Shown: piece after piece, positions 1 to 64,000 of the stretch
Position numbering within the stretch: position 1 is the stretch's first letter
How the letters are laid out: every line of letters starts with the position of its first letter
Source of the DNA: Endozoicomonas montiporae CL-33
GTDB lineage: Bacteria > Pseudomonadota > Gammaproteobacteria > Pseudomonadales > Endozoicomonadaceae
NCBI RefSeq assembly: GCF_001583435.1
Contig: NZ_CP013251.1
Coordinates: 4,911,215 to 4,975,214 of the forward strand
Direction of reading: 5' to 3'
Length of the DNA: 64,000 bases
Program-made: the position numbers and the translations under genes
Notes under the pieces: model-generated
Seen by the model: only the letters and a program-made list of their open reading frames with translations
Told to the model about the DNA's origin: nothing
Databases searched by the model: none

Positions 1-130
1 CAACCTACTGGGTTACAACCAGCTGCAATCCATACCAACCCCGGTATCAGAACAACTGTTAACCGAGCAACGTTTAACCGAGCAATTTTCGACCGAACAG
101 CATAGACCTGTCGCTGTGGAGGCTGTATGA
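1..130 (+). CDS. glpA: C-terminal end of probable anaerobic glycerol-3-phosphate dehydrogenase subunit A (partial)
   Basis: An open reading frame enters from the left edge and ends at the TGA at 128-130. That stop overlaps the ATG of glpB (127-129) as ATGA, the usual sign of translational coupling. Only about 42 residues are visible, a low-complexity tail rich in Thr, Glu and Gln with a repeated Leu-Thr-Glu-Gln motif and no recognisable domain. The assignment to GlpA rests on position: glpA directly precedes glpB and glpC in the known operons, where it encodes the FAD subunit that oxidises sn-glycerol-3-phosphate to dihydroxyacetone phosphate. The visible sequence neither proves nor contradicts this. 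Confidence 0.6.
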   Translation, partial: NLLGYNQLQSIPTPVSEQLLTEQRLTEQFSTEQHRPVAVEAV

Positions 131-1440
131 AGTACAACAGCATTATTATTGGCGGCGGCCTTGCCGGTCTGACCAGTGCAATCCGCTGCGCTGAAGCCGG
201 CCTGAAAACAGCACTGATCAGTGCGGGCGACAGCGCCCTGACTTTTGCGTCCGGCTCTATTGATGTATTGGGTATTCGCCCGAACAACTCATTAGTGCAA
301 TATCCTTTTGAAGAAATCAGTCATCTGCCATCCGGTCACCCTTTCCAGAAACTGGGTGCTGGTCAGGTGAAACAAAGCCTGCACTTTTTCACTGGGCAAA
401 TGGCAAAAGCCGGTATTGAAATGTCCAGCCATGAACAACAGAACCATAGCCGCTTAACGGCTCTGGGCGCTGTACGACCCTCCTGGCTGAGTCAAACCGG
501 AACAAAAGCTCTATCCATTGCCGCACCAGCAGCAGGCCTGCGTCGTGTAGCCATCATTAATATTGCAGGCTTTCGCGATTTTCAGCCTGCTCTGGTTGCC
601 GCTGGCATGAAAAAGCATCCGGAGTTTGCCGGTATCGAATTCAGGGTTGCTGACATTAAAGCTGAAACCCTGAATATCAACGCCAGAAATGCCTATGAGT
701 TGCGCTCTCTGGAACTGGCTCGACTGCTAAAACGTGACCTGTTCAGCCAGCCAAAAGGGTTGACCATTTTTGCCTCTGCCATACAGAAAGCAGCCGGTAA
801 TGCAGATCTGGTGGTTTTACCGTCTGTACTGGCCGTTGAAAAGGGTAACGAACTGGTCAGCCAGCTGGAAGCTCAAACCGGTCTGACTATCTGTGAACTG
901 GGCACACTACCTCCGTCATTGCCAGGTATGCGAATGGCAAGTGCACTCAAACAGCGTTATCGAGAGCTCGGAGGCTTGCTTCTTGAGGGTGATGAAGTTC
1001 AGTCTGGTCAATTTGAAAATGGTCAGCTGCACTCTGTTAAAACACGACTGAACCCACATATGCCTCTGGAAGCAGAGCACTTTATTCTGGCAACCGGCAG
1101 CTTCTTTAGTCGTGGTCTGGACAGCAGTCGTTCAACCCTGTCCGATAAAACCTTCAACCTCGATGTTGTTGAAGCCGGTCAGCGTGAGCAGTGGTCAAAG
1201 GAACGCTTCCTGAACGGCAGTCAGCACGGCTTCAGTTACTTTGGTGTTGAAACCAATGAGCACTTCAACCCTTATCAGGATGGGCAGGCTATCAATAATC
1301 TGTACTGCGCCGGTGGTGTACTGGGAGGCTTCAATTCAGTCGCCGAAGCCAGTGCCGGAGGTGTTGCCATCAGTACGGGCTGGTTTGCCGCCAACCAGAT
1401 CATTGCACAGCACAGCCAAACCATCGGGACAGAGAAGTAA
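127..1440 (+). CDS. glpB: Anaerobic glycerol-3-phosphate dehydrogenase subunit B
   Basis: A 437-residue protein, close to the length of E. coli GlpB (about 420). It opens with a dinucleotide-binding motif (IIIGGGLAGLTSAIRCAEAG, residues 6-25) and closes with a second flavoprotein motif (YCAGGVLGGFNSVAEASAGG) typical of FAD-dependent GlpA/GlpB-type subunits. GlpB binds FMN and works with GlpA and the Fe-S anchor GlpC to pass electrons from glycerol-3-phosphate to the menaquinone pool at the inner membrane during anaerobic growth. The ATG overlaps the upstream stop by four bases and glpC follows after nine bases, so it is the middle cistron of glpABC. The family call is secure; the anaerobic role is taken from the family. 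Confidence 0.95.
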   Translation: MKYNSIIIGGGLAGLTSAIRCAEAGLKTALISAGDSALTFASGSIDVLGIRPNNSLVQYPFEEISHLPSGHPFQKLGAGQVKQSLHFFTGQMAKAGIEMSSHEQQNHSRLTALGAVRPSWLSQTGTKALSIAAPAAGLRRVAIINIAGFRDFQPALVAAGMKKHPEFAGIEFRVADIKAETLNINARNAYELRSLELARLLKRDLFSQPKGLTIFASAIQKAAGNADLVVLPSVLAVEKGNELVSQLEAQTGLTICELGTLPPSLPGMRMASALKQRYRELGGLLLEGDEVQSGQFENGQLHSVKTRLNPHMPLEAEHFILATGSFFSRGLDSSRSTLSDKTFNLDVVEAGQREQWSKERFLNGSQHGFSYFGVETNEHFNPYQDGQAINNLYCAGGVLGGFNSVAEASAGGVAISTGWFAANQIIAQHSQTIGTEK

Positions 1441-1449
1441 GAGGCAGCT

Positions 1450-2646
1450 ATGTTGAATCTCATTGATACCAGTTTTGACAACTGCATTAAATGTACCGTC
1501 TGCACCACTCGCTGCCCGGTCGCCGAAGCCAATCCGGATTATCCTGGTCCCAAGCAAGCTGGCCCCGATGGCGAACGTCTGCGTATAAAAAATCCGGAAC
1601 TGTACGACGAAGCCCTGAAGCACTGCACCAACTGCAAACGCTGCGAAGTGGCCTGCCCTTCCGGTGTTCATGTGGGTACCGTTATTCAGCTGGCAAAAGC
1701 AAAACACGGTGGTTACAAGAAAGGGCCACGTGAATTTATGCTGAGTCACACCGATTTGATGGGTAGCCTGTCCTCTCCGGCAGCACCGATTGTTAATACA
1801 GTGACCAAACTGAAACCGGTTAAAAAGCTGCTGGATAAAACCCTCGGGATCGACGAGCGTCGTACATTGCCCAAGTATACCGACCAGACGTTCCGAAGCT
1901 GGTTCAACAAACAATCGGGTACTCAGGAACAATTCAAACGGAAAGTCAGCTTCTTCCATGGCTGCTTTACCAACTATAACGACCCGACTGTCGGCAAAAA
2001 TCTGGTCGCTGTTCTGAACGCCATGAATATTGGCGTGAATCTTCTGAAAAAAGAGAAGTGCTGTGGTGTACCTTTGATTGCAAATGGCTTCTTTGACAAA
2101 GCCCGCAAAAACGCCGAGTTGAATATGAGCCAGTTCGCAGACTCGCTCACGAAAACCGAATGCGTGATTGCGACTGAACCCAGCTGCACCATGACCCTGC
2201 GGGATGAATACCCGGAAGTTCTGGACGTTGATAACAGCGATATCAAAGACCAGATTTTCTTTGCCTCTGCTTTTATTGCCCGAGAGTTTGCCAAAGGCAA
2301 TTCGCCGGATATGAAGCCGGTAAAACTGCGAGTGGCTTATCACAGCCCATGCCACCTGATTAAAGCCGGTGGTGTCATTCACACCATGGAACTGCTGAAC
2401 AGTATTCCGGGACTGGAAGTGATTATGCTGGATCAGAAATGCTGCGGCATGTCCGGAACCTATGGTTTCAAGAAAGAAAATTACGACACCTCCCAGAGTA
2501 TCGGCCAGGGTATCTTTGACCAGATCGAAGCTCTGGGAGTGGACTATGTCGTGACAGACTGTGAATCCTGCAAGATGCAGGTAGAGATGAACACCGGTCA
2601 CACCGTTTTGCATCCACTGACGCTTTTAGCTCAATCTTTGACCTGA
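1450..2646 (+). CDS. glpC: Anaerobic glycerol-3-phosphate dehydrogenase subunit C (Fe-S, CCG domains)
   Basis: 398 residues, against about 396 for E. coli GlpC. The N-terminus has two ferredoxin-type [4Fe-4S] motifs, CIKCTVCTTRCP (around residue 12) and CTNCKRCEVACP (around residue 58). The C-terminal half has two cysteine-rich CCG domains, with the motifs KCCGVPL (around 205) and KCCGMSGTYGF (around 330), the fold shared with heterodisulfide reductase subunit B. GlpC anchors the GlpAB dimer to the cytoplasmic face of the membrane and relays electrons to quinone. It starts nine bases after glpB and is followed by a hairpin and glpR. All four cluster-binding regions appear intact. Confidence 0.95.
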   Translation: MLNLIDTSFDNCIKCTVCTTRCPVAEANPDYPGPKQAGPDGERLRIKNPELYDEALKHCTNCKRCEVACPSGVHVGTVIQLAKAKHGGYKKGPREFMLSHTDLMGSLSSPAAPIVNTVTKLKPVKKLLDKTLGIDERRTLPKYTDQTFRSWFNKQSGTQEQFKRKVSFFHGCFTNYNDPTVGKNLVAVLNAMNIGVNLLKKEKCCGVPLIANGFFDKARKNAELNMSQFADSLTKTECVIATEPSCTMTLRDEYPEVLDVDNSDIKDQIFFASAFIAREFAKGNSPDMKPVKLRVAYHSPCHLIKAGGVIHTMELLNSIPGLEVIMLDQKCCGMSGTYGFKKENYDTSQSIGQGIFDQIEALGVDYVVTDCESCKMQVEMNTGHTVLHPLTLLAQSLT

Positions 2647-2680
2647 GCCAAACAAAATAAATATCAAATTCGTATGATTG

Positions 2681-2719
2681 ACGGGCGGGTTTAAATAAAC
2701 AGCATATTAAACCCGCCGT
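2681..2719 (+). terminator. Stem-loop after glpC
   Basis: GGCGGGTTTAA (2684-2694) pairs with TTAAACCCGCC (2707-2717) across a 12-base loop, and the outer ACG/CGT bases extend the stem around one bulged G. No T-run follows (TAAAACA), so it may act as an RNA-stabilising or rho-assisted end of the glp operon rather than a strong intrinsic terminator. Confidence 0.45.
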
Positions 2720-2773
2720 TAAAACATGCACCGATTGAACCTTCATTTCTTGCTGCCACTGCCCATGTATTGA

Positions 2774-3577
2774 ATGCTTATGGATGCCATAAAAACTGAC
2801 AGACCATCACCTCAGCTACCTCAAAGCCGCCGCCATGAAATGATTATTAACCTGATAAAGCAGGAAGGCTTTGTGACCACAGAAGGGCTGGTTCAGCATT
2901 TCAGGGTGACACCACAAACCATACGGCGGGATTTGAATGAACTGGATCGGCAGGGACAAATCAGTCGTCATCACGGTGGAGCCGGCCTGGCTAACAGCAG
3001 TACAGAAAACACTCAATACAGCGAACGAAAAAAACAACTGAGTTCAGAAAAAGACCGCATTGCCAACGAACTGGTGAAACGCATTCCCGACGGCTCTTCC
3101 CTTTTCATTGATATTGGCACTTCCACTGAATCGGTCGCCCGCGCACTGCTTAAACACAATCACCTCAAAGTCGTTACCAATAACCTGCACGTTGCCTCTA
3201 TTCTTCTTGCACGCGATGATTTCACCGTGATTATTGCCGGTGGCGAGGTTCGCAATCGCGATGGCGGTATTATGGGAGAAGCGACACGGGACTTTATCAG
3301 CCAGTTCCGGATGGACTTTGCGATCACGGGTATCAGTGGCATAGACCTCGATGGCACTCTGCTGGACTTTGATTATCACGAAGTGTGTGTTGCACAGGCT
3401 ATGATGGCCAATGCCCACAAGGTTTTCACGATTGCAGACCACAGCAAATTTGGTCGCAGCGCCATGATCCGCCTGGGTCATGTAGAAGATATTGATACGC
3501 TGTTTACTGATGTTCAGCCACCAGCGCCATTAATGGATCAGCTTAAGCAGGGACAAACAGACGTCGTTGTGTGCTGA
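2774..3577 (+). CDS. glpR: DeoR-family glycerol-3-phosphate regulon repressor
   Basis: 267 residues with the full DeoR architecture: an N-terminal winged helix (residues ~20-70) with the recognition segment TPQTIRRDLNELDRQG, then a DeoR sugar-phosphate sensor domain with DIGTSTE, VTNNLHVA, AGGEVRNRDGGIMGEA, GISGID and DHSKFGR. These track E. coli GlpR (252 residues) closely through the whole length. GlpR represses glp genes and is released by glycerol-3-phosphate. Its place just downstream of glpABC supports the name. The protein starts about a dozen residues upstream of the E. coli start; ATG 2774 and ATG 2780 are both possible and neither has a strong ribosome-binding site. I did not find a convincing GlpR operator in the 130 bases upstream. 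Confidence 0.92.
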   Translation: MLMDAIKTDRPSPQLPQSRRHEMIINLIKQEGFVTTEGLVQHFRVTPQTIRRDLNELDRQGQISRHHGGAGLANSSTENTQYSERKKQLSSEKDRIANELVKRIPDGSSLFIDIGTSTESVARALLKHNHLKVVTNNLHVASILLARDDFTVIIAGGEVRNRDGGIMGEATRDFISQFRMDFAITGISGIDLDGTLLDFDYHEVCVAQAMMANAHKVFTIADHSKFGRSAMIRLGHVEDIDTLFTDVQPPAPLMDQLKQGQTDVVVC

Positions 3578-3590
3578 TTAAGTGCAAGAA

Positions 3591-3622
3591 CAGGGATAGA
3601 TGAACAGCGCCTTCTATCCCTG
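3591..3622 (+). terminator. Possible terminator stem-loop after glpR
   Basis: CAGGGATAGA (3591-3600) and TCTATCCCTG (3613-3622) form a perfect 10-bp stem with a 12-base loop, 14 bases after the glpR stop and facing a convergent minus-strand ORF. No T-tract follows on the plus strand, so termination strength is uncertain. Confidence 0.4.
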
Positions 3623-3639
3623 ACATCTGGCTACGTCCA

Positions 3640-3873
3640 TCAGACACTATTTTTTTCCATTTCCGATTCCGGCATATCTCTGGCTGCTTCCATCGTATCC
3701 AGCTGCCCCCTTGCCAGCAGATAGTCTTCACACTCGTTAATTACCGAGCGAATAGAATCATCCTCGACACTTTCAGTATGGGTTCTTACATCAGAACTCC
3801 GATCTCGATATAAATCGGGCCTGTTCAACAGCTTAACCATGCCTTCAAGGTATTCTGACCAGGGCTTACGCAT
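3640..3873 (-). CDS. Small hypothetical protein, 77 aa
   Basis: A short minus-strand ORF convergent with glpR. The product is mostly charged and helical (MRKPWSEYLEG at the N-terminus, an acidic C-terminus), with no signal peptide or membrane segment and no motif I recognise. The ATG at 3873 is preferred to the in-frame TTG one codon upstream. There is no strong Shine-Dalgarno sequence. It could be a species-level orphan; composition looks protein-like (amphipathic, balanced), but coding status is unproven. Confidence 0.4.
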   Translation of the reverse strand: MRKPWSEYLEGMVKLLNRPDLYRDRSSDVRTHTESVEDDSIRSVINECEDYLLARGQLDTMEAARDMPESEMEKNSV

Positions 3874-4047
3874 CAATCTGAACTAGCAAATGCCGATTAG
3901 GTAGTTGTTTTCTCTAACACACAGCTGAAAAGAAGTTGAAATAATCAAACTCTCAGGATTTTTAAACGACAGTAGGTTTTATATCTCCTGATTTTCACCA
4001 GTTCCAAACCGAACAGTCATACTTTGAAAATCTGTAGTCGTTAATAT

Positions 4048-5289
4048 TCAGCCTCTACAAGATAGGTACGATTGTTTTAATTTGATGCGTAAACCCTGTG
4101 ACTTTGGAAACCTTTCAATAAAATCTCTGACGCCTTCATTAATTTCTTTTAACTCTTTCTTAATATAGGGTCTTACACTTTCCTTGTAGCCATGTTTTTT
4201 TACAAACATTTCCAAGTCATAAATCTTACTTTGAATATCAACCGAAAGTTCAACCAGCTCGCCAGGAACAGGAACGTCATTAACCGCATAGTAATCTTCA
4301 AATACTTTATCCAGAAAGTGGCATGTTTTCCCCGCATTGAGTACCGCTTTTTCAAGTTTTGCAGGGCTAATCATTTTACCCTCAGAATCTGCAAGAGGTG
4401 TTTCAGGAAGTAAGCTTTTAGCCAGTTGAGGTAATGATTTCAATAAAGTTGCACCCAGCATAATAGTACCATTTACACTAATAGCCTCTGCTACTTTTGA
4501 AGCTGTATAGGAAGGTTTGTCTGATTTAAACATCGCCAGATACCGTCCTGAATAACTATCAGTCATTTTTGAATAAGGAAAATAGTTACTGAAATGCCCA
4601 CTGTAATCAGTTTTTTCGAACACTTTCTGTACAAAATCGAGGCAATTAAATTCAGCCAAATTGTAAATACAGGCAGTGCCATCAGTGCCATCTGGGCTAT
4701 TACATGTCACCTGAGCGTCAGCAATAAAATGTTCCAAGCTTCTTGCCTCAGAAGCGGTAATAGGAAAATCCACATGAGGGTAGGGATCAAAAAAACCAGG
4801 TCTCACATAACTACTATTTTGTCCATAAACAACTTTCTCATTTACAATAGATCCTATTGTATCTCCTGCTACAGAAAGAAACTTTAAGTTCTCTTTCATG
4901 TCAGGTATTTTATGATAGTACTCCCTTAACAGTTCTCTTTTGGCTTCGATGTCATCACTGGCTGCTTCTTCATCTGGCAATTTTCCTTCAAAATGCACTT
5001 TGCTAAATTGATCTAATTCAAGATCATTTTCGTCATCACATCTAACATCTTCTCTTCCACCTAAGTAGTTTTTTGGATAAAACCCCCTGAAAGCATCAAT
5101 ATTCCTTTCAGGAATAGTCAGTCGAATAAACCCGTGTAGTTTATCCAGATAAATTGATAGTTTAGGTTCAACAGAATCAAACGTTTTTATCTCCAAGCGA
5201 CCCTTTTCACATTTCCGAAGGTCTCGTTTCGAAAAAGGTCCCGAAGCTGTCAGTTGCTCGTTACAACTAACCATATTCATCCCTGTCAT
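4048..5289 (-). CDS. Hypothetical protein, 413 aa, with a cysteine-peptidase-like NC motif
   Basis: A complete ORF with a good ribosome-binding site (GAGGGACAGG just upstream of the ATG at 5289). It has no clear signal peptide; the N-terminal third is rich in charged residues. The middle holds CIYNLAEFNCLDFVQKVF (around residue 210), in which an Asn-Cys at the start of a helix resembles the nucleophile region of papain/NlpC-like enzymes, but I cannot find the partner His with confidence. A short hydrophobic stretch (SVNGTIMLGATLL, around 275) is followed by a long helical C-terminus. The sequence is visibly AT-richer than neighbouring core genes, suggesting acquisition. It is single and flanked by non-related genes. 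Function unknown. Confidence 0.7.
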   Translation of the reverse strand: MTGMNMVSCNEQLTASGPFSKRDLRKCEKGRLEIKTFDSVEPKLSIYLDKLHGFIRLTIPERNIDAFRGFYPKNYLGGREDVRCDDENDLELDQFSKVHFEGKLPDEEAASDDIEAKRELLREYYHKIPDMKENLKFLSVAGDTIGSIVNEKVVYGQNSSYVRPGFFDPYPHVDFPITASEARSLEHFIADAQVTCNSPDGTDGTACIYNLAEFNCLDFVQKVFEKTDYSGHFSNYFPYSKMTDSYSGRYLAMFKSDKPSYTASKVAEAISVNGTIMLGATLLKSLPQLAKSLLPETPLADSEGKMISPAKLEKAVLNAGKTCHFLDKVFEDYYAVNDVPVPGELVELSVDIQSKIYDLEMFVKKHGYKESVRPYIKKELKEINEGVRDFIERFPKSQGLRIKLKQSYLSCRG

Positions 5290-5456
5290 GACCTGTCCCT
5301 CTTCTTAATTAATCCTTTGAAGCTTCGCTATTTAATTAACAAGCGCTACATCAATTGATTCGGATTAAATCACTGACAGGGCAATTGATCACTAACCAGC
5401 CTGTCAGTCCCTCTAACCATTAAAAACGGTGAACGAATAGGGCAGCCTCAGAAAAA

Positions 5457-6074
5457 CTAAACATTGCCTTGCCTGAAGGTATACACACCAGCAAACACAC
5501 GGGTTGTGGCGGTAATTGCACACAACACGGTAAACACCAAAGCTATCTGCGGAAAATAGGTGGGAAACAGGCACATGGCAATAAAAAACAGAATGGTTTC
5601 GGTGCCTTCAGCCAGACCGCCCAGATAGTACATGGACTTGTTCCGATAAACCGGATTCTCGATATTCTGCTTGGCCGCAATCGCCGCGAACGCCAGAAAG
5701 CTACTGCCTGTTGCCATAAAGCCACATAGCAACAGACAAGCCATTAAGGCATTGGCCGACGGAGCCGCCAGTGCAAAACCGACAATAATGGAAGCATAAA
5801 AGATAAAGTCCAGAACGATATCCAGAAAGCCGCCCACGTCGGTTGTGCCCCGAATTCGGGCCAGGGCTCCATCCAGCCCGTCCATTGTCCGGTTAATACA
5901 GATAAACAACAGTGCCAGTATATAGCTCTGAGTCGCCAGAGCAGGCAGTGCAAGCAGACCAATAAAGAAACCAGACACGGTTATCTGGTTAGGCGTAATA
6001 CCAAAGGTATTGATTCGGGTGGCAATAATGTGCAGCGTCGGCCTGACCAACGCAGCACTCCAACGATCCAGCAT
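5457..6074 (-). CDS. ynjF: CDP-alcohol phosphatidyltransferase family membrane protein (YnjF-like)
   Basis: A 205-residue polytopic membrane protein with the CDP-alcohol phosphotransferase signature D-x2-DG-x2-AR-x7-G-x3-D-x3-D, seen as DGLDGALARIRG followed by GFLDIVLD (residues ~65-90). The four Asp residues that bind the two metal ions are all present. Such enzymes move a phospho-alcohol from CDP to an acceptor in membrane lipid synthesis; the acceptor here is unknown. It is the last gene of a minus-strand set matching E. coli ynjBCD-F, three bases after the YnjD-like ATPase, so the two are almost certainly co-translated. The symbol is by synteny and size; biochemical function of YnjF itself is not established. 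Confidence 0.85.
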   Translation of the reverse strand: MLDRWSAALVRPTLHIIATRINTFGITPNQITVSGFFIGLLALPALATQSYILALLFICINRTMDGLDGALARIRGTTDVGGFLDIVLDFIFYASIIVGFALAAPSANALMACLLLCGFMATGSSFLAFAAIAAKQNIENPVYRNKSMYYLGGLAEGTETILFFIAMCLFPTYFPQIALVFTVLCAITATTRVFAGVYTFRQGNV

Positions 6075-6077
6075 ATT

Positions 6078-6719
6078 CTAACTATGTACCGTTTGATGGG
6101 TTAAATGTAACACCCGGTTCCTGTCAGCAATGTCGTCTTCATCGTGAGTCACAAGAATCGCGGGGATGTTTCGTTGGGCAATAGTCGTAAAAACCAGTGC
6201 CCGGAAGTGAGCACGGGTCTCACGGTCGAGTTTCGAAAAAGGCTCATCCAGCAATAGAGCGCAAGGTTCCGCTGCCAGTGTTCGCAACAGGCTGACTCTG
6301 GCAGCCTGACCACCCGACAATTGTCGTGGATAATAACCGGCACACTGCTGCAGACCAATGCTTTCCAAGGCAGCCTGAGCCTTCTGCTTTTTACCGGCCT
6401 GCGCACCTGCCGGAGCTGCAAACATCATGTTTTCAAGCACCGTCATATGGGGAAACAGTAAAGGGTCCTGAAACAAAATCCCTACCCGCCTCTTTTCCAC
6501 AGGTACACCCTGCAAGGGCTGACCGTCCAGCAAAATGTCACCACGGGCATCAAACTGTTCACCCAACGTTCCGGCCACAAACGACAACAGGGTCGATTTA
6601 CCGCAGCCACTGGGCCCCATCAGACTGAATACCTTGCCAGCGGCTACGGTCAGGCTGACCGGTTCAAACAACGGCCGATGCGCCAGGCCAATAGCCACCT
6701 GTTTCAGTTCAAGACTCAT
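6078..6719 (-). CDS. ynjD: ABC transporter ATP-binding protein (YnjD-like)
   Basis: 213 residues with a full nucleotide-binding domain: Walker A GPSGCGKST (around residue 34), Q-loop region FQDPLLFPH, signature LSGGQAARVSLLR, Walker B ALLLDEP and the H-loop VTHDE. It is short, with no extra C-terminal regulatory domain. It lies six bases after the permease gene and three bases before the phosphatidyltransferase, the order seen for E. coli ynjC-ynjD-(ynjE)-ynjF. It should energise import of whatever the YnjB-like protein binds. The substrate is unknown; the closest subfamilies handle thiamine, spermidine/putrescine, sulfate or iron. Confidence 0.9.
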   Translation of the reverse strand: MSLELKQVAIGLAHRPLFEPVSLTVAAGKVFSLMGPSGCGKSTLLSFVAGTLGEQFDARGDILLDGQPLQGVPVEKRRVGILFQDPLLFPHMTVLENMMFAAPAGAQAGKKQKAQAALESIGLQQCAGYYPRQLSGGQAARVSLLRTLAAEPCALLLDEPFSKLDRETRAHFRALVFTTIAQRNIPAILVTHDEDDIADRNRVLHLTHQTVHS

Positions 6720-6725
6720 TGTGGA

Positions 6726-8438
6726 TCATCCCTGCCATGCTTTTTTGCGGTTAATGAAACGGGCAAACAGAAAGCCAAGTAAAGGCAGCAGCGCCTGCGT
6801 CAATCCATAGATCGCCGCAAGACGCCGATCATAACCTGCACCAATGGCAACCGCTTCAGTCGTAACGGTTAACACTCGACCAGCCCCTAATAATAACGTG
6901 GGTAGATATTGAACGACACTGACAGAAAAACCTACCGCCCAGGCTGAAACAATAGCGGGCTTCAGCATCGGCCATTTGACCTGCCACCAGGCTCGTGACC
7001 AGGAGCTTCCAAATGTCAGGGCAACCGTCTGGTAACGATGATCAAACGATGTAAATGCTCCGTGTAACCCAAGGTAAACGTAAGGAAAGACCATCAGCAA
7101 ATGCCCGAAACTGACCAGCAGAAACGGATACTGATCAACGCCTGCTCCAAACAATAGCTCACCCACCATCGGCAAACCGGCAAAGAGGGTCATTTGTGGA
7201 ATCAATAAAGCGATACAGGGCAACAACAAAGGCCAGTAACGTCCACGCTGGTTCTGATACTCCAACATCACCAAACTGGCGACGACTGCCGTCAGGCTGC
7301 TGGCCAGCCCCAGTTGCATCGCCAACAGCAGAGGCTCCTGCAATAGGGATGCATGGTGCTGCCAATACTGAATGGTGGTGACAGAAGGCAGGATATCAGG
7401 AAAACGCCATCGTCCTGCAAACGACCAGATGAGCAGAACAAGGTTCGCCCCTATCGATAGCAGCGCCAGAACCGGTAAAGTCGAAAACGCCAGCCATAAA
7501 ACAGGATGACGAACCTGTTTTCGTCCATTCAGCCAAACCATTCGGGCCAGTGGAGCCAACAGCCGTTCAACGGCAAACCAGAACAACAACCCTGCCAAGG
7601 TAACGATTAACAACACGATGGCTCCGGCACTGGCTAACAACCGGAAGCTCAGATCAGGGTTCTGAAACCAGCGCAGTACCAACACTGCAAGCGGTGCCGG
7701 TAACTGGGGGCCAATGACCAATGCCGCATCCACAACGGTGATGCCATACACCAGCACGGCAAACAGAGGCAACTTCAACTGGCGATACAGCTGTGGCACC
7801 AATACTTTCCACCACGCCTGAATGCGATCATAACCCAGGCTTTGCGCCATCATCAGCTGCCGTTGTGGTTGTAGCTGATGAAGAATACCCACACTCATCA
7901 ACAGCAGAAACGGCACACTTTTGATTAACAGCATCAAAATCAATGACCAGCCTTTCGGGTCATTCACCGTCAGCCAGAACGGCGGCTCATGCCAGCCCGT
8001 CAGAGGTGCAATAGCTCTGACCAGCCAGCCACTGGGGGCAATCAGAAAGCTCAGACCAATGGCAAAGGCCACATGGGGCAGTGCCAGTGCCGGGGCAATG
8101 TAGAGTGTTACCCAGTTCCAGAATCGTCCTCCCCACAGCAGGCTTAAGACCGTCAGGGTAATCACCAACGCCAGAAAAGCCGAGGTTAAACCGGTAAACA
8201 GACTGAGCCAGATCGACTGCGACAAGCCCGGCCACTGAAACAGCGGCTCCCAGACGTTGAGTAACGCTGTCGTTGAAAAAGCATCAAAACCCAGTGCCGG
8301 GTAATAACCCAGCGCCGGTAAAATCAAACCCGCCACACCGGCAAATAAAGGAACAAGGCAGAGCAGCACCACGACCACCGTGCCCGGCCTCAAGAATGAC
8401 TGTACAGAAAAAAACGACGGGTTATGTCCTGACATCAT
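6726..8438 (-). CDS. ynjC: ABC transporter permease, fused two-domain (YnjC-like)
   Basis: About 570 residues and around twelve membrane spans. Two homologous permease halves are visible, each with an EAA-like cytoplasmic loop: the first near YDRIQAWWKVLVPQLYRQLK, the second near GSSWSRAWWQVKWPMLKPAI. This duplicated arrangement is typical of ThiP/FbpB/YnjC-type permeases, which work without a separate partner. The start is set at ATG 8438, where ATGA overlaps the stop of the binding-protein gene by four bases; this gives MMSGHNP and is better supported than the GTG-like start 24 bases further upstream. Co-translated with the ATPase that follows. Confidence 0.9.
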   Translation of the reverse strand: MMSGHNPSFFSVQSFLRPGTVVVVLLCLVPLFAGVAGLILPALGYYPALGFDAFSTTALLNVWEPLFQWPGLSQSIWLSLFTGLTSAFLALVITLTVLSLLWGGRFWNWVTLYIAPALALPHVAFAIGLSFLIAPSGWLVRAIAPLTGWHEPPFWLTVNDPKGWSLILMLLIKSVPFLLLMSVGILHQLQPQRQLMMAQSLGYDRIQAWWKVLVPQLYRQLKLPLFAVLVYGITVVDAALVIGPQLPAPLAVLVLRWFQNPDLSFRLLASAGAIVLLIVTLAGLLFWFAVERLLAPLARMVWLNGRKQVRHPVLWLAFSTLPVLALLSIGANLVLLIWSFAGRWRFPDILPSVTTIQYWQHHASLLQEPLLLAMQLGLASSLTAVVASLVMLEYQNQRGRYWPLLLPCIALLIPQMTLFAGLPMVGELLFGAGVDQYPFLLVSFGHLLMVFPYVYLGLHGAFTSFDHRYQTVALTFGSSWSRAWWQVKWPMLKPAIVSAWAVGFSVSVVQYLPTLLLGAGRVLTVTTEAVAIGAGYDRRLAAIYGLTQALLPLLGFLFARFINRKKAWQG

Positions 8439-9577
8439 TGATATCCATACCGTTTTAGCCATGCATCAGCCAATGCACCATGCCAACTGAAGTGCGGCTC
8501 GGGAATCACATCAAACCTTGCGGTTGCTTCAGGGCTGAGCTGTAGTAATGGTTGCTGCAGAACCGGTGGATCTCCCCACACTGACAGTTTGGCTTTGTGT
8601 TGCTGCGCCTGTGGTGACATCAGAAAGTTAATCACGACCTGCGCCCCCTCTTTCGCACTGCTGTTGTAGGGGATTGCCAGAAAATGAATATTGGTCAACG
8701 CACCCAGCTGAAAAGCATGACTGGAAACACTGTTAACAAGATCACCCCGGCTGACCGCAGCTGCCGCTTCAGCCGGGTTGAAACTGATTGCCATATGCAG
8801 TTCTCTGTCGTCCAGTAACTGAATCATGTGCCGGTCACTCTGGGGAAAACGACGACCGTTGTACCAGGCAAACTTGTGCAGCTGGTCAAGATAATCCCAG
8901 AGAGGGGCTGTAACCCTTTCAAAATCGATACTGTCAGCAGGTTTCTGCAACGCTTCAGGGTCCTTGACCAGTTCCGACAACAGCTGTTTCAGAAAGGTCA
9001 CACCATGAAACTGGGGTGGTTGAGGATAACTGATCCGGCCAGGATGCTGCTTTGCATATTGAAGTAACTCACTGGCGGATGCCGGAGGCTTTTTGGTAAC
9101 AGACCGGTCAAACATCATGACCATCTGTCCAACACCCCAGGGCGCTTCCAGACCATCAACGGGTGTCGAGAAATCAATATCGATGGGTAAGCGTTTATCC
9201 ACCAGCGAAAAATTAGGCAGTTGATCGGTAAATGGCCCATAGAGAAGGTCAGCGCGCTTTAACGCTGCAAAGTTTTCACCGTTCACCCAAAGCAGATCAA
9301 CGCGCCCGTCTTTATGCCTGCCAGAACTTTTCTCGGATAAGACCAGTGTGATGGCTTCACTGATGTCGCCGACTTTTACATGCACAAGGTTAATGTCGTG
9401 CAGCCGTTTTACTTCCTGACTGGCCCAGTGCAGATAGTCGTTCACCTGAGGATGACCACCCCAACCATAGAAGTAGACTGTTTGCTCCCTGGCTCTCTTT
9501 TCAATCTTCGTCCATTCAGAGCTATAAACTGGCATTAAAAAAAACAGGCACAAAACCGCAAACAGTTTTCCTGCCAT
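8435..9577 (-). CDS. ynjB: ABC transporter substrate-binding protein (YnjB-like)
   Basis: 380 residues from the ATG at 9577, giving a clean signal peptide (MAGKLFAVLCLFFLMPVYSS) and a mature protein beginning EWTKIE. The frame is open 27 codons further upstream, but that stretch contains an intrinsic terminator hairpin (9624-9663), so the short start is correct. The mature region matches the YnjB type of periplasmic binding protein, with VYFYGWGGHPQVNDYLHWAS near the N-terminus and an extended two-lobe fold of about 360 residues. It delivers an unknown ligand to the YnjC/YnjD-like transporter. Its stop overlaps the ynjC start. Confidence 0.88.
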   Translation of the reverse strand: MAGKLFAVLCLFFLMPVYSSEWTKIEKRAREQTVYFYGWGGHPQVNDYLHWASQEVKRLHDINLVHVKVGDISEAITLVLSEKSSGRHKDGRVDLLWVNGENFAALKRADLLYGPFTDQLPNFSLVDKRLPIDIDFSTPVDGLEAPWGVGQMVMMFDRSVTKKPPASASELLQYAKQHPGRISYPQPPQFHGVTFLKQLLSELVKDPEALQKPADSIDFERVTAPLWDYLDQLHKFAWYNGRRFPQSDRHMIQLLDDRELHMAISFNPAEAAAAVSRGDLVNSVSSHAFQLGALTNIHFLAIPYNSSAKEGAQVVINFLMSPQAQQHKAKLSVWGDPPVLQQPLLQLSPEATARFDVIPEPHFSWHGALADAWLKRYGYQ

Positions 9578-9623
9578 TTTTATTATTGAAAGTCGGTTAA
9601 TCAAATGACCAGTCCTTAGAAGC

Positions 9624-9663
9624 AAAAACGCCAGTGATCCCAAACGCCTGAGAATCACTGGCG
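9624..9663 (-). terminator. Rho-independent terminator upstream of ynjB
   Basis: CGCCAGTGAT (9629-9638) and ATCACTGGCG (9654-9663) form a perfect 10-bp stem with a 15-base loop. On the minus strand it is followed directly by TTTTT (9628-9624). It ends the transcript of the TVP38-family gene and upstream Fe-S genes, dividing the cluster from ynjBCDF, which must then have its own promoter between 9577 and 9624 or depend on read-through. Confidence 0.85.
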
Positions 9664-9688
9664 AACTATGATACGGGCAAAAATAAAA

Positions 9689-10366
9689 TTATTCAGCCAG
9701 TGTCTTCATATCAATGCCTTTCTTTTTGGCAATGTATTTCGGTATCAGGGAAACACCAAACAATACCAGACCAGCAGCTGCAAATTTCACCAGCAACATG
9801 GGTGAAACGCCATTCGTGGCGATATCCCCTGCCATATAGGCAAAGATGAACGCGCCCGGTGCCATGGTGACCAGAGAAACCAGAGAATAAGTCATCAGGT
9901 TAATACCGGTCAGGCCATAGGCAAAGTTTTGCAGGCTGAACGGGAAAACAGGCACAAGACGGGTAAGAATCAGAAAGCTGGTACCGTTCTGGGCCACACC
10001 GTCGTCAATTTTTTTGAAGATCGGGTTGTCACCAAACTTGCTCAGAATCACATTTCGCAGCAGGAAGCGGGCAACAATAAAGGCAGCAGTAGCACCCAGT
10101 GTTGCTGAAAGCAGTGCCAGCAAACCACCCGCTACAGGACCAAAAGCAATGCCTGCCACAATGGTCAGGGCACTGCCCGGCAACATCAGCACGCAGGCAA
10201 CGATGTATACAAGGGCATACACCACGTAACCCATGGCACCAAAGCTGGCAATCCAGCTCTGCAACCCTTCAACATCAGTCAGCAAAGCCAGAATACCGGT
10301 CTGCTGGGCAACAAATAACAAAGCCGCAATAACAGCAGCAATTAAACCAATTTTTACAAATTTCAT
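9689..10366 (-). CDS. TVP38/TMEM64 (DedA-like) membrane protein, YdjX/YdjZ-like
   Basis: 225 residues and about six hydrophobic segments, with the SNARE-associated/VTT domain landmarks of the TVP38/TMEM64 family: a Pro-Gly-containing re-entrant segment (MLPGSALTIVAGIAFGPVAG), a glycine-rich helix (LLALLSATLGATAAFIVARF) and FLILTRLVPVFPFSLQNFAYG. These proteins are inner-membrane, possibly lipid-scrambling or transport proteins of unsettled function. E. coli ydjX and ydjZ, of the same family, lie immediately upstream of the ynj transporter genes, so synteny agrees. A strong terminator follows the gene. It starts 57 bases after the CCG Fe-S gene and is probably the last gene of that operon. Confidence 0.88.
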   Translation of the reverse strand: MKFVKIGLIAAVIAALLFVAQQTGILALLTDVEGLQSWIASFGAMGYVVYALVYIVACVLMLPGSALTIVAGIAFGPVAGGLLALLSATLGATAAFIVARFLLRNVILSKFGDNPIFKKIDDGVAQNGTSFLILTRLVPVFPFSLQNFAYGLTGINLMTYSLVSLVTMAPGAFIFAYMAGDIATNGVSPMLLVKFAAAGLVLFGVSLIPKYIAKKKGIDMKTLAE

Positions 10367-10423
10367 GTTCTACTCTGCGTTATACCCCTGCAAACACCAT
10401 TGCAGGGGCTCAAGAAGGTTCTA

Positions 10424-11194
10424 TTAAATGTTCATGCACTTAATCAGACTGGCCTTACTCTTGTAGCGATTCATCCAGGCCTTCACCGGACTGGCAAGCA
10501 CGTTAACCGGCGCATCGTCGTTTTTCATCACGACCGGTCCCCAGAGCAGATCAAGAATGTGCCAGGACTTAGTGCCTACGCCCATCATGGAAGCGCGACA
10601 GGCTGCACAGTAAACGACAACATGATCGGTTTCGAACTCATCCACACGACGCTGGATAACCCGGGTCGCCACATCCGGGTTCGCCGGAACCACCATGCCA
10701 CCGAAACCACAGCAACGGGTATTTTCACGGGTGTATTTGGGCTCTCTGGTTTTATAACCCAGTTCGTTCAGAATCCAGCGAATACCGTCCTGCAATTCCT
10801 TCTCATAACGCGTCGAGCAGGAATCGTGGATAGTGAACACCGCATCAGAGTGTTTTGCCTTGCCACGCAGTTCTTCCGGCAGACCAATTTTGGGCAACAG
10901 ACTCCACAAAGAAACCGGCTTCTGCCGTTTAGCGCCTTTCTTGATCATGCCCATGCAGCTCTGGCAGGCAACAATGACCTCTTCAGCACCGACTTTGTCA
11001 AAGTCCGCCTGCAATAGGCCAAAACGTTCTTTAAACAGTTCCGCCTGACCAATGGCTGCCGTTGGTTTGCCACAGCATTTCTGCACAGCACCCATGTCCG
11101 GAAATACCTTCTTCAGGTAATCCGCTGTCTTTTTTACCGCTTCCGGGTTGTACGACGGCAAACTGCAACCCGGCATGAAAATCTTTTTAGCCAT
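10424..11194 (-). CDS. (Fe-S)-binding protein with two CCG cysteine-rich domains
   Basis: 256 residues with a repeated cysteine-rich pattern: PGCSLPSYNP with QKCCGKPTA (residues ~9-45), a lone CQSCMG near 78, then HDSCSTRY with TRCCGFGGMV (around 160-170) and YCAACRASM. The two CCG domains are those of heterodisulfide reductase subunit B, GlpC and LutA/LldE, which bind unusual [4Fe-4S] centres used in disulfide or quinone chemistry. It starts five bases after the GltD-like flavoprotein, so the two probably form one enzyme, with NAD(P)H electrons passing from the flavoprotein to this subunit. Substrate unknown; the neighbouring rhodanese suggests a sulfur compound. Confidence 0.85.
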   Translation of the reverse strand: MAKKIFMPGCSLPSYNPEAVKKTADYLKKVFPDMGAVQKCCGKPTAAIGQAELFKERFGLLQADFDKVGAEEVIVACQSCMGMIKKGAKRQKPVSLWSLLPKIGLPEELRGKAKHSDAVFTIHDSCSTRYEKELQDGIRWILNELGYKTREPKYTRENTRCCGFGGMVVPANPDVATRVIQRRVDEFETDHVVVYCAACRASMMGVGTKSWHILDLLWGPVVMKNDDAPVNVLASPVKAWMNRYKSKASLIKCMNI

Positions 11195-11199
11195 GTCGA

Positions 11200-12984
11200 T
11201 TACCCTTTGCTCGCCATAGTGAAGAATCGGGAAAAGCCCAGTTTCTGGTGCATATTAATGCCTTTGTGACCCGGCATTGGCGAGTTACCACCATTGGCCT
11301 TAACAAAGTCAACACGGGCACCCAGGAAGATCTCTTTCATCGGGAAATCTTTCGGGCAGGCAATGGTGCACTGGTCGCAGGCATTACAGGAATATACCAG
11401 CAATGGGTCCATCGATTTTGTTTCAATAAAGTCACTGAACAACTGCTTCGGGCAATCGCCGAAGTCGTTCATCATCACGCACTCGTTCATGCACAGTTTG
11501 CAGGAGCACTGCAGACAGCGGCTGGCTTCAAGAGTGACCTGCTCAGGAGTAAAACCGAAATCCACCTGTTTGAAGTCGCGTTTGCGTTCATCCGCATCAC
11601 GCAATTCACCATGCAGACGAGGTTGATTTTCAGTGTTTTCTGGCAGAGGTACATTCAAACGTGAGTCGTAACTGTATTCCTGCTCAAAGTCACGACCATC
11701 ATTCAGCTCACGATCATTCAGGAAACGGTCTGTGCTCAGAGCAGCCTTGCGACCCAGCGCCATGGCCTGAATCACAATGGCACCGCCACTGGCATCACCG
11801 GCAACGTAAACCCCCGGAATAGCGGTTGCCAGTGTTTGCGGATCCACCACATAACGACCACCACGGGACTGTTCCAGCGCACCATCGGTAATATCGGCAA
11901 CCACCTGACCCGTCGCAAAAATCACTGTATCCACAGCAACCGTACGACACTCTTCACTGTATTTTGGAGCGAAGTTACCTTGCTCATCAAAGATGGAAAG
12001 GACTTTTTGCAGCTCAATCCCGGTGACCTTGCCGTTTTCAGACAAGATGCGCTTAGGCCCCCAGCCGGCATTGAACAATACGCCTTCTTCCAGCGATTCT
12101 TCAATTTCAATCTGGCTGGCTGGCAGGGTTTCCATGGTTTCCAGAGAGCACTGATGCACGGCTTCAGTGCCGATACGCCAGGAAGAACGCGCACAATCCA
12201 TGGCCACATCACCACCACCGATCACCATGACACGCTTGCCTGCTTTCGGGAATGCCTGTGTTTTGGAAATTTCTTTAAGGTATTCAACCGCCGGGAAGAC
12301 ACCCTCAGACTGGTGGCCTTCCACAGGAATAATGGAACCTACGTGGGCACCGTGAGCCAGAATCACCGAATCAAACTGTTTGCACAGTTCATTGAATGGA
12401 ATGTCTTTGCCAATCTCGACACCAAAACGGGTTTCAACACCCAGCATGTCCAGATAGCTGTATTCAAAATCAATCACATCACGAGGCAGACGGTATTCAG
12501 GAATACCGACACGCATCATACCGCCATAGACGTCCAGTTTCTCAAACAGAGTAACGGCGTGCCCCTGACGACGCAGTTCAATCGCCGCCTGAGCACCGGC
12601 AGGGCCTGCACCAACAATAGCGACTTTCTTGCCACTGTCTTTTCCAACGGTCAGATCCCAGTTGGCTTTATCATCCGCCTGTTCGGCAATGAAACGCTTA
12701 ATGCCAGCCACGCTGATGGGCTGATTGAATTCAGTATTGCGACGGCATACCTGTTCACAGGGGTGAGCACAAATACGACCGAGAGTCTGTGGCAGGAATA
12801 TTTTTTCCCGTACTACATTCAGGGCGTCTGCATACTGCCCTTCACCCGCAAGACGAACATACTGTTTTACGTCGGTATGCATCGGACAGGCAGACTGACA
12901 GGCGGGGGCTTCATAACCCATACAGCCATCAACGACATCCTGTGCAGCGTCGTACAACTTCTGGCTGAAAATAATATTTTCCAT
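11200..12984 (-). CDS. GltD-like FAD/NAD(P) oxidoreductase with N- and C-terminal Fe-S clusters
   Basis: 594 residues. The N-terminal Cys-rich domain (ACQSACPMHTDVKQYV and RICAHPCEQVCRRN, ~25-85) is that of the glutamate synthase small subunit. It is followed by an FAD motif (VAIVGAGPAGAQAAIEL, ~125), an NADPH motif (VMVIGGGDVAMDCARSS, ~253) and the closing FAD signature GVYVAGDASGGAIV. A C-terminal extension adds two clusters (CLQCSCKLCMNEC and CNACDQCTIACPKDFP), like dicluster-binding oxidoreductases of the YgfK/NfnB/GltD group. It probably takes electrons from NAD(P)H and hands them to the CCG-domain protein encoded next. It is not glutamate synthase: no gltB lies nearby. An 82-base gap with a hairpin separates it from the rhodanese gene upstream. 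Confidence 0.88.
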   Translation of the reverse strand: MENIIFSQKLYDAAQDVVDGCMGYEAPACQSACPMHTDVKQYVRLAGEGQYADALNVVREKIFLPQTLGRICAHPCEQVCRRNTEFNQPISVAGIKRFIAEQADDKANWDLTVGKDSGKKVAIVGAGPAGAQAAIELRRQGHAVTLFEKLDVYGGMMRVGIPEYRLPRDVIDFEYSYLDMLGVETRFGVEIGKDIPFNELCKQFDSVILAHGAHVGSIIPVEGHQSEGVFPAVEYLKEISKTQAFPKAGKRVMVIGGGDVAMDCARSSWRIGTEAVHQCSLETMETLPASQIEIEESLEEGVLFNAGWGPKRILSENGKVTGIELQKVLSIFDEQGNFAPKYSEECRTVAVDTVIFATGQVVADITDGALEQSRGGRYVVDPQTLATAIPGVYVAGDASGGAIVIQAMALGRKAALSTDRFLNDRELNDGRDFEQEYSYDSRLNVPLPENTENQPRLHGELRDADERKRDFKQVDFGFTPEQVTLEASRCLQCSCKLCMNECVMMNDFGDCPKQLFSDFIETKSMDPLLVYSCNACDQCTIACPKDFPMKEIFLGARVDFVKANGGNSPMPGHKGINMHQKLGFSRFFTMASKG

Positions 12985-13009
12985 TAAAGGATTCTGCTTC
13001 GAGGTAAAG

Positions 13010-13036
13010 CAGCTCCAGTCATTACGACTGGAGCTG
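13010..13036 (-). terminator. Stem-loop between rhodanese and flavoprotein genes
   Basis: CAGCTCCAGTC (13010-13020) and GACTGGAGCTG (13026-13036) make a perfect 11-bp stem with a 5-base loop. On the minus strand only a short CTTTACC follows, so this is more likely an attenuator or mRNA-stability element that lowers expression downstream of the rhodanese gene than a full terminator. Confidence 0.5.
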
Positions 13037-13066
13037 GAGTAATGATGTGGATGATCAAGGGGTCAA

Positions 13067-14044
13067 TTAGCTGCCTGCGTTAATAACCGCAGCACCTTCT
13101 TGCTCAGCTTCGTAATGAGCGTGGCTCCACTCAATCCAGGAACCGTCGTAGTTGTAAACTTCTTCAGCACCCAGGACTTCTTTCAGAACCATAGTCGTAT
13201 GAGCAGAGCGGACACCGGACTGACAGTAAGAAATGACTTTCTTGCCTTCAATCAGGTCACCGTAAATGGCTTTCAGCTCGTCAGCACTTTTCAGGGTGGT
13301 GTCTTCGTTCAGAGCGGTTGTCCACTCCAGGAACTGGCTGGCAGGAATAGCACCCGGACCAAAGGCTCCGGACAGTGTTTGGGACCCATCATGCTCACCC
13401 AGACCACGAGTATCAATAATCACCCAGTCTGAATCGCTGGTTGCGTTAACCACCATATCAAAGGTCGCCAGCTCGGCTTCACTGTAGTTTGGCGCTTGAT
13501 AATCAGTGGCTTCAACCGTCGGGTTGCCATTACCTGTTGGCAAGTCTGCACCCACCCAGGCGTTCAGACCACCATCCAGATAGCGAACGTCTTCATGACC
13601 CAGCATTTTCACCTGCCAGTACAAACGGGCAGCATCATGATGCGCATCTGCAGCGTAAACAACAACCGTACTTTCCGTGGTCGCACCAAAGCCACTCAGC
13701 AGTTGCTCCATCTCATCCTGCTCAGTGCGCATGCCTCCGAATGGATAGGCATCGCCAGAGGCAGAGTAATCAGAGCGCCATACAGTAAAGGAACCCTGAA
13801 TCGGACGATTACCGCGCACCGGATTCAAAGAACCAATCACCACAACGTCTTCGTCAGATTCCATTAGCTGCTGCAAAGCTTCCGGCGTAATAAAAGCGTC
13901 AGCATTCGCATATTCAGCAATTTTCAGAGCCTGTTCTGTTGCGTTCACGTTCACCGCTTCAACTCCAAAAATGGCACGATACACTGGCATTGCTACCACC
14001 GCAGCAGCAGCCAGTACACCGGCAGCTAATGTTTTCTTGTTCAT
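13067..14044 (-). CDS. ynjE: Exported rhodanese-family sulfurtransferase (YnjE-like)
   Basis: 325 residues. An N-terminal hydrophobic segment (TLAAGVLAAAAVVAMPVY, residues 5-22) predicts export or anchoring. Two rhodanese domains follow. The first (~50-170) lacks a cysteine at the active-site position (AADAHHDAARLYW), so it is probably structural. The second has an intact active loop, SYCQSGVRSAH (~271-281), whose Cys forms the persulfide. E. coli YnjE has three rhodanese domains and about 435 residues, so this is a shorter relative. It leads the minus-strand cluster, with GAGGAA as ribosome-binding site. The name is by synteny and domain type. Confidence 0.85.
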   Translation of the reverse strand: MNKKTLAAGVLAAAAVVAMPVYRAIFGVEAVNVNATEQALKIAEYANADAFITPEALQQLMESDEDVVVIGSLNPVRGNRPIQGSFTVWRSDYSASGDAYPFGGMRTEQDEMEQLLSGFGATTESTVVVYAADAHHDAARLYWQVKMLGHEDVRYLDGGLNAWVGADLPTGNGNPTVEATDYQAPNYSEAELATFDMVVNATSDSDWVIIDTRGLGEHDGSQTLSGAFGPGAIPASQFLEWTTALNEDTTLKSADELKAIYGDLIEGKKVISYCQSGVRSAHTTMVLKEVLGAEEVYNYDGSWIEWSHAHYEAEQEGAAVINAGS

Positions 14045-14351
14045 GTCGTTCCTCAGGATATAGTTTTACTTTTCTTTCAGGCAAAGCATCTGGTCAGTAA
14101 TTGACACAATGCTTAAGGAGTGCTGAAGAAAATTTGACCTGATTATAATTAGAACAACAGAGGCCATATTGCTTTAGATCAAAACTATTACGTATTATCA
14201 GTTAAACTCAAAGAGTTTCATTTCTAAAAATACCTTCTGGACTGCATATTTGCGAAACACAATAAAACCTGAATAAACAACAGGCCACACTAACGAAACA
14301 AAAGAATTATCGTTAATTTAATTAAATCGAACATCAGCAAGCCTCTATTTT
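14045..14351. other. AT-rich divergent intergenic region (ynjE-like / lysE-like)
   Basis: About 307 bases lie between two genes transcribed away from each other and should hold both promoters. The region is strongly AT-rich. I see no ORF with a ribosome-binding site, no clear hairpin and no complete FNR or Fur box; a lone GATCAA half-site occurs near 14178. Confidence 0.5.
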
Positions 14352-14978
14352 ATGTTTGATCTTTTTCTAAAAGGTATTATCGCTGGCATTGTTATTGCCG
14401 CACCCGTTGGCCCAATAGGCTTATTGTGCCTGCGTCGTACACTAGAAAATGGTCGGCTGGCAGGTCTTGCTTCTGGCCTTGGAGCTGCAACGGCAGATGG
14501 CTTTTATGGCGTGGTGGTAGCGGCAGGTTTTGCGGTTTCCGGGGTACTGGATAGCCATGCCGGTCAAATGAGCGTAGTAGGAGGGCTTTTGGTCACAATT
14601 CTTGGGTTGCAGGCATTGCGTGGCTTTCTTAACAACAAAGACCAATCTGCAAACTCTATAACCACTACAGACAAAACCAATATTCTGTCCGCTTTCTCCA
14701 CAACCTTTATCCTGACCCTGACCAACCCGATGACCATTCTTATGTTCACCGGATTGATTGCTGGCCTGGGCTCCATTGCCGAATCTGAATCTTATTCGGC
14801 TTACTGGCTGGTGTGCGGTATTTTTCTGGGCTCAGCGATCTGGTGGATATTTCTGGTGCATATCACGTTGCTTGCCAAATCACGGTTAACTGCTGCCGTC
14901 ACTCGCTGGTTCGACTTTGTCTCAGGAACACTGCTGCTGTTCTGGGGGTTGTGGTTACTATTCAACAACCTGCTTTAA
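14352..14978 (+). CDS. LysE/RhtB family amino-acid exporter
   Basis: 208 residues and about six transmembrane segments. The N-terminal signature AAPVGPIGLLCLRRTLENGR (residues ~16-35) and the following glycine-rich helix (LASGLGAATADGFYGVVVA) are diagnostic of the LysE/RhtB fold. The central LTLTNPMTILMFTGLIAGLG is also typical. It should export a basic or neutral amino acid or related metabolite; the substrate cannot be read from sequence. It is monocistronic and converges on the outer-membrane protein gene, overlapping it by four bases tail to tail. Confidence 0.9.
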   Translation: MFDLFLKGIIAGIVIAAPVGPIGLLCLRRTLENGRLAGLASGLGAATADGFYGVVVAAGFAVSGVLDSHAGQMSVVGGLLVTILGLQALRGFLNNKDQSANSITTTDKTNILSAFSTTFILTLTNPMTILMFTGLIAGLGSIAESESYSAYWLVCGIFLGSAIWWIFLVHITLLAKSRLTAAVTRWFDFVSGTLLLFWGLWLLFNNLL

Positions 14979-16153
14979 AAGGCTTCATTCACCCCGACAT
15001 AGATACCACTGTCACCGTTGCCCCAAGCAAAGTCTGCGCGCAGGTTCACACCCGGCTTCAGCTCATAGCGATAGCCCAGACCCACAGAATGAATCCATGG
15101 TTCACTGCCTAGGTCTGACACATCGTCTCCCAGTGTGCCAGCGCCCAGCCAGTACACCATGCCATGTCGTCCCGGCAGATTATGGCGGTATTCCACCTGA
15201 CTCATCAGCATTTGTTTGCCGCGGTAACGCCCTGTGGTGTAGCCCCTCAGACGATCTTCACCACCCAGTTTGGTGAGGTTATCCCAGGTGACATCACCAA
15301 ACTTGAACTCCGATGCCAGCTGAAAGGCCAGAACACCCGGCCCCATGGCCTGATATTCCCTGTATTCCAGAGCCAGTTTCTGGAAATGGTGGCTGCGATC
15401 GGCAGAGCTGTTATAAAAACCACCATCTGCCTGCAATAAACGACCTTGCTTGGCATTCAGGCCAAAGTCCCTGCTGTCGTACATGGCATGAAAGGTAGCC
15501 CCTGCGGTACGGACATCCTGAGGAAAGGCTGATGATGTGACAGGCTGGGTATGATGAGAGTCAACAGAGCCTTTTACATTGTTCTGCCCAAGCGACGCCC
15601 CGAATCCAACATAAAATGCAGGTGCCATCTGAAACAGGTATTTAGAGTTAACGACCAGGGTATCCAGTTTGAAGGAGTGCTTATTGTGATTTCTCTTGCC
15701 CTTCTTGATGCCGGGACCATAAAAGACATCATGCACTTTTTCGGCAACACCCCAGATATACAAACGACGACGATCTTCCTGAAGGAAAATCTGTGTATCC
15801 AGATCGATGCCAATATTGCCTTTTGATGAGCCAAAAACGGTCATGGTAATAGAAGACGGTTGACTGACAGTGTCGTTTTTATCAACTACAAAAAGCCCGA
15901 CCGAAGAAACTCCCAGTCCAAAACCGGAGTCAGGCGTCGCAAAAGGCCCGGGAACAGCCGCCCAGTCTATGCCATCGTCCGGATTAAATTCCCCATCCCC
16001 TCCCAGATTTGCCAGCTCGTGTTCGACCCAGTTTGTCATTCTGTTAAACCAGCCCGGCTCTGCATCAGCGGTTGCGTCGTCTGCGTGAAGTGAAAGGGAG
16101 CTAAGCAATAAGAGAACCCCTCCAAAGAGCTTGCCTGATGATCGAATGGGCAT
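14975..16153 (-). CDS. BamA/TamA-type outer-membrane beta-barrel protein
   Basis: 392 residues with a signal peptide (LFGGVLLLLSSLSLHA, cleaved near residue 24). Alternating hydrophobic strands with aromatic ends run through the rest, and it terminates in Phe (GVNEAF), the outer-membrane insertion signal. Recognisable barrel motifs include YGPGIK (~147), LGGEDRLRGYTTGRYRGKQ (~285-305) and GLGYRYELKPGVNLRADFAWG (~358). The RLRGY...G pattern is that of the surface-antigen/BamA C-terminal barrel. No POTRA domain is present, so it is a stand-alone barrel of the Omp85-related group rather than BamA. Function unknown. Confidence 0.8.
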   Translation of the reverse strand: MPIRSSGKLFGGVLLLLSSLSLHADDATADAEPGWFNRMTNWVEHELANLGGDGEFNPDDGIDWAAVPGPFATPDSGFGLGVSSVGLFVVDKNDTVSQPSSITMTVFGSSKGNIGIDLDTQIFLQEDRRRLYIWGVAEKVHDVFYGPGIKKGKRNHNKHSFKLDTLVVNSKYLFQMAPAFYVGFGASLGQNNVKGSVDSHHTQPVTSSAFPQDVRTAGATFHAMYDSRDFGLNAKQGRLLQADGGFYNSSADRSHHFQKLALEYREYQAMGPGVLAFQLASEFKFGDVTWDNLTKLGGEDRLRGYTTGRYRGKQMLMSQVEYRHNLPGRHGMVYWLGAGTLGDDVSDLGSEPWIHSVGLGYRYELKPGVNLRADFAWGNGDSGIYVGVNEAF

Positions 16154-16275
16154 ATTGGATTATCTACATCTGATGGATAAAAGAGGTGGGGAATACTAGA
16201 TGTCTGCTTAACAAGCTTCAAGCCACTGTTTCCATGGCATGCAATCTAACCATGAGATAAGTACCTAAACATGAA

Positions 16276-16325
16276 AACCTTCCGCCTGCTCATGGTTTCT
16301 GATAATCATGAACAAGCGGAAGGTT
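16276..16325 (-). terminator. Stem-loop downstream of the MATE gene
   Basis: AACCTTCCGC (16276-16285) pairs with GCGGAAGGTT (16316-16325), and inner CTCATG/CATGAA bases extend it. On the minus strand a TTTT follows the stem (16274-16277 region), so it can end the MATE transcript; the long loop makes it a moderate candidate. Confidence 0.5.
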
Positions 16326-16351
16326 CTTCACTCTTTCTTTAGTCTGTCGTT

Positions 16352-17713
16352 TTATAGCGTTTGAGCTGCGCAGGTTAACTGCAGCCTGCTGCGCTTCAAG
16401 AACTGCCACAGCATCAATACACTGAACAGGGCCGTAAGCGTTTCTGCAAACAGAATACTGGCCCAGATGCCATTTTCAGGAAAGAATCGGGGCAACACGA
16501 TAATACCCAGAACCACAAACACAAACCCCCGCCCGAGCGACAGCAGTGTCGCCTGATTGGGTTGTGCCGTCGCCTGAAACAGGTTGGCAACGATCATATT
16601 CAGCCCCATCAGCGGTGGAGCCAGAAAATAAAATCGCAGCGCTGTTGTTGCCAGTTCAATCAGTTCAGGTCTGCCGACAATATAGAAACGTGCAATGGAC
16701 TCTGCTGCAAACCAGGCAATAACGAGAAAGCACACACCACAAACAAGTGCTGAACGTAAACCTAAAAACAGCGTTTCCCGAACCCGCACGCCGTTTTGCG
16801 CGCCGTGGTTAAAGCTGATGATCGGCTGACAGGCCTGACCAATACCCACCATAGTGAACAGTGCAAACACACCCACATTGGCAGTCAGCCCATAGGCAAC
16901 TACATGACCTTCGCCGTACTGATTCAACAAGACAATATTGAACAGCATAATGGTCATGGCAGAAGTCAATTCAATAAAAAAGGTGGGCGTACCAATTTTC
17001 AGTATGCCGCGCACCTTATCAAAACCCAGACCGGCAAAACTGATGCGCAGATGGCCACGCTTACTGATAAAGTGTGTGAGCAAAATGCATATAATCAGAA
17101 TCTGTGAAAGACCGGTAGCGAGTGCAGCACCCGTCATACCCCAGCCAAACCGTAGAACAAACACATAATCCAGCAACAGGTTAGCTACTGCACCACCCGA
17201 CATGGCATACATAGCCAGTCTGGGGTTGGTATCATTGCGAACAAAGCAGGACAGCACCCAGGCCAGTGCATAAATCACGAAAAATTTGAGCATCAAACCA
17301 AGGTATTCGTTGGCCAGTTCAGCCATATAACCCCGGGCGCCGACCAGTGCCATCATATCTTCAAGCCAGTACAGACCCGCTGCTACCAGAACCACTGCAA
17401 TGATTGCAGTAAACAACAGTGACTGGGTAAAAAGTGTCTGGCCTTCCTTCAGATTATTTTTACCAAACTCAATGGACATTAACGCTGCACCACCAATACC
17501 GATCATCATGGCAACGGCAGTGAAAAATGAAAAGAACGGCATGGTCAGAGAGATCGCTCCCAACCCTTCTGATCCTACACCTCGACCCACAAACCAGGCA
17601 TCACCCATAATAAACAGGGATTTAATCAACATGCCGGAAAGAGCCGGTAATAAGTACCGGTAAAATGAAGAGCGCACCGGATCTTCATGCAGATTTATCG
17701 TTTTTTTAGACAT
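16352..17713 (-). CDS. MATE family multidrug/Na+ efflux protein
   Basis: About 453 residues with twelve predicted membrane spans in two homologous halves. The first half shows GDAWFVGRGVGSEGLGAISL (~40-60) and the second GIGQACQPIISFNHGAQNG (~290), the paired MatE-domain signatures. It expels cationic drugs or metabolites using Na+ or H+. The start is placed at the ATG at 17713, preceded at nine bases by GGGAGG; the in-frame GTG two codons upstream lies closer to that site and is less likely. The AraC regulator gene is 110 bases upstream in the same direction and may control it. Confidence 0.92.
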   Translation of the reverse strand: MSKKTINLHEDPVRSSFYRYLLPALSGMLIKSLFIMGDAWFVGRGVGSEGLGAISLTMPFFSFFTAVAMMIGIGGAALMSIEFGKNNLKEGQTLFTQSLLFTAIIAVVLVAAGLYWLEDMMALVGARGYMAELANEYLGLMLKFFVIYALAWVLSCFVRNDTNPRLAMYAMSGGAVANLLLDYVFVLRFGWGMTGAALATGLSQILIICILLTHFISKRGHLRISFAGLGFDKVRGILKIGTPTFFIELTSAMTIMLFNIVLLNQYGEGHVVAYGLTANVGVFALFTMVGIGQACQPIISFNHGAQNGVRVRETLFLGLRSALVCGVCFLVIAWFAAESIARFYIVGRPELIELATTALRFYFLAPPLMGLNMIVANLFQATAQPNQATLLSLGRGFVFVVLGIIVLPRFFPENGIWASILFAETLTALFSVLMLWQFLKRSRLQLTCAAQTL

Positions 17714-17823
17714 ACGCACACACCTCCCGGAACAGGGAGTTAAAGACAGTGATAAAATGAATGAATGGTATTATCAGGCGGCGGATAAAGTACTGAAAGG
17801 GACGGAACGCCTATTCTATGGTG

Positions 17824-18687
17824 TTATTTAAACACCCGGTCTCGAAAAGCAGCCGGAGATTCTCCAGTGACTCTGCGAAAAAAACGACAGAAATAAGAAG
17901 GGTCTTCATAACCCAGCTCTATAGCAATGGTTGTTACCGTTTTTGTTGTGAATGCCAGCTCGCGATGCGCTTCCAGAATAATACGGTCGTGTATTAGAGT
18001 AGTGACTGTTTTACCAAGGTATTTCTGAGCCAACTCATTCACTCGCTTTCCGGTAAGGTTGAGTTGACTGGCATAGAACCCTGTTTTTCGCTCCTGCCTG
18101 AAATGCTGATCGATGCAAAACAATAGCCGCCCTACGCGTTCATCTTTCAGTTCATTGTCACTGACGCCATCAGACGCATAACCCGCCAGATAATACAAAA
18201 AGCTACTTAGCAAGGACTCCTGCAAATCCCAGTCTGGTTTCGATTTGCGATTTTCACGCACCAGAATAGAGAAAAGCATCCCCAGTTCGTGACCGGCGGT
18301 TTCATCAATATCAATATAAGGCTCTCTGGACTGATGAAATGAAAACACCTTTTCCAGCATCCGTTTCTGTTTGACATTGTTGTCCAGATAGCCGGGCTTA
18401 AAGGTGATCAAACGGACATGGTCGCCCAGTTGGCTGGACTCATGAACCTGCCCGGGAAAAATGGTGTATAGCCGGAGCGCCTTCACCGGATACTCAACGA
18501 AGTCGATGCTATGCCTGCCAAAGTCGCGCATGCTCCAGATGATTTCATAGTATTCATGCCGGTGCGGGCGGATATAAGAATCATCGTCATCGAACTCCAG
18601 TACGTTCAAAGGGCGACCACCCGGTATGCTGACTCGTGCTATTGAATGGCTCACTGACGTTCTCTGTTTCACCGTGAACACTTGCAA
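17824..18687 (-). CDS. AraC-family transcriptional regulator
   Basis: 287 residues. The N-terminal cupin region (HEYYEIIWSMRDFG and YTIFPGQVHES, residues ~40-100) is a small-molecule sensing domain. The C-terminus (~185-285) has the double helix-turn-helix of AraC proteins, with LNLTGKRVNELAQKYLG and the highly conserved ELGYEDPSYFCRFFRRVTG ending in SPAAFRDRV. Its own cysteine-poor cupin gives no ligand clue. It lies between an MFS carrier gene (upstream, same strand) and a MATE pump gene (downstream, same strand), so one or both are plausible targets. Confidence 0.9.
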   Translation of the reverse strand: MQVFTVKQRTSVSHSIARVSIPGGRPLNVLEFDDDDSYIRPHRHEYYEIIWSMRDFGRHSIDFVEYPVKALRLYTIFPGQVHESSQLGDHVRLITFKPGYLDNNVKQKRMLEKVFSFHQSREPYIDIDETAGHELGMLFSILVRENRKSKPDWDLQESLLSSFLYYLAGYASDGVSDNELKDERVGRLLFCIDQHFRQERKTGFYASQLNLTGKRVNELAQKYLGKTVTTLIHDRIILEAHRELAFTTKTVTTIAIELGYEDPSYFCRFFRRVTGESPAAFRDRVFK

Positions 18688-18689
18688 TA

Positions 18690-18719
18690 ATAACCCCGAA
18701 GCGATTGCAACGGGGTTAT
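18690..18719 (-). terminator. Stem-loop after the MFS gene
   Basis: ATAACCCCG (18690-18698) and CGGGGTTAT (18711-18719) form a perfect 9-bp stem with a 12-base loop between the MFS stop and the AraC start. On the minus strand a weak TATTATTG follows, so it is likely a partial terminator. Confidence 0.5.
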
Positions 18720-18736
18720 CAAAAAGGCTGATTGGG

Positions 18737-19963
18737 TCAAGCTGCCTTCAGAATACCCTTCTGTTCCAGCTCATCCACATTGACCGGCTTGGTGAAGAAC
18801 GCTGCGGCACCGGCAATCGCCAGCATCACTGCCGAAATGCTGTAAGCCAGACCATAACCGCCAGTGGCATCCACAACAATACCTGCCATAACCGGGCCCA
18901 TGAAACCACTGGCACCCCAGGCAAGGTACAGTACGCCGAAGTTAGAGCCGTAGTTTTTGATACCAAAGTAGTCCGCAGTCATCGACGGGAATACACTCAG
19001 CAAAGCGCCATAGCTGACACCGGCAACAATGGCACCCGCAATAAAGCCAGCTTCGCCTGTATAGTATGGAAACATCAGCATGTTAGCCGTCTGCATGGCA
19101 ACCGCCAGCAACAGGGTCGGGGTGCGTCCAATTTTATCAGACAGCATACCCATAAGAATTCGGCCCAGTGTATTGGCCACCGCCAACAGAGAAACCAAAT
19201 AAGCGACATCTGTCTTATTACCCTGAATGGACGCAATACTGGTGATATTACCAATCAGCATCAAACCGGCAGAAGAAGCAAAAGCAAACGCAATCCACAT
19301 CAAATAAAACTGACGGGTTCGAACCATTTCACGCCATGTGAAATTACGTGAAGCGGCTTTACCAGCAGGTTCATTGTATCCAGCCGGAACTTCTGGCTGA
19401 TAACCTGCCGGAGGAGTAACAATAGTAAACGCCAGTGGCAGACCAATCACCAGAACAGCAACACCCAAAGCCATGAAGGTAGCGCTGACGCCCATACTGA
19501 GAATCAGGGCACTGCTTAATGGTGCAAGATAAAGTGGTGCCATGCCAAAACCACCGGCAATCAGACCATTCACCATGCCTTTTTTAGAAGGATGAAACCA
19601 TTTCATTGCCGTCGGGCTGAGACAGGCGTAGGCGAAGCCAATACCGGTTCCCACCAGCACGCCAAAGGTCATTAACAGTGCAAAAGGCGTTGTTGCCATT
19701 GATGAGGCCAGCATACCCAGTCCCACCATACCGACACCGGTAATAACGAGTTTTTGAGGCCCCATCCGGTCCTGCAGGTTTCCCGCAGCCAGTACACCCA
19801 GGGCAAAAGTGACGACAGCAATCGTATAAGGCAATCCAGCCTCCGCATTAGACCAACCCATCTGGTTGACTAACGCCCTGCTGATGACACTCCAGGCGTA
19901 TAAAACACCCACACACAGATTTATAAAGACAGCCGCTATAAGGATCTTAAATGCTCGGTTCAT
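18737..19963 (-). CDS. MFS transporter of the oxalate/formate antiporter (OFA) family
   Basis: 408 residues and twelve membrane spans. The N-terminus (NLCVGVLYAWSVISRALVNQ) and the motif GNLQDRMGPQKLVITGVGMV match the OFA family, which includes E. coli YhjX and OxlT. The second-half loop motif LSDKIGRTPTLL (~275) is the MFS motif A equivalent. Members carry small mono- or dicarboxylates; YhjX responds to pyruvate. The substrate here is undetermined. It ends in a stem-loop and is followed by the AraC regulator, an arrangement suggesting ligand-responsive control. Confidence 0.9.
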   Translation of the reverse strand: MNRAFKILIAAVFINLCVGVLYAWSVISRALVNQMGWSNAEAGLPYTIAVVTFALGVLAAGNLQDRMGPQKLVITGVGMVGLGMLASSMATTPFALLMTFGVLVGTGIGFAYACLSPTAMKWFHPSKKGMVNGLIAGGFGMAPLYLAPLSSALILSMGVSATFMALGVAVLVIGLPLAFTIVTPPAGYQPEVPAGYNEPAGKAASRNFTWREMVRTRQFYLMWIAFAFASSAGLMLIGNITSIASIQGNKTDVAYLVSLLAVANTLGRILMGMLSDKIGRTPTLLLAVAMQTANMLMFPYYTGEAGFIAGAIVAGVSYGALLSVFPSMTADYFGIKNYGSNFGVLYLAWGASGFMGPVMAGIVVDATGGYGLAYSISAVMLAIAGAAAFFTKPVNVDELEQKGILKAA

Positions 19964-20351
19964 TGTTTTTCTCGATTAGTCATCGCTTTTTGCCTGAACG
20001 AAAAAGCGACACAATGTATCAGGAAGATGTTTGATAGTTGCTTGGATCAGGCCATAGAAGTGATGGGTAGCGAGTGAGGTAGCAAGTAAGATTATGACTG
20101 GCTAGATAGGCGACGCTTACCGATATGGCAGACCTATAATGCGTGTAGCGATGTTAGACCACCCGCCACGGTGTGGAGTATCGCTATTTTTTGCAAAAAA
20201 GGTATTGCTCCAGATCATATTTATATCGAAAGTTACAAGAGTTTTCTCAGTCAGATGCACTATCAACAAAAAATGCCCCCGAAGCACAGCAACGGAGGCA
20301 TTTCTGGTTTTATACATTCAACTGCTGTTTCAGCAGTCAGTATAATCAGGC
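19964..20351. other. Intergenic region holding MFS promoter and amtB terminator
   Basis: 388 bases between the MFS start and the amtB stop. Besides the amtB terminator (20264-20303), it shows a partly repetitive run of AG/GT words near 20040-20100. Short ORFs here overlap the terminator and have no ribosome-binding site, so none is called. Confidence 0.5.
20264..20303 (-). terminator. Rho-independent terminator of glnK-amtB
   Basis: On the minus strand AAATGCCTCCG (20303-20293) pairs with CGGGGGCATTT (20281-20271, one wobble) and is followed by TTTTG, a continuous T-rich tail from 20273 to 20264. It lies about 50 bases after the amtB stop. Confidence 0.85.
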
Positions 20352-21602
20352 TTACTGCTTACCAGTGAACTCAGGGTAAGCTTCCATACCACACTCGGTC
20401 AGGTCAGCGCCTTCGTATTCTTCTTCTTCAGTAATACGCAGGCCAATCACCGCTTTCACCACACCCCAGACAACCAGTGAAGCACCGAACACCCAGGCGA
20501 AGATGGAAACAATACCCAGCAGCTGAGCGCTCAGTGTCGCATCACCATTGGTCAGAGGCACAGCCAGCAGACCCCAGATACCGACGACACCGTGAACAGA
20601 GATGGCACCCACCGGATCATCCAGACGCAGCTTGTCGAGAGCAACAATGGCAAATACAACCAGTGAGCCACCCACAGCACCGATCAAGGTTGCAGCCAGA
20701 GCCGACGGAGTCAGGGGTTCTGCAGTAATCGCTACCAGACCGGCCAGAGCACCATTCAGAGCCATGGTCAGATCGGCTTTACCAAACAGCAGTCGTGCAA
20801 CAATCAGCGCAGCAATCACACCACCAGCAGCGCCGGCATTGGTGTTCACAAAAATCTGAGCGACAGCGTTAGCGTTTTCAACATCAGAAATCTTCAGCTG
20901 GGAACCACCGTTAAAGCCGAACCAGCCCAGCCAGAGGATAAAGGTTCCCAAAGTCGCCAGCGGCAGGTTAGCGCCCGGCATCGGGTTGATGGAACCATCC
21001 TTACCATACTTGCCTTTACGGGCACCCAGCAGCAGAACACCCGCCAGAGCCGCAGCAGCACCCGCCATATGCACCACACCGGAACCTGCGAAGTCCTGGA
21101 AACCAGCTTCATTCAGGAAACCGCCGCCCCACTTCCAGAAGCCCTGAACCGGATAGATAAAGCCAGTCATAAACACGGCAAACAGCAGGAACGACCAGAG
21201 CTTCATTCGTTCAGCCACTGCACCAGAGACAATGGACATGGCAGTCGCGACAAAGACCACCTGGAAGAAGAAATCTGAACGCAATGAATAGTAAGGCGCA
21301 TCATCGCCACCGGCGGTAACGGCTTCAACCGAATTTTCACCGCCAATCAAGGTGCCCAGAACCGGCAGGATGCCACCTTCATTGGTGCCCGGATACATGA
21401 TTGCGTAGCCACACAGTAGATACATGGTGCAGGCAATGGCAAACAGGGCAATGTTTTTGGTCAGTATCTCAACGGTGTTTTTCGAACGTACCAGACCGGC
21501 TTCAAGCATAGCAAAACCCGCTGCCATCCACATGACCAGCGCGCCCGACATAAGAAAATAAAATGTGTCGAGTGCATACGACACCTGAGCAAGATTTTCC
21601 AC
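20352..21602 (-). CDS. amtB: Ammonium transporter AmtB
   Basis: 416 residues and eleven membrane spans. The N-terminus (LMSGALVMWMAAGFAMLEAG) lacks a long leader, as in many marine gammaproteobacteria. Amt signatures include SGVVHMAGAAAALAGVLLLG (~173), FGFNGGSQL (~230) and the pore-lining region ISVHGVVGIWGLLAVPL, with both conserved pore His residues in place. AmtB conducts ammonium/ammonia into the cell and is blocked by deuridylylated GlnK. It follows glnK by 136 bases on the same strand and shares its sigma-54/NtrC promoter; a terminator follows. The identification is secure. Confidence 0.96.
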   Translation of the reverse strand: MENLAQVSYALDTFYFLMSGALVMWMAAGFAMLEAGLVRSKNTVEILTKNIALFAIACTMYLLCGYAIMYPGTNEGGILPVLGTLIGGENSVEAVTAGGDDAPYYSLRSDFFFQVVFVATAMSIVSGAVAERMKLWSFLLFAVFMTGFIYPVQGFWKWGGGFLNEAGFQDFAGSGVVHMAGAAAALAGVLLLGARKGKYGKDGSINPMPGANLPLATLGTFILWLGWFGFNGGSQLKISDVENANAVAQIFVNTNAGAAGGVIAALIVARLLFGKADLTMALNGALAGLVAITAEPLTPSALAATLIGAVGGSLVVFAIVALDKLRLDDPVGAISVHGVVGIWGLLAVPLTNGDATLSAQLLGIVSIFAWVFGASLVVWGVVKAVIGLRITEEEEYEGADLTECGMEAYPEFTGKQ

Positions 21603-21738
21603 GAGTCCCCTCCCCGAAGGAATTCACACTATTATTCTTTTGCTGTAAACGTATTTTTCAGGTGAAAAACAACGACCGTTACAGACTGATTTATTGTTAT
21701 TGGTTAGCAGATAATGATTAGCAGTCTGCTGACGTTAA

Positions 21739-22155
<417 letters not shown>

Positions 22156-22245
22156 TTAAGTCTACGACTTCCGCCATGGGCGGTTAAGCCCTGCCTCATG
22201 ATTTTTCTCAGCGATTTCACGACCTGCTGAACCTGATGTTGATAA

Positions 22246-22262
22246 AGCAGATGCCGTGCCAA
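22246..22262 (-). promoter_or_regulatory. Sigma-54 (RpoN) promoter of glnK-amtB
   Basis: Read on the minus strand, TTGGCACGGCATCTGCT matches the RpoN consensus YTGGCACGRNNNTTGCW at all but one position, with GG at -24 and GC at -12 correctly spaced. It lies 169 bases upstream of the glnK ATG. Confidence 0.9.
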
Positions 22263-22321
22263 CTTTTTACCTATGCTGTCAGGGCAAACTGACTGCTAAT
22301 TTCCGGTGCATGATCAATGAT

Positions 22322-22338
22322 TGCACTCTTTGCGTGCA
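22322..22338. promoter_or_regulatory. NtrC-binding site, proximal
   Basis: TGCACTCTTTGCGTGCA is a dyad matching the NtrC consensus TGCACCNNNNTGGTGCA at both five-base ends. It is about 60 bases upstream of the sigma-54 promoter. Confidence 0.8.
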
Positions 22339-22364
22339 TTGTTTTTTTGCAGGCTTTTGAAGAA

Positions 22365-22381
22365 TGCACCAATAATGTGCA
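22365..22381. promoter_or_regulatory. NtrC-binding site, distal
   Basis: TGCACCAATAATGTGCA is a near-consensus NtrC dyad. Its centre is 43 bases from the proximal site, four helical turns, so two NtrC dimers can bind the same DNA face, the standard enhancer layout. Confidence 0.85.
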
Positions 22382-22492
22382 AGAAGAAAAATATCCTCAT
22401 CACTGCCCTGTGATATGATCCAAACCAATAACAACAGCCATGTACAGCATGTGGCAGTCACCCTTATTCACAGAAAGCCGTCAGGAACCACC

Positions 22493-22753
22493 ATGATCGA
22501 CAAGGCCGCCATCATCAATAACATCGCCAGCAAGGCAGGTCAGATTCTCAGTGCGGAAAAAAGCAAAACCGCTGAAGATATCGAGCACAATATTAAAGCG
22601 CTGGTCAGCAGCACCATGACCAAGTTTGAACTGGTGTCTCAGGACGAGTTCGATGCCCAGATGGCTGTATTGCGTCACACCCGCGAGCGCCTGGAAACGC
22701 TAGAAAAGAAAGTGGCAGAACTTGAAGCTGCCATGTCGGGTACATCCGAATAA
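22493..22753 (+). CDS. ubiK: Ubiquinone biosynthesis accessory factor UbiK
   Basis: 86 residues from the ATG at 22493 (MIDKAAIINNIASKAGQI), preceded by AGGAACC. The open frame continues 26 codons upstream into the region facing the glnK enhancer, but that part is not conserved in character. The N-terminal amphipathic helix and C-terminal coiled coil (HTRERLETLEKKVAELEAAM, ~57-76) are those of UbiK/YqiC, which trimerises, binds UbiJ and lipids, and supports the aerobic ubiquinone pathway. In many gammaproteobacteria this gene adjoins comM, as it does here. Confidence 0.9.
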   Translation: MIDKAAIINNIASKAGQILSAEKSKTAEDIEHNIKALVSSTMTKFELVSQDEFDAQMAVLRHTRERLETLEKKVAELEAAMSGTSE

Positions 22754-22876
22754 AACTACGAATAATGCCGCCCATGCCGGGGCGGCTTGCAAATTAACAG
22801 GCACCCTTCTGATTCACTGCTATCCTGTCTTCCCGTCCAGCCCCTAAAACGAACAACAAACAGAGGCAAGCCTTTC

Positions 22877-24397
22877 GTGTCTAAAATCGCGGTTGTACAC
22901 ACTCGTGCCAGAACCGGGCTGGAAGCACCGGCAGTCACTGTAGAGGTTCACTTGTCAGCCGGGCTGCCTGCACTGAATATTGTTGGTTTGCCGGAAACCG
23001 CAGTGCGTGAAAGCAAAGACCGGGTACGCAGCGCACTGATCAACAGTGGTTACGAGTTTCCGACCAGCCGGATTACGGTCAACCTGGCACCAGCCGATTT
23101 GCCCAAAGAAGGCGGTCGGTTTGATTTGCCCATTGCCCTTGGCATTCTGGCAGCATCAGGCCAGCTACCAGTGGATTCATTGAATGACTACGAGTTTCTC
23201 GGCGAGCTTGCCCTTACTGGAAAACTACGTCCGATTACCGGTGCGTTACCTGCCGCCATTGCAGCCAGACAGGCTTCTCACCGTCTGCTGATTCCTGATG
23301 ACAGTGCACAAACCGCCAGCCTGTGCCGTGAAGCTGAAGTATTTGGGGCGGAAAATCTGTTACAGGTATGTGCCCACCTGACCGGACAAACCGTGTTAGA
23401 ACCGGTCATTACACATCTGGACAGTACTGAAACCTTCATTTATCCGGATTTATCTGACGTTAAGGGACAACAGCAAGCAAAGCGGGCACTCGCCACCGCT
23501 GCGGCAGGCGGACACCACCTGTTGTTTTTCGGACCACCGGGAACGGGGAAAACCATGCTGGCCAGCCGTTTACCGGGTATTCTGCCAGAACTATCGGACG
23601 ATGAAGCTCTCGAAGTGTCGGCGATTCATTCTCTATCTCTGCAACAGCAGCCCGTAGGATGGAAGCAGCGTCCGTTCAGGAACCCGCATCATACGTCATC
23701 TGCCGTTTCACTGGTGGGAGGCGGTACACACCCACGTCCCGGTGAAATATCGTATGCGCATCACGGCGTACTGTTTCTTGACGAATTGCCTGAGTTTCAG
23801 AGGCTGGCACTGGAAGTGCTACGCGAACCTCTGGAAACCGGAGAAGTGCTTATTGCCCGCGCCAAAGGGCAGGCAACCTTTCCTGCAGCGTTTCAGCTAG
23901 TCACTGCCATGAATCCCTGTCCCTGTGGTTATCTGGGTGATTCTCGCCGAAGTTGCGAGTGCTCTCCCGAACAGGTCAGACGTTATCAGCGCAAAATTTC
24001 CGGCCCACTTCTGAATCGTATTGATTTGCAAATTGAAGTGGCCTCACAAAATGCAGCGACATTGTTTCAACAGACAAACTCTGACAACGAATATTCCAGT
24101 GAATCCATTCGCAATCTGGTAGTTAAAGCCAGAGCACGACAATTCAAACGACAGGGAAAGACCAATGCGCGTCTGTCAGCCCATGAAATTAACCAACACT
24201 GCAAACTGGATGAAGCACAGCAAACCTTTCTGACCAGTCTCTGTGACAAACTGGGGTATTCGGCCAGAGCCGTACATCGTATTCTCAGGGTAGCTCGTAC
24301 TCTGGCAGACATTGATGAACAGAAGCAGATTCAGAAAAATCATCTGGCAGAGGCCATTCATTACCGAAAGCTTGATCGGGAACGCCTGCAAAAATAG
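22877..24397 (+). CDS. comM: Mg-chelatase-like AAA+ ATPase ComM (YifB family)
   Basis: 506 residues from the GTG at 22877 (MSKIAVVHTRARTGLEAP), the same length as E. coli YifB; AGAGG lies about ten bases upstream. The open frame runs 30 codons further, but without family similarity. An N-terminal ChlI-like/Lon-substrate domain (APAVTVEVHLSAGLPALNIV) is followed by the AAA+ core with Walker A GPPGTGKTM (~242), Walker B VLFLDELPEF (~325), a Cys cluster (CPCGYLGDSRRSCECS, ~370) and a C-terminal Mg_chelatase_C domain (SARAVHRILRVARTLAD). ComM is a hexameric branch-migration helicase that helps integrate DNA during natural transformation. Confidence 0.95.
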   Translation: MSKIAVVHTRARTGLEAPAVTVEVHLSAGLPALNIVGLPETAVRESKDRVRSALINSGYEFPTSRITVNLAPADLPKEGGRFDLPIALGILAASGQLPVDSLNDYEFLGELALTGKLRPITGALPAAIAARQASHRLLIPDDSAQTASLCREAEVFGAENLLQVCAHLTGQTVLEPVITHLDSTETFIYPDLSDVKGQQQAKRALATAAAGGHHLLFFGPPGTGKTMLASRLPGILPELSDDEALEVSAIHSLSLQQQPVGWKQRPFRNPHHTSSAVSLVGGGTHPRPGEISYAHHGVLFLDELPEFQRLALEVLREPLETGEVLIARAKGQATFPAAFQLVTAMNPCPCGYLGDSRRSCECSPEQVRRYQRKISGPLLNRIDLQIEVASQNAATLFQQTNSDNEYSSESIRNLVVKARARQFKRQGKTNARLSAHEINQHCKLDEAQQTFLTSLCDKLGYSARAVHRILRVARTLADIDEQKQIQKNHLAEAIHYRKLDRERLQK

Positions 24398-24448
24398 CCT
24401 AAAGTGATCGGCAGTATGTTTTTACCTGTCACTCCCCCAAGGCAAGAT

Positions 24449-25303
24449 TCAGGCTGAAATAGCCAGCTTCACCTTTTTCATTGCATTCTTCTCAAGCTGA
24501 CGAATACGCTCGGCAGACACACCGTATTTATCTGCCAGCTCATGGAGGGTCGCTTTTTCTTCACTCAACCAGCGTTGCTGGAGAATGTCCTGACTGCGCT
24601 CATCCAGCTGTGCCAGTGCGTTACGCAACATATTAACGGATGACTGCGACCAGTCACTGTCTTCCAGCAATGTGGCCGGATCGTGGCTTTTGTCTTCCAG
24701 ATAATGAGCAGGCGCCTGATAAGCATGATCATCGTCGTCTGTTGCATAGCCATCAAAGGCTGTATCCTGCCCCGCCATACGACCTTCCATTTCCCGCACG
24801 ACGTTAGGCTCTACCCCCAGATCGTTGGCCACCGACTTGACTTCGTCGCTGGTGAACCAGGAAAGACGCTTTTTGGAGCTGCGCAGGTTGAAGAACAGTT
24901 TACGCTGGGCCTTGGTGGTGGCGATTTTGACAATTCGCCAGTTTTTCAGAATATATTCGTGAATTTCCGCTTTAATCCAGTGCACAGCAAAAGACACCAG
25001 ACGTACACCAACTTCAGGATTAAAACGTTTTACTGCCTTCATCAGACCTACATTGCCTTCCTGAACCAGGTCGGAAATCGGCAGGCCATAACCGGTATAG
25101 CTTTTGGCAATATGCACGACAAAACGCAGGTGCGACATAACCAGCTGGCGGGCAGCTTCAAGATCATTTTTATAGTAAAGGCGATCTGCGATAGAACGCT
25201 CTTCTTCAGCAGACAACACAGCAATGCTGCTAACGCCCTGCATGTACGCTTCAATATTGCGTCCTGGCACTAACATATCAACTGGTTGAAGACTGGTTCC
25301 CAT
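24449..25303 (-). CDS. rpoH: RNA polymerase sigma-32 factor
   Basis: 284 residues, identical in length to E. coli RpoH. Region 2 is clear ([20 protein letters not shown], ~75-95; [20 protein letters not shown], ~105-125), followed by the RpoH box [13 protein letters not shown] (~133) that is specific to sigma-32. Region 4.2 closes the protein ([20 protein letters not shown]). It directs core polymerase to heat-shock promoters. The gene lies downstream of ftsX on the same strand, the conserved ftsY-ftsE-ftsX-rpoH order, with a 162-base gap that likely carries its own promoters. Confidence 0.97.
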
Positions 25304-25465
25304 AATTAACTCCAGTGGAGTGCAATACAGGCACTCATCTAATCATTCCGACCTTAATAAAGGCGTCAATGGAAAATATCATTTCCCATTATATCAAAAT
25401 TTACCATTTCTGAAGCCAGTCACTTTACAGGATTATTGCCCCATTTACAGTGACCAACTCCATCT

Positions 25466-26512
25466 TTACGTCATGTCAATATTGCGAATATGACGCTGAC
25501 AGCTGACTGCTGCGCCTGCGACACCCAATACAATACCACTGAATATCAGGGTTAGCAGAACGCTGATTCCCGGCCCTTTCGGGGCAAATGAACTGCCATA
25601 CAGGCCAGCCAGCTCCAATACATTAGACATTAAACCCAACAAAACCGCCCAGGAAACCAGGTAAGCCAGAAGGGCTCCACCCAACCCGTACCATACTCCG
25701 GCATAAAGGAAAGGCAGCATCACAAAGCCATCGGTACCGCCCACCAGCTTGATAACTTTTATCTCATCACGCCGGCTTTCAATACCCAAACGCACAGTAT
25801 TACCTATCGCCAGAATAACGGTAATCCCCAGCAATAGTGACAACAACAGGGCAAATTGATCCAGCAGATCAACAATAGACTGCAAACGCTGTACCCATTC
25901 CCTGTCGAGTTTTGACTCCAGAATACCGGAAACGTTCTGGTAGCGTTCTGCCAACCCATCCATTTCTTCATAGGTCAGGCCGGGAATGGGCAAGACTTCA
26001 ATCACTCCGGGTAAAGGATTAAACCCAAGAGCATTAACGACCCCCTGCATATCGGTTTTCTGCTGAAACTCTTGCAAGCCTTCATCAGGAGAGATGTAGG
26101 CTATAGAATCCACATCCGGATCGTTGGCAATTTCAGCGCGAATATTGGCAATTTGCGAGCGATTCAGGTCGGCATCAAGATAAACAGAAATACGGGGATT
26201 ACCTTCCCAGCCATTACCCAGCACCTGCAGATTAGCAATCAACAGATACATCAGGGCAGGCAGTGCAAACGCGACACCAATCATTAAACAGTTCAGCAGT
26301 GTGGACACTGGTGCCTGAATCAACCGGCGGAAGGATTCAACCGCATTCTGTCGGTGCAGCGCTTTCAGGTAAGTAAAACTGAAGCCACCGGCTTCGTGCT
26401 TTGCAGCGCCTCGCTCGGCATCAGATTCCTGCCTGATATCCGGGCTTTTGGCTGGTTTGCGAGCCTTGCTGTCGCTTCGTGAGCCGTTACGACGACCTTT
26501 TCTGGGAAACAT
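25466..26512 (-). CDS. ftsX: Cell division protein FtsX
   Basis: 348 residues with the FtsX plan: a basic cytoplasmic N-terminus (residues 1-70, rich in Arg, Lys and Ser), a first membrane span (LLNCLMIGVAFALPALMYLL), a periplasmic extracellular loop with ISVYLDADLNRSQIANIRAE, and three further spans beginning at LLDQFALLLSLLLGITVILA. With FtsE it forms an ABC-type complex at the divisome that activates amidase regulators such as EnvC and links constriction to peptidoglycan hydrolysis. It follows ftsE after two bases, implying coupled translation. The N-terminal extension is somewhat long and basic compared with some homologues. Confidence 0.95.
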   Translation of the reverse strand: MFPRKGRRNGSRSDSKARKPAKSPDIRQESDAERGAAKHEAGGFSFTYLKALHRQNAVESFRRLIQAPVSTLLNCLMIGVAFALPALMYLLIANLQVLGNGWEGNPRISVYLDADLNRSQIANIRAEIANDPDVDSIAYISPDEGLQEFQQKTDMQGVVNALGFNPLPGVIEVLPIPGLTYEEMDGLAERYQNVSGILESKLDREWVQRLQSIVDLLDQFALLLSLLLGITVILAIGNTVRLGIESRRDEIKVIKLVGGTDGFVMLPFLYAGVWYGLGGALLAYLVSWAVLLGLMSNVLELAGLYGSSFAPKGPGISVLLTLIFSGIVLGVAGAAVSCQRHIRNIDMT

Positions 26513-26514
26513 GA

Positions 26515-27183
26515 TCAGGCCACCTCCTGATCATTCACCAGCAACCCCTGATCCAGAGTCAGCACCCGGTGCCGCATACGAGCCACCAGCGCAAGATCAT
26601 GACTGGCAATCAGTACGGTAACGCCAATCTGGTTAAAGTTCTCAAACAGTTTCATTACTTCGGCAGAGAGATTCGGGTCAAGGTTACCGGTAGGTTCATC
26701 AGCCAGAATCACCGGAGGGCGATTCACCACGGCACGAGCCAAACCCACCCTCTGCTGCTGTCCACCCGACAGGGAAGAAGGCAGCATTTTTTCCTTGTTA
26801 AGCAAACCGACCATATCCAGTGCAGCGCGCACCCGACCGGCAGCTTCTTCACGGGAAACACCGGCAATCGTCAGCGGCAGGGCAACATTATCGAAGACAG
26901 AGCGATCAAACAGTAGCTGATGATCCTGAAACACCAGCCCGATGTTCCGCCGAAAATAGGGAACCTGACCGTGATTCAGGTCTTTAACGTTATGTCCACC
27001 CACCAGCACCTGACCACTGGTGGCCTGCTCCATGCGCATAATCAACTTGAGCAGGGTACTTTTACCCGCTCCGGAGTGACCTGTGAGAAAGGCAATCTCA
27101 CCCCGGCGCAGGTGGAAGCTGACATTCTCCAGCCCCACATGCCCTCCCGGGTAACGCTTGCAGACATTGTCAAAGCGTATCAT
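26515..27183 (-). CDS. ftsE: Cell division ATP-binding protein FtsE
   Basis: 222 residues, the normal FtsE length. Walker A is GHSGAGKST (~36), the Q-loop is FQDHQLL, the signature SLSGGQQQRVGLARAVV (~135) and Walker B VILADEPTGNLDP (~158), with the H-loop ASHDLALV. The N-terminus MIRFDNVCKRYPGG is characteristic. It powers FtsX at the division septum. It sits 17 bases after ftsY and two bases before ftsX in the conserved ftsYEX cluster. Confidence 0.96.
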   Translation of the reverse strand: MIRFDNVCKRYPGGHVGLENVSFHLRRGEIAFLTGHSGAGKSTLLKLIMRMEQATSGQVLVGGHNVKDLNHGQVPYFRRNIGLVFQDHQLLFDRSVFDNVALPLTIAGVSREEAAGRVRAALDMVGLLNKEKMLPSSLSGGQQQRVGLARAVVNRPPVILADEPTGNLDPNLSAEVMKLFENFNQIGVTVLIASHDLALVARMRHRVLTLDQGLLVNDQEVA

Positions 27184-27200
27184 TCAGCATCCTGCTTACG

Positions 27201-28607
<1,407 letters not shown>

Positions 28608-28799
28608 AGACTACTTCATCAAATGGTTTTGGATAGGCCACTGCCGAATTTGCAGTGGGTATAAATCAAGTGCGTATCCTATCTTAAATCACGTTTGCAA
28701 GAAACGAACTTTCCCTGCCCTTACGGAGTCTAATCCCCTGCAACTGAGTTGTTGTGAGGAAAAACAGGCACGGCATGGAATCAACCACCGGAAAAACGC

Positions 28800-29135
28800 A
28801 TGGAACAGGAACAGCCTTTATCAAACTCCAGAATGCTGATTTGGAGCCTTATTGTAGTAGCGGGCGTATTGCTTCTGGCTGCTTTTCCATTGCCTGTGCC
28901 TGAAAAAATGGCGGGTAATCAGGGTAAACCTGAACACCGGGCGAGCCTGAAACAACAAACACTGGGGGCTATTGCCTGTGAATCCGGCTCCCACATCAAT
29001 GTTCGAATCAGCTTCTCCAATGCTCATCCAAACCTTCCGGGCTTCTCCTGCTCTGAATATATCCCTGCAAAAACACCACTGCTCAAACAACTCACAAACA
29101 CCAGCAAACCTCTGGTTATCTCCTTTGAACCGTGA
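28800..29135 (+). CDS. Small membrane-anchored hypothetical protein
   Basis: 111 residues with one strong hydrophobic segment (MLIWSLIVVAGVLLLAAFPL, ~12-31) followed by a polar domain containing two Cys. It looks like an N-terminally anchored periplasmic protein. The gene is on the same strand as rsmD and ends 44 bases before its start, in the divergent space between ftsY and rsmD. The ribosome-binding site is weak (GGAAAAAC). No family is recognised. It could be spurious, but the clear anchor and correct operon orientation favour a real gene. Confidence 0.5.
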   Translation: MEQEQPLSNSRMLIWSLIVVAGVLLLAAFPLPVPEKMAGNQGKPEHRASLKQQTLGAIACESGSHINVRISFSNAHPNLPGFSCSEYIPAKTPLLKQLTNTSKPLVISFEP

Positions 29136-29179
29136 TTTTGCTACAATCGCCCTCCTTTGATTGTTTAGAGATTGCACTA

Positions 29180-29770
29180 ATGGCAAGAAAAACGCCCGGC
29201 AAAGCCTCTTCCAGAGGCGGAAGTGGTCAGATTCGTATTATTGCCGGTGATTGGCGTGGCAGAAAGCTGCCCGTTGCTGACCTTCCCGGGCTGCGTCCGA
29301 CGTCTGACCGGGTACGTGAAACGGTTTTTAACTGGCTGGCACCTTACCTTCCCGGAGCACGGGTTCTGGACTGCTTCAGCGGTACAGGTGCATTGTCTCT
29401 GGAAGCATTATCCCGTGGTGCTAAAGAAGCCGTCATGCTGGAAATGGCAACACCTGCTGTGAAGATGTTAAAAAGCAATCTGTCACTGCTGAAAGCCGAC
29501 AATGGGCAGGTAGTGGCGACCAACAGCCTGCAGTTTCTCAGCAAGTCCTGCGTAGAAGCATTTGACGTTATTTTTCTTGACCCTCCTTTCCGTCAGGGAA
29601 TGCTGGAAGAAACCTGTCATTTATTACAAACCAACGGTTATGTGCACGAACAGACTATCGTTTATGTCGAAGTAGAAAAAGAACTGGACCCACTGCCAGT
29701 GCCTGATAACTGGCAACCATTGAAATCAAAGCAGGCCGGGCAGGTGAGCTTTAATCTTATGTCGTGCTGA
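29180..29770 (+). CDS. rsmD: 16S rRNA (guanine966-N2)-methyltransferase RsmD
   Basis: 196 residues from the ATG at 29180 (MARKTPGKASSRGGSGQIRI), chosen because residues before it are not family-like. Motifs are RIIAGDWRGRKLPV (~18), RPTSDRVRETVFNWL (~40), the SAM-binding segment RVLDCFSGTGALSLEALSRG (~62) and the catalytic DPPF (IFLDPPFRQGML, ~133), the N2-guanine type. RsmD methylates G966 of 16S rRNA in the assembled small subunit. Its place divergent from ftsY is conserved across gammaproteobacteria. Confidence 0.95.
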   Translation: MARKTPGKASSRGGSGQIRIIAGDWRGRKLPVADLPGLRPTSDRVRETVFNWLAPYLPGARVLDCFSGTGALSLEALSRGAKEAVMLEMATPAVKMLKSNLSLLKADNGQVVATNSLQFLSKSCVEAFDVIFLDPPFRQGMLEETCHLLQTNGYVHEQTIVYVEVEKELDPLPVPDNWQPLKSKQAGQVSFNLMSC

Positions 29771-30039
29771 ACATACTGTGCTCTCTTTCCATCAAATCCG
29801 ACTCATGAAGAGGGCGCATTATCCATCCCTCAAAATACCGAACATTCGAAGACAAAAACCCTCAGATTCTCCCTCTTTGCCACACTTTAAAGCCGACCAA
29901 ATAGTGGACGCGCCCCATTTATCTAAGTAATCTTCACTGCGCTGATCCTGATCAAAAAAAGTATTGCCGGTTCGACTTAAGATGCCGGCTCATAACGATT
30001 TCAAACCTATTGTATTTATAAAACCTAAGGAGCGGTTTC

Positions 30040-31128
30040 ATGAAACAACCTGTACGCATTGCGGTGACCGGCGCAGCTGGCAACATCAGCTATTCTCTGC
30101 TGTTCAAGATTGCTGCCGGTGAAATGCTGGGTACAGATCAGCCAGTTATCCTGCAACTGGTTGAGATTCCACAGGCGATGGACAAGCTGCGCGGTGTCGC
30201 CATGGAGCTGGAAGACTGCTCATTCCCACTGGTTCACGGTATTACCCTGCACGACAATCCATTCGATGGGTTCAAGGGCATTCATTACGCCATGCTGGTT
30301 GGCGCCCGTCCTCGCTCCAAGGGCATGGAGCGTGCAGACCTTCTGGAAGCCAATGCTGCCATCTTCTCTGAACAGGGCAAGGCACTGAACGACGTAGCAA
30401 ACCGCGATGTAAAAGCCCTGGTTATCGGTAACCCGGCCAACACCAACTGTCTGATCCTGTCCCGTAATGCTCCTGATCTGGATCCATCCCAGTTCTGTGC
30501 CATGACCCGTCTGGACCACAACCGTTCACTGGGCATCCTGGGCAACAAGCTGGGTGTAAACCCGTCTGACATCGACGGTGTAACCGTTTGGGGCAACCAC
30601 TCCCCAACCATGTACCCGGATCTGCACAATGCAACCGCTCTGGGCGAGTCGGTTATCGATCAGATTGATGAAAGCTGGTACAAAACCGAATTCACTCCTC
30701 GCATCCAGAAGCGTGGCGCTGAAATCATTGAATGGCGTGGTCTGTCTTCTGCCGCATCTGCCGCACAGGCGGGTCTGGATCACATGCGTGACTGGGCACT
30801 GGGCAGCGAAGGCAAGATTGTCAGCATGGGTATCATTTCCGATGGCAGCTACGGCGTAGCCAAAGGCATTTACTACTCCTTCCCGTGCATCTGTGAATTC
30901 GGCAGCTACCAGATTGTTAAAGATCTGGAAGTGAACGAATACGGCCAGTCCATGATGAAGAAGACCGAGCAGGAACTGCTGGAAGAAAAAGCAGCTGTTG
31001 ATCATCTGCTGCCAGCTGACACTGCTGAAAGCCGTGAAAACCTGAGAACGTCTACCGACGGTCAGACCCAGTTTGACAACGGTGTTGATGCTGCTTCTGC
31101 ATACTACAAAGCGGATCGTATCTGCTGA
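30040..31128 (+). CDS. mdh: Malate dehydrogenase (cytosolic/type-2 MDH family)
   Basis: 362 residues. The NAD-binding motif [14 protein letters not shown] (~11), [16 protein letters not shown] (~87, substrate loop with Arg residues), IGNPANTNC, catalytic Asp-Arg region RLDHNRSLG (~157) and catalytic His in [11 protein letters not shown] (~185) place it in the malate dehydrogenase family similar to Burkholderia and mammalian cytosolic forms. Typical members are about 327 residues; this one has a C-terminal extension of some 35 acidic and polar residues (after [11 protein letters not shown]) ending in ADRIC. It interconverts malate and oxaloacetate in the TCA cycle. AAGGAG precedes the start. 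Codon use suggests high expression. Confidence 0.94.
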
Positions 31129-31444
31129 TATACCCATCGCCTTTGAAGATGTGGGGGTGTTGGCTGCTCTTGCTCACCCCAATCACCTACTATTCGCAGG
31201 CTCACTGGCAACGCTCCCAGCGTTGCTCAGCACATACACTCCATCCGTGGAGATAACGGGGCTTCGCTCGTTTGCCGCCTACCCACATCTCCAAATCCAA
31301 TGGGTACAAGCCCATACAATGTTAGCTCCGTCCGGGGCTAACATCCTCAATCCTCCCTGAAGTGACAAATTTCACCCTTTAACCATTGAGCTTTCAATTC
31401 AATCTCTGGCACACTGGCTCTCTACCATTGGAGGACAGCAGACC
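31129..31444. repeat. Structured intergenic segment after mdh with several hairpins
   Basis: Three inverted repeats follow mdh: GCAACGCT/AGCGTTGC (31208-31226, 3-base loop), CTCCA/TGGAG near 31240, and ATGTTAGC/GCTAACAT (31319-31344, 10-base loop). None has a T-run. The repeated CCGTGGAG/CCGTCCGGGG words suggest an extragenic palindromic repeat family. A 95-codon ORF overlapping this stretch is judged spurious. Confidence 0.5.
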
Positions 31445-32914
31445 ATGAGTGAAATTGTTCTGGAAAACAATAATAGAACCACCACCAGTGTGACCGGAAT
31501 ACCGGCTTTAGACACGGAAAGTACACTGACAGGACTGTTACACAAACAGCGCAAAGCTTTCCTTCAAAACCCCTGCCCTTCTGCCTCAGAACGCCGCGGC
31601 TGGCTGCAACAACTCAAACAGGCTCTGCTTAATCATAAGGAAGAACTGATTCAGGCTATTGACGCTGACTTTGGCGGACGCTCCCGCAATGAAACACTGA
31701 TAGCAGAATTTATGTCTTCTCTGGGAGATATTGCTTATGGGAGCAAGCACCTGAAGAAATGGATGAAACCGAGCCGTCGTAGTGTGCCTCTGCATCTGCA
31801 GCCAGCTTCTGCCAAGGTCCTTTATCAGCCGGTTGGCGTTGTCGGCATTATTGTGCCCTGGAATTACCCGTTGTTTCTGGCTATGGGGCCGTTAGTCGCG
31901 GCTTTGTCGGCTGGCAATCGATGCATGTTGAAACTGTCCGAATTTACTCCGGAAACGTCAAAACTGACGACAGAGATTATTGCCAAAACCTTTCCGGAAG
32001 ATCTCATCACTGTGGTGAATGGCGAGGCCGACGTTGCCGCCGCGTTCTCGAAACTGCCTTTTGATCACCTGTTATTTACCGGTTCTACATCGGTTGGCAA
32101 GCATGTCATGCGCGCCGCTGCCGACAACCTTACACCTGTCACCCTGGAGCTGGGCGGCAAATCACCAGTGCTTGTGGATAATGACTTTCCATTGCAGGAA
32201 GCCGTTGAGCGCATCTGCTATGGCAAATCCCTGAATGCCGGTCAAACCTGTGTGGCGCCGGATTATATCCTCATTGAAAAGTCACAGCAGCAGGCGTTCA
32301 TTGACGCCTATATAAAAGCGTTCCGCACCATGTACCCAACGGTCAGTGGCAACCCGGACTATTCCGCGATCATCAATGAGCGTCAGCATGAGCGTCTTCA
32401 GTCGTTAATTCAGGATGCGAAAGACAAAGGGGCAACCGTGGTGACTCTGGATGATGAAAGCATTACAGACGGTTCCCGTCGCATGCCTCCACACCTTATC
32501 GTGAATGCAACAGACGATATGGAAGTGATGCAGCAGGAAATATTCGGTCCACTGCTTCCCGTCATTGCCATCGAAAATCTCAACGAAGGTATTGAATTTA
32601 TTCGTGCCCGACCACGCCCTCTGGCGCTGTATTACTTTGGCTCCAGCAAAGAACGTCAGGAACAGGTTCAGCAAGCAACACATTCCGGCGGTGTCTGCAT
32701 CAATGAAACGTTGATGCACGTGGCCATTGACGACATGCCATTTGGCGGAATCGGTCCGTCAGGCATGGGGCATTATCATGGGCATGAAGGATTTCTGACC
32801 TTCAGTAAAGCCAAATCGGTACTGTCCAAAGGGCGGTTTAACTCTGCAAAGCTGGTGTTTCCTCCCCACAACACCAAGCTCAAGAAGGCTATCCTGAAAT
32901 TTATTTCATCATAG
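31445..32914 (+). CDS. Aldehyde dehydrogenase (coniferyl-aldehyde-dehydrogenase-like)
   Basis: 489 residues of the NAD(P)-dependent ALDH superfamily. Features are VGVVGIIVPWNYPLFLAMGP (~135, cofactor binding), LFTGSTSVGKHVM, the general base in TLELGGKSPVLV (~235), the nucleophile Cys in NAGQTCVAPDY (~273) and EIFGPLLPVI (~365). The short length without an N-terminal domain and the C-terminal membrane-proximal helix (KLKKAILKFIS) fit the class-3/coniferyl aldehyde dehydrogenase group, which oxidises aromatic or medium-chain aldehydes. Substrate is inferred from subfamily only. A weak GGAGGACAG site precedes the ATG. It appears monocistronic. Confidence 0.9.
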   Translation: MSEIVLENNNRTTTSVTGIPALDTESTLTGLLHKQRKAFLQNPCPSASERRGWLQQLKQALLNHKEELIQAIDADFGGRSRNETLIAEFMSSLGDIAYGSKHLKKWMKPSRRSVPLHLQPASAKVLYQPVGVVGIIVPWNYPLFLAMGPLVAALSAGNRCMLKLSEFTPETSKLTTEIIAKTFPEDLITVVNGEADVAAAFSKLPFDHLLFTGSTSVGKHVMRAAADNLTPVTLELGGKSPVLVDNDFPLQEAVERICYGKSLNAGQTCVAPDYILIEKSQQQAFIDAYIKAFRTMYPTVSGNPDYSAIINERQHERLQSLIQDAKDKGATVVTLDDESITDGSRRMPPHLIVNATDDMEVMQQEIFGPLLPVIAIENLNEGIEFIRARPRPLALYYFGSSKERQEQVQQATHSGGVCINETLMHVAIDDMPFGGIGPSGMGHYHGHEGFLTFSKAKSVLSKGRFNSAKLVFPPHNTKLKKAILKFISS

Positions 32915-33008
32915 TAGCCACCAGCTCTACCGTTGAGTCGCCCCGGGAGGCTTGTCCAGGGTTATAAATTTGAGCCTGAAGGCTGATTTCGTTACGATTG
33001 TGCCCTGA

Positions 33009-33545
<537 letters not shown>

Positions 33546-33549
33546 ATGA

Positions 33550-33831
<282 letters not shown>

Positions 33832-33843
33832 TCTCAGACGGCT

Positions 33844-33890
33844 AAAACAAAAGAGGCATTGTTTCTGACAATGCCTCTTTTGTTTGTATT
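33844..33890. terminator. Strong bidirectional rho-independent terminator
   Basis: CAAAAGAGGCATTGT (33848-33862) and ACAATGCCTCTTTTG (33868-33882) form a perfect 15-bp stem with a 5-base loop, followed by TTTG on the plus strand and preceded by A-rich sequence that gives TTTT on the minus strand. It serves the convergent ferredoxin and DUF2835 genes. Confidence 0.9.
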
Positions 33891-33939
33891 TGAAAGTTAT
33901 AGCAATCGCAGCTGTTAGTAGCAGCTATTGAATAGTCAA

Positions 33940-34161
33940 CTAACTCAACCTGCGCAGATCACCCAGCTTACCGTCGTTGCTATAGGATATTTCAAACGTT
34001 CCGTGAATGCCTTCGCGGGTAACGTGTTGAAGCAGGATGTCGTAAGGCAGACTCATGGTAAACCCTTCTCTGGTTCGCACCTGAACACGATGTTTTTTTC
34101 CTTTGTAATAGAGCAGAACCTGCTCAGAGTTCAGACTGATTGAAAACACTGCCGTGTGCAT
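33940..34161 (-). CDS. DUF2835 family protein
   Basis: 73 residues: a short strand-rich protein in the DUF2835 pattern, with SEQVLLYYKGKKHRVQVRTR, then SLPYDILLQHVTREGIHGTF and FEISYSNDGKL. These small gammaproteobacterial proteins have no assigned function; the compact beta fold suggests nucleic-acid or ligand binding, which is speculation. GGAGG lies just before the ATG. It converges on the ferredoxin gene across a shared terminator. Confidence 0.8.
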   Translation of the reverse strand: MHTAVFSISLNSEQVLLYYKGKKHRVQVRTREGFTMSLPYDILLQHVTREGIHGTFEISYSNDGKLGDLRRLS

Positions 34162-34285
34162 GCTGCCTCCATCCCGTGAATGATTAGCTTATATAGTAAA
34201 ATTTAGCAGGTTATCAGCTTATCTTCTGCCTGTGTGAAAAAAGCATAATTCATTGATGCAAAAGGCTTAGAAGTTGTTCATCAGA

Positions 34286-34325
34286 ATATAAAAAAGCCCA
34301 AATGCCATTAAAGCATTTGGGCTTT
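34286..34325 (-). terminator. Rho-independent terminator of the lipoprotein gene
   Basis: AAAGCCCAAATGC (34293-34305) pairs with GCATTTGGGCTTT (34313-34325) in a perfect 13-bp stem. On the minus strand it is followed by TTTTTTATA, giving a textbook intrinsic terminator 20 bases after the stop. Confidence 0.9.
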
Positions 34326-34344
34326 CATCAATCAGGCCAGTGGT

Positions 34345-35169
34345 TTACTGCCCCTGATCAGGCTCAGGAGGCATAAGACCTTCCGGCATTTGCATATTAT
34401 CCGGAATCTGCATCTGCTGCATAACCTGATTAATAGACTCGCGGATGCTGGCAATCATGGCCTTGTAACCTTCATCGAAACCACGGTAGAACGCAATATC
34501 AGTCGCTTTCTGCTCTTCCTGCTGCTCCCCTTCAGGCCGGAAAATCGCCGGTTGCTTGCCTTCGGGGTTTTCACCACTAAAGAAGGATTCCATGGAGGTT
34601 GGCACCGTCAGGGCAACACGTCCGCCTGCCATGTAACCATCGATGAAACGACCTTTCAGGAATGGATTATCGCTGTTGCCAACACCGGCAACCCGATAGG
34701 CATCCTCAGCTTCACACCAGCGATCCTTATATTCACTGGCCTGTTTGCCATCCCGGCAGTCATATTCAAGAAAGCCCAGCTGTTTTACGACGCCATTGTA
34801 ACCGGCGCGATAGCCAGCCTCGAGAGGCTTCTCATTCTGCCCTTCCAGCGCTTCCCGGCTCACAGTGCTGGCCTCAGCACGGCGGGCATCGTTGATACCC
34901 TGACGAAAGCCAGTCAGGAAAGTGCCAAAAGCCTCTTGATCAGCTGCCACAGAACTGGCATCAAACAAAGCTTTGGCCTCGCACCATACCTGTTTCAACG
35001 GATTACTGCTGTCAACCACAGAACAGTCATAAGATTCTTCAGCAGTAATGACACGGCTGTCATCAACCACCGGAGCCACTTTTGGGCATTCTTTAGGCTT
35101 GCTGCATCCCTGCAAAATGGCTAAAACAGCCACTGCGGGCAGAAGACCTACCGAAACAACTTTACGCAT
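34345..35169 (-). CDS. Hypothetical lipoprotein
   Basis: 274 residues. The N-terminus MRKVVSVGLLPAVAVLAILQGC is a lipoprotein signal with lipobox LQGC, Cys22 being the acylated residue. The mature region is hydrophilic, with three short repeats of a Gly-Tyr/Gly-Phe pattern (GFRQGINDARR, GYRAGYNGVVK, GFDEGYKAM) and paired Cys (DCSVVDSS with VWCEAKALF; YDCRDGK with RWCEAEDAY) that look like two disulfide-linked repeats. The tail is Met- and Pro-rich. It resembles no named family. AAGGAG precedes the start and a strong terminator follows, so it is a single-gene unit. Confidence 0.8.
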   Translation of the reverse strand: MRKVVSVGLLPAVAVLAILQGCSKPKECPKVAPVVDDSRVITAEESYDCSVVDSSNPLKQVWCEAKALFDASSVAADQEAFGTFLTGFRQGINDARRAEASTVSREALEGQNEKPLEAGYRAGYNGVVKQLGFLEYDCRDGKQASEYKDRWCEAEDAYRVAGVGNSDNPFLKGRFIDGYMAGGRVALTVPTSMESFFSGENPEGKQPAIFRPEGEQQEEQKATDIAFYRGFDEGYKAMIASIRESINQVMQQMQIPDNMQMPEGLMPPEPDQGQ

Positions 35170-35355
35170 TCAATTCTCCTTCCGGGGATTAAGCACTGGG
35201 TATCTTTGCCTCACGGTGACAGGGAATTCCTATAACTCAGCCGGGATAACAACGATGCAGGCTCGATTTAGTATTTGTTCACCATCGTTTGACGGGGCTG
35301 AGTAAATATAGTTCACAAAATGAACCATTTTCTTTTCTGGTCGGAATACTCTGAA

Positions 35356-36456
35356 CTAATACTTAAAAAGGCTGTTTTTAAGCTGTACTCCTGTCCCAAA
35401 AGAACATAATGCCTGCCAGTTCTGCGGAAGTTTTTGTCTGAATAGAGATAAAAGTTGTTCAAGCGAGCAATCGACACCACAGGCAGGCAAGGCCAGAAGC
35501 TCATTATTCAGCATGAGTTTAACCGTGTGCTTCCCCTGATAACCCTTTACAACAATGTCCAGATGAGCGCCATAACCGACGTTTTCCGATCGGGGCAACC
35601 CCATAATCGCCAGAAAAGTCAGCAGGTTAATATCACTGGCAACATACAGCACAAAGCGTTCGCAACTTTTTCCCTGACAGGATTGATAGTTACTCAGCGT
35701 TTTGACGAGTTCCTGAATAAAGTTGCCACTCAGCAGTTGCAACATTTCCTGATCCTGAACCAGCTTCTGAAAAAACCAGTCCAGCAGACCCAGTAACTGC
35801 TCCTGATCTTCAGGAGTCAGTTTGTCAGGCAGCGGGATGTTATAGAGCTTGCGTATAAGAAGCGCATCCATCAGAGGTATCAGGGAGTAAATCTGTTTTG
35901 GCTTGTTAGCGACTTCAGCCCAATATGAAAAACGTGTTCCGTAACTGGCTCTTTTTTTTTGCCATTCATCGCTGGCTTCCAGTGACTCCATGCGATTTAC
36001 AAAGCCCGGGCAGATGTGATGGGCGCTGAATAAGAAATCAGATTCCGGCGGATAAGCAAACAGTGGCGGAATCTGTGTTTGATCTGGCAGTCCAGTGGGT
36101 GCAACACCAGCGGGATAAAATCCCTGCAGGATGGCATTGGCAGACTGAATAGTGCGATTCAGTCCTTTTGCGATATGACGGCTATAACCACTGTGCCAGG
36201 TTGCCGGAAGGTTATCCTGAAAATAACGCTGCCTGAGGTTTTTTCCCAGTTCGAAACATTGTCTGGTCCCCTCGACGGTCAACTCGCCTTTACCCATAGG
36301 CCAGAGTTCCTCATTCAGGGGAACCCTGGGAGAGCGATCACCATGACGCACCAGACTGATCAAAAAATCCGGTGTATCCGCAATGGCAAGATGGGGCAAC
36401 AGGTGAATGGCTGCCATAAAAACAAACAACACATTCCGGCCAGAAAGATTATTCAT
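35356..36456 (-). CDS. Histidine-acid-phosphatase-like exported protein, HD motif altered
   Basis: 366 residues from the ATG at 36456, which gives a proper signal peptide (LFVFMAAIHLLPHLAIA); the frame is open 11 codons further. The phosphohistidine motif VRHGDRSP (residues ~37-42 of this start) and a second active-site Arg (NRTIQSAN) mark the histidine acid phosphatase branch, which includes prostatic phosphatases and phytases. Where the family has His-Asp near the C-terminus, this protein has Ala-Ser-Asp (LYVASDINLL, ~272-278): the Asp proton donor remains, the His is gone. Four or more Cys suggest disulfides. It is probably periplasmic; activity may be reduced or changed. Confidence 0.82.
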   Translation of the reverse strand: MNNLSGRNVLFVFMAAIHLLPHLAIADTPDFLISLVRHGDRSPRVPLNEELWPMGKGELTVEGTRQCFELGKNLRQRYFQDNLPATWHSGYSRHIAKGLNRTIQSANAILQGFYPAGVAPTGLPDQTQIPPLFAYPPESDFLFSAHHICPGFVNRMESLEASDEWQKKRASYGTRFSYWAEVANKPKQIYSLIPLMDALLIRKLYNIPLPDKLTPEDQEQLLGLLDWFFQKLVQDQEMLQLLSGNFIQELVKTLSNYQSCQGKSCERFVLYVASDINLLTFLAIMGLPRSENVGYGAHLDIVVKGYQGKHTVKLMLNNELLALPACGVDCSLEQLLSLFRQKLPQNWQALCSFGTGVQLKNSLFKY

Positions 36457-36532
36457 TATTCTGTTCGCTTTAGAATTAGCCTTGCGCACAGAATAGAAAA
36501 AATTTTCTGATTAACCAGTGTTCACTGTGATT

Positions 36533-36726
36533 ATTCCAATTCCGCTTTCTAAATATGACCATGAGCAAGTCATTCTGGATTGCGGAACAATACCCTGAAG
36601 GGCATAAAGGCGGAACGACAAGTAATAGCGAGCTACTTGTGCCCTTTGGGTATTGCGAGGAGTTCCAACGCAGCTTCAGTGATTCAGAATGGCTGCGCAA
36701 TTCATAATTAGAAAGTGGAATTGGTA
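36533..36726. repeat. Large imperfect palindrome, MITE-like
   Basis: The outer arms CCAATTCCGCTTTCTAAATA... (36536-36558) and ...GAAAGTGGAATTGG (36702-36724) are inverted copies with three differences. Inner paired blocks follow: AATACCCTGAAGGGCA against TGCCCTTTGGGTATT, and ACAAGTA against TACTTGT around the centre near 36630. The whole stretch can fold into one long hairpin of about 190 bases with no ORF. It lies between the phosphatase gene and the original 3' end of ubiI, just left of the IS1380 insertion. Confidence 0.75.
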
Positions 36727-36730
36727 CTAG

Positions 36731-38450
36731 CCCGGATATTTCATAAACAAGCAGCAACTACCATCCCATCCTCTTAATTTTGGACTTTTCCGCAAGCCTG
36801 TTGCTCTGTTAACCATGTGAAAGACATTGCAGCCCATACTTGCTTACAGATTAGACGCTAATCAACGAATCCTGCTATTTCAGGATAACGGAAAGCCCCA
36901 AGGCTCTTTCATCTGGTTGCTATGTACCTTGATTGAGTCTTATGAAAGTTGCTACCCAGGTCGAAGTATCGGCATCTGGTAAAAGACTTCTGTCACATGC
37001 TGCAAAAGCCTCTTGAATGGGCAGCTACGCGGCAGATGAAGTTTAATTCGGTCTTTATATTCAACCACTTTGACTGCAACTTTACAGAGCTTCATGATCA
37101 CCGTTGATGGCTGCGCTTTTTCCAGCTCCGTACCTTTCAAAGTCTTGGTTCTTAACTCATAGTGCAAAACATAAGCGGCACAGGCATAAAACATTCTCAA
37201 ATGGTTAGCCAAAAAGCCCTGATCGGACAATCTGTCGCCGGACAGATCACTTTTCAGATGTTTGATGAAGTTCTCATCCTGTCCTCTTGGACAGTAAAGC
37301 TCTTCATAAATTACCTCTGGAGAAGCTTCCTTCATCGACGTCACAATGAAACGAGGGTTGTCGCCTTTTTGGTTGACCTCCGCCTTGTAAATTATCCGGG
37401 TATCGAGACCTTTCCAGCTCTTGGCCTGGTATTCTGCTTCCCCGTAAAGTCTGAGCCGATCAGGTTCTGGCATGTTGTTCAGTCTTGCCAGCTCAGTCTT
37501 GACCTTCAGAGCTTGACGCGCTTCATCCAACAACTCTTTGGCTTTTGGCCGCAAAGCCGTTTTGTGGCCTGCACCTTTGCCCAGGACATAATCCGAATGA
37601 GGGGCATTCTGAACCACCCACATTAACTCTGGTTGAGCGAAGTGGCTGTCTCCCCGAACCAGTAGATGGGTTTTCGGCCACTTTTTCCGAAGCAGCCGAA
37701 TGACCCGTTCGAGAATGGCTGCATTTTCCTTGCCCGTTGGGGTTTTCCCCGGACGAAGAATCGCCGTAATCAGCTTGCCGCTGAGTCCCTCAAAAATCAT
37801 CAGGGGCAAGTAGCAGTAGTCCTGATATTTGGCATTAAACAGGTTCATCTGCTGGCCACCATGAGTAATGGCCGGTGTATGATCAAGATCGATAACGATC
37901 ACCGGAGGTGGCAGCTTGTAACTGCTGATAAAGTGATGCACAAATGCTTCAGCCATCCTGTAAATGTCGGAGCGGGTCATAGATTGTCCCAGCCGGGTAA
38001 AAGTGGGCGCTGATGCGAGATGGTTATCGCTGTCCAACGGATTGCGACCAGTGGCCAGTTTGAACATAGGGTCTTTACGCAAACGGTTACTGTCGTTGGC
38101 ATCTTCATAGCCGCAGGCCATTTGCAGAACCCGCTGAACCAGAAGTTCTTTCAGGGAGTGGTCGATATAGGATTGATGGCGTCTGTCATTGATGGCATCA
38201 GTCATTTTGCAGATAAGACCGCTCTGCAGAATGGTTTCCCGTAGCAGCAGAGTGCCAAAGTCAGAAGATAACTCCCCACCATTGAAGTCTGCCCGGATGG
38301 TTTTTCCATTTGAGGGATGAAAACGAAGCTGTTCTTGTGTAGATTTGGGCATGGCAAGTTCCGGTTTGCTTCTTCCGAAGCTTTCTTTTGTTCGACCCAA
38401 TTATATCAAGTGATTGGGCGGAACTTGCCTCCTTTTATGAAATATTCGGG
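36731..38450 (-). mobile_element. IS1380-family insertion sequence, complete
   Basis: A 1720-bp element bounded by 15-bp inverted repeats CCCGGATATTTCATA (36731-36745) and TATGAAATATTCGGG (38436-38450), one mismatch. CTAG flanks both ends (36727-36730 and 38451-38454), the four-base target duplication expected for IS1380. It holds one intact transposase gene. The element lies directly after the MITE-like palindrome and directly before the ISNCY-like element. Confidence 0.92.
36952..38352 (-). CDS. IS1380-family transposase
   Basis: 466 residues from the ATG at 38352 (MPKSTQEQLRFHPSNGKTIR); an in-frame TTG 48 bases upstream is the only longer start. DDE-fold landmarks typical of IS1380 are DLDHTPAITHGGQQ (~155, first Asp), LVRGDSHFAQPELM (~230, second Asp) and YCPRGQDENFIKHLKSDL (~355, holding the Glu). 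The C-terminal part matches the family through KLCKVAVKVVEYKDRIKLHL. It should catalyse cut-and-paste transposition of the element that contains it. No frameshift or stop was seen, so it may be active. Confidence 0.92.
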   Translation of the reverse strand: MPKSTQEQLRFHPSNGKTIRADFNGGELSSDFGTLLLRETILQSGLICKMTDAINDRRHQSYIDHSLKELLVQRVLQMACGYEDANDSNRLRKDPMFKLATGRNPLDSDNHLASAPTFTRLGQSMTRSDIYRMAEAFVHHFISSYKLPPPVIVIDLDHTPAITHGGQQMNLFNAKYQDYCYLPLMIFEGLSGKLITAILRPGKTPTGKENAAILERVIRLLRKKWPKTHLLVRGDSHFAQPELMWVVQNAPHSDYVLGKGAGHKTALRPKAKELLDEARQALKVKTELARLNNMPEPDRLRLYGEAEYQAKSWKGLDTRIIYKAEVNQKGDNPRFIVTSMKEASPEVIYEELYCPRGQDENFIKHLKSDLSGDRLSDQGFLANHLRMFYACAAYVLHYELRTKTLKGTELEKAQPSTVIMKLCKVAVKVVEYKDRIKLHLPRSCPFKRLLQHVTEVFYQMPILRPG

Positions 38451-38662
38451 CTAGTTAGTGCCTGTCAGAAAACCTCTGAAAAATGGCAGTCGTTCCTGGC
38501 CGACAGAAGTTGATAACGGCTGGATTTCAGTTACCAGACGAACAAAGGATGTTTTTTGTACTGCGCTGCTCAAAATACAACCTGATTCGACTATCTACGA
38601 GCACAGTAATCTCTCATGCTTGGCATGATCAAAAGTAAACTGACGGGAGCCTGACTGAAAGG

Positions 38663-39640
38663 CTACTGACGATCTCTGGTCAGCAGAATTTTACCCAACC
38701 GCTTCAGGTTGCTGGCGACAACAGCCAGTGCGACATACCGCTCAAAGCCTTCTATCCCTTTATCCGGGCATTTGTCGAGACCATTCGCTTCCAGTGCGTT
38801 GATATCGGATTCAACGGCTGAGTGCTTCCTTCTTGCCCGGATAAATTCCGGGTGGCATTCCCGTTTTTTGTCATTGGCTGACAGCCTGCCTTTCTTGGGA
38901 AGAACTGAATGCTCCAGAAGAACTTCCAGCTTTTCAAGATTGCCCGGACTCCAGAAGCCTTTGTCGTAGCTCACCTGGCTTAATGTCGGGAACCGCTTTT
39001 TGGCAGCCTCGGCCATAGGTACTGTAACCTGGTCGTCTGTTTGTTTTTGCATGACCTGATGATGCAAAGTAAAACCGAACTGATCCTGCAACACGCAGAC
39101 CCGTAACCCCAGTTCAACCGGAGTTCCGGCTTTGCCTTTGCTGATCCATTCTGTATGAGGCTCAAAGATTGAGAACACCTTCTCATTATGGGGAATCTGC
39201 TCATGTTCTATCACCCGTCGGTAAATCAGGTTTATCTGGTGACGGCTGTGGGCTATGTGGTATTTGAGGTTTTCCAGCCTTGGCTCATCCGGTTGTTTTT
39301 TCAACAGCAAGGACAAGGTCGTTTCAGCTTTGCGGACAATTGAAAGGCTGTACTTTATGTACTCAAGGTGAGCCATTTCAATGTCGTGCTGCCGCTGCTG
39401 TTGTTTCAGTTCACAGGTTGCGCTGGAATGCTTCAGGTTTCGAGCCTTGTTGTAGCGTTTGCGATGCTGGTCTTTAAGATATTTGCTCTGACGCCAGCCC
39501 GGAAGCTGGTACTGATTGGAGAGAGCGTATGCAAACTCAATGCTTTTACGGCAAGCGTCGCTCAGAAGGCTGATATCCGTGGGGAAATGGACATCGGTTT
39601 TGACTACGAAGGAATCGGCACGGCCATGTAGCGGCTCATC
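38663..39640 (-). CDS. ISNCY-like transposase, downstream frame (frameshift product)
   Basis: The catalytic remainder of the transposase, read in the -1 frame after the slip site. It opens DEPLHGRADSFVVKTDVHFP, then has a long basic helical stretch, a central acidic cluster, and a Gly-Phe-Trp-Ser-Pro motif (YDKGFWSPGN) near CHPEFIRARRKHSAVESDIN, a pattern of DDE-type IS transposases. The C-terminus (GFERYVALAVVASNLKRLGK) is typical of such proteins. There is no stop between the slip site and an internal Met at 39376, so the whole segment is open. It has no good start of its own and is probably made only as a fusion of about 474 residues. Confidence 0.75.
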   Translation of the reverse strand, partial: DEPLHGRADSFVVKTDVHFPTDISLLSDACRKSIEFAYALSNQYQLPGWRQSKYLKDQHRKRYNKARNLKHSSATCELKQQQRQHDIEMAHLEYIKYSLSIVRKAETTLSLLLKKQPDEPRLENLKYHIAHSRHQINLIYRRVIEHEQIPHNEKVFSIFEPHTEWISKGKAGTPVELGLRVCVLQDQFGFTLHHQVMQKQTDDQVTVPMAEAAKKRFPTLSQVSYDKGFWSPGNLEKLEVLLEHSVLPKKGRLSANDKKRECHPEFIRARRKHSAVESDINALEANGLDKCPDKGIEGFERYVALAVVASNLKRLGKILLTRDRQ

Positions 39641-40086
39641 TTTTTTTTAACCAGCTGGTGACCTGCATCCACCGTGACCTGGTTAATCTGATCCAGTATC
39701 TCCGGTGTGAAGAGGCTGATGTTATCCTGCAATGTTTGTATGTGGTAGGAATGGGTACAATATGGGCCGTGACCGAGCATTTTCCGTAATGTCCCATGTT
39801 CATTAGCCAACTCTTGCAAGCGGTCATAGTCACAATTAGTGACAAGGCGCAGAGTGCCGAAAACCAGAATGTTCCAGAGGTCCATACCGGGACGACCGTT
39901 GTGCCGACTGGCAGGAATCATGTTCTCAAGCACCTGAAAAACCCTGTGTCGCAGATCAGGTGTTATCCAGATATGTTGCAGCCCCCGAAGCAGACGGGGA
40001 ATGTCGTCTCTGGACTTGGGATTAAACGTGATGGCGGAGATATCAACTTCGCCCAACTGCATTTGTGGGTTGATGGTTTGGCGCAT
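39604..40086 (-). CDS. ISNCY-like transposase, upstream frame
   Basis: 160 residues starting MRQTINPQMQLGEVDISAIT, characteristic of the ISNCY-type transposases (… SRDDIPRLLRGLQHIWITPD …, GRPGMDLWNILVFGTLRLVT, CDYDRLQELANEHGTLRKML). It contains the N-terminal DNA-binding region and ends 11 codons after the A8G run. By itself it would be a DNA-binding fragment that could compete with the full transposase, as the InsA-like products of other IS elements do. Whether the second frame is joined by frameshifting or has been broken by mutation cannot be decided from one sequence. Confidence 0.78.
   Translation of the reverse strand: MRQTINPQMQLGEVDISAITFNPKSRDDIPRLLRGLQHIWITPDLRHRVFQVLENMIPASRHNGRPGMDLWNILVFGTLRLVTNCDYDRLQELANEHGTLRKMLGHGPYCTHSYHIQTLQDNISLFTPEILDQINQVTVDAGHQLVKKKMSRYMAVPIPS
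39640..39648 (-). promoter_or_regulatory. Candidate -1 ribosomal frameshift (slippery) site
   Basis: On the minus strand the coding frame reads GTT AAA AAA AAG ATG. A_AAA_AAG (39646-39640) is in the correct phase for a -1 slip, the heptamer used by E. coli dnaX and several insertion sequences. Slipping back one base gives AAG then GAT GAG, and continues the transposase in an open frame. Confidence 0.6.
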
Positions 40087-40179
40087 AAATGTGGAAACAG
40101 CCTGTTTTGGAAAATCTTCGAGTACTATATGGGGCTACAGGCTGCTGTTTTCAAGTGTTTGTGGGTTTTCGGACAGGCA

Positions 40180-41373
40180 CTAGTTAATGCCCATGGCCTG
40201 TTTAATAATGAGCTCTTTAATAAAATGAGAATCATTAACCAGGTTTAACCCGGTATTTCGCAACCAGCGTACACCAATATCATCTGCATGAAACAAATGC
40301 TGAAAACCATCCATCGCTGCCAACATAGCCATGTTGTCAGCTATACGCTGACGCTGATAACGACCCAGAATATGAGCGCCTGAGAAATCATCTCCACGCC
40401 GATGGGCACGAATTAACTCTTTAGCCAATGCCTCCACATCCTGAAAGCCCAGATTAACACCTTGTCCTGCCAATGGGTGAATGGTGTGACAGGCATCCCC
40501 CACTAACACGACACCATCCCTGAAGTAGTGTTTGGCATGTCGATGCTTTAGAGGAAAACGATGCTTTTGACCGGCACTGACAACATGACCCAGGCGATTC
40601 TCAAACACCTCGCCCAACGTTTGGCAGAATGCGGCATCATCAAGCAACATCACTTCATCCGCTCGTTCGGGCAACAACGACCAGACAATCGAACAATAAT
40701 GTTTGCCTCCCTGATCTGGCAGGGGCAGAAATGCTAACGGACCCGAGTCCAGAAATACTTGCCACGCGGTATCCTGATGTTTTTTTTCAGTTTCAACCGT
40801 CGTAACAATCGCGTGATGCAGGCAATCCTTCTGCGACTGTGGGATACCCGCCCACTGCCGGACTGCAGACTCAGCACCGTCAGCCCCCACCAGCAACTGA
40901 CATTGCAAAGGCTCACCGTCTTCAGGCAACACTTCATAACCGTGTTCAAGTTGTCTGAATGCCAACCTGCCCGTCGCTTCTATTCTCTCGACAGCAGTGC
41001 TTTCCAGCCCCTGTAACAAAGACTGACGAATCACCGGATTCTCGACAATGTAACCCAGCTGTGGATAACCCACCGAATCCGCATCAAAGGAGATTTCTCC
41101 GGTGCCTTCACCATCCCACACGGTCATATGCCGATAAGGGCAGACTCTCTGGGAGACCATGATGTCCCAGACTCCCAGATTTTTTAACAGTTTTACCGAA
41201 GCATCCGTAAGGGCACTGACTCTGGGTGAATAACTTTCGTCAGCCGATACGAGTTCAGGCTTCAGACTGTGCTGATCAATAACAGCCACCCGCAGGGAGG
41301 TTTCACTCAGACTTAACGCCATAGCGGCGCCCACCATTCCACCACCAACAATCACAACATCGAAGTTCTGCAT
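40180..41373 (-). CDS. ubiI: UbiI-type FAD-dependent aromatic hydroxylase (UbiH/UbiF/VisC family)
   Basis: 397 residues. The N-terminal GxGxxG (VVIVGGGMVGAAMALSLSE, ~7), the substrate/NADPH region LVGADGAESAVRQWAG (~155) and the FAD ribityl motif VLVGDACHTIHPLAGQGVNLG (~277) define this hydroxylase family. UbiI adds the C5 hydroxyl in aerobic ubiquinone synthesis. The name follows gene order: it lies 26 bases after ubiH, as in E. coli. AAGGAG precedes the start. The 3' end is remarkable: its TAG stop is formed at the junction with the ISNCY-like element, and the TSD keeps it intact. Confidence 0.88.
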   Translation of the reverse strand: MQNFDVVIVGGGMVGAAMALSLSETSLRVAVIDQHSLKPELVSADESYSPRVSALTDASVKLLKNLGVWDIMVSQRVCPYRHMTVWDGEGTGEISFDADSVGYPQLGYIVENPVIRQSLLQGLESTAVERIEATGRLAFRQLEHGYEVLPEDGEPLQCQLLVGADGAESAVRQWAGIPQSQKDCLHHAIVTTVETEKKHQDTAWQVFLDSGPLAFLPLPDQGGKHYCSIVWSLLPERADEVMLLDDAAFCQTLGEVFENRLGHVVSAGQKHRFPLKHRHAKHYFRDGVVLVGDACHTIHPLAGQGVNLGFQDVEALAKELIRAHRRGDDFSGAHILGRYQRQRIADNMAMLAAMDGFQHLFHADDIGVRWLRNTGLNLVNDSHFIKELIIKQAMGIN

Positions 41374-41399
41374 GGCTAACTACTCCTTCCCTGACAGGA

Positions 41400-42629
41400 T
41401 CAAAGACCCATGGCTTTTCGGGCAAAGCGGGTTTTCAAACGACGACTGACATTTAATCCGGCCAGACCAAGATTTCGAGCCAGAATCACGCCGGTTTCTT
41501 TTCGGGCAAACAGCTTGACCAGATTGTCGCAGAAATCCAGTGTCAGATTCTGATCCCGTTTCTGGCGTTCAACATACTGTAATAACTGACTTAGCTCGCC
41601 GGGCGATTTTCCTGCTGCCAGAGAATGATCAATGGATTCAACCAGTGCCATGGTATCGCGAATGGCCAGATTGTACCCCTGCCCCGCAACAGGGTGCATG
41701 GCATGTGCTGCATTCCCCAGAACCACCAGACCGGGACGCACCTGCTCTCGGGCAACGTTTAATATCAACGGATAACTGTTTCTCTGTCCTAACCGGATAA
41801 ACCGACCTGCCCGAGAGCCAAACAACTGTTGCAATTGATCCAGAAATGCCTGGTCATCCAGAGCCAGATACTCATTAATCTGTCGGTTAGGTACCGTCCA
41901 GACCATACCGCAGCGATGATCACCCGCTTCAGTGCCTTTCAGTGGCAACAGTGCCATCGGACCTTCTCCGGCAAACCGTTCGTAAGCAATGCCCGCATGG
42001 GAGCGATCCAGAGAGACGTTGGCGACCAGTGCGTGTTGCTGATAATCAAACTGTTTGCGGCTTATCTTCAGCTTGTCCAGCAACGGTGAACGACCGCCAT
42101 CGGCAAGAATGGTCAGGTTTGCCAGAACTTCGCTGCGACCTTCTCTTCCAGCTACCTCAACCGCCATACGGGCTTCTGGCAAAGGTTTCATGCCCGTGAC
42201 CTCGGCTGGGCTGAGTACTTCAATCAATTGCTGATCACGGAAACCTTTTAATCGTTCAAGCAGCACCTTGCCAAGACGAAAATTCTCGATGACATAGCCC
42301 AGGGCCGGAACATTTTCTGCCTGGTGATTAAGATGAGTCTGGCCAAAATGGCCCTTGTCGGAAACGTGGATATCAAGAATAGGGGTGGCGTCATCAGACA
42401 GGTCTTGCCAGATACCCAACTGATCATAAATAAGACGTGTGCCGTATGAAAGCGCCGAAGCCCGAGCATCATAGCTGGGAGGAGAATCCCTTGGTTCGTC
42501 AAGATCGTGACTTTCAACCAGCCCGACTTTAAGCCGGTTAGCCCTGATAACCGGTTCCAGTGCACATAACAGACTGGTGCCAACCAGCCCCCCTCCGATA
42601 ATCAGGATATCGAACTGCTTCTCCGTCAT
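41400..42629 (-). CDS. ubiH: 2-octaprenyl-6-methoxyphenol hydroxylase
   Basis: 409 residues from the ATG at 42629 (MTEKQFDILIIGGGLVGTSL), which has GGGGGAG upstream; nine further in-frame codons lie upstream. The FAD GxGxxG is at residues ~8-25, the middle motif ILADGGRSPLLDKL near 180, and the C-terminal VVLGNAAHAMHPVAGQGYNL near 290. It belongs with UbiI in the aerobic branch of ubiquinone synthesis and catalyses the C6 (ring) hydroxylation. It follows ygfB directly, with no pepP between, unlike E. coli. Confidence 0.9.
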   Translation of the reverse strand: MTEKQFDILIIGGGLVGTSLLCALEPVIRANRLKVGLVESHDLDEPRDSPPSYDARASALSYGTRLIYDQLGIWQDLSDDATPILDIHVSDKGHFGQTHLNHQAENVPALGYVIENFRLGKVLLERLKGFRDQQLIEVLSPAEVTGMKPLPEARMAVEVAGREGRSEVLANLTILADGGRSPLLDKLKISRKQFDYQQHALVANVSLDRSHAGIAYERFAGEGPMALLPLKGTEAGDHRCGMVWTVPNRQINEYLALDDQAFLDQLQQLFGSRAGRFIRLGQRNSYPLILNVAREQVRPGLVVLGNAAHAMHPVAGQGYNLAIRDTMALVESIDHSLAAGKSPGELSQLLQYVERQKRDQNLTLDFCDNLVKLFARKETGVILARNLGLAGLNVSRRLKTRFARKAMGL

Positions 42630-42734
42630 ATCTCCCCCGATTGTCCAGCCACACATTACACACTCTTTATTGATACGAAATAGTATTCGAAAAAGATGGC
42701 TCAGGGCTGTTTGTATTTATTATTTAATGGTTTA

Positions 42735-43319
42735 TTAGTGCAAGCTGCCGGTTTCAGCAGATGTCTGCTTACCAGCATCTTCATCGGCATTCATTTCAGC
42801 AAAGACGTTGAGCAGTGCCATGCGCACATATTCGCTCACTTCCAAAAAGAAGCGCTCGGTTTCATCACTTTCGTCCGATTCCTGAATCTGGGCGATTTCG
42901 GAAAAATCGTGCAGAATACCATTCAAATCGTCGCTGAGCTTCTTGTTGGCAGCACTCTCGCCAAAGCCTGACAGAAAGCCATGGCACCATAATCCCAGTG
43001 CTTCGGTTCTTTGTTCCATGGCTTCTTCATCGTCTGGCAAGAGCACCTGAATACCAAAATCCCCCTGCTCCAGTTGCGAACGGGTGCTTTCATACATCAC
43101 TGCAAACTGCTGCAGGCTGACTTCATCCAGCGGTTCATCACCGAGCATTCCTGCTACCTGCCGTTGCCAGGCTTCCACACCCGGACGCTCTCCACCCGCC
43201 AGCAGGCCACACAGCAAGCCGTGCAGCTCGGAAGGATGGCTGCCTCCGCCCAGTTCCACCAGACGGTCTGCCAGTTCATCAAAAAGGATGGGGCTCTGAC
43301 CCCTTTCACTATGAGACAT
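42735..43319 (-). CDS. ygfB: YgfB/UPF0149 family protein
   Basis: 194 residues. The N-terminal part (LADRLVELGGGSHPSELHGL, ~11-30, then LLCGLLAGGERPG) and C-terminal part (LWCHGFLSGFGESAANKKLS, ~115-134; ALLNVFAEMNADEDAG) match the UPF0149 helical fold. The family is cytoplasmic and of uncertain role; in E. coli ygfB heads the ygfB-pepP-ubiH-ubiI group. Here it is upstream of ubiH with a 105-base gap. The tail is extended and acidic. No strong ribosome-binding site is seen before the ATG. Confidence 0.9.
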   Translation of the reverse strand: MSHSERGQSPILFDELADRLVELGGGSHPSELHGLLCGLLAGGERPGVEAWQRQVAGMLGDEPLDEVSLQQFAVMYESTRSQLEQGDFGIQVLLPDDEEAMEQRTEALGLWCHGFLSGFGESAANKKLSDDLNGILHDFSEIAQIQESDESDETERFFLEVSEYVRMALLNVFAEMNADEDAGKQTSAETGSLH

Positions 43320-43426
43320 GTCTCTAAACCTGATACATCAATGCAGGCAGTTTACCAGATAATGTGATCTTTTCTCTTTCATACTGGTCAGTACACACTG
43401 AAATTCATTCAGCATGACCAATGTGA

Positions 43427-43750
43427 TTAAAATAAACTGCCCGTCATATATATTTTTGAAGCACATACTGCTTGCAAGAGTATAAAACCACCGCCACCCA
43501 GTAGCTTCACAAAAAGTAGCTTCACAAAAAGTAGCTTCACAAATGGATTACCATGCTCGTTACCCTTTATTTCTTGAGGAAGCTTTTCTGCTTTATCTAA
43601 ATGTGCCAGCAAAATCGATGCAAATGGGTGTTTGCTACTCGAATAGACCGGACATAAAGTCTCTTCAATGTCTGTTTCTTTATTTTGACCAAATTCTGAA
43701 TGAAAAATAATACGAGGCGTTGTTGCTTCTCCACCCCACCCAGCCATCAC
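43427..43750 (-). CDS. Doubtful hypothetical ORF, 107 aa
   Basis: The ORF has balanced composition in its first half (Gly-, Glu- and Lys-containing) and a three-times repeated Lys-Leu-Leu-Phe-Val stretch coded by a 15-bp tandem repeat, then a hydrophobic C-terminus. No ribosome-binding site and no recognised domain. It lies in an AT-rich gene-poor gap. It may be a decayed gene; it is listed because the repeat falls within it. Confidence 0.3.
   Translation of the reverse strand: MMAGWGGEATTPRIIFHSEFGQNKETDIEETLCPVYSSSKHPFASILLAHLDKAEKLPQEIKGNEHGNPFVKLLFVKLLFVKLLGGGGFILLQAVCASKIYMTGSLF
43501..43543. repeat. 15-bp tandem repeat, nearly three copies
   Basis: GTAGCTTCACAAAAA occurs at 43501-43515 and 43516-43530, followed by GTAGCTTCACAAA. 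The unit is a multiple of three, so copy change keeps any reading frame. Confidence 0.9.
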
Positions 43751-43773
43751 GAAAGGCTGATCGCAAACCAGGT

Positions 43774-43949
43774 CGAAAGCTTCTTACGTACGTTCATATC
43801 AAATTTATGATTTGATACATCTTCAAATTATAAAAATTAAACTCTTTAATGCTCGATTGCGTATAAAAAGTTCTATTTTCCGAACTGCACGGCAAATGAG
43901 TAATGAGGCTTCGCAAGAAAACCTAACGAACGTACATTAGAAGCTTTCG
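43774..43949. repeat. Inverted repeat, 22-bp arms
   Basis: CGAAAGCTTCTTACGTACGTTC (43774-43795, 22 bases) is matched in inverted orientation at 43928-43949, with three differences. About 130 AT-rich bases lie between, including a small hairpin near 43798-43816. The arms may be ends of a small nonautonomous element or an RNA stem. Confidence 0.6.
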
Positions 43950-44171
43950 TCCTGCACCAGCAGTTGCCATTACCAACACTCAATAGAAAAACTTACATGC
44001 TATACGTGTTGCATTTGTTGCATTAAACCAATACTTGAAAAATTCAAACTTATATTTGATTCGCCTATTTCATGATACAAGTCAAAAAACAGTACTTCAT
44101 TAAGAGTAAATTAGCAGCTGACCATCAATAACAATAATCATCAGACGTCATAATCGCTGCAGGAGGAATCT

Positions 44172-44492
44172 ATGAGAACCTTCAGTCATGTTGGTATTCC
44201 AACCCCGGACATTCATGCGGGCGAATCACACAATGAAGGGGGAGGCTTTTTCGTTACCGATTTTGAGCAAAGCGATAGCCGGGTTGAGTGGTTACGCTGC
44301 GAACCAGACTGCGCCCTGCCACAAATGCTACAAAACATGCCGCACGTTGCTTTTGAAGTCGATGATCTGGATGAAGCACTAAAAGGTGCTGACATTCTCA
44401 TGGAACCCATGATGCCAAAAGACAATTTAAAAATTGCTTTTGTTATCGAAGACGGTGCGCCCGTTGAATTAATGCAAATCATTAAACACTGA
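44172..44492 (+). CDS. Small VOC/glyoxalase-like protein
   Basis: 106 residues with the glyoxalase/VOC beta-alpha-beta pattern: FSHVGIPT (N-terminal strand with a metal-ligand-position His), VEWLRCEPDC (middle), NMPHVAFEVDDLDEAL (second module with His) and FVIEDGAPVELMQII (Glu ligand near the end). This arrangement suits a metal-dependent isomerase, epimerase or lyase of small phosphorylated or acidic metabolites. It begins the operon with an excellent AGGAGG site and is followed 16 bases later by the DhaK-like gene, so its substrate is probably linked to that kinase. No specific reaction can be given. Confidence 0.75.
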   Translation: MRTFSHVGIPTPDIHAGESHNEGGGFFVTDFEQSDSRVEWLRCEPDCALPQMLQNMPHVAFEVDDLDEALKGADILMEPMMPKDNLKIAFVIEDGAPVELMQIIKH

Positions 44493-44508
44493 CAGGGAAT
44501 ACTTCATC

Positions 44509-45510
44509 ATGGTCATGAAAAAGCTGATTAACAATCCTGAAAATCTCACGCCTGAATTACTGGAAGGCTTTGGTCTGGCGTTTCCCGATAAAATTAAAAT
44601 CGCTTCTGAAAAAATTGTCTGCCGCGCTGCACCGAAACCTCAGCATAAAGTAGCCATTGTCTCCATGGGAGGCGCAGGCCACGAACCTGCCATTAGCGGT
44701 TTTGTAGGTGAAGGCATGCTGGACTACTCCGTGGTAGGTGACATCTTTGCAGCTCCCGGTGCTCCCAAAGTATTTGAAGCTCTGAAAATGGCAAACCGAG
44801 AAGCGGGCGTACTGTTTGTTGTCCTCAACCATGAAGGCGATGTGATGGCGGCCAACATGGCAATGGAAATGGCAAAGCGTGAAGGTCTGAACGTTCGCAT
44901 GCTACTCACCACGGACGATATCAGCGCAGGTCTGGAGTCTGACCGGAAAGATCGCCGCGGACTGGTTGGCTGTGTGCCTCTGTACAAGATTGCAGGCGCT
45001 GCGGCAGAAGCAGGTCTGAGTCTGGATGAGGTCTACGACATTGCCTCACGTTTCAACGAACAGGTCGCCACACTCGCCGTTGCCATGAAAACAGCGACTC
45101 ACCCTCAATCCGGTCTGGCCATTGCCGAACTGGCTGACGATGAAATGGAAATCGGAATGGGCCAGCATGGCGAAGGTGGCGGTGGTCGCTGCAAGCTGCT
45201 GACGGCCAATGAAACCGCTGAAATCATGCTCAATCATTTATGCACGGCAATCGACGTACAGAAAGGCGACGAGTTGATGCTGATGTTGAATGGTACGGGT
45301 GCTACCACACTGATGGAACTGTTTCTGGTCAATCGTGCCTGCCACATTGCCATTAAGGAAAAAGAAGCCTCCATCCAGTGCAGTGCCATTGATGAATACC
45401 TGACGGTGCAGGAAATGTCAGGCTTCCAGATGTGTCTGGCAAGAATGGATACCCAGATGAAAACCCTTTGGGCAGCCCCCTGCGACGCACCCTACTGGAT
45501 TCATCGTTAA
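44509..45510 (+). CDS. Dihydroxyacetone-kinase-like subunit DhaK
   Basis: 333 residues. The DhaK domain is complete: SMGGAGHEPAISGFVGEGML (~52-70, substrate loop with GxGHEP), NHEGDVMAANMA (~108-118, Asp111 in the position of the E. coli active-site Asp), and MGQHGEGGGG with His220 at the site that covalently binds the ketone. The nearest relatives are two-subunit DhaK/DhaL kinases. It pairs with the DhaL-type gene after 55 bases. There is no DhaM or phosphotransferase gene here, so phosphate may come from ATP. The partner substrate may be dihydroxyacetone, erythrulose or another short keto-sugar. Confidence 0.85.
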   Translation: MVMKKLINNPENLTPELLEGFGLAFPDKIKIASEKIVCRAAPKPQHKVAIVSMGGAGHEPAISGFVGEGMLDYSVVGDIFAAPGAPKVFEALKMANREAGVLFVVLNHEGDVMAANMAMEMAKREGLNVRMLLTTDDISAGLESDRKDRRGLVGCVPLYKIAGAAAEAGLSLDEVYDIASRFNEQVATLAVAMKTATHPQSGLAIAELADDEMEIGMGQHGEGGGGRCKLLTANETAEIMLNHLCTAIDVQKGDELMLMLNGTGATTLMELFLVNRACHIAIKEKEASIQCSAIDEYLTVQEMSGFQMCLARMDTQMKTLWAAPCDAPYWIHR

Positions 45511-45565
45511 GGAATACAGAAAGAGGCTCCCTGTGAGCCTTTTTCTGTCTGTGGAGAGAATAATC

Positions 45566-46213
45566 ATGAAAATACTCTCAACCATGGACATTACCGGCAT
45601 GCTGGAGTCAGCAGCAGCCCATGTGATGTCGAGCATTCAGGAACTGAATGAGCTGGATACCCAAATAGGCGACGGTGATCATGGCACCACCATGAAACGG
45701 GTGATGAGTTCTCTATGTAAAACATTGGAAACCGATACCGAAAACGACACCAAAACGCTGCTGGACTCTATCGGCTGGAACATTATGAGTCAGGACGGCG
45801 GCTCCGCCGGTATGCTGATGGGCATGTTTTTCAGCGGGCTGGCTAAAGGCATAGAGCCCGATCAGACCGCCGAAGAGCGCATGTCGGCGATGCTGAAGCA
45901 CGGAGCCGACGCACTGCTGTCAGGCAGTGGCGCCGGAGTTGGTGAAAAAACCATGGTGGATGCTTTAGTTCCAGCAGTATCAACTTTTGAAGAAACCATT
46001 AAGGGCGGCGGAGATTTCCTTCAGGCGATGAGATTGTCATCCATTGCCGCACGACAGGGGGCAGAGGACAGCAAAAAAATGTTACCTACCCGTGGTCGGG
46101 CAAAAAACCTCAAAGAGCGGGCACTGGGCGTAGCCGACCCGGGAGCTACCAGCATTGCCCTGATTTTTGAAGGTTTCTATCACTATTGCGAGCACAGGGG
46201 GTTGTATGACTGA
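45566..46213 (+). CDS. Dihydroxyacetone-kinase-like subunit DhaL (nucleotide-binding)
   Basis: 215 residues from the ATG at 45566 (MKILSTMDITGML), with GGAGAG upstream; the longer frame lacks a site. The Mg-nucleotide motif QIGDGDHGTTMKRVM (~33-47), QDGGSAGMLMGMFFSG (~75) and GVGEKTMVDALVPAVSTF (~125) are those of the DhaL/DAK2 helical barrel. In PTS-linked systems DhaL holds ADP as a cofactor; here, absent DhaM, it may bind exchangeable ATP. Its stop overlaps the LsrF-like gene start by eight bases, so the kinase and aldolase are translationally coupled. Confidence 0.86.
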   Translation: MKILSTMDITGMLESAAAHVMSSIQELNELDTQIGDGDHGTTMKRVMSSLCKTLETDTENDTKTLLDSIGWNIMSQDGGSAGMLMGMFFSGLAKGIEPDQTAEERMSAMLKHGADALLSGSGAGVGEKTMVDALVPAVSTFEETIKGGGDFLQAMRLSSIAARQGAEDSKKMLPTRGRAKNLKERALGVADPGATSIALIFEGFYHYCEHRGLYD

Positions 46214-47090
46214 CAAAGAAGGTAACCTGTCGGCAAAGGATTACGGCATAGATCAGCCCGCTGAAGGCTCGCTATTTCATGTCAAAGGCATGGAACATTG
46301 CGACTGGGGCATGAAAGATCGCCTGTCCCGAATTTTTCAGCCTGAGTCTGGCAAAACGGTAATGCTGGCTTTTGATCATGGCTATATTATGGGAGCAACC
46401 GCCGGTCTGGAACGCCTGGATCTCACTATCGAACCTATTGCACCTTTTGCTGATGCACTGATGGCCACCCGGGGCGGTTTACGCACGTGCATATCTCCCA
46501 GCCACAATAAAGCCGTTATTCTGCGCTCCTCTGCAGGCAGTACGGTACTAAAAGACGACATGAGCCAGGAAGTCATTGGTGTGGACGTGCAGGATGCACT
46601 GCGAATGAACGCAGCAGCGATGGCCGTACAGTGCTTTGTAGGCGCCCCACACGAATGCGCCAGTCTTGAAAATCTTGTTCGGGTGATTGATTCCGGTAAT
46701 CAATATGGCATCCCTACACTGGCCGTGACTGCGGTTGGCAAAGAGATGGAGCGCACTCCCAGATACTTTATGCTGGCCACCCGGGTTCTGGCAGAACTGG
46801 GAGCGCATATTGTCAAAACCTATTACTGTGAAGACTTTGAGAAAGTCGTCGCGGCATGCCCTGTACCTATCGTTATTGCTGGCGGAAAAAAACTACCGGA
46901 GCGCGATGCTCTGGAAACCGTCTATAGAGGTATTAGTGATGGTGCAGCCGGTGTTGATATGGGCAGGAATGTTTTCCAATCCTCTTCCCCAATCGCCATG
47001 ATGAAAGCCATCAACGCCATTGTTCATGATGGTGAAACTGCATCTCATGCCTGGGATCTGTTCGGCTACGAGCAATCCATTCGTCAATAA
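46206..47090 (+). CDS. LsrF-like class I aldolase/thiolase (DeoC/LacD superfamily)
   Basis: 294 residues from the ATG at 46206, preceded by AGGGGG and overlapping the kinase stop. It matches E. coli LsrF through most of its length: DWGMKDRLSRIFQPESGKTV (~37), MLAFDHGYIMGATAGLERLD, TRGGLRTC, MNAAAMAVQCFVG, the Schiff-base region GAHIVKTYYCEDFEK (~200) and VIAGGKKLPERDALE with GVDMGRNVFQS (the phosphate-binding end). LsrF cleaves/transfers the acetyl unit of phospho-AI-2 breakdown product to CoA; but no lsrABCDGKR gene is here. With a coupled DhaK/DhaL-type kinase it likely acts on a kinase product in a short pathway: phosphorylation then cleavage. Confidence 0.85.
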   Translation: MTDKEGNLSAKDYGIDQPAEGSLFHVKGMEHCDWGMKDRLSRIFQPESGKTVMLAFDHGYIMGATAGLERLDLTIEPIAPFADALMATRGGLRTCISPSHNKAVILRSSAGSTVLKDDMSQEVIGVDVQDALRMNAAAMAVQCFVGAPHECASLENLVRVIDSGNQYGIPTLAVTAVGKEMERTPRYFMLATRVLAELGAHIVKTYYCEDFEKVVAACPVPIVIAGGKKLPERDALETVYRGISDGAAGVDMGRNVFQSSSPIAMMKAINAIVHDGETASHAWDLFGYEQSIRQ

Positions 47091-47171
47091 AAAACTATTG
47101 ATCAACAATAGGGCAGAGTGAAAGCCTCCGCCCTATTGTTGATTGACTCGAAATCCATTCCGCTATTTTGC

Positions 47172-47513
47172 TTAACGACTCATCATCTGCTCAACCGACA
47201 GCTTCAGCTCCGGATGGTGACGCAAGATAAATTCTTTCTGCTTTTCTTTTGACCAGCCCAGAGTGCTCAGCATACCCAGCAGGTTTCCCAAATCAGGTGT
47301 TGCAGCTGCCCTGTGGTGACGTCGTCGCTCTTCCGCCTGTTGGTGGGCACAGCGGGCATCATAGCCACTGAGCGTATTGTTCCGCCGGAGTTCACGACTG
47401 ATTGTACTGCGATGGCATCCCAGTTTTCTGGCAATGTCGGCCTGGCTTTTCCCCTCTCTTCTCAGTGACCAGATAGTGATACGATCTTGTTCTGTTAACT
47501 GCCTGTAACTCAT
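47172..47513 (-). pseudogene. IS30-like transposase N-terminal fragment or stand-alone HTH protein
   Basis: 113 residues from the ATG at 47513. The first 60 (MSYRQLTEQDRITIWSLRRE … IARKLGCHRSTISRELRRN … GYDARCAHQQAEERRR) are the IS30-family helix-turn-helix region. Where the catalytic DDE domain should follow, a short unrelated helical tail ends the frame (LGNLLGMLSTLGWSKEKQ … SVEQMMSR). I see no inverted repeats at the ends. It is either a decayed IS30 remnant or a domesticated DNA-binding protein. It lies between the lsrF-like operon and the zapA region. Confidence 0.6.
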
Positions 47514-47685
47514 ATCCGAATCCCCTGTCGTCCTTCCCGGAGAAATAATAAACCTGTCGTGCAAAAAAAATTATTGGCTTGGGGCAATAAAAGTTCCGAA
47601 TATCTTGTAGCAGGCCAAGAGGATGGATTGTTCTGCTATTCCCTAGCCGCTATAGTAGAGGGAATAAAACGGTCAGCTGGATTTT

Positions 47686-47889
47686 ATGAACGACCCGAAT
47701 TTAACAGAGCTCAGCCAGAAAATAGAATATCTGGTGAGTCTCTGTAATAAATTAAAGGAAGAAAACAGGCTGCTGCGGAATGAGGAACGCAAGTGGCAGC
47801 TTGAACGTGCCTATTTGATGTCAACAAAAGATCAGGCGAGAGGTGAGGTCGAGGACATGATCAAACGATTACGAGGATTGGAGCAATAA
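47686..47889 (+). CDS. TIGR02449 family coiled-coil protein
   Basis: 67 residues forming one amphipathic helix: LSQKIEYLVSLCNKLKEENR then LLRNEERKWQLERAYLMSTK. This small coiled-coil protein is found directly before zapA in many marine gammaproteobacteria, as here (two bases before the zapA ATG). By neighbourhood and shape it may take part in divisome assembly, comparable to ZapB-like helices, but no experiment is known to me. Confidence 0.85.
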   Translation: MNDPNLTELSQKIEYLVSLCNKLKEENRLLRNEERKWQLERAYLMSTKDQARGEVEDMIKRLRGLEQ

Positions 47890-47891
47890 AC

Positions 47892-48197
47892 ATGATTGAG
47901 AACCCTTCGACCACTTCTGTCAAAATTCTCGATAAAGAATACCGCATCAGTTGTCCTCGTGAAGAAGAAGCATCACTGCACAAAGCTGCACATTATCTCC
48001 ATGACAAGATGAAAGAAATCAAGTCGGGCGGCAAGGTGATTGGTCTGGAGCGTATCGCTGTGATGGCAGCTCTGAACATGAGCTATGAGTTAATGCAGAT
48101 GAAAGATAGTCAGTTTGAAAACAACACCGATGCACAACAACAAATTCAGGATATGATGGGCAAGCTGGATCAGGCTTTGACCAATCTTGACAGCTAA
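47892..48197 (+). CDS. zapA: Cell division protein ZapA
   Basis: 101 residues. The N-terminal globular head (SVKILDKEYRISCPREEEAS LHKA...) and the C-terminal coiled coil (LNMSYELMQMKDSQFENNTD onward) are those of ZapA, which tetramerises and bundles FtsZ filaments at the Z ring. It starts two bases after the upstream small gene and is followed by ssrS, the conserved zapA-6S RNA order. ygfA, which normally follows ssrS, is absent from this window because an island is inserted there. Confidence 0.93.
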   Translation: MIENPSTTSVKILDKEYRISCPREEEASLHKAAHYLHDKMKEIKSGGKVIGLERIAVMAALNMSYELMQMKDSQFENNTDAQQQIQDMMGKLDQALTNLDS

Positions 48198-48324
48198 TTC
48201 TTGACCGACCGACTCAAACAGCGAACATTCTTCACCAGAAAAGCTCACCTCCTTACATCCTAAGGCACTATTAAAAAATAAATCAATAGCAAAAAAAACC
48301 TACAGACTTGAGCGCGATAACCGA

Positions 48325-48330
48325 TATAAT
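48325..48330 (+). promoter_or_regulatory. -10 element of ssrS
   Basis: TATAAT, preceded by GA, is placed so that transcription would begin near 48337-48338. It lies within an inverted repeat (GACTTGAGC/GCTCAAGTC, 48306-48342). No good -35 is seen at 17 bases; other gammaproteobacterial ssrS genes often have more than one promoter. Confidence 0.55.
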
Positions 48331-48337
48331 CGGGCTC

Positions 48338-48519
48338 AAGTCTCCCTGGTCTGTTTGCCAGTCATTAAAGACCCGGGCTGATAATACCATACCAGGAGGT
48401 TCCTCGTTGGTGCTGGAGCGCAAGTCCACCTCGCAGTGGAAAGCCCGATTCACTACAGCAACTTCCACCGTTGCTTAACAGCAACGGGCTTACGTGGCAG
48501 CGGCAGTTTGGGGAGGCTT
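48338..48519 (+). ncRNA. ssrS: 6S RNA
   Basis: About 182 bases, the usual 6S size. The 5' end AAGTCTCCC can pair with the 3' end GGGGAGGCTT, closing the long rod. The central region resembles E. coli 6S: GGGCTGATAATACCATACC against GAGCCGATATTTCATACC, and near the 3' end CAACGGGCTTACGTGGCAGCGGC against CAAGGGTTACAGCCTGCGGCGGC. It sits directly after zapA, as in many gammaproteobacteria. 6S RNA binds sigma-70 holoenzyme as an open-complex mimic and releases it by pRNA synthesis. The last 45 bases are also the left boundary of an integrated island, yet the gene is intact. Confidence 0.9.
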
Positions 48520-48526
48520 ACAATCA
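48475..48526 (+). repeat. attL: 52-bp direct repeat in the 3' end of ssrS
   Basis: The stretch from TTAACAGCAACGGGCTTACG to GGCTTACAATCA is identical, over all 52 bases, to 62732-62783. It covers the last 45 bases of ssrS plus seven bases. An integrase gene starts 255 bases away. It is the left attachment site, and integration leaves 6S RNA complete. Confidence 0.93.
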
Positions 48527-48780
48527 TTCAGTTCATGTCGTCTTATTCCCTCTCAGATTCTACAAAAACTCCCTAAAAACAAGGCTTAAATGCCAAACAC
48601 CCAAACTCATGCTCGATTTATACCCTCGTCTCATACTGAGTACTAAGGTACATTTAGTACTTGGCAGCGCAAATAAAAGTGCCCAAATGCATGCCCAACT
48701 TTTCCTCCCGTTACCCAGCAGCAACGGAGAAGCTGGCATATATTGACTGACCCGATAACGAAGAATAAGAAGTCACAACA
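48527..48780. other. attL-integrase spacer
   Basis: About 250 bases without a credible gene. AGTACTAA/TTAGTACT form an inverted repeat near 48640-48660, a candidate arm-type binding site for the integrase or a hairpin. The promoter of int should lie here. Confidence 0.5.
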
Positions 48781-50181
48781 ATGGCAAAGAAGCATTTGTC
48801 GGACGCCGACGTCAGAAACAAAAAGCCTGAAAGCAAGGAAACCACTCTGGTTGATGCCACAGGCGTGGTATGCCGGATTTTCCCTTCAGGCAGAAAGACC
48901 TTCTGCTGGCGATACGTCGATCAGCATCGCAACAAACAACAGTCCAGAATTGAGTACGGCGACTACCCTGACCGATCATTGGCTGATGCCCGCCGCATAC
49001 ATCTGTCCGCAAAGTCCGCCAGAAAGAATGGGTACGATATCAAAGACCCCGCTGTGCTGAACCGGATCATTAAGGAAGTTGTTAAAGACGCCGCCGACTT
49101 TGTCCCACTCCACAAGGAATACACGCTGTCGGACCTGGTGGCAGACTACTTCAAAGGACACATCGAAAAAAACAATATCGGCCCACGTCCTTACAACCGG
49201 ATAAAAAAACACGTCGAGCCGGTGCTGGGGCATCTTCCCGCAGACCGGATTCCCGCTGAAGAAATCAAACAGCTCATCACCCAACTGCGCGAGAGCAACC
49301 AGAAAGACCGAACCATTTTCGATACCATCCGCTTCAGCACCTCGATGTATCGCTGGGGCATTACCCAGTTCAAATGCAAGACCAATCCATTCCAACCTTA
49401 CGTACCAAAGCAGAAACGAAAAGTTCGCACGTCCTACTATCCGATGTACGAGCTAAGAACCCTGTTGATCAACCCCGATGGCTACCCCATCAAGAACGAC
49501 TTTTATCTTATCCAGAAAGCTCTGATCCTGTCGGGTACACGCCGAACACAAGTACTGGAAGCCGAGATTAACGAATTCAACTTCGACAACGGTAACTGGA
49601 CCATTCCCCCAGAACGAGTCAAGAACCAGAACATGCTCAAAGATGATGAGGAAAAAACGCCCTTTATCATCCCAATGTCCAGACAGCTGATGGCAACAAT
49701 ACGCACGGCTATTGAACAGTACGGCAATCACAAGCATGTATTTGGCAGCAAAAAAACTGAATTCACTGATCAACAATGGCAACGCATTCAAGAGGGTTCA
49801 TCCAGTGCCCGGTATTACAATAACGAGATAAAGACCTACCGCGAGCACTATGGCATTACCAACCGAACCAATCATGACCTGCGACGTACACTGGAAACCA
49901 ATCTCACCAACCTCGGCGTCAGCGAGTTCATTACCACCGCTATGACCGGGCACAGCCGCAAGGGCATGAGCAAGACCTACAATCAGGCCAAACAGATTCA
50001 TGTGATGAGAACCGCGTTTCAGATGTGGGCCGACTTCATTGACTTTATCTGCGATAAAGATGAAACCTATGCCGTCTACTTTGAAGAACAAAGACCCAGC
50101 CGTGAACTGAAAGACATTTATGCCACTTTCAAATTCAATGACCGGATCATTGATACGTTTACGATTTTTGAGGACGGGTAA
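48781..50181 (+). CDS. int: P4-type tyrosine recombinase (integrase)
   Basis: 466 residues. The N-terminal arm-binding domain (residues ~1-90, with GVVCRIFPSGRKTFCWRY) is followed by a core-binding domain (~115-215) and a catalytic domain. The catalytic set is visible: Arg in LSGTRRTQVLEAE (~258), HDLRRTLETNL (~362, His and Arg), GHSRKGMSKTY with the His box and nucleophile Tyr (~393-401). It performs insertion and excision at the ssrS attachment site, together with an AlpA-type factor encoded next. It is adjacent to attL, as expected. Confidence 0.93.
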   Translation: MAKKHLSDADVRNKKPESKETTLVDATGVVCRIFPSGRKTFCWRYVDQHRNKQQSRIEYGDYPDRSLADARRIHLSAKSARKNGYDIKDPAVLNRIIKEVVKDAADFVPLHKEYTLSDLVADYFKGHIEKNNIGPRPYNRIKKHVEPVLGHLPADRIPAEEIKQLITQLRESNQKDRTIFDTIRFSTSMYRWGITQFKCKTNPFQPYVPKQKRKVRTSYYPMYELRTLLINPDGYPIKNDFYLIQKALILSGTRRTQVLEAEINEFNFDNGNWTIPPERVKNQNMLKDDEEKTPFIIPMSRQLMATIRTAIEQYGNHKHVFGSKKTEFTDQQWQRIQEGSSSARYYNNEIKTYREHYGITNRTNHDLRRTLETNLTNLGVSEFITTAMTGHSRKGMSKTYNQAKQIHVMRTAFQMWADFIDFICDKDETYAVYFEEQRPSRELKDIYATFKFNDRIIDTFTIFEDG

Positions 50182-50228
50182 TGATGGGAGTTGAACAAGG
50201 TGAGAAAGGTAAAGGTTGACCACACTGG

Positions 50229-50414
50229 TCAACCCAACCCCGTCAGCATCGACTCAATAGCACGACTCACATCATCCCGCTTCCATACTCGCCTTTTTGA
50301 AGCAATGATGTACCCCTCCGGAAATTGTTTCTGCTTGATCAACCGATAAATGGTCGCTCTGGACAAGGTGGTCATTTTCAACACCTCATCAATGTTAATC
50401 AGTTCATAGTCCAT
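50229..50414 (-). CDS. AlpA-family transcriptional regulator/excisionase
   Basis: 61 residues: a MerR-like winged helix of the AlpA type, LINIDEVLKMTTLSRATIYR then LIKQKQFPEGYIIASKRRVW, ending with DVSRAIESML. In P4-like elements AlpA switches on integrase and helps excision. It is convergent with int, 47 bases from its end. Most likely a recombination directionality factor for this island. Confidence 0.88.
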   Translation of the reverse strand: MDYELINIDEVLKMTTLSRATIYRLIKQKQFPEGYIIASKRRVWKRDDVSRAIESMLTGLG

Positions 50415-50627
50415 TATGACGCTTCCTAAGCCTTAAATGGTCAAACACATACCTACCGATGGTAGATCTGAGAAGTAGCCTGAATTTCGGGTCAGTGATT
50501 ATCGAAAATGGCTGATTTACAGTACGCATTCCGGTCTTTATTTAGTTTATTTTTCAACCAATCCCAGAATTAAAGACCTGATTTCGTACTCACACTGACC
50601 CGTATTTCGGGCAAGCATTTTTATTAT

Positions 50628-51110
50628 TCAGTGATTACCAACACTCAATGGCACCTTTGCCTTGCGACTTTTATTTTCAGGTGGTTTATAGCGTGGCACT
50701 TCTTTCTTCCATAGGCCGGACGGCACTCTGGTTTCACCTACCTCCAGTTTGCCGCCACACTCATCAATAGCATAAAGCGTTACGGCATAGAGATTAGGCC
50801 AACCTCTTGTAAATGCATGCCCCAAACGAGTCAGCTCAATGAAACCATAATGAAGCAGCTCATCTCTGGCACGCTGCAAAGTGCCCTTGGATTTCCACCC
50901 TTGCTTCTCCATAATCGACCAGCTCGCGCAGAGGTCTCCGTTGTTGGTGATGCCTTTGCCTTTACCAAATCGAAATTGATCCATCATCTGCACCAACAAC
51001 TTAACGGCATTGCCACTTAACATCCTGAAGTTAGGACTGTTGATCAATTCATGTGGTAAACGGACAAATTTGCCACTGCTTCTCCTGCCTTTTACTTTAA
51101 GGCGATCCAT
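50628..51110 (-). CDS. Winged-helix replication-like protein
   Basis: 160 residues. FVRLPHELINSPNFRMLSGN and AVKLLVQMMDQFRFGKGKG, GITNNGDLCASWSIMEKQGW and KSKGTLQRARDELLHYGFIELTRLG form a winged helix similar to that of phage or plasmid replication proteins (RepA/DnaD-type N-terminal fold). Basic C-terminus (KSRKAKVPLSV). It lies in the regulatory stretch with the two AlpA genes. Together with an iteron-like array (52438-52481) it suggests the island may replicate briefly after excision; this is inference. Confidence 0.6.
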   Translation of the reverse strand: MDRLKVKGRRSSGKFVRLPHELINSPNFRMLSGNAVKLLVQMMDQFRFGKGKGITNNGDLCASWSIMEKQGWKSKGTLQRARDELLHYGFIELTRLGHAFTRGWPNLYAVTLYAIDECGGKLEVGETRVPSGLWKKEVPRYKPPENKSRKAKVPLSVGNH

Positions 51111-51122
51111 TGCCTCTCCCCC

Positions 51123-51329
51123 TTATTGATCCGATCCTGCAACCTGTTCTTCCATCCACTGATGCACAACGTCCTCCAACCAGACATTGATACGGGAAGC
51201 AGACGACAGTTTTGTTGGGGCTGGAAATTCCCCCCGTTTGATCATGCGCTCTATGGTGGAAGGGGACAGGCTGGTTATTTCAACAACCCGTCCTTTGCGG
51301 ATATAGCGGGGTGGCGTTTTAGTGGTCAT
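51123..51329 (-). CDS. Second AlpA-family regulator
   Basis: 68 residues: RYIRKGRVVEITSLSPSTIE then RMIKRGEFPAPTKLSSASRI, a standard AlpA winged helix, with NVWLEDVVHQWMEEQ at the end. It lies 12 bases upstream of the replication-like gene on the same strand, so the two are probably one unit. Two AlpA paralogues in one island may regulate different steps (excision and replication or cargo). Confidence 0.86.
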   Translation of the reverse strand: MTTKTPPRYIRKGRVVEITSLSPSTIERMIKRGEFPAPTKLSSASRINVWLEDVVHQWMEEQVAGSDQ

Positions 51330-51426
51330 TAATGATGACTCCTGCTGTTTTGTTACGTTGCAAGAATCATCGTATTCATGACCTACGATAATAAACAGGA
51401 AGATTTTTTAACGAAAAACATTCCGG

Positions 51427-52269
51427 TTACTTCTTATCCAAAAATTCATAGTTAAGCAGCGTTTTAATATATGCAGGATTCTTTGCCAGATTCTCTAATC
51501 GGTTTACGGTCTTACGGACATTATCACCAACGTCATCCCATGCCCGGTCGGAAAAGACCGTCTCACCGATCAACTCTAGGGGTATAGAAGTTCCTCGAAT
51601 CTCAGCCCATAAACGTAAATCCAGAACTGCCAAGATCCGATGCTGGTGAAACAACCGGATCTTCGACTCTGTCATCAGCTTGGTCGGTTCCGGTAGATTT
51701 AATTGATCCCGATAGAAATGAATGATGCTATCAAGGTCTGATTTTATCAGTGCGTTTGTAGCAGCAAAATCAACTCTCACATAGCCGACACTTTTATCCC
51801 TTCGCCGCTTCGGGCGATCATCTATGCGCTCAAACCAGACACCCATATCATGAAACATATCTTCTATATCAGCGTCATCTTCCAAATTGAAAAATATGTC
51901 TCCAAATGTGGCTGGGCTAATCACTCCCCTGCCATTATCAATCCCTGCAATGAGAGATTGCTCTTCACGATCAAATATTACCGGTATGCCCTCATACTCT
52001 GGTATGCCGTGGTTTGTAACAGGCTTCCCCGCATGAAGCGACGAGAAAAAATCATTTGATTGTTTTTGCGACTCACTTCCGACACTAAGCCTCCTGGAAT
52101 GAAATGGGCAGCTTTGCAACTCTTCAAATAACGAGCTTTGGCTAGAATACTGCTCCCTGATTCGATGGCGGTGCATAAACTCTATCCCCCATTCTCTGGG
52201 CTTCAGGTGTTCGGTACCTTTATATTTTTCCAAAGAAAACCATTCGGGAAGCTTTTTTATTTTTGACAT
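51427..52269 (-). CDS. DUF6387-like hypothetical protein
   Basis: 280 residues from the ATG at 52269 (MSKIKKLPEWFSLEKYKGTE); an upstream extension of 19 codons reads as a hydrophobic non-family stretch. KLPEWFSLEKY and an N-terminal Trp (REWGIEFMHRHRI) are typical of DUF6387, found in mobile elements and defence-related regions. The middle has YVRVDFAATNALIKSDLDSI and the C-terminal half is helical. AT-richer than the neighbouring hsd genes. It is divergent from hsdM and shares the 52270-52594 control region; a regulatory role is possible but unproven. Confidence 0.7.
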   Translation of the reverse strand: MSKIKKLPEWFSLEKYKGTEHLKPREWGIEFMHRHRIREQYSSQSSLFEELQSCPFHSRRLSVGSESQKQSNDFFSSLHAGKPVTNHGIPEYEGIPVIFDREEQSLIAGIDNGRGVISPATFGDIFFNLEDDADIEDMFHDMGVWFERIDDRPKRRRDKSVGYVRVDFAATNALIKSDLDSIIHFYRDQLNLPEPTKLMTESKIRLFHQHRILAVLDLRLWAEIRGTSIPLELIGETVFSDRAWDDVGDNVRKTVNRLENLAKNPAYIKTLLNYEFLDKK

Positions 52270-52378
52270 TACAACGCCCCATATAAACGACAATGGAAAT
52301 ATGCCCCACATCACCTTGAAGAACAACCAGCTCTAACGGTTTCAAAAAGGTTAACAAATCTGAAAAGTCACTTTTCCG

Positions 52379-52396
52379 AACGGTTAGCTAACCGTT
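52379..52396. promoter_or_regulatory. 18-bp perfect palindrome (candidate operator)
   Basis: AACGGTTAGCTAACCGTT is a perfect palindrome. It is flanked by a second inverted pair AAAGTCAC/GTGACTTT (52364-52371 and 52398-52405). It lies between the divergent DUF6387-like and hsdM genes and could bind a dimeric regulator. Confidence 0.6.
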
Positions 52397-52437
52397 AGTG
52401 ACTTTGTAGTAGAGAGCTTAAAACACCTTCCACGAAT

Positions 52438-52481
52438 TCATGGCGAACTCATAGCGAACAAATAGCGAACTCGTAGCGAAC
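52438..52481 (+). repeat. Iteron-like array, four 11-bp units
   Basis: TCATGGCGAAC, TCATAGCGAAC, AAATAGCGAAC and TCGTAGCGAAC are head to tail with an 11-base period, one DNA turn. The core TAGCGAAC is constant except for one base in the first unit. CGTTCGCAAGCCGTTC follows. It fits either a replication origin or a cooperative regulator site upstream of hsdM. Confidence 0.75.
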
Positions 52482-52594
52482 CGTTCGCAAGCCGTTCAAA
52501 CACCACCCCCTTTCCTGTAACCTAGCCCCCAACACCCACATTCAAAGCAGTCCGCACCACCAGCAGCCGGACGCAAGCATTACCGGTCACCAAC

Positions 52595-54982
52595 ATGCCC
52601 AACACCCAAACCAACCTTGCCGCCTTCATCTGGTCCGTAGCTGACCTCTTACGTGGCGATTTCAAACAATCCCAATACGGACGCATCATCCTGCCGTTCA
52701 CCCTCCTGCGCCGCCTCGAATGCGTTCTGGAGCCAACCAAAGACGCCGTCGTCGCCCAGCACGAAAAAGTAAAAGCCATGAACCTGCCGGAAGACGGCAT
52801 GGAAAAAATGCTGCTGCGGGCTACCCAATCATCAGATCGCCCCGGCGGTCTGTCGTTCTTCAACACCTCCCCCATGAACCTGTCGAAGATGGGTCAGGGC
52901 GACATCAAAGACAACCTGGAAAACTACGTCCAGTCCTTCTCCCGTGATGCCCGTGAAATCTTTGAACACTTCAGGTTCGATGAATTTGTCGGCACCCTGA
53001 ACGAAGCCAACCTGTTGTATAAGGTGGTTCAGAAGTTCACCAACATCGACCTGAGTCCCAAAGCGATCAGCAACCACGACATGGGTCTAGTATTTGAAGA
53101 ACTGATCCGCCGCTTTGCCGAATCCTCCAACGAAACCGCCGGTGAACACTTTACCCCACGGGATATAGTCGAACTCACCACCTCGCTGGTGTTTATGGAA
53201 GACGACGACGCCCTGAACAAAGAAGGCATTATCCGCACCATCTACGACCCCACCGCAGGGACAGGCGGCTTTCTGTCGTCCGGTATGGAATATGTGTACG
53301 AACACAACAAAGACGCTGTCATGCGTGCCTTTGGTCAGGAGCTTAACCCGGAATCCTACGCCATCTGTAAAGCCGATATGCTGATCAAGGGGCAAGATGT
53401 CAGCCGCATCAAACTGGGCAACACTCTGTCGAACGATCACCTGAGTGGCGACCAGTTTGACTACATGCTGTCTAATCCGCCGTTCGGGGTGGACTGGAAG
53501 AAGATTGAAGGCACGATCAAAGATGAGCACACCTTAAAAGGTTACGACGGTCGCTTTGGTCCCGGCCTGCCAAGAGTATCCGATGGTTCGCTGCTGTTCC
53601 TGATGCACCTGATCAGCAAGTTCCGGGACATCACCCCGGATAATCAGAACCCCAGCCGCATCGGCATTATCCTTAACGGTTCGCCGTTGTTTACCGGCAG
53701 TGCAGGCAGTGGTGAAAGCGAGATTCGCCGTTATATTCTCGAATCCGATCTGCTCGAAGCCATTGTCGCCCTGCCTACGGATATGTTCTACAACACCGGC
53801 ATCGCCACCTATGTGTGGGTGCTGACCAATAAGAAGTCCGACGAGCGCAAAGGCAAGGTGCAGTTGATTAACGGCGTGGATCTGTGTGGAAAAATGCGAA
53901 AGTCCCTTGGTTCCAAGCGCAACATCATGAGCGAAGCGGATATTAAAACCATTACCCGTTGCTTTGGTGGATTTGAGGCGGTTGAACAGCAAGCATTAGA
54001 CGATGTGCAGGATGCACAAGTGTCGCGGGAGGCAAGGATGCCGGGAGCGACCAAGCCTGCTGAACAGAAAAGTAACCGTGGTCGCCAGTCAGACTCCTCA
54101 AAAGTGAGGGCAACTAAAACCTTTTCCAGTAAAATCTTCGACAGCCATCAATTCGGCTACCGTCGTATTACCGTAGAACGCCCACTGCGCCTGTCAGCCC
54201 AGATCACGGACGAAGCCGTAGAAGGCCTACGCTATGCACCCAAACCGTTTAACGCTGTCATGCGCTGGATTCACAGCGAATACGGCGATGAGTGTCATAC
54301 AACGCTCACAGACAACGAAGAAGCCATCCGCACCAAGATCAAAAAAGACTTTAAAGAACTGAAAGAGAAGCAGATCAAAGAGGTACTGAACGACAAACTC
54401 TGGCTGTTCCAGCGGGGGCTGATGGAGAAAGCCCAAACCCTGCAAGATACTCTTTATGGTAACGAGGGCACAGAACTGTCCAACGACTTCAACCAGTTCG
54501 ACAAAGTCCTGAAAGCCGCCCTCAAAGCCGCTAACTTAAAGCTGGATGCCAAAGAGAAAAAGCAGTTTCTCGATGCCGTTACCTGCAAGAACCCCGAAGC
54601 CGAACCTGTCATCAAAAAGGTACTGAAGGAAGACGCACAACCACTGTACGGCGCATTTGAATACAAAGGCAAAGTCGTCGAATTCCAGACCGATGGCGAC
54701 CTGCGGGATAACGAGAATATTCCCCTTGATCCGTCCGTGACCACCCGTGAACTGATCGAAACCTACTTCAACCGCGAAGTGGCTCCCCATGTCCCCGATG
54801 CCTGGATCAATGCCGACAAGTGCGACGCCCAGGATGGCGAGATCGGTATTGTGGGTTACGAGATTCCCTTTAACCGACACTTCTATGTGTATCAGCCACC
54901 CCGTGCGCTGGAAGCCATTGATGCCGATCTGGATGCGGTCAGCGGGCGCATTATGAAGCTGTTGGCGGAGGTGCATTCGTGA
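52595..54982 (+). CDS. hsdM: Type I restriction-modification DNA methyltransferase subunit
   Basis: 795 residues. HsdM N-terminal helical domain ([20 protein letters not shown], ~8-27), then the methyltransferase with SAM-binding [13 protein letters not shown] (~217) and catalytic SNPPFGVDW (~292), the N6-adenine type. Residues ~480-795 form a long extension (beginning after [12 protein letters not shown]), rich in coiled coil and with a C-terminal helical domain, common in larger HsdM proteins. It methylates the host target sequence and forms the M2S core with HsdS. Its TGA shares one base with the hsdS ATG. Confidence 0.95.
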
Positions 54983-56370
54983 TGGAACTTACCAAAGCTT
55001 ACGATCACTACCGTTACAGCAATTATTATCGAACTGAACTCCCCGCACATTGGGTAGAGAAGCGATTAAGCTTCCTTGCCAAAGAAGAGAGAACCGCTTT
55101 CGTTGACGGTCCTTTTGGCTCGGATTTAAAAAGTAGCGACTATAAACCTTCTGGAGTCCCACTCATCCAGCTAAACAACATTCGAGATAGCAAACATCTT
55201 CTACGTAACATGAAGTTTGTCACGGAAGAAAAAAAGGAAGAGCTTTGCAGGCATGTAGCTCTTCCGGGGGATGTGGTTGTCGCTAAAATGGCTGAACCTG
55301 TCGCACGGGCTGCAATTGTAGCCAACGATTATCCTGAATATGTGATCGTTGCAGATTGTATAAAGATGACCCCGAATCTCAGATTGGTTGATCTGCGCTT
55401 CCTTGTTTGGGCTATAAATTGCGATGTCGTAAGGATAAACGCAGAATTAGTATCGACCGGCACAACCAGAATACGCATAAGTCTCGGTGAATTAAAAAAG
55501 TTAAAAATTCCTTTTCCTCCAAGTGATGAACAGAAGCTGATAGCCAACTTCCTCGACCACGAAACCGCTAAAATCGACATTCTGATCGAAGAGCAGCAAT
55601 CCCTGATCAGGCTGTTGAAAGAAAAACGACAGGCGGTGATCAGTCATGCCGTCACCAAGGGGCTGAACCCTGATGCACCGATAAAGGATTCCGGTGTGGA
55701 GTGGCTTGGGGAAGTGCCGAAGCATTGGGAGGTACAGCGGCTAAAAGACTTACTCGTTGAACCAATGAAAAATGGTTTGTTCAAGAAAAAAGATCAGTTT
55801 GGCTCTGGAAGTCTATTGGTTAATGTTAGCGACTTGTACGTTGACGAGCATTTTATCGAGCAGGACTCCTTGGATCGAGTACAAACAACACCAGAAGAGC
55901 GGGAAGTGTATAAAGTCGATAGCGGCGATATTTTCTTTGTCCGCTCGTCTTTAAAGCTCGAAGGAATTGGTCGATCTGCGTGCTTTTTGAGTGAGTCTGA
56001 AGACGTTGTTTTTGAATGTCATATCGTCAATGGAAAGCCTAAAAAGCAATCGGTTTCTCCAAAGTTTTTGACTCGCTATTTAAATTCTCAGCCGGTGTCA
56101 CAAGAATTTATTCGTAGGTCGAAAACGACAACAATGACAACCATTGATCAGGGTAGCCTGGCAACAATCAGTACAGTTCGACCGCCACTGGAAGAAGCGT
56201 ATGCCATAGATGCTTTTCTTGATCACAGATTAAACCATATGAATAGTGCAGTAACCGATGCAGAGCGATCAATAAAACTGCTCGAAGAACGCCGCACCGC
56301 CCTAATCTCCGCCGCCGTCACCGGCAAAATCGACGTGCGCGGATGGAAGAATCCCCAAAAACAACACTGA
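54982..56370 (+). CDS. hsdS: Type I restriction-modification specificity subunit
   Basis: 462 residues from the ATG at 54982 ([20 protein letters not shown]), overlapping the hsdM stop by one base. Two target-recognition domains are seen: TRD1 (~20-175) and TRD2 (~225-400). Each is followed by a long helical conserved region: SDEQKLIANFLDHETAKIDI with EQQSLIRLLKEKRQAVISHA (~180-220), and EEAYAIDAFLDHRLNHMNSA with ERSIKLLEERRTALISAAVT (~400-450). The two TRDs define a bipartite recognition site. No inverted repeat for phase-variable shuffling was noticed around it. Confidence 0.93.
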   Translation: MELTKAYDHYRYSNYYRTELPAHWVEKRLSFLAKEERTAFVDGPFGSDLKSSDYKPSGVPLIQLNNIRDSKHLLRNMKFVTEEKKEELCRHVALPGDVVVAKMAEPVARAAIVANDYPEYVIVADCIKMTPNLRLVDLRFLVWAINCDVVRINAELVSTGTTRIRISLGELKKLKIPFPPSDEQKLIANFLDHETAKIDILIEEQQSLIRLLKEKRQAVISHAVTKGLNPDAPIKDSGVEWLGEVPKHWEVQRLKDLLVEPMKNGLFKKKDQFGSGSLLVNVSDLYVDEHFIEQDSLDRVQTTPEEREVYKVDSGDIFFVRSSLKLEGIGRSACFLSESEDVVFECHIVNGKPKKQSVSPKFLTRYLNSQPVSQEFIRRSKTTTMTTIDQGSLATISTVRPPLEEAYAIDAFLDHRLNHMNSAVTDAERSIKLLEERRTALISAAVTGKIDVRGWKNPQKQH

Positions 56371-56387
56371 AGGAATAACAAATACAA

Positions 56388-56987
56388 ATGGAGAAACAAG
56401 CAGTTCTCGACCTGTACAGAGAGCAGTACAGCCTTGAGATTGGTCGCAAAGATGCCATTACATCGCAATGCCAGACTCGATTCGCCATTATTGTCACTGA
56501 AGTCAGTTTGCTGATTTATATGTTCAAAACGTTTGCACTGGAGGCAAATGGTTATGTTCTTGCAGGTTTTGTCGCTACTGGGGTGATTACTGTCATTTTG
56601 GTTTGCAAAGCAGGAGTTTTATTATCTTCGGCATATACGGGTAATGAATACAGCTACCTTCCCCTGGTCAGCGAGATTGATGCTTACCGTAAAGAACTGG
56701 AAAGCGTCGAGTCTGCTGGAAGTCAGTTCATAGACCACCTTCTGGAGGAATACAGCGCCTGCTCTGGAAGTAATGCAAAGCTTAACGACAAGAGATTGAG
56801 TTTGCTGAATCGGTCACTGAATTATATTCGCTACTCCGCAATAGCTTTTGCGCTGACTGGCGCTCTATTTATAGGGGCCGATCTGGACTCCTCTTCCCCA
56901 AGAAAGCCATTAGAAGTTGAATTTGATAGCTGCTCACTTTGCCTGAAGTCGAATACAAGTACAGAGGTTAAGGATGAACGACCATAA
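56388..56987 (+). CDS. Three-span membrane protein embedded in the hsd operon
   Basis: 199 residues with two adjacent membrane helices (~32-50 and ~56-80), a cytoplasmic or periplasmic helical region (~85-145), a third span (~147-165) and a polar tail with a CxxC (Cys182, Cys185). No family recognised. The paired spans followed by helices recall SLATT-type two-helix effectors, but this is shape only. It starts 17 bases after hsdS and overlaps the hsdR start by 14 bases, so it is part of the operon. The position between hsdS and hsdR is where PrrC, a tRNA anticodon nuclease, sits in the prr locus. Possible membrane effector or anchor of the R-M complex. Confidence 0.8.
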   Translation: MEKQAVLDLYREQYSLEIGRKDAITSQCQTRFAIIVTEVSLLIYMFKTFALEANGYVLAGFVATGVITVILVCKAGVLLSSAYTGNEYSYLPLVSEIDAYRKELESVESAGSQFIDHLLEEYSACSGSNAKLNDKRLSLLNRSLNYIRYSAIAFALTGALFIGADLDSSSPRKPLEVEFDSCSLCLKSNTSTEVKDERP

Positions 56988-59900
56988 CAATACTGACGAT
57001 AAGCAACCTTCAAAGTTTGCAAACAAGGAAACTCCGAAGAAACCCCAGCGCAGACATGTTATTGAGATGCAACAAGGCGGCGCACAAGAAGCCTTTTACA
57101 TGATGAAATCAGCTCCATCAATTGGTCACTCTCGCTTGAGCAAAGTGAATGAATCGGCCTTTCAGAATGATATGATCACCCGCCTACAGGATAAAGGCTG
57201 GCTGCTCGGCAGTGGCGACCAGTACGACCGGAAAACGGCGTTGTATACCAGCGATGTACTGGATTTTGTGAAGAACACCCAGCCGAAGGAATGGCAGAAA
57301 TTCTGCAAAAGTTTTCCGGTGGATTCGGAGCAGCATTTTATCAGCCATCTGGTGAACCAGCTAAAGAAAGCCGATGCCAATGCCATTGATAAGGAGCTAC
57401 GCAGTTTTGGCACCCTGGGCGTGTTGCGTCATGGGTTGAAGATTCGCAACGCCCGATTCTCCTTGTGCCAGTTTATGCCGGAACACAGTTTGAATCCGGA
57501 TACGCTGGCTCGTTACAAAGAAAACCGTTGTCGTGTGGTGCCAGAGCTGGTGTATTCACCTTATGCTACAGCAGAACATCTGGCAGAAACCGGCAAACAA
57601 GCAAAGAAATGGCGCATTGATCTGGTGTTGTTTGTGAACGGTCTGCCCGTGGCAACACTGGAGCTGAAATCGGAATTCAAACAGGCCACTGAAAACGCCA
57701 AGCGGCAATATCAAAAGACCCGCCTGCCCAAAGACCCGGAAACCGGCAAGCCGGAACCGCTGCTGACCTTTAAACGCGGTGCGCTGGTGCATTTTGCCGT
57801 GAGTCAGTACGAAGTGTATATGGCGACCAAACTGGCGGGCAGCGATACCTTCTTCCTGCCGTTTAACAAAGGCACGGCAGAAGGCGGTGCAGGGAATGAT
57901 GTTCCTGACGATCAAAACGAGTATGCAACAGAGTACCTGTGGAACGAGGTGCTGCTGCCCGATAACCTGCTGAACATTATCGGTCGGTTTGTGCATTTGC
58001 AGATCGAAGAAAAGGAAGACTGGGAAGGCCGCAAGTCGAAAAAGGAAACCCTGATCTTTCCCCGTTATCACCAGTGGGATGTCGTGACCAAGCTGATCGA
58101 CGCAGCAAAGATGGAAGGCACGGGCAACAAGTATCTGGTGCAGCACAGTGCCGGTTCCGGTAAATCCAACTCCATTGCCTGGACCGCCCATCAGCTTTCC
58201 ACCCTGTACGATGGCGAAGGCAACAAGCAGTTCCATTCGGTGATTGTGATTACCGACCGAACTGTGCTGGACGACCAGCTTCAGGACACCATCTACCAGT
58301 TTGAACACGCCGACGGTGTGGTGGGGCGCATCAACAATAAGGAAGGCGACGGCTCCAAGTCGGAGAAGCTGGCATCGGCCCTTGAGAGTGCTCAGCCGAT
58401 TATCATCGTCACCATTCAAACCTTCCCTTATGTGCTGGCGGCTATTGAGAACAGCACCAGTCTGAAAGAACGCCGTTACGCCGTGATTGCCGACGAAGCC
58501 CATTCATCACAAACCGGCTCTACCGCCCGTAAGCTGAAAGAAGTGTTGATGGTGGACTCGGATGACGTTGACGAAGATAAGCCGCTGTCGTCTGAAGATG
58601 TGCTGGATGCGGCTCTTTCTCGAACGAGTGCCGCTCGAAGAGGCAGCAGCAACCTGAACTACTATGCGTTCACGGCAACACCCAAAGAGAAGACCGTGCA
58701 ATTGTTTGGTCGTCTGCCCAACCCGAATGAACCCGCTTCTAAAAAGAATAAACCTGAAGCCTTCCATATCTATTCCATGCGTCAGGCCATTGAGGAAGGG
58801 TTTATTCTCGATGTGCTGAAAAACTACACCAACTACAAAGTGGCGTATCAACTGGCACAGAAGATCGAAGCCGCTGACGAAGAGGTAGACAGCAAGAAAG
58901 CCAAAGTAAAACTGAACCGCTGGGTGCGGCTCCACGAGCACAATATTTCCCAGAAAGTCAGAGTCATCGTCGAACACTTTAAAGAACACGTGATGGGGCT
59001 ACTGGGTGGTCAGGCTAAGGCGATGGTGGTCACCAGTTCCCGTAAGGAAGCGGTGCGTTACAAGTTGGCGTTTGATAAATATCTCAGCGAACACACTTCT
59101 CATAAAAAGGAGAGTTCTATCGCTGTGATGATTGCCTTCTCTGGCGAAGTAGAGTTCCACAAAAATGATCCGGACAGTCTCGCACTGCTAGACCAGACGT
59201 TTACCGAGAAGGGCATGAACCCGAACCTGAAAGGTCGGGATATGCGCAAAGCCTTCGACACCGACGACTATCAGATCATGCTGGTCGCCAACAAATTCCA
59301 GACCGGCTTTGACCAGCCCAAACTCTGCGCTATGTATGTGGACAAACCGTTGGGCGGTGTAGAATGTGTGCAAACCCTGTCCCGCCTGAACCGACAGTAC
59401 CCCGGCAAGGCGGAGTGCGGCACCTTTGTGCTGGACTTCGTGAATGAGCCGGAAGACATTCTGGAGTCGTTCCAGCCGTACTACCAGACCGCAGAACTGG
59501 CGGATGTATCCGACCCCGACAAGGTGTTTGACCTGTACGAAAAACTCCGTGCCAGCGGTATTTTCACCTGGAACGAAGTGGAGCGGTTCTGCGAAGCCTT
59601 TCTTGCCAAAAGCAAAAGCAATGCGGCAGTGAGCAATATCGTTAAGCCTGCGGTCAATCGCTGGCAAACACGCTACAGTTCCGCCATTGCCGCCTATGTG
59701 CAGGCAAAGGAAATGTTCGAGCGCACCAAGAAAACGAAGGATGCAGTGCTGATCGCCAATGCCGAGAACAGCTTCAAAGAATGCAAGCAGGAAAAAGACC
59801 GGCTGGAAATCTTCAAGAAGGATTTAGGCACGTTTACCCGCTTCTACGAGTTCATGTCACAGATAGTGGACTACGACGACCGGGAGCTGGAAAAACTCAG

Positions 59901-60405
59901 CCTGTACACCCGTTATCTGCGCCCGCTGCTACGAGAGAAAGTCATCGAAGAAGACGACATTGATCTGGATAACGTGGTGATGAGCCATTATCGGTTGTCG
60001 AAGATTCGTCAGCAGGACATTGAACTGAAGGAAGACGCTGAAGGGTATGAACTGGAACCCGGCGACGGTGGCGGTACAGCCAAACCGAAGGACAAGAAGG
60101 AAGAGTTCCTGTCGCAGATTGTCGCGCGGTTGAATGAACTGTTTATCACCGACGAGTTGAGCGATGGCGACCTGATCAACTACGCCTATACGGTGCGAGA
60201 CAAGCTGACCGAGAACGACACTGTAATGAAGCAGATCGAAAACAACACGGCGGAACAGGCTCTGCTGGGCGACTTCCCGCAGGCGATTGACGATGCGGTC
60301 ATGGACAGCAATGAAGCGCATCAGGAAATGATGATGCAGTACCTCTCTAACCCGGAAGTGGCAAGAGGGTTTGCTCGGGTTGTGTTTGATATGTTGAAAG
60401 GGTGA
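56974..60405 (+). CDS. hsdR: Type I restriction-modification endonuclease/translocase subunit
   Basis: 1143 residues. Order: nuclease domain (~100-270; LVLFVNGLPVATLELKSEFK holds the E-x-K of the PD-(D/E)xK site), Walker A HSAGSGKSNS (~391), helicase motif Ia/II region VIVITDRTVLDDQL, DEAH box IADEAHSSQTGS (~508), motif III FTATP, and RecA-like domain 2 with KFQTGFDQPKLCAMYVDKPL (~772) and QTLSRLNRQYPGK (~794). A long helical C-terminal domain (~880-1143) binds the M2S core. It cleaves unmethylated DNA after translocation. It overlaps the preceding membrane-protein gene by 14 bases. Confidence 0.95.
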   Translation: MNDHNNTDDKQPSKFANKETPKKPQRRHVIEMQQGGAQEAFYMMKSAPSIGHSRLSKVNESAFQNDMITRLQDKGWLLGSGDQYDRKTALYTSDVLDFVKNTQPKEWQKFCKSFPVDSEQHFISHLVNQLKKADANAIDKELRSFGTLGVLRHGLKIRNARFSLCQFMPEHSLNPDTLARYKENRCRVVPELVYSPYATAEHLAETGKQAKKWRIDLVLFVNGLPVATLELKSEFKQATENAKRQYQKTRLPKDPETGKPEPLLTFKRGALVHFAVSQYEVYMATKLAGSDTFFLPFNKGTAEGGAGNDVPDDQNEYATEYLWNEVLLPDNLLNIIGRFVHLQIEEKEDWEGRKSKKETLIFPRYHQWDVVTKLIDAAKMEGTGNKYLVQHSAGSGKSNSIAWTAHQLSTLYDGEGNKQFHSVIVITDRTVLDDQLQDTIYQFEHADGVVGRINNKEGDGSKSEKLASALESAQPIIIVTIQTFPYVLAAIENSTSLKERRYAVIADEAHSSQTGSTARKLKEVLMVDSDDVDEDKPLSSEDVLDAALSRTSAARRGSSNLNYYAFTATPKEKTVQLFGRLPNPNEPASKKNKPEAFHIYSMRQAIEEGFILDVLKNYTNYKVAYQLAQKIEAADEEVDSKKAKVKLNRWVRLHEHNISQKVRVIVEHFKEHVMGLLGGQAKAMVVTSSRKEAVRYKLAFDKYLSEHTSHKKESSIAVMIAFSGEVEFHKNDPDSLALLDQTFTEKGMNPNLKGRDMRKAFDTDDYQIMLVANKFQTGFDQPKLCAMYVDKPLGGVECVQTLSRLNRQYPGKAECGTFVLDFVNEPEDILESFQPYYQTAELADVSDPDKVFDLYEKLRASGIFTWNEVERFCEAFLAKSKSNAAVSNIVKPAVNRWQTRYSSAIAAYVQAKEMFERTKKTKDAVLIANAENSFKECKQEKDRLEIFKKDLGTFTRFYEFMSQIVDYDDRELEKLSLYTRYLRPLLREKVIEEDDIDLDNVVMSHYRLSKIRQQDIELKEDAEGYELEPGDGGGTAKPKDKKEEFLSQIVARLNELFITDELSDGDLINYAYTVRDKLTENDTVMKQIENNTAEQALLGDFPQAIDDAVMDSNEAHQEMMMQYLSNPEVARGFARVVFDMLKG

Positions 60406-60469
60406 TGAGCAGAGATTGCTCCGTGCAGAGTTCATTTTGCCCTCTGTACGGAGCACTTTACTCGGGGAA

Positions 60470-61147
60470 TCAATATCCCTTAGCGGAGAATCTGGCTACG
60501 CATCCAGTTACCCTGATATCAACAGATGCGAAGCGAGCATTCAGCTCATTATGAAGCGTATCCAGATCATCCTGAGTATTATTAAAAATGCCCTTGCGAT
60601 TGTATATTCCCATCAAGCAGCTGGCAGCTAAATTTCGCTTCACACCCCCTTGTAGAATCGTAGAGCCGAATACTGTGCCATTCGTGTTTAACAGCGGCAG
60701 AATATGGTCAAAAACGATTGCCTTGGTTTGCAAATTTCCTGGCAAACAATGAAGTACATAATTCAGGCTGATTGAGTCAAATGTTTCTGAATGTTTATCG
60801 AATGGTTTTAACAGGTCATGAACTTGTGTTTTTGGGCGGTAACGTCGTAAACGTTCACTGGCATAGCCGAGAGCGCCCTGATTCAGATCAACAAGCTTTA
60901 AGTGTGGAGTCTTGGAGGGGAAGTGGCAGTGATCAGGAAAGTATCCAGTACCCACTCCCAATTCCAAATGGTTGCTGGAAACATGCTGGTTAAACCAGTC
61001 CAGCAGGATAGGGGTCGTGCATTTCCAGATATATCGATTGGAAACCCCGAGAACGGCAATATCGTATATGTTCAGGACTCTTTTGCTGTAGACAGCTTGC
61101 CCTTTATAAATCTGATCTTCTGTTATCTTTGAATTATGTGAAGTCAT
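60470..61147 (-). CDS. Class I SAM-dependent methyltransferase
   Basis: 225 residues with the Rossmann motif HLELGVGTGYFPDHC (~62-75), KLVDLNQGALGYASERL (acidic end of strand 2), and VLHCLPGN (motif near strand 4). The motifs fit small-molecule or quinone-type methyltransferases rather than DNA methyltransferases: no NPPY-like motif is present. It is convergent with hsdR, with 64 bases between the stops. Its role in the island is unknown: it might modify a metabolite, protein or RNA. Confidence 0.85.
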   Translation of the reverse strand: MTSHNSKITEDQIYKGQAVYSKRVLNIYDIAVLGVSNRYIWKCTTPILLDWFNQHVSSNHLELGVGTGYFPDHCHFPSKTPHLKLVDLNQGALGYASERLRRYRPKTQVHDLLKPFDKHSETFDSISLNYVLHCLPGNLQTKAIVFDHILPLLNTNGTVFGSTILQGGVKRNLAASCLMGIYNRKGIFNNTQDDLDTLHNELNARFASVDIRVTGCVARFSAKGY

Positions 61148-61245
61148 ATTATTTCGGTTGTATCAACAATTTTCTGATTGCCATTTGATTCAAACACAGG
61201 TAACTGGTTAAAACCATTTTGAGGATGCAAAAAAGAGTGTACTTG

Positions 61246-61320
61246 TTGGACACATCACACCATCTCGCTAAGTCATTGACCTGCCGTGTCCAATAAACTC
61301 ATTTCCGACCAACTGGACAG
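61246..61320. promoter_or_regulatory. Candidate res-like site upstream of the serine recombinase
   Basis: TTGGACAC (61246-61253) and its inverse GTGTCCAA (61286-61293) are followed by a further ACTGGACAG near 61310. Several GGACA/TGTCC half-sites in the 130 bases before a resolvase gene suggest recombinase binding subsites, but spacing does not match a known res site exactly. Confidence 0.4.
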
Positions 61321-61378
61321 CGTGTAAAGCAGGGTCTAGTTTTCCCTTTACTCAGAATAAGAAGTAGAGGAACCCGCC

Positions 61379-61939
61379 ATGAACGGTCAGAACGTCGGAT
61401 ACATCCGGGTCAGCAGTGTTGACCAAAATACCGCCCGCCAACTCGATGGCATTGAGCTGGATGCCACCTTTGAAGATCATTGCAGCGGCAAAGACACTAA
61501 CCGGCCTCAATTAAAAGCCTGTCTGCGCCACTTACGAAAAGGCGACCATTTGCATGTCCATTCCATAGATCGCCTTGCACGCAGCCTTAAAGACCTTCAG
61601 ACGCTGGTTGAAGAACTAACCGACCAAGGTATCAGCATTCAGTTCCACAAAGAAAACCTGACGTTCTCCGGTGACAGTAACCCAATGCATAAGCTGATGT
61701 TTCAGATGATGGGAGCCTTTGCCGAATTCGAGCGCAGCATGATTCGTGAACGTCAGCGAGAAGGTATCGCCGCTGCCAGAAAGCAGGGGAAGCAGATCGG
61801 CGCAAAGCCGAAACTTACAGACGTTCAACTGGCAGAAATAGTGGAACGCCTTGATTCCGGTGAACAGAAAAAGGCCCTGGCATTAGAGTACGGAGTCAGT
61901 CGGCAGACATTGCATAACATGCTGTCAGCGGCTCCTTGA
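61379..61939 (+). CDS. Serine recombinase (resolvase/invertase family)
   Basis: 186 residues. The catalytic domain begins GYIRVSSVDQNTARQL with the nucleophile Ser (residue ~12-13), LHVHSIDRLARSLKDL (motif with Asp and Arg, ~60-75) and GAFAEFERSMIRERQREGIA (E helix, ~117-136). The C-terminal helix-turn-helix is KALALEYGVSRQTLHNML. This is a Hin/Gin/Tn3-resolvase size protein. It may resolve dimers of the island or invert a segment; no obvious invertible pair was found. It is the last gene before the noncoding region and attR. Confidence 0.92.
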   Translation: MNGQNVGYIRVSSVDQNTARQLDGIELDATFEDHCSGKDTNRPQLKACLRHLRKGDHLHVHSIDRLARSLKDLQTLVEELTDQGISIQFHKENLTFSGDSNPMHKLMFQMMGAFAEFERSMIRERQREGIAAARKQGKQIGAKPKLTDVQLAEIVERLDSGEQKKALALEYGVSRQTLHNMLSAAP

Positions 61940-61980
61940 GCAACATGAACTAAATACAAGGAACAAGGTCATATCTATTG

Positions 61981-62049
61981 AAGCTGGTGCCAGTATAGGC
62001 CGTGGTAGGCTGCCAAGCAGTCGCCCGGAGATGCTGCTGGCACTAGCTT
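61981..62049 (+). repeat. Structured repeat copy A (13-bp stem, 43-nt loop)
   Basis: AAGCTGGTGCCAG (61981-61993) pairs with CTGGCACTAGCTT (62037-62049), one G-T wobble. The 43-base loop shares CGTGGTAGG and CGCCCGGA with copy B at the same positions. Confidence 0.75.
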
Positions 62050-62344
62050 TTTGTTAAATCAGTACTACTTTGAATACGAAGCTTACAGTCTGGTGATATG
62101 CCTTGGAATTCCACTGAGGACAGTTGATCCAGCTGACGGTTTCCGCACACCTCTAGGCTGACGCTGACATCCCCGAAACTGGATCGGGTGATATAGCGTG
62201 TAGTCGAGGCGCACAGCCTTCGAGCTGGTGAACCACTTTGAGGAATTGAACCTCAATCAGTCGAACCAGACGAAGGCTTTCTTAATTTGCAAAGTACTAA
62301 TCTGCACGAGTGGAACTACCAGCATGAAATGCAGTCTTAGTATA

Positions 62345-62417
62345 AGCAGGCAGTATCAGTGTAGAACGTGGCAGGTTGCTTTGCTTCCGCCCGGACATGC
62401 CTCTGGTACTGCTTGCT
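62345..62417 (+). repeat. Structured repeat copy B (15-bp stem, 43-nt loop)
   Basis: AGCAGGCAGTATCAG (62345-62359) pairs with CTGGTACTGCTTGCT (62403-62417), two wobbles. The stem differs from copy A in sequence yet stays paired, and the loop is also exactly 43 bases with matching CGTGGCAGG and CGCCCGGA words. Confidence 0.75.
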
Positions 62418-62500
62418 CTTCCCGACTCACTGCTTTGAATATCCGAACACGAAGCTGATCTATCGACAGGTATGTATGCTTTTTCTGAACCCAAATTGCC

Positions 62501-62620
62501 CCTTTTTTATAGTGGTTCAGTTATTCGTTGAATAACGCTCACTAAACAACGAAACAAGACTCCGTGAAATAGTGGAAGTAAGTTTTTTCCAAGCCATTAT
62601 TTTCCCTTTTTTATAGTGGT
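62501..62620 (+). repeat. 16-bp direct repeat pair
   Basis: CCTTTTTTATAGTGGT occurs at 62501-62516 and again at 62605-62620, 104 bases apart. Both are in AT-rich sequence just inside attR and may be integrase arm-type sites. Confidence 0.65.
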
Positions 62621-62731
62621 GTAATTACTCTCAATCAAGAAGAAACATTCTGCCCAAATTACTGCCCGTAAGATTTAACAAAGTCCATTATTCTCATAAT
62701 TTATAATATGTTACTGATGTTATGCAGTTCA

Positions 62732-62783
62732 TTAACAGCAACGGGCTTACGTGGCAGCGGCAGTTTGGGGAGGCTTACAATCA
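62732..62783 (+). repeat. attR: 52-bp direct repeat, remnant of the ssrS 3' end
   Basis: Identical to 48475-48526. Its last three bases (TCA) are also the stop codon, read in reverse, of the partial gene that follows, so that gene came to its present end through the attachment site. Confidence 0.93.
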
Positions 62784-64000
62784 CACGACACCCACACCCA
62801 GTTCATTCAGGCTGTCCCTGAATGCCTTCTCTTTGTTTTCCGGTATAACAATCTGCAGCTTTCCTAAGCACTGGCACCACTTCGACAACACTTTATCATT
62901 CATAATCAGATCGACGATTTCCTTACTCTTACAAGTCATAATCAGCGCATGGCTCTGAAGTTTGACACCTTCCCGGTTTGCTTCAGCCTGCTTCAGTAAG
63001 CCTTCACAATCTTCCGGTAAAAAAGGCTGGCTCTCTCTGTCGATCAGGAACGTTTTCAACTCTTCAACGCTGCCACCTACCTGTGTGGCTTCCATGATTT
63101 TTTTCCGTGATAACTTCCAGTCAGTTTCTTTGCTTTTCCCGGCGTAAAGCGATAAAAACTGCTGTTCCCAAGGCTCGGGTTTGCTGTCAAAAACAATGCG
63201 TCCCTGACGATGAATGCTCAAGCTGGTTGCTTTTCTTTCAGGGCTCTTTGACTCATAACTATCCGTCAAACCCAATACATAACTTCCCAAAGGGGTCAGC
63301 CTGAAAAAGCGTAATCCATCGTAACGACTGAGGCACTCCATATCACCAAAGTCGTCGTAATACACGCCCTCCTCATTGGGAGCAGCCATCACCACATCCA
63401 CAAGCCCGAGAGTCGCCGCATACTCCACTAAAAAGCAACGCAAATAAAGGGCTTCCAACTGATCCCATGCCGCATTGTAAAACTCACCCCAATCAGAATT
63501 ATAAATGTAGAGATAGTGAGACTCTGTCGTAATTTCGAGTTCGGAACCTGTTAGAAACAGGTATTTGGAGAAATCGCTAAAGTTGATCCACTTTCCCTGA
63601 GGGCAATCCTTCAGATAGCCAATGATATCCTCCCTTCTGTTGACGACATCCGTAAAGTAACGCTTTCCTTTGCCGGTCTGCCCTTTGATGTTATTGATGC
63701 GATTAAACTCATCAAACTTTCGATTACTGACCCATTGATCCCAGATGTCTTTTATATTTTCAGAAAAATGGCTGCTGGTTTTCTTTGCCTGAACCAGTGT
63801 CGCTTTTGATTGCTTGGTGAACTTACTGTTGCCCATCATTCTAAGCCACCCAAAGGAAGCAATATACTGCATACCTTTGGCTTCACGGCAAGACTCATCG
63901 TCGTAATACTCATGAACCTCTTTGGTCACTTTCTTTAATGTTGCCAATGACGCAACACCCGTTTTATCACTGACCTTGATCTGCTTATTCTGAAGCAACA
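62781..64000 (-). CDS. Partial large protein with XPB/Ssl2-like helicase-associated domain
   Basis: The reading frame covers about 406 residues and runs off the right edge; no ATG lies at the window end, so the start is outside. The C-terminal part (FLIDRESQPFLPEDCEGLLK … AEANREGVKLQSHALIMTCK … LGKLQIVIPENKEKAFRDSL) resembles the helicase C-terminal/XPB-Ssl2 N-terminal-type domain found in some bacterial mobile-element proteins. RFFRLTPLGSYVLGL in the middle is a winged-helix-like segment. The stop codon is inside attR, and ygfA, expected after ssrS, is not here. It is probably cargo of another element inserted at the same site. Confidence 0.6.
   Translation of the reverse strand, partial: LLQNKQIKVSDKTGVASLATLKKVTKEVHEYYDDESCREAKGMQYIASFGWLRMMGNSKFTKQSKATLVQAKKTSSHFSENIKDIWDQWVSNRKFDEFNRINNIKGQTGKGKRYFTDVVNRREDIIGYLKDCPQGKWINFSDFSKYLFLTGSELEITTESHYLYIYNSDWGEFYNAAWDQLEALYLRCFLVEYAATLGLVDVVMAAPNEEGVYYDDFGDMECLSRYDGLRFFRLTPLGSYVLGLTDSYESKSPERKATSLSIHRQGRIVFDSKPEPWEQQFLSLYAGKSKETDWKLSRKKIMEATQVGGSVEELKTFLIDRESQPFLPEDCEGLLKQAEANREGVKLQSHALIMTCKSKEIVDLIMNDKVLSKWCQCLGKLQIVIPENKEKAFRDSLNELGVGVV

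Follow-up and report, generated by a model that had tools for sequence, protein, structure and literature searches.

A three-span membrane protein in the hsdS–hsdR slot of a mobile type I restriction-modification operon: a candidate portable defence accessory

The gene between hsdS and hsdR in the window (the whole stretch of 64,000 nucleotides analysed here) is best explained as encoding a membrane-embedded protein of an undescribed family that serves as a portable accessory in defence and is carried as cargo in the hsdS–hsdR slot of a mobile type I restriction-modification (R-M) operon. We refer to its product, the 199-aa protein of the open reading frame at 56388-56987, as X. The probability of this reading is put at about 0.55 and is the sum of two sub-cases: an independent passenger, which takes the larger share, and a PrrC-like guard, which takes the smaller. 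X would probably be an abortive-infection or membrane-perturbing effector, and its control by the R-M enzyme in the manner of PrrC is possible; we infer both steps, the one from a defence context to a membrane-perturbing effector and the one to control by R-M.

The gene, its operon and its island

X is encoded on the same strand as hsdS and hsdR, with operon-like spacing. Pfam and PADLOC profiles recognise a complete type I R-M system around it, in which hsdM and hsdS overlap by 4 bases, and the operon sits on a 14.26-kb island flanked by 57-nt direct repeats with a spacing of 14257 bases. The features are listed below.

48340-48518, strand not given: 6S RNA gene (RF00013)
48470..48526, forward strand: left attachment repeat, 57 nt, at the 3' end of the 6S RNA (ssrS) gene
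48781..50181, forward strand: integrase-like gene, 466 aa, named by eye, beside the left repeat
52595..54982, forward strand: hsdM, methyltransferase subunit, 795 aa (PADLOC MTase_I, E 7.7e-279; Pfam N6_Mtase)
54979..56370, forward strand: hsdS, specificity subunit, 463 aa (PADLOC Specificity_I, E 2.2e-109; Pfam Methylase_S)
56388..56987, forward strand: X, predicted three-span membrane protein, 199 aa (ATG at 56388, TAA at 56985-56987)
56974..56987, forward strand: X/hsdR overlap of 14 bases, given an hsdR start at 56974 (ATG preceded by AGAGG)
56974..60405, forward strand: hsdR, 1143 aa from the first ATG (Pfam SWI2_SNF2, HSDR_N, T1R_D3-like; PADLOC)
62727..62783, forward strand: right attachment repeat, 96% identity to the left repeat

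The island that carries the X operon is a mobile, integrative one, inserted at the 3' end of ssrS (span 48340-62783). The third-position GC of X (0.440) and hsdS (0.446) is below that of hsdM (0.647) and hsdR (0.635), as would suit X having come later, together with a swapped hsdS or next to one. Because this is the pattern of swapped cargo, it also argues for the defence-accessory reading.

Other elements share the island. A DUF6387 protein (51427-52326, reverse strand) is encoded divergently from hsdM, its gene adjoined by two short AlpA-like regulators (by eye), while the right end, after hsdR, carries a SAM-methyltransferase-like protein (60470-61147, reverse strand) and a resolvase-like recombinase (61379-61939, forward strand), both also named by eye. 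Two 53-nt repeats, 74% identical and 104 bases apart, lie at 62474-62630, just inside the right attachment repeat.

The initial annotation had X linked to hsdR by a 14-base overlap. This stands if hsdR starts at 56974, where an AGAGG within the X frame lies at ribosome-binding distance upstream of the ATG, and falls if hsdR starts some 50 residues later. Read from its first ATG, the window HsdR has ∼50 N-terminal residues more than the relatives with a readable N-terminus. Since these relatives begin ∼50 residues further in, the start may likewise be further in, which would leave no overlap with X. The extension itself (56974-57150) may be an insertion scar, a contact for X, or untranslated.

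Profile scans of X return no Pfam family and no PADLOC family at E ≤ 1, and no NCBIfam model matched. Judged by its conservation, X is a real gene and no chance ORF, since 21 further database proteins share its motifs, with 29 invariant columns over the 22 sequences. Hydrophobic stretches are found at residues 28-46, 49-67 and 144-162 with a lenient cut-off of 1.3, which their modest peaks of 1.33-1.44 pass narrowly; the three-span call is made also because the family and the structural model agree with it. All three stretches occur in 35/35 aligned family members at the same cut-off, and the AlphaFold2 model (24-row alignment; mean pLDDT 85.9, pTM 0.71) places helices at 3-48, 55-84, 94-104 and 110-163, with residues 173-199 at low confidence. 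Fold searches gave nothing significant. The loop charges (K+R: N-terminus 4, first loop 1, large loop 7, tail 5) weakly favour a topology in which the N-terminus would be inside and the C-terminus outside. Thus the description of a three-span membrane protein between hsdS and hsdR, with which the initial annotation had begun, is confirmed for both the predicted spans and the position.

Relatives of X and their surroundings

A direct search recovered four relatives at 44-46% identity, apart from the protein itself. A profile built from five rows extends the set to 22 proteins of 193-201 aa, X included, the 21 further ones at E ≤ 3.4e-44; where the source names an organism, it is Vibrio, Shewanella or Photobacterium (Vibrio sp. 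L3-7, Vibrio astriarenae and Shewanella sp. 30m-9 are examples). The 22 rows carry the motif D-[LF]-D-[SAT]-S-S-x-R-[KRN] after the last span. Ten more distant rows, of 245-298 aa, have a longer tail, which is proline-rich in 8 of the 10. Residues E17, Q29, Y44, Y88, N129, N133 and R136 are invariant over 35 rows, and the spacing of N129, N133 and R136 puts them on one helix face. A 39-row tree groups the window X, the member at locus L028 and P0002-P0022 into a short clade of 23 rows with support 89/90, which is below the starred level of the tree tool. Within the clade the window X has no settled place, and the window X, L028 and others are long branches, so that their joining may be false. 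Both the support and the long branches count against the defence-accessory reading.

Among genomes, family members occur in 2 of 94 relatives (the window's own genome and G035), in 1 of 369 of the class (again the own genome), in 2 of 394 in the order of G231, in 11 of 329 in the family f244, including both from that order, and in 1 of 152 in the family f230. The family f244 appears to be Vibrionaceae, since the coordinates of the G940 locus match Photobacterium sp. DA100, and f230 appears to be Shewanellaceae, since OmcA/MtrC-type cytochromes score over the cut-off there. In its own 5.43-Mb single-contig genome, the sole match of X is X itself. Searches of viral contigs found no relative except L007, and those of phage records found none; tblastn against plasmids gave two records with X relatives, and the genome contig search gave one locus, L005.

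Surroundings are visible at 15 distinct loci (the window, L003, L004, L005, L007, L028-L036 and L039), with L007 the same element as L002/L037, L020 identical in coordinates to L004, and L024 nearly so to L003. The gene lies inside an R-M operon at two of the 15 (window and L028), with no R-M operon around it at the other 13. Four of the 15 members are beside other profile-recognised defence genes, namely Lamassu LmuA/LmuC/LmuB (L039), Septu PtuA/PtuB (L030), PD-Lambda-3 B (L004) and, one gene away, a PDC-M68B/LmuB-like DUF2326 protein (L007); four is a lower bound, since neighbours at the other nine loci were judged mostly by eye. These adjoining systems favour the defence-accessory reading, whereas the nine loci at which no defence neighbour was recognised speak against it. 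The remaining settings are varied. At L029 and L031 the gene stands alone between attC-like repeats, as in integron-type cassettes, and at L034 it is accompanied by one 160-aa ORF between 83-nt repeats; repeats of these types were looked for at L032 and are absent. L033 holds a fragment of a member only, L003 is on a plasmid, and genes of filamentous-phage type (Zot-type ATPase, by eye) lie close to L004, L007 and L035.

R-M is no fixed partner of the family, because its members sit in cassettes, on a plasmid, in prophage-like cargo and beside Lamassu, Septu and PD-Lambda-3. Homologues broadly outside R-M, with an unrelated role, had been named in advance as evidence against the initial annotation; 13 of the 15 loci are indeed outside, yet 4 of those 13 adjoin other defence genes.

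The second R-M-embedded member, at L028, comes from genome G487, which appears to be a member of the Vibrionaceae. The gene order is hsdR, X (189 aa), a 213-aa protein, hsdM and hsdS, all on one strand, with 4-base overlaps at hsdR–X and at X–213-aa gene. The earlier idea that an X-type gene is placed in an R-M operon thereby gains a second homologue, embedded in another type I operon. This R-M system is of another subfamily than that of the window, as evidenced by the best PADLOC models, PDLC03047 (hsdR) and PDLC03021 (hsdM) at L028 and PDLC03040 and PDLC03029, respectively, in the window. Both short-clade members with visible surroundings (2/2, of 23 rows) are therefore R-M-embedded in different subfamilies, which argues for the defence-accessory reading; no further short-clade R-M operon was found in the viral contigs, plasmids, phage records and genome sets searched.

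The 213-aa protein at L028 (6636-7277, reverse strand) duplicates the C-terminal domain of HsdR as a free-standing protein (EcoEI_R_C, E 6.6e-9). It is 58% identical to the HsdR of its own operon over 188 aa, and the DNA is 82.6% identical over 305 bases. Over its last third it hardly differs from the parent HsdR, as by gene conversion. In HsdR, this domain probably contacts the methylase core. The pairing of X with the duplicate, a single case, is the best hint that X and the complex are physically linked, and by setting a copy of this domain next to the gene for the membrane protein the L028 operon names a likely contact surface. No counterpart of the duplicate was seen among the ORFs of the window operon, and a search of viral contigs found no relative of it.

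The hsdS–hsdR junction and the competing explanations

We surveyed the junction at 26 loci with relatives of the window HsdR (L040-L065), comprising the best 10 of 766 plasmid records, all at >51% identity, and all 16 viral loci. No gene stands in the junction at 14 of them, and the other 12 are filled (L043, L044, L046, L048, L051, L052, L053, L055, L060, L061, L064 and L065). In this count L054 is scored as empty with its hsdM, hsdS and hsdR in pieces, hsdS ends at the contig edge in L049 and L050, L043 and L044 are near duplicates, and L055 is filled by an open frame seen there. Eight of the 12 filled loci were profile-scanned (all except L044, L051, L053 and L055), and 7/8 match nuclease, NADase or defence families. 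The slots hold PDC-S14 with GIY-YIG (L043), Mrr_cat (L046), PtuA and PtuB of Septu (L065), GmrSD/Orf5 (L060), SIR2 with HerA (L064), CAP12/Pycsar TIR (L052) and PDDEXK_4/PDC-S26 (L061, in which the scanned ORF is a profile fragment); at L048 the sole match, to a CBASS 2TM effector, is weak (E 3.1e-4), and L051 and L053 carry PtuA/PtuB-like genes by eye. The hsdM–hsdS junction also carries genes, in L047, L052 and L063. Directly after hsdR, a Vibrio campbellii plasmid (L056, 9235-10924) has a DUF4433 and macro-domain pair that is DarT/DarG-like by eye. At another surveyed locus an AAA ATPase and McrC follow hsdR.

The position of X, which the initial annotation compared with that of PrrC, is thus a real defence-cargo slot, in keeping with PMC12255303. 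The filled slots and the nature of their inserts favour the defence-accessory reading, and the empty ones, from which it follows that X is dispensable for R-M, count against it. Further points against it are that X has no effector-family match, that the PycTM/2TM matches of its relatives are weak, and that the fold searches were null.

As a defence accessory, X would form with R-M two successive layers, in which cutting comes first and membrane arrest second. The cytosolic bundle predicted from helix 1 and helix 4 would hold E17, Q29, N129, N133 and R136, the majority of the polar residues that are invariant, and likely senses infection or assembles, and the three spans would be the likely output, acting by perturbation of the inner membrane. 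The two R-M-embedded members of the short clade may have been captured into these operons from a portable effector family.

The first sub-case of the defence-accessory reading holds that X works by itself as a membrane protein for defence or superinfection exclusion and rides in the operon with no functional link to R-M. Longer relatives alone between attC-like repeats or on a plasmid, and others in the filamentous-prophage neighbourhoods named by eye, point this way. The short clade, however, has no long tail, and the tight placement of its two visible members in R-M operons hints at adaptation; we consider the passenger a serious possibility that falls short of even odds.

In the second sub-case, the type I complex would keep X inactive until phage inhibition or bypass frees it to damage the membrane. 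The tight spacing or overlap, the two R-M subfamilies and the L028 HsdR duplicate speak for control by R-M, and the many relatives that live without R-M speak against it. Precedent exists in PrrC, which is type I-embedded and silenced by the enzyme (PMC3874165 and PMC2610378). A reading overlap of X and hsdR in the window, if hsdR starts at 56974, and the two 4-base overlaps at L028 are consistent with such control, and the duplicate could be a decoy or a docking point for X on the methylase core. Against it, members in cassettes or beside other systems have no adjoining R-M partner, the R-M-embedded cases are two only, and no counterpart of the duplicate was seen in the window operon. We regard a guard role as rather unlikely. 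A fuller version is more doubtful still: X would be the membrane output of a PrrC-type sentinel guarding restriction, opening the inner membrane instead of cutting tRNA. It would dock on the methylase core, using a dedicated HsdR C-terminal paralogue in the L028 lineage, and several defence systems would have recruited its stand-alone cousins as membrane effectors of a general kind.

Outside the defence-accessory reading, X could be an antirestriction, immunity or transfer-related island protein with no part in phage defence. The integrase-like gene and att repeats of the island and the occurrence of the family on mobile elements would suit this, but X lies inside the hsd operon, away from the mobility genes, and the family recurs beside several defence systems, so we consider it highly improbable. 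The least probable is a pure anchor that positions the restriction complex at the membrane or the DNA entry site, an unlikely role even though X is a membrane protein within an R-M operon and the L028 duplicate could be a tether, given the 14 empty slots, the nuclease, NADase or defence genes in 7/8 scanned ones and the family members without R-M; a gene that is alone in its cassette also fits it poorly. The initial annotation had proposed either an effector or an anchor; the effector in a defence slot gains from the slot survey and the second R-M embedding, while its tie to R-M is weakened by the 13 of 15 loci outside.

Comparison with known systems

In the prr locus, the PrrC gene lies exactly between hsdS and hsdR. 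X resembles it in being an additional gene inside a type I hsd operon, as PrrC is in EcoprrI, where it is sequestered by the enzyme (PMC3874165 and PMC2610378). The two differ in kind: PrrC combines ABC-ATPase motifs with an anticodon-nuclease triad (PMC2610378), and X is a 199-aa three-span membrane protein with neither. X as a PrrC/RloC anticodon nuclease is ruled out by its size, its spans and the empty Pfam scan at E ≤ 1. DarTG2 occupies the same hsdS–hsdR slot in enteropathogenic E. coli, together with RptR (PMC12255303), but is a toxin-antitoxin pair acting on DNA, in contrast to a single membrane protein. By eye, no RptR-like gene was noticed beside the window hsdM.

PycTM, CBASS 2TM and SLATT proteins are small helical membrane proteins in defence loci. 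A few X relatives match them weakly in PADLOC, whereas the window X matches none and the family has three spans throughout; no cyclase was noticed among the window ORFs around X. Six PADLOC models are weakly matched by family members, and all six are membrane effectors (PycTM, CBASS 2TM, RT-associated SLATT), which favours the defence-accessory reading. PycTM PDLC02365 is matched by 2/35 members, with the best E of 1e-4 in a relative, and the other five models by one member each (best 0.0048-0.086). A Pfam scan of the same 35 members gave weak and scattered matches to 25 families (best 0.0031), and neither SLATT nor PycTM is named among them. Kinship with PycTM/2TM/SLATT is hinted at by PADLOC, but the Pfam scan and a small profile comparison do not bear it out, and the matches could reflect membrane composition. 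In that comparison, hhalign against a 3-sequence alignment (two DUF4231 matches and one by-eye pick) gave 1% probability. Membership of X itself in PycTM/SLATT is rejected on its empty Pfam and PADLOC scans at E ≤ 1, and membership in DUF4231 (PF14015) is disfavoured: that label is on the relative P0024 alone (UniRef), for which the Pfam scan gives no DUF4231 match at E ≤ 1.

An extra gene in the hsdS–hsdR slot is already published, and X is new as its occupant. No report of a membrane protein in this slot was among the matches listed, in literature on extra or membrane hsd-operon genes that included few subscription papers. The X family is undescribed in the libraries searched, apart from PHROG 36961 (unknown function), which residues 8-179 of X match at E 1.2e-8. 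The HsdR-duplicate arrangement at L028 was not met in these searches, which had other aims. Finally, PrrC and PARIS are guards that sense R-M inhibition, according to a 2025 review (PMC12707154). If X were a guard, its membrane output would be a new kind beside these, and the operon would offer a small, testable model of a type I enzyme restraining a harmful partner.
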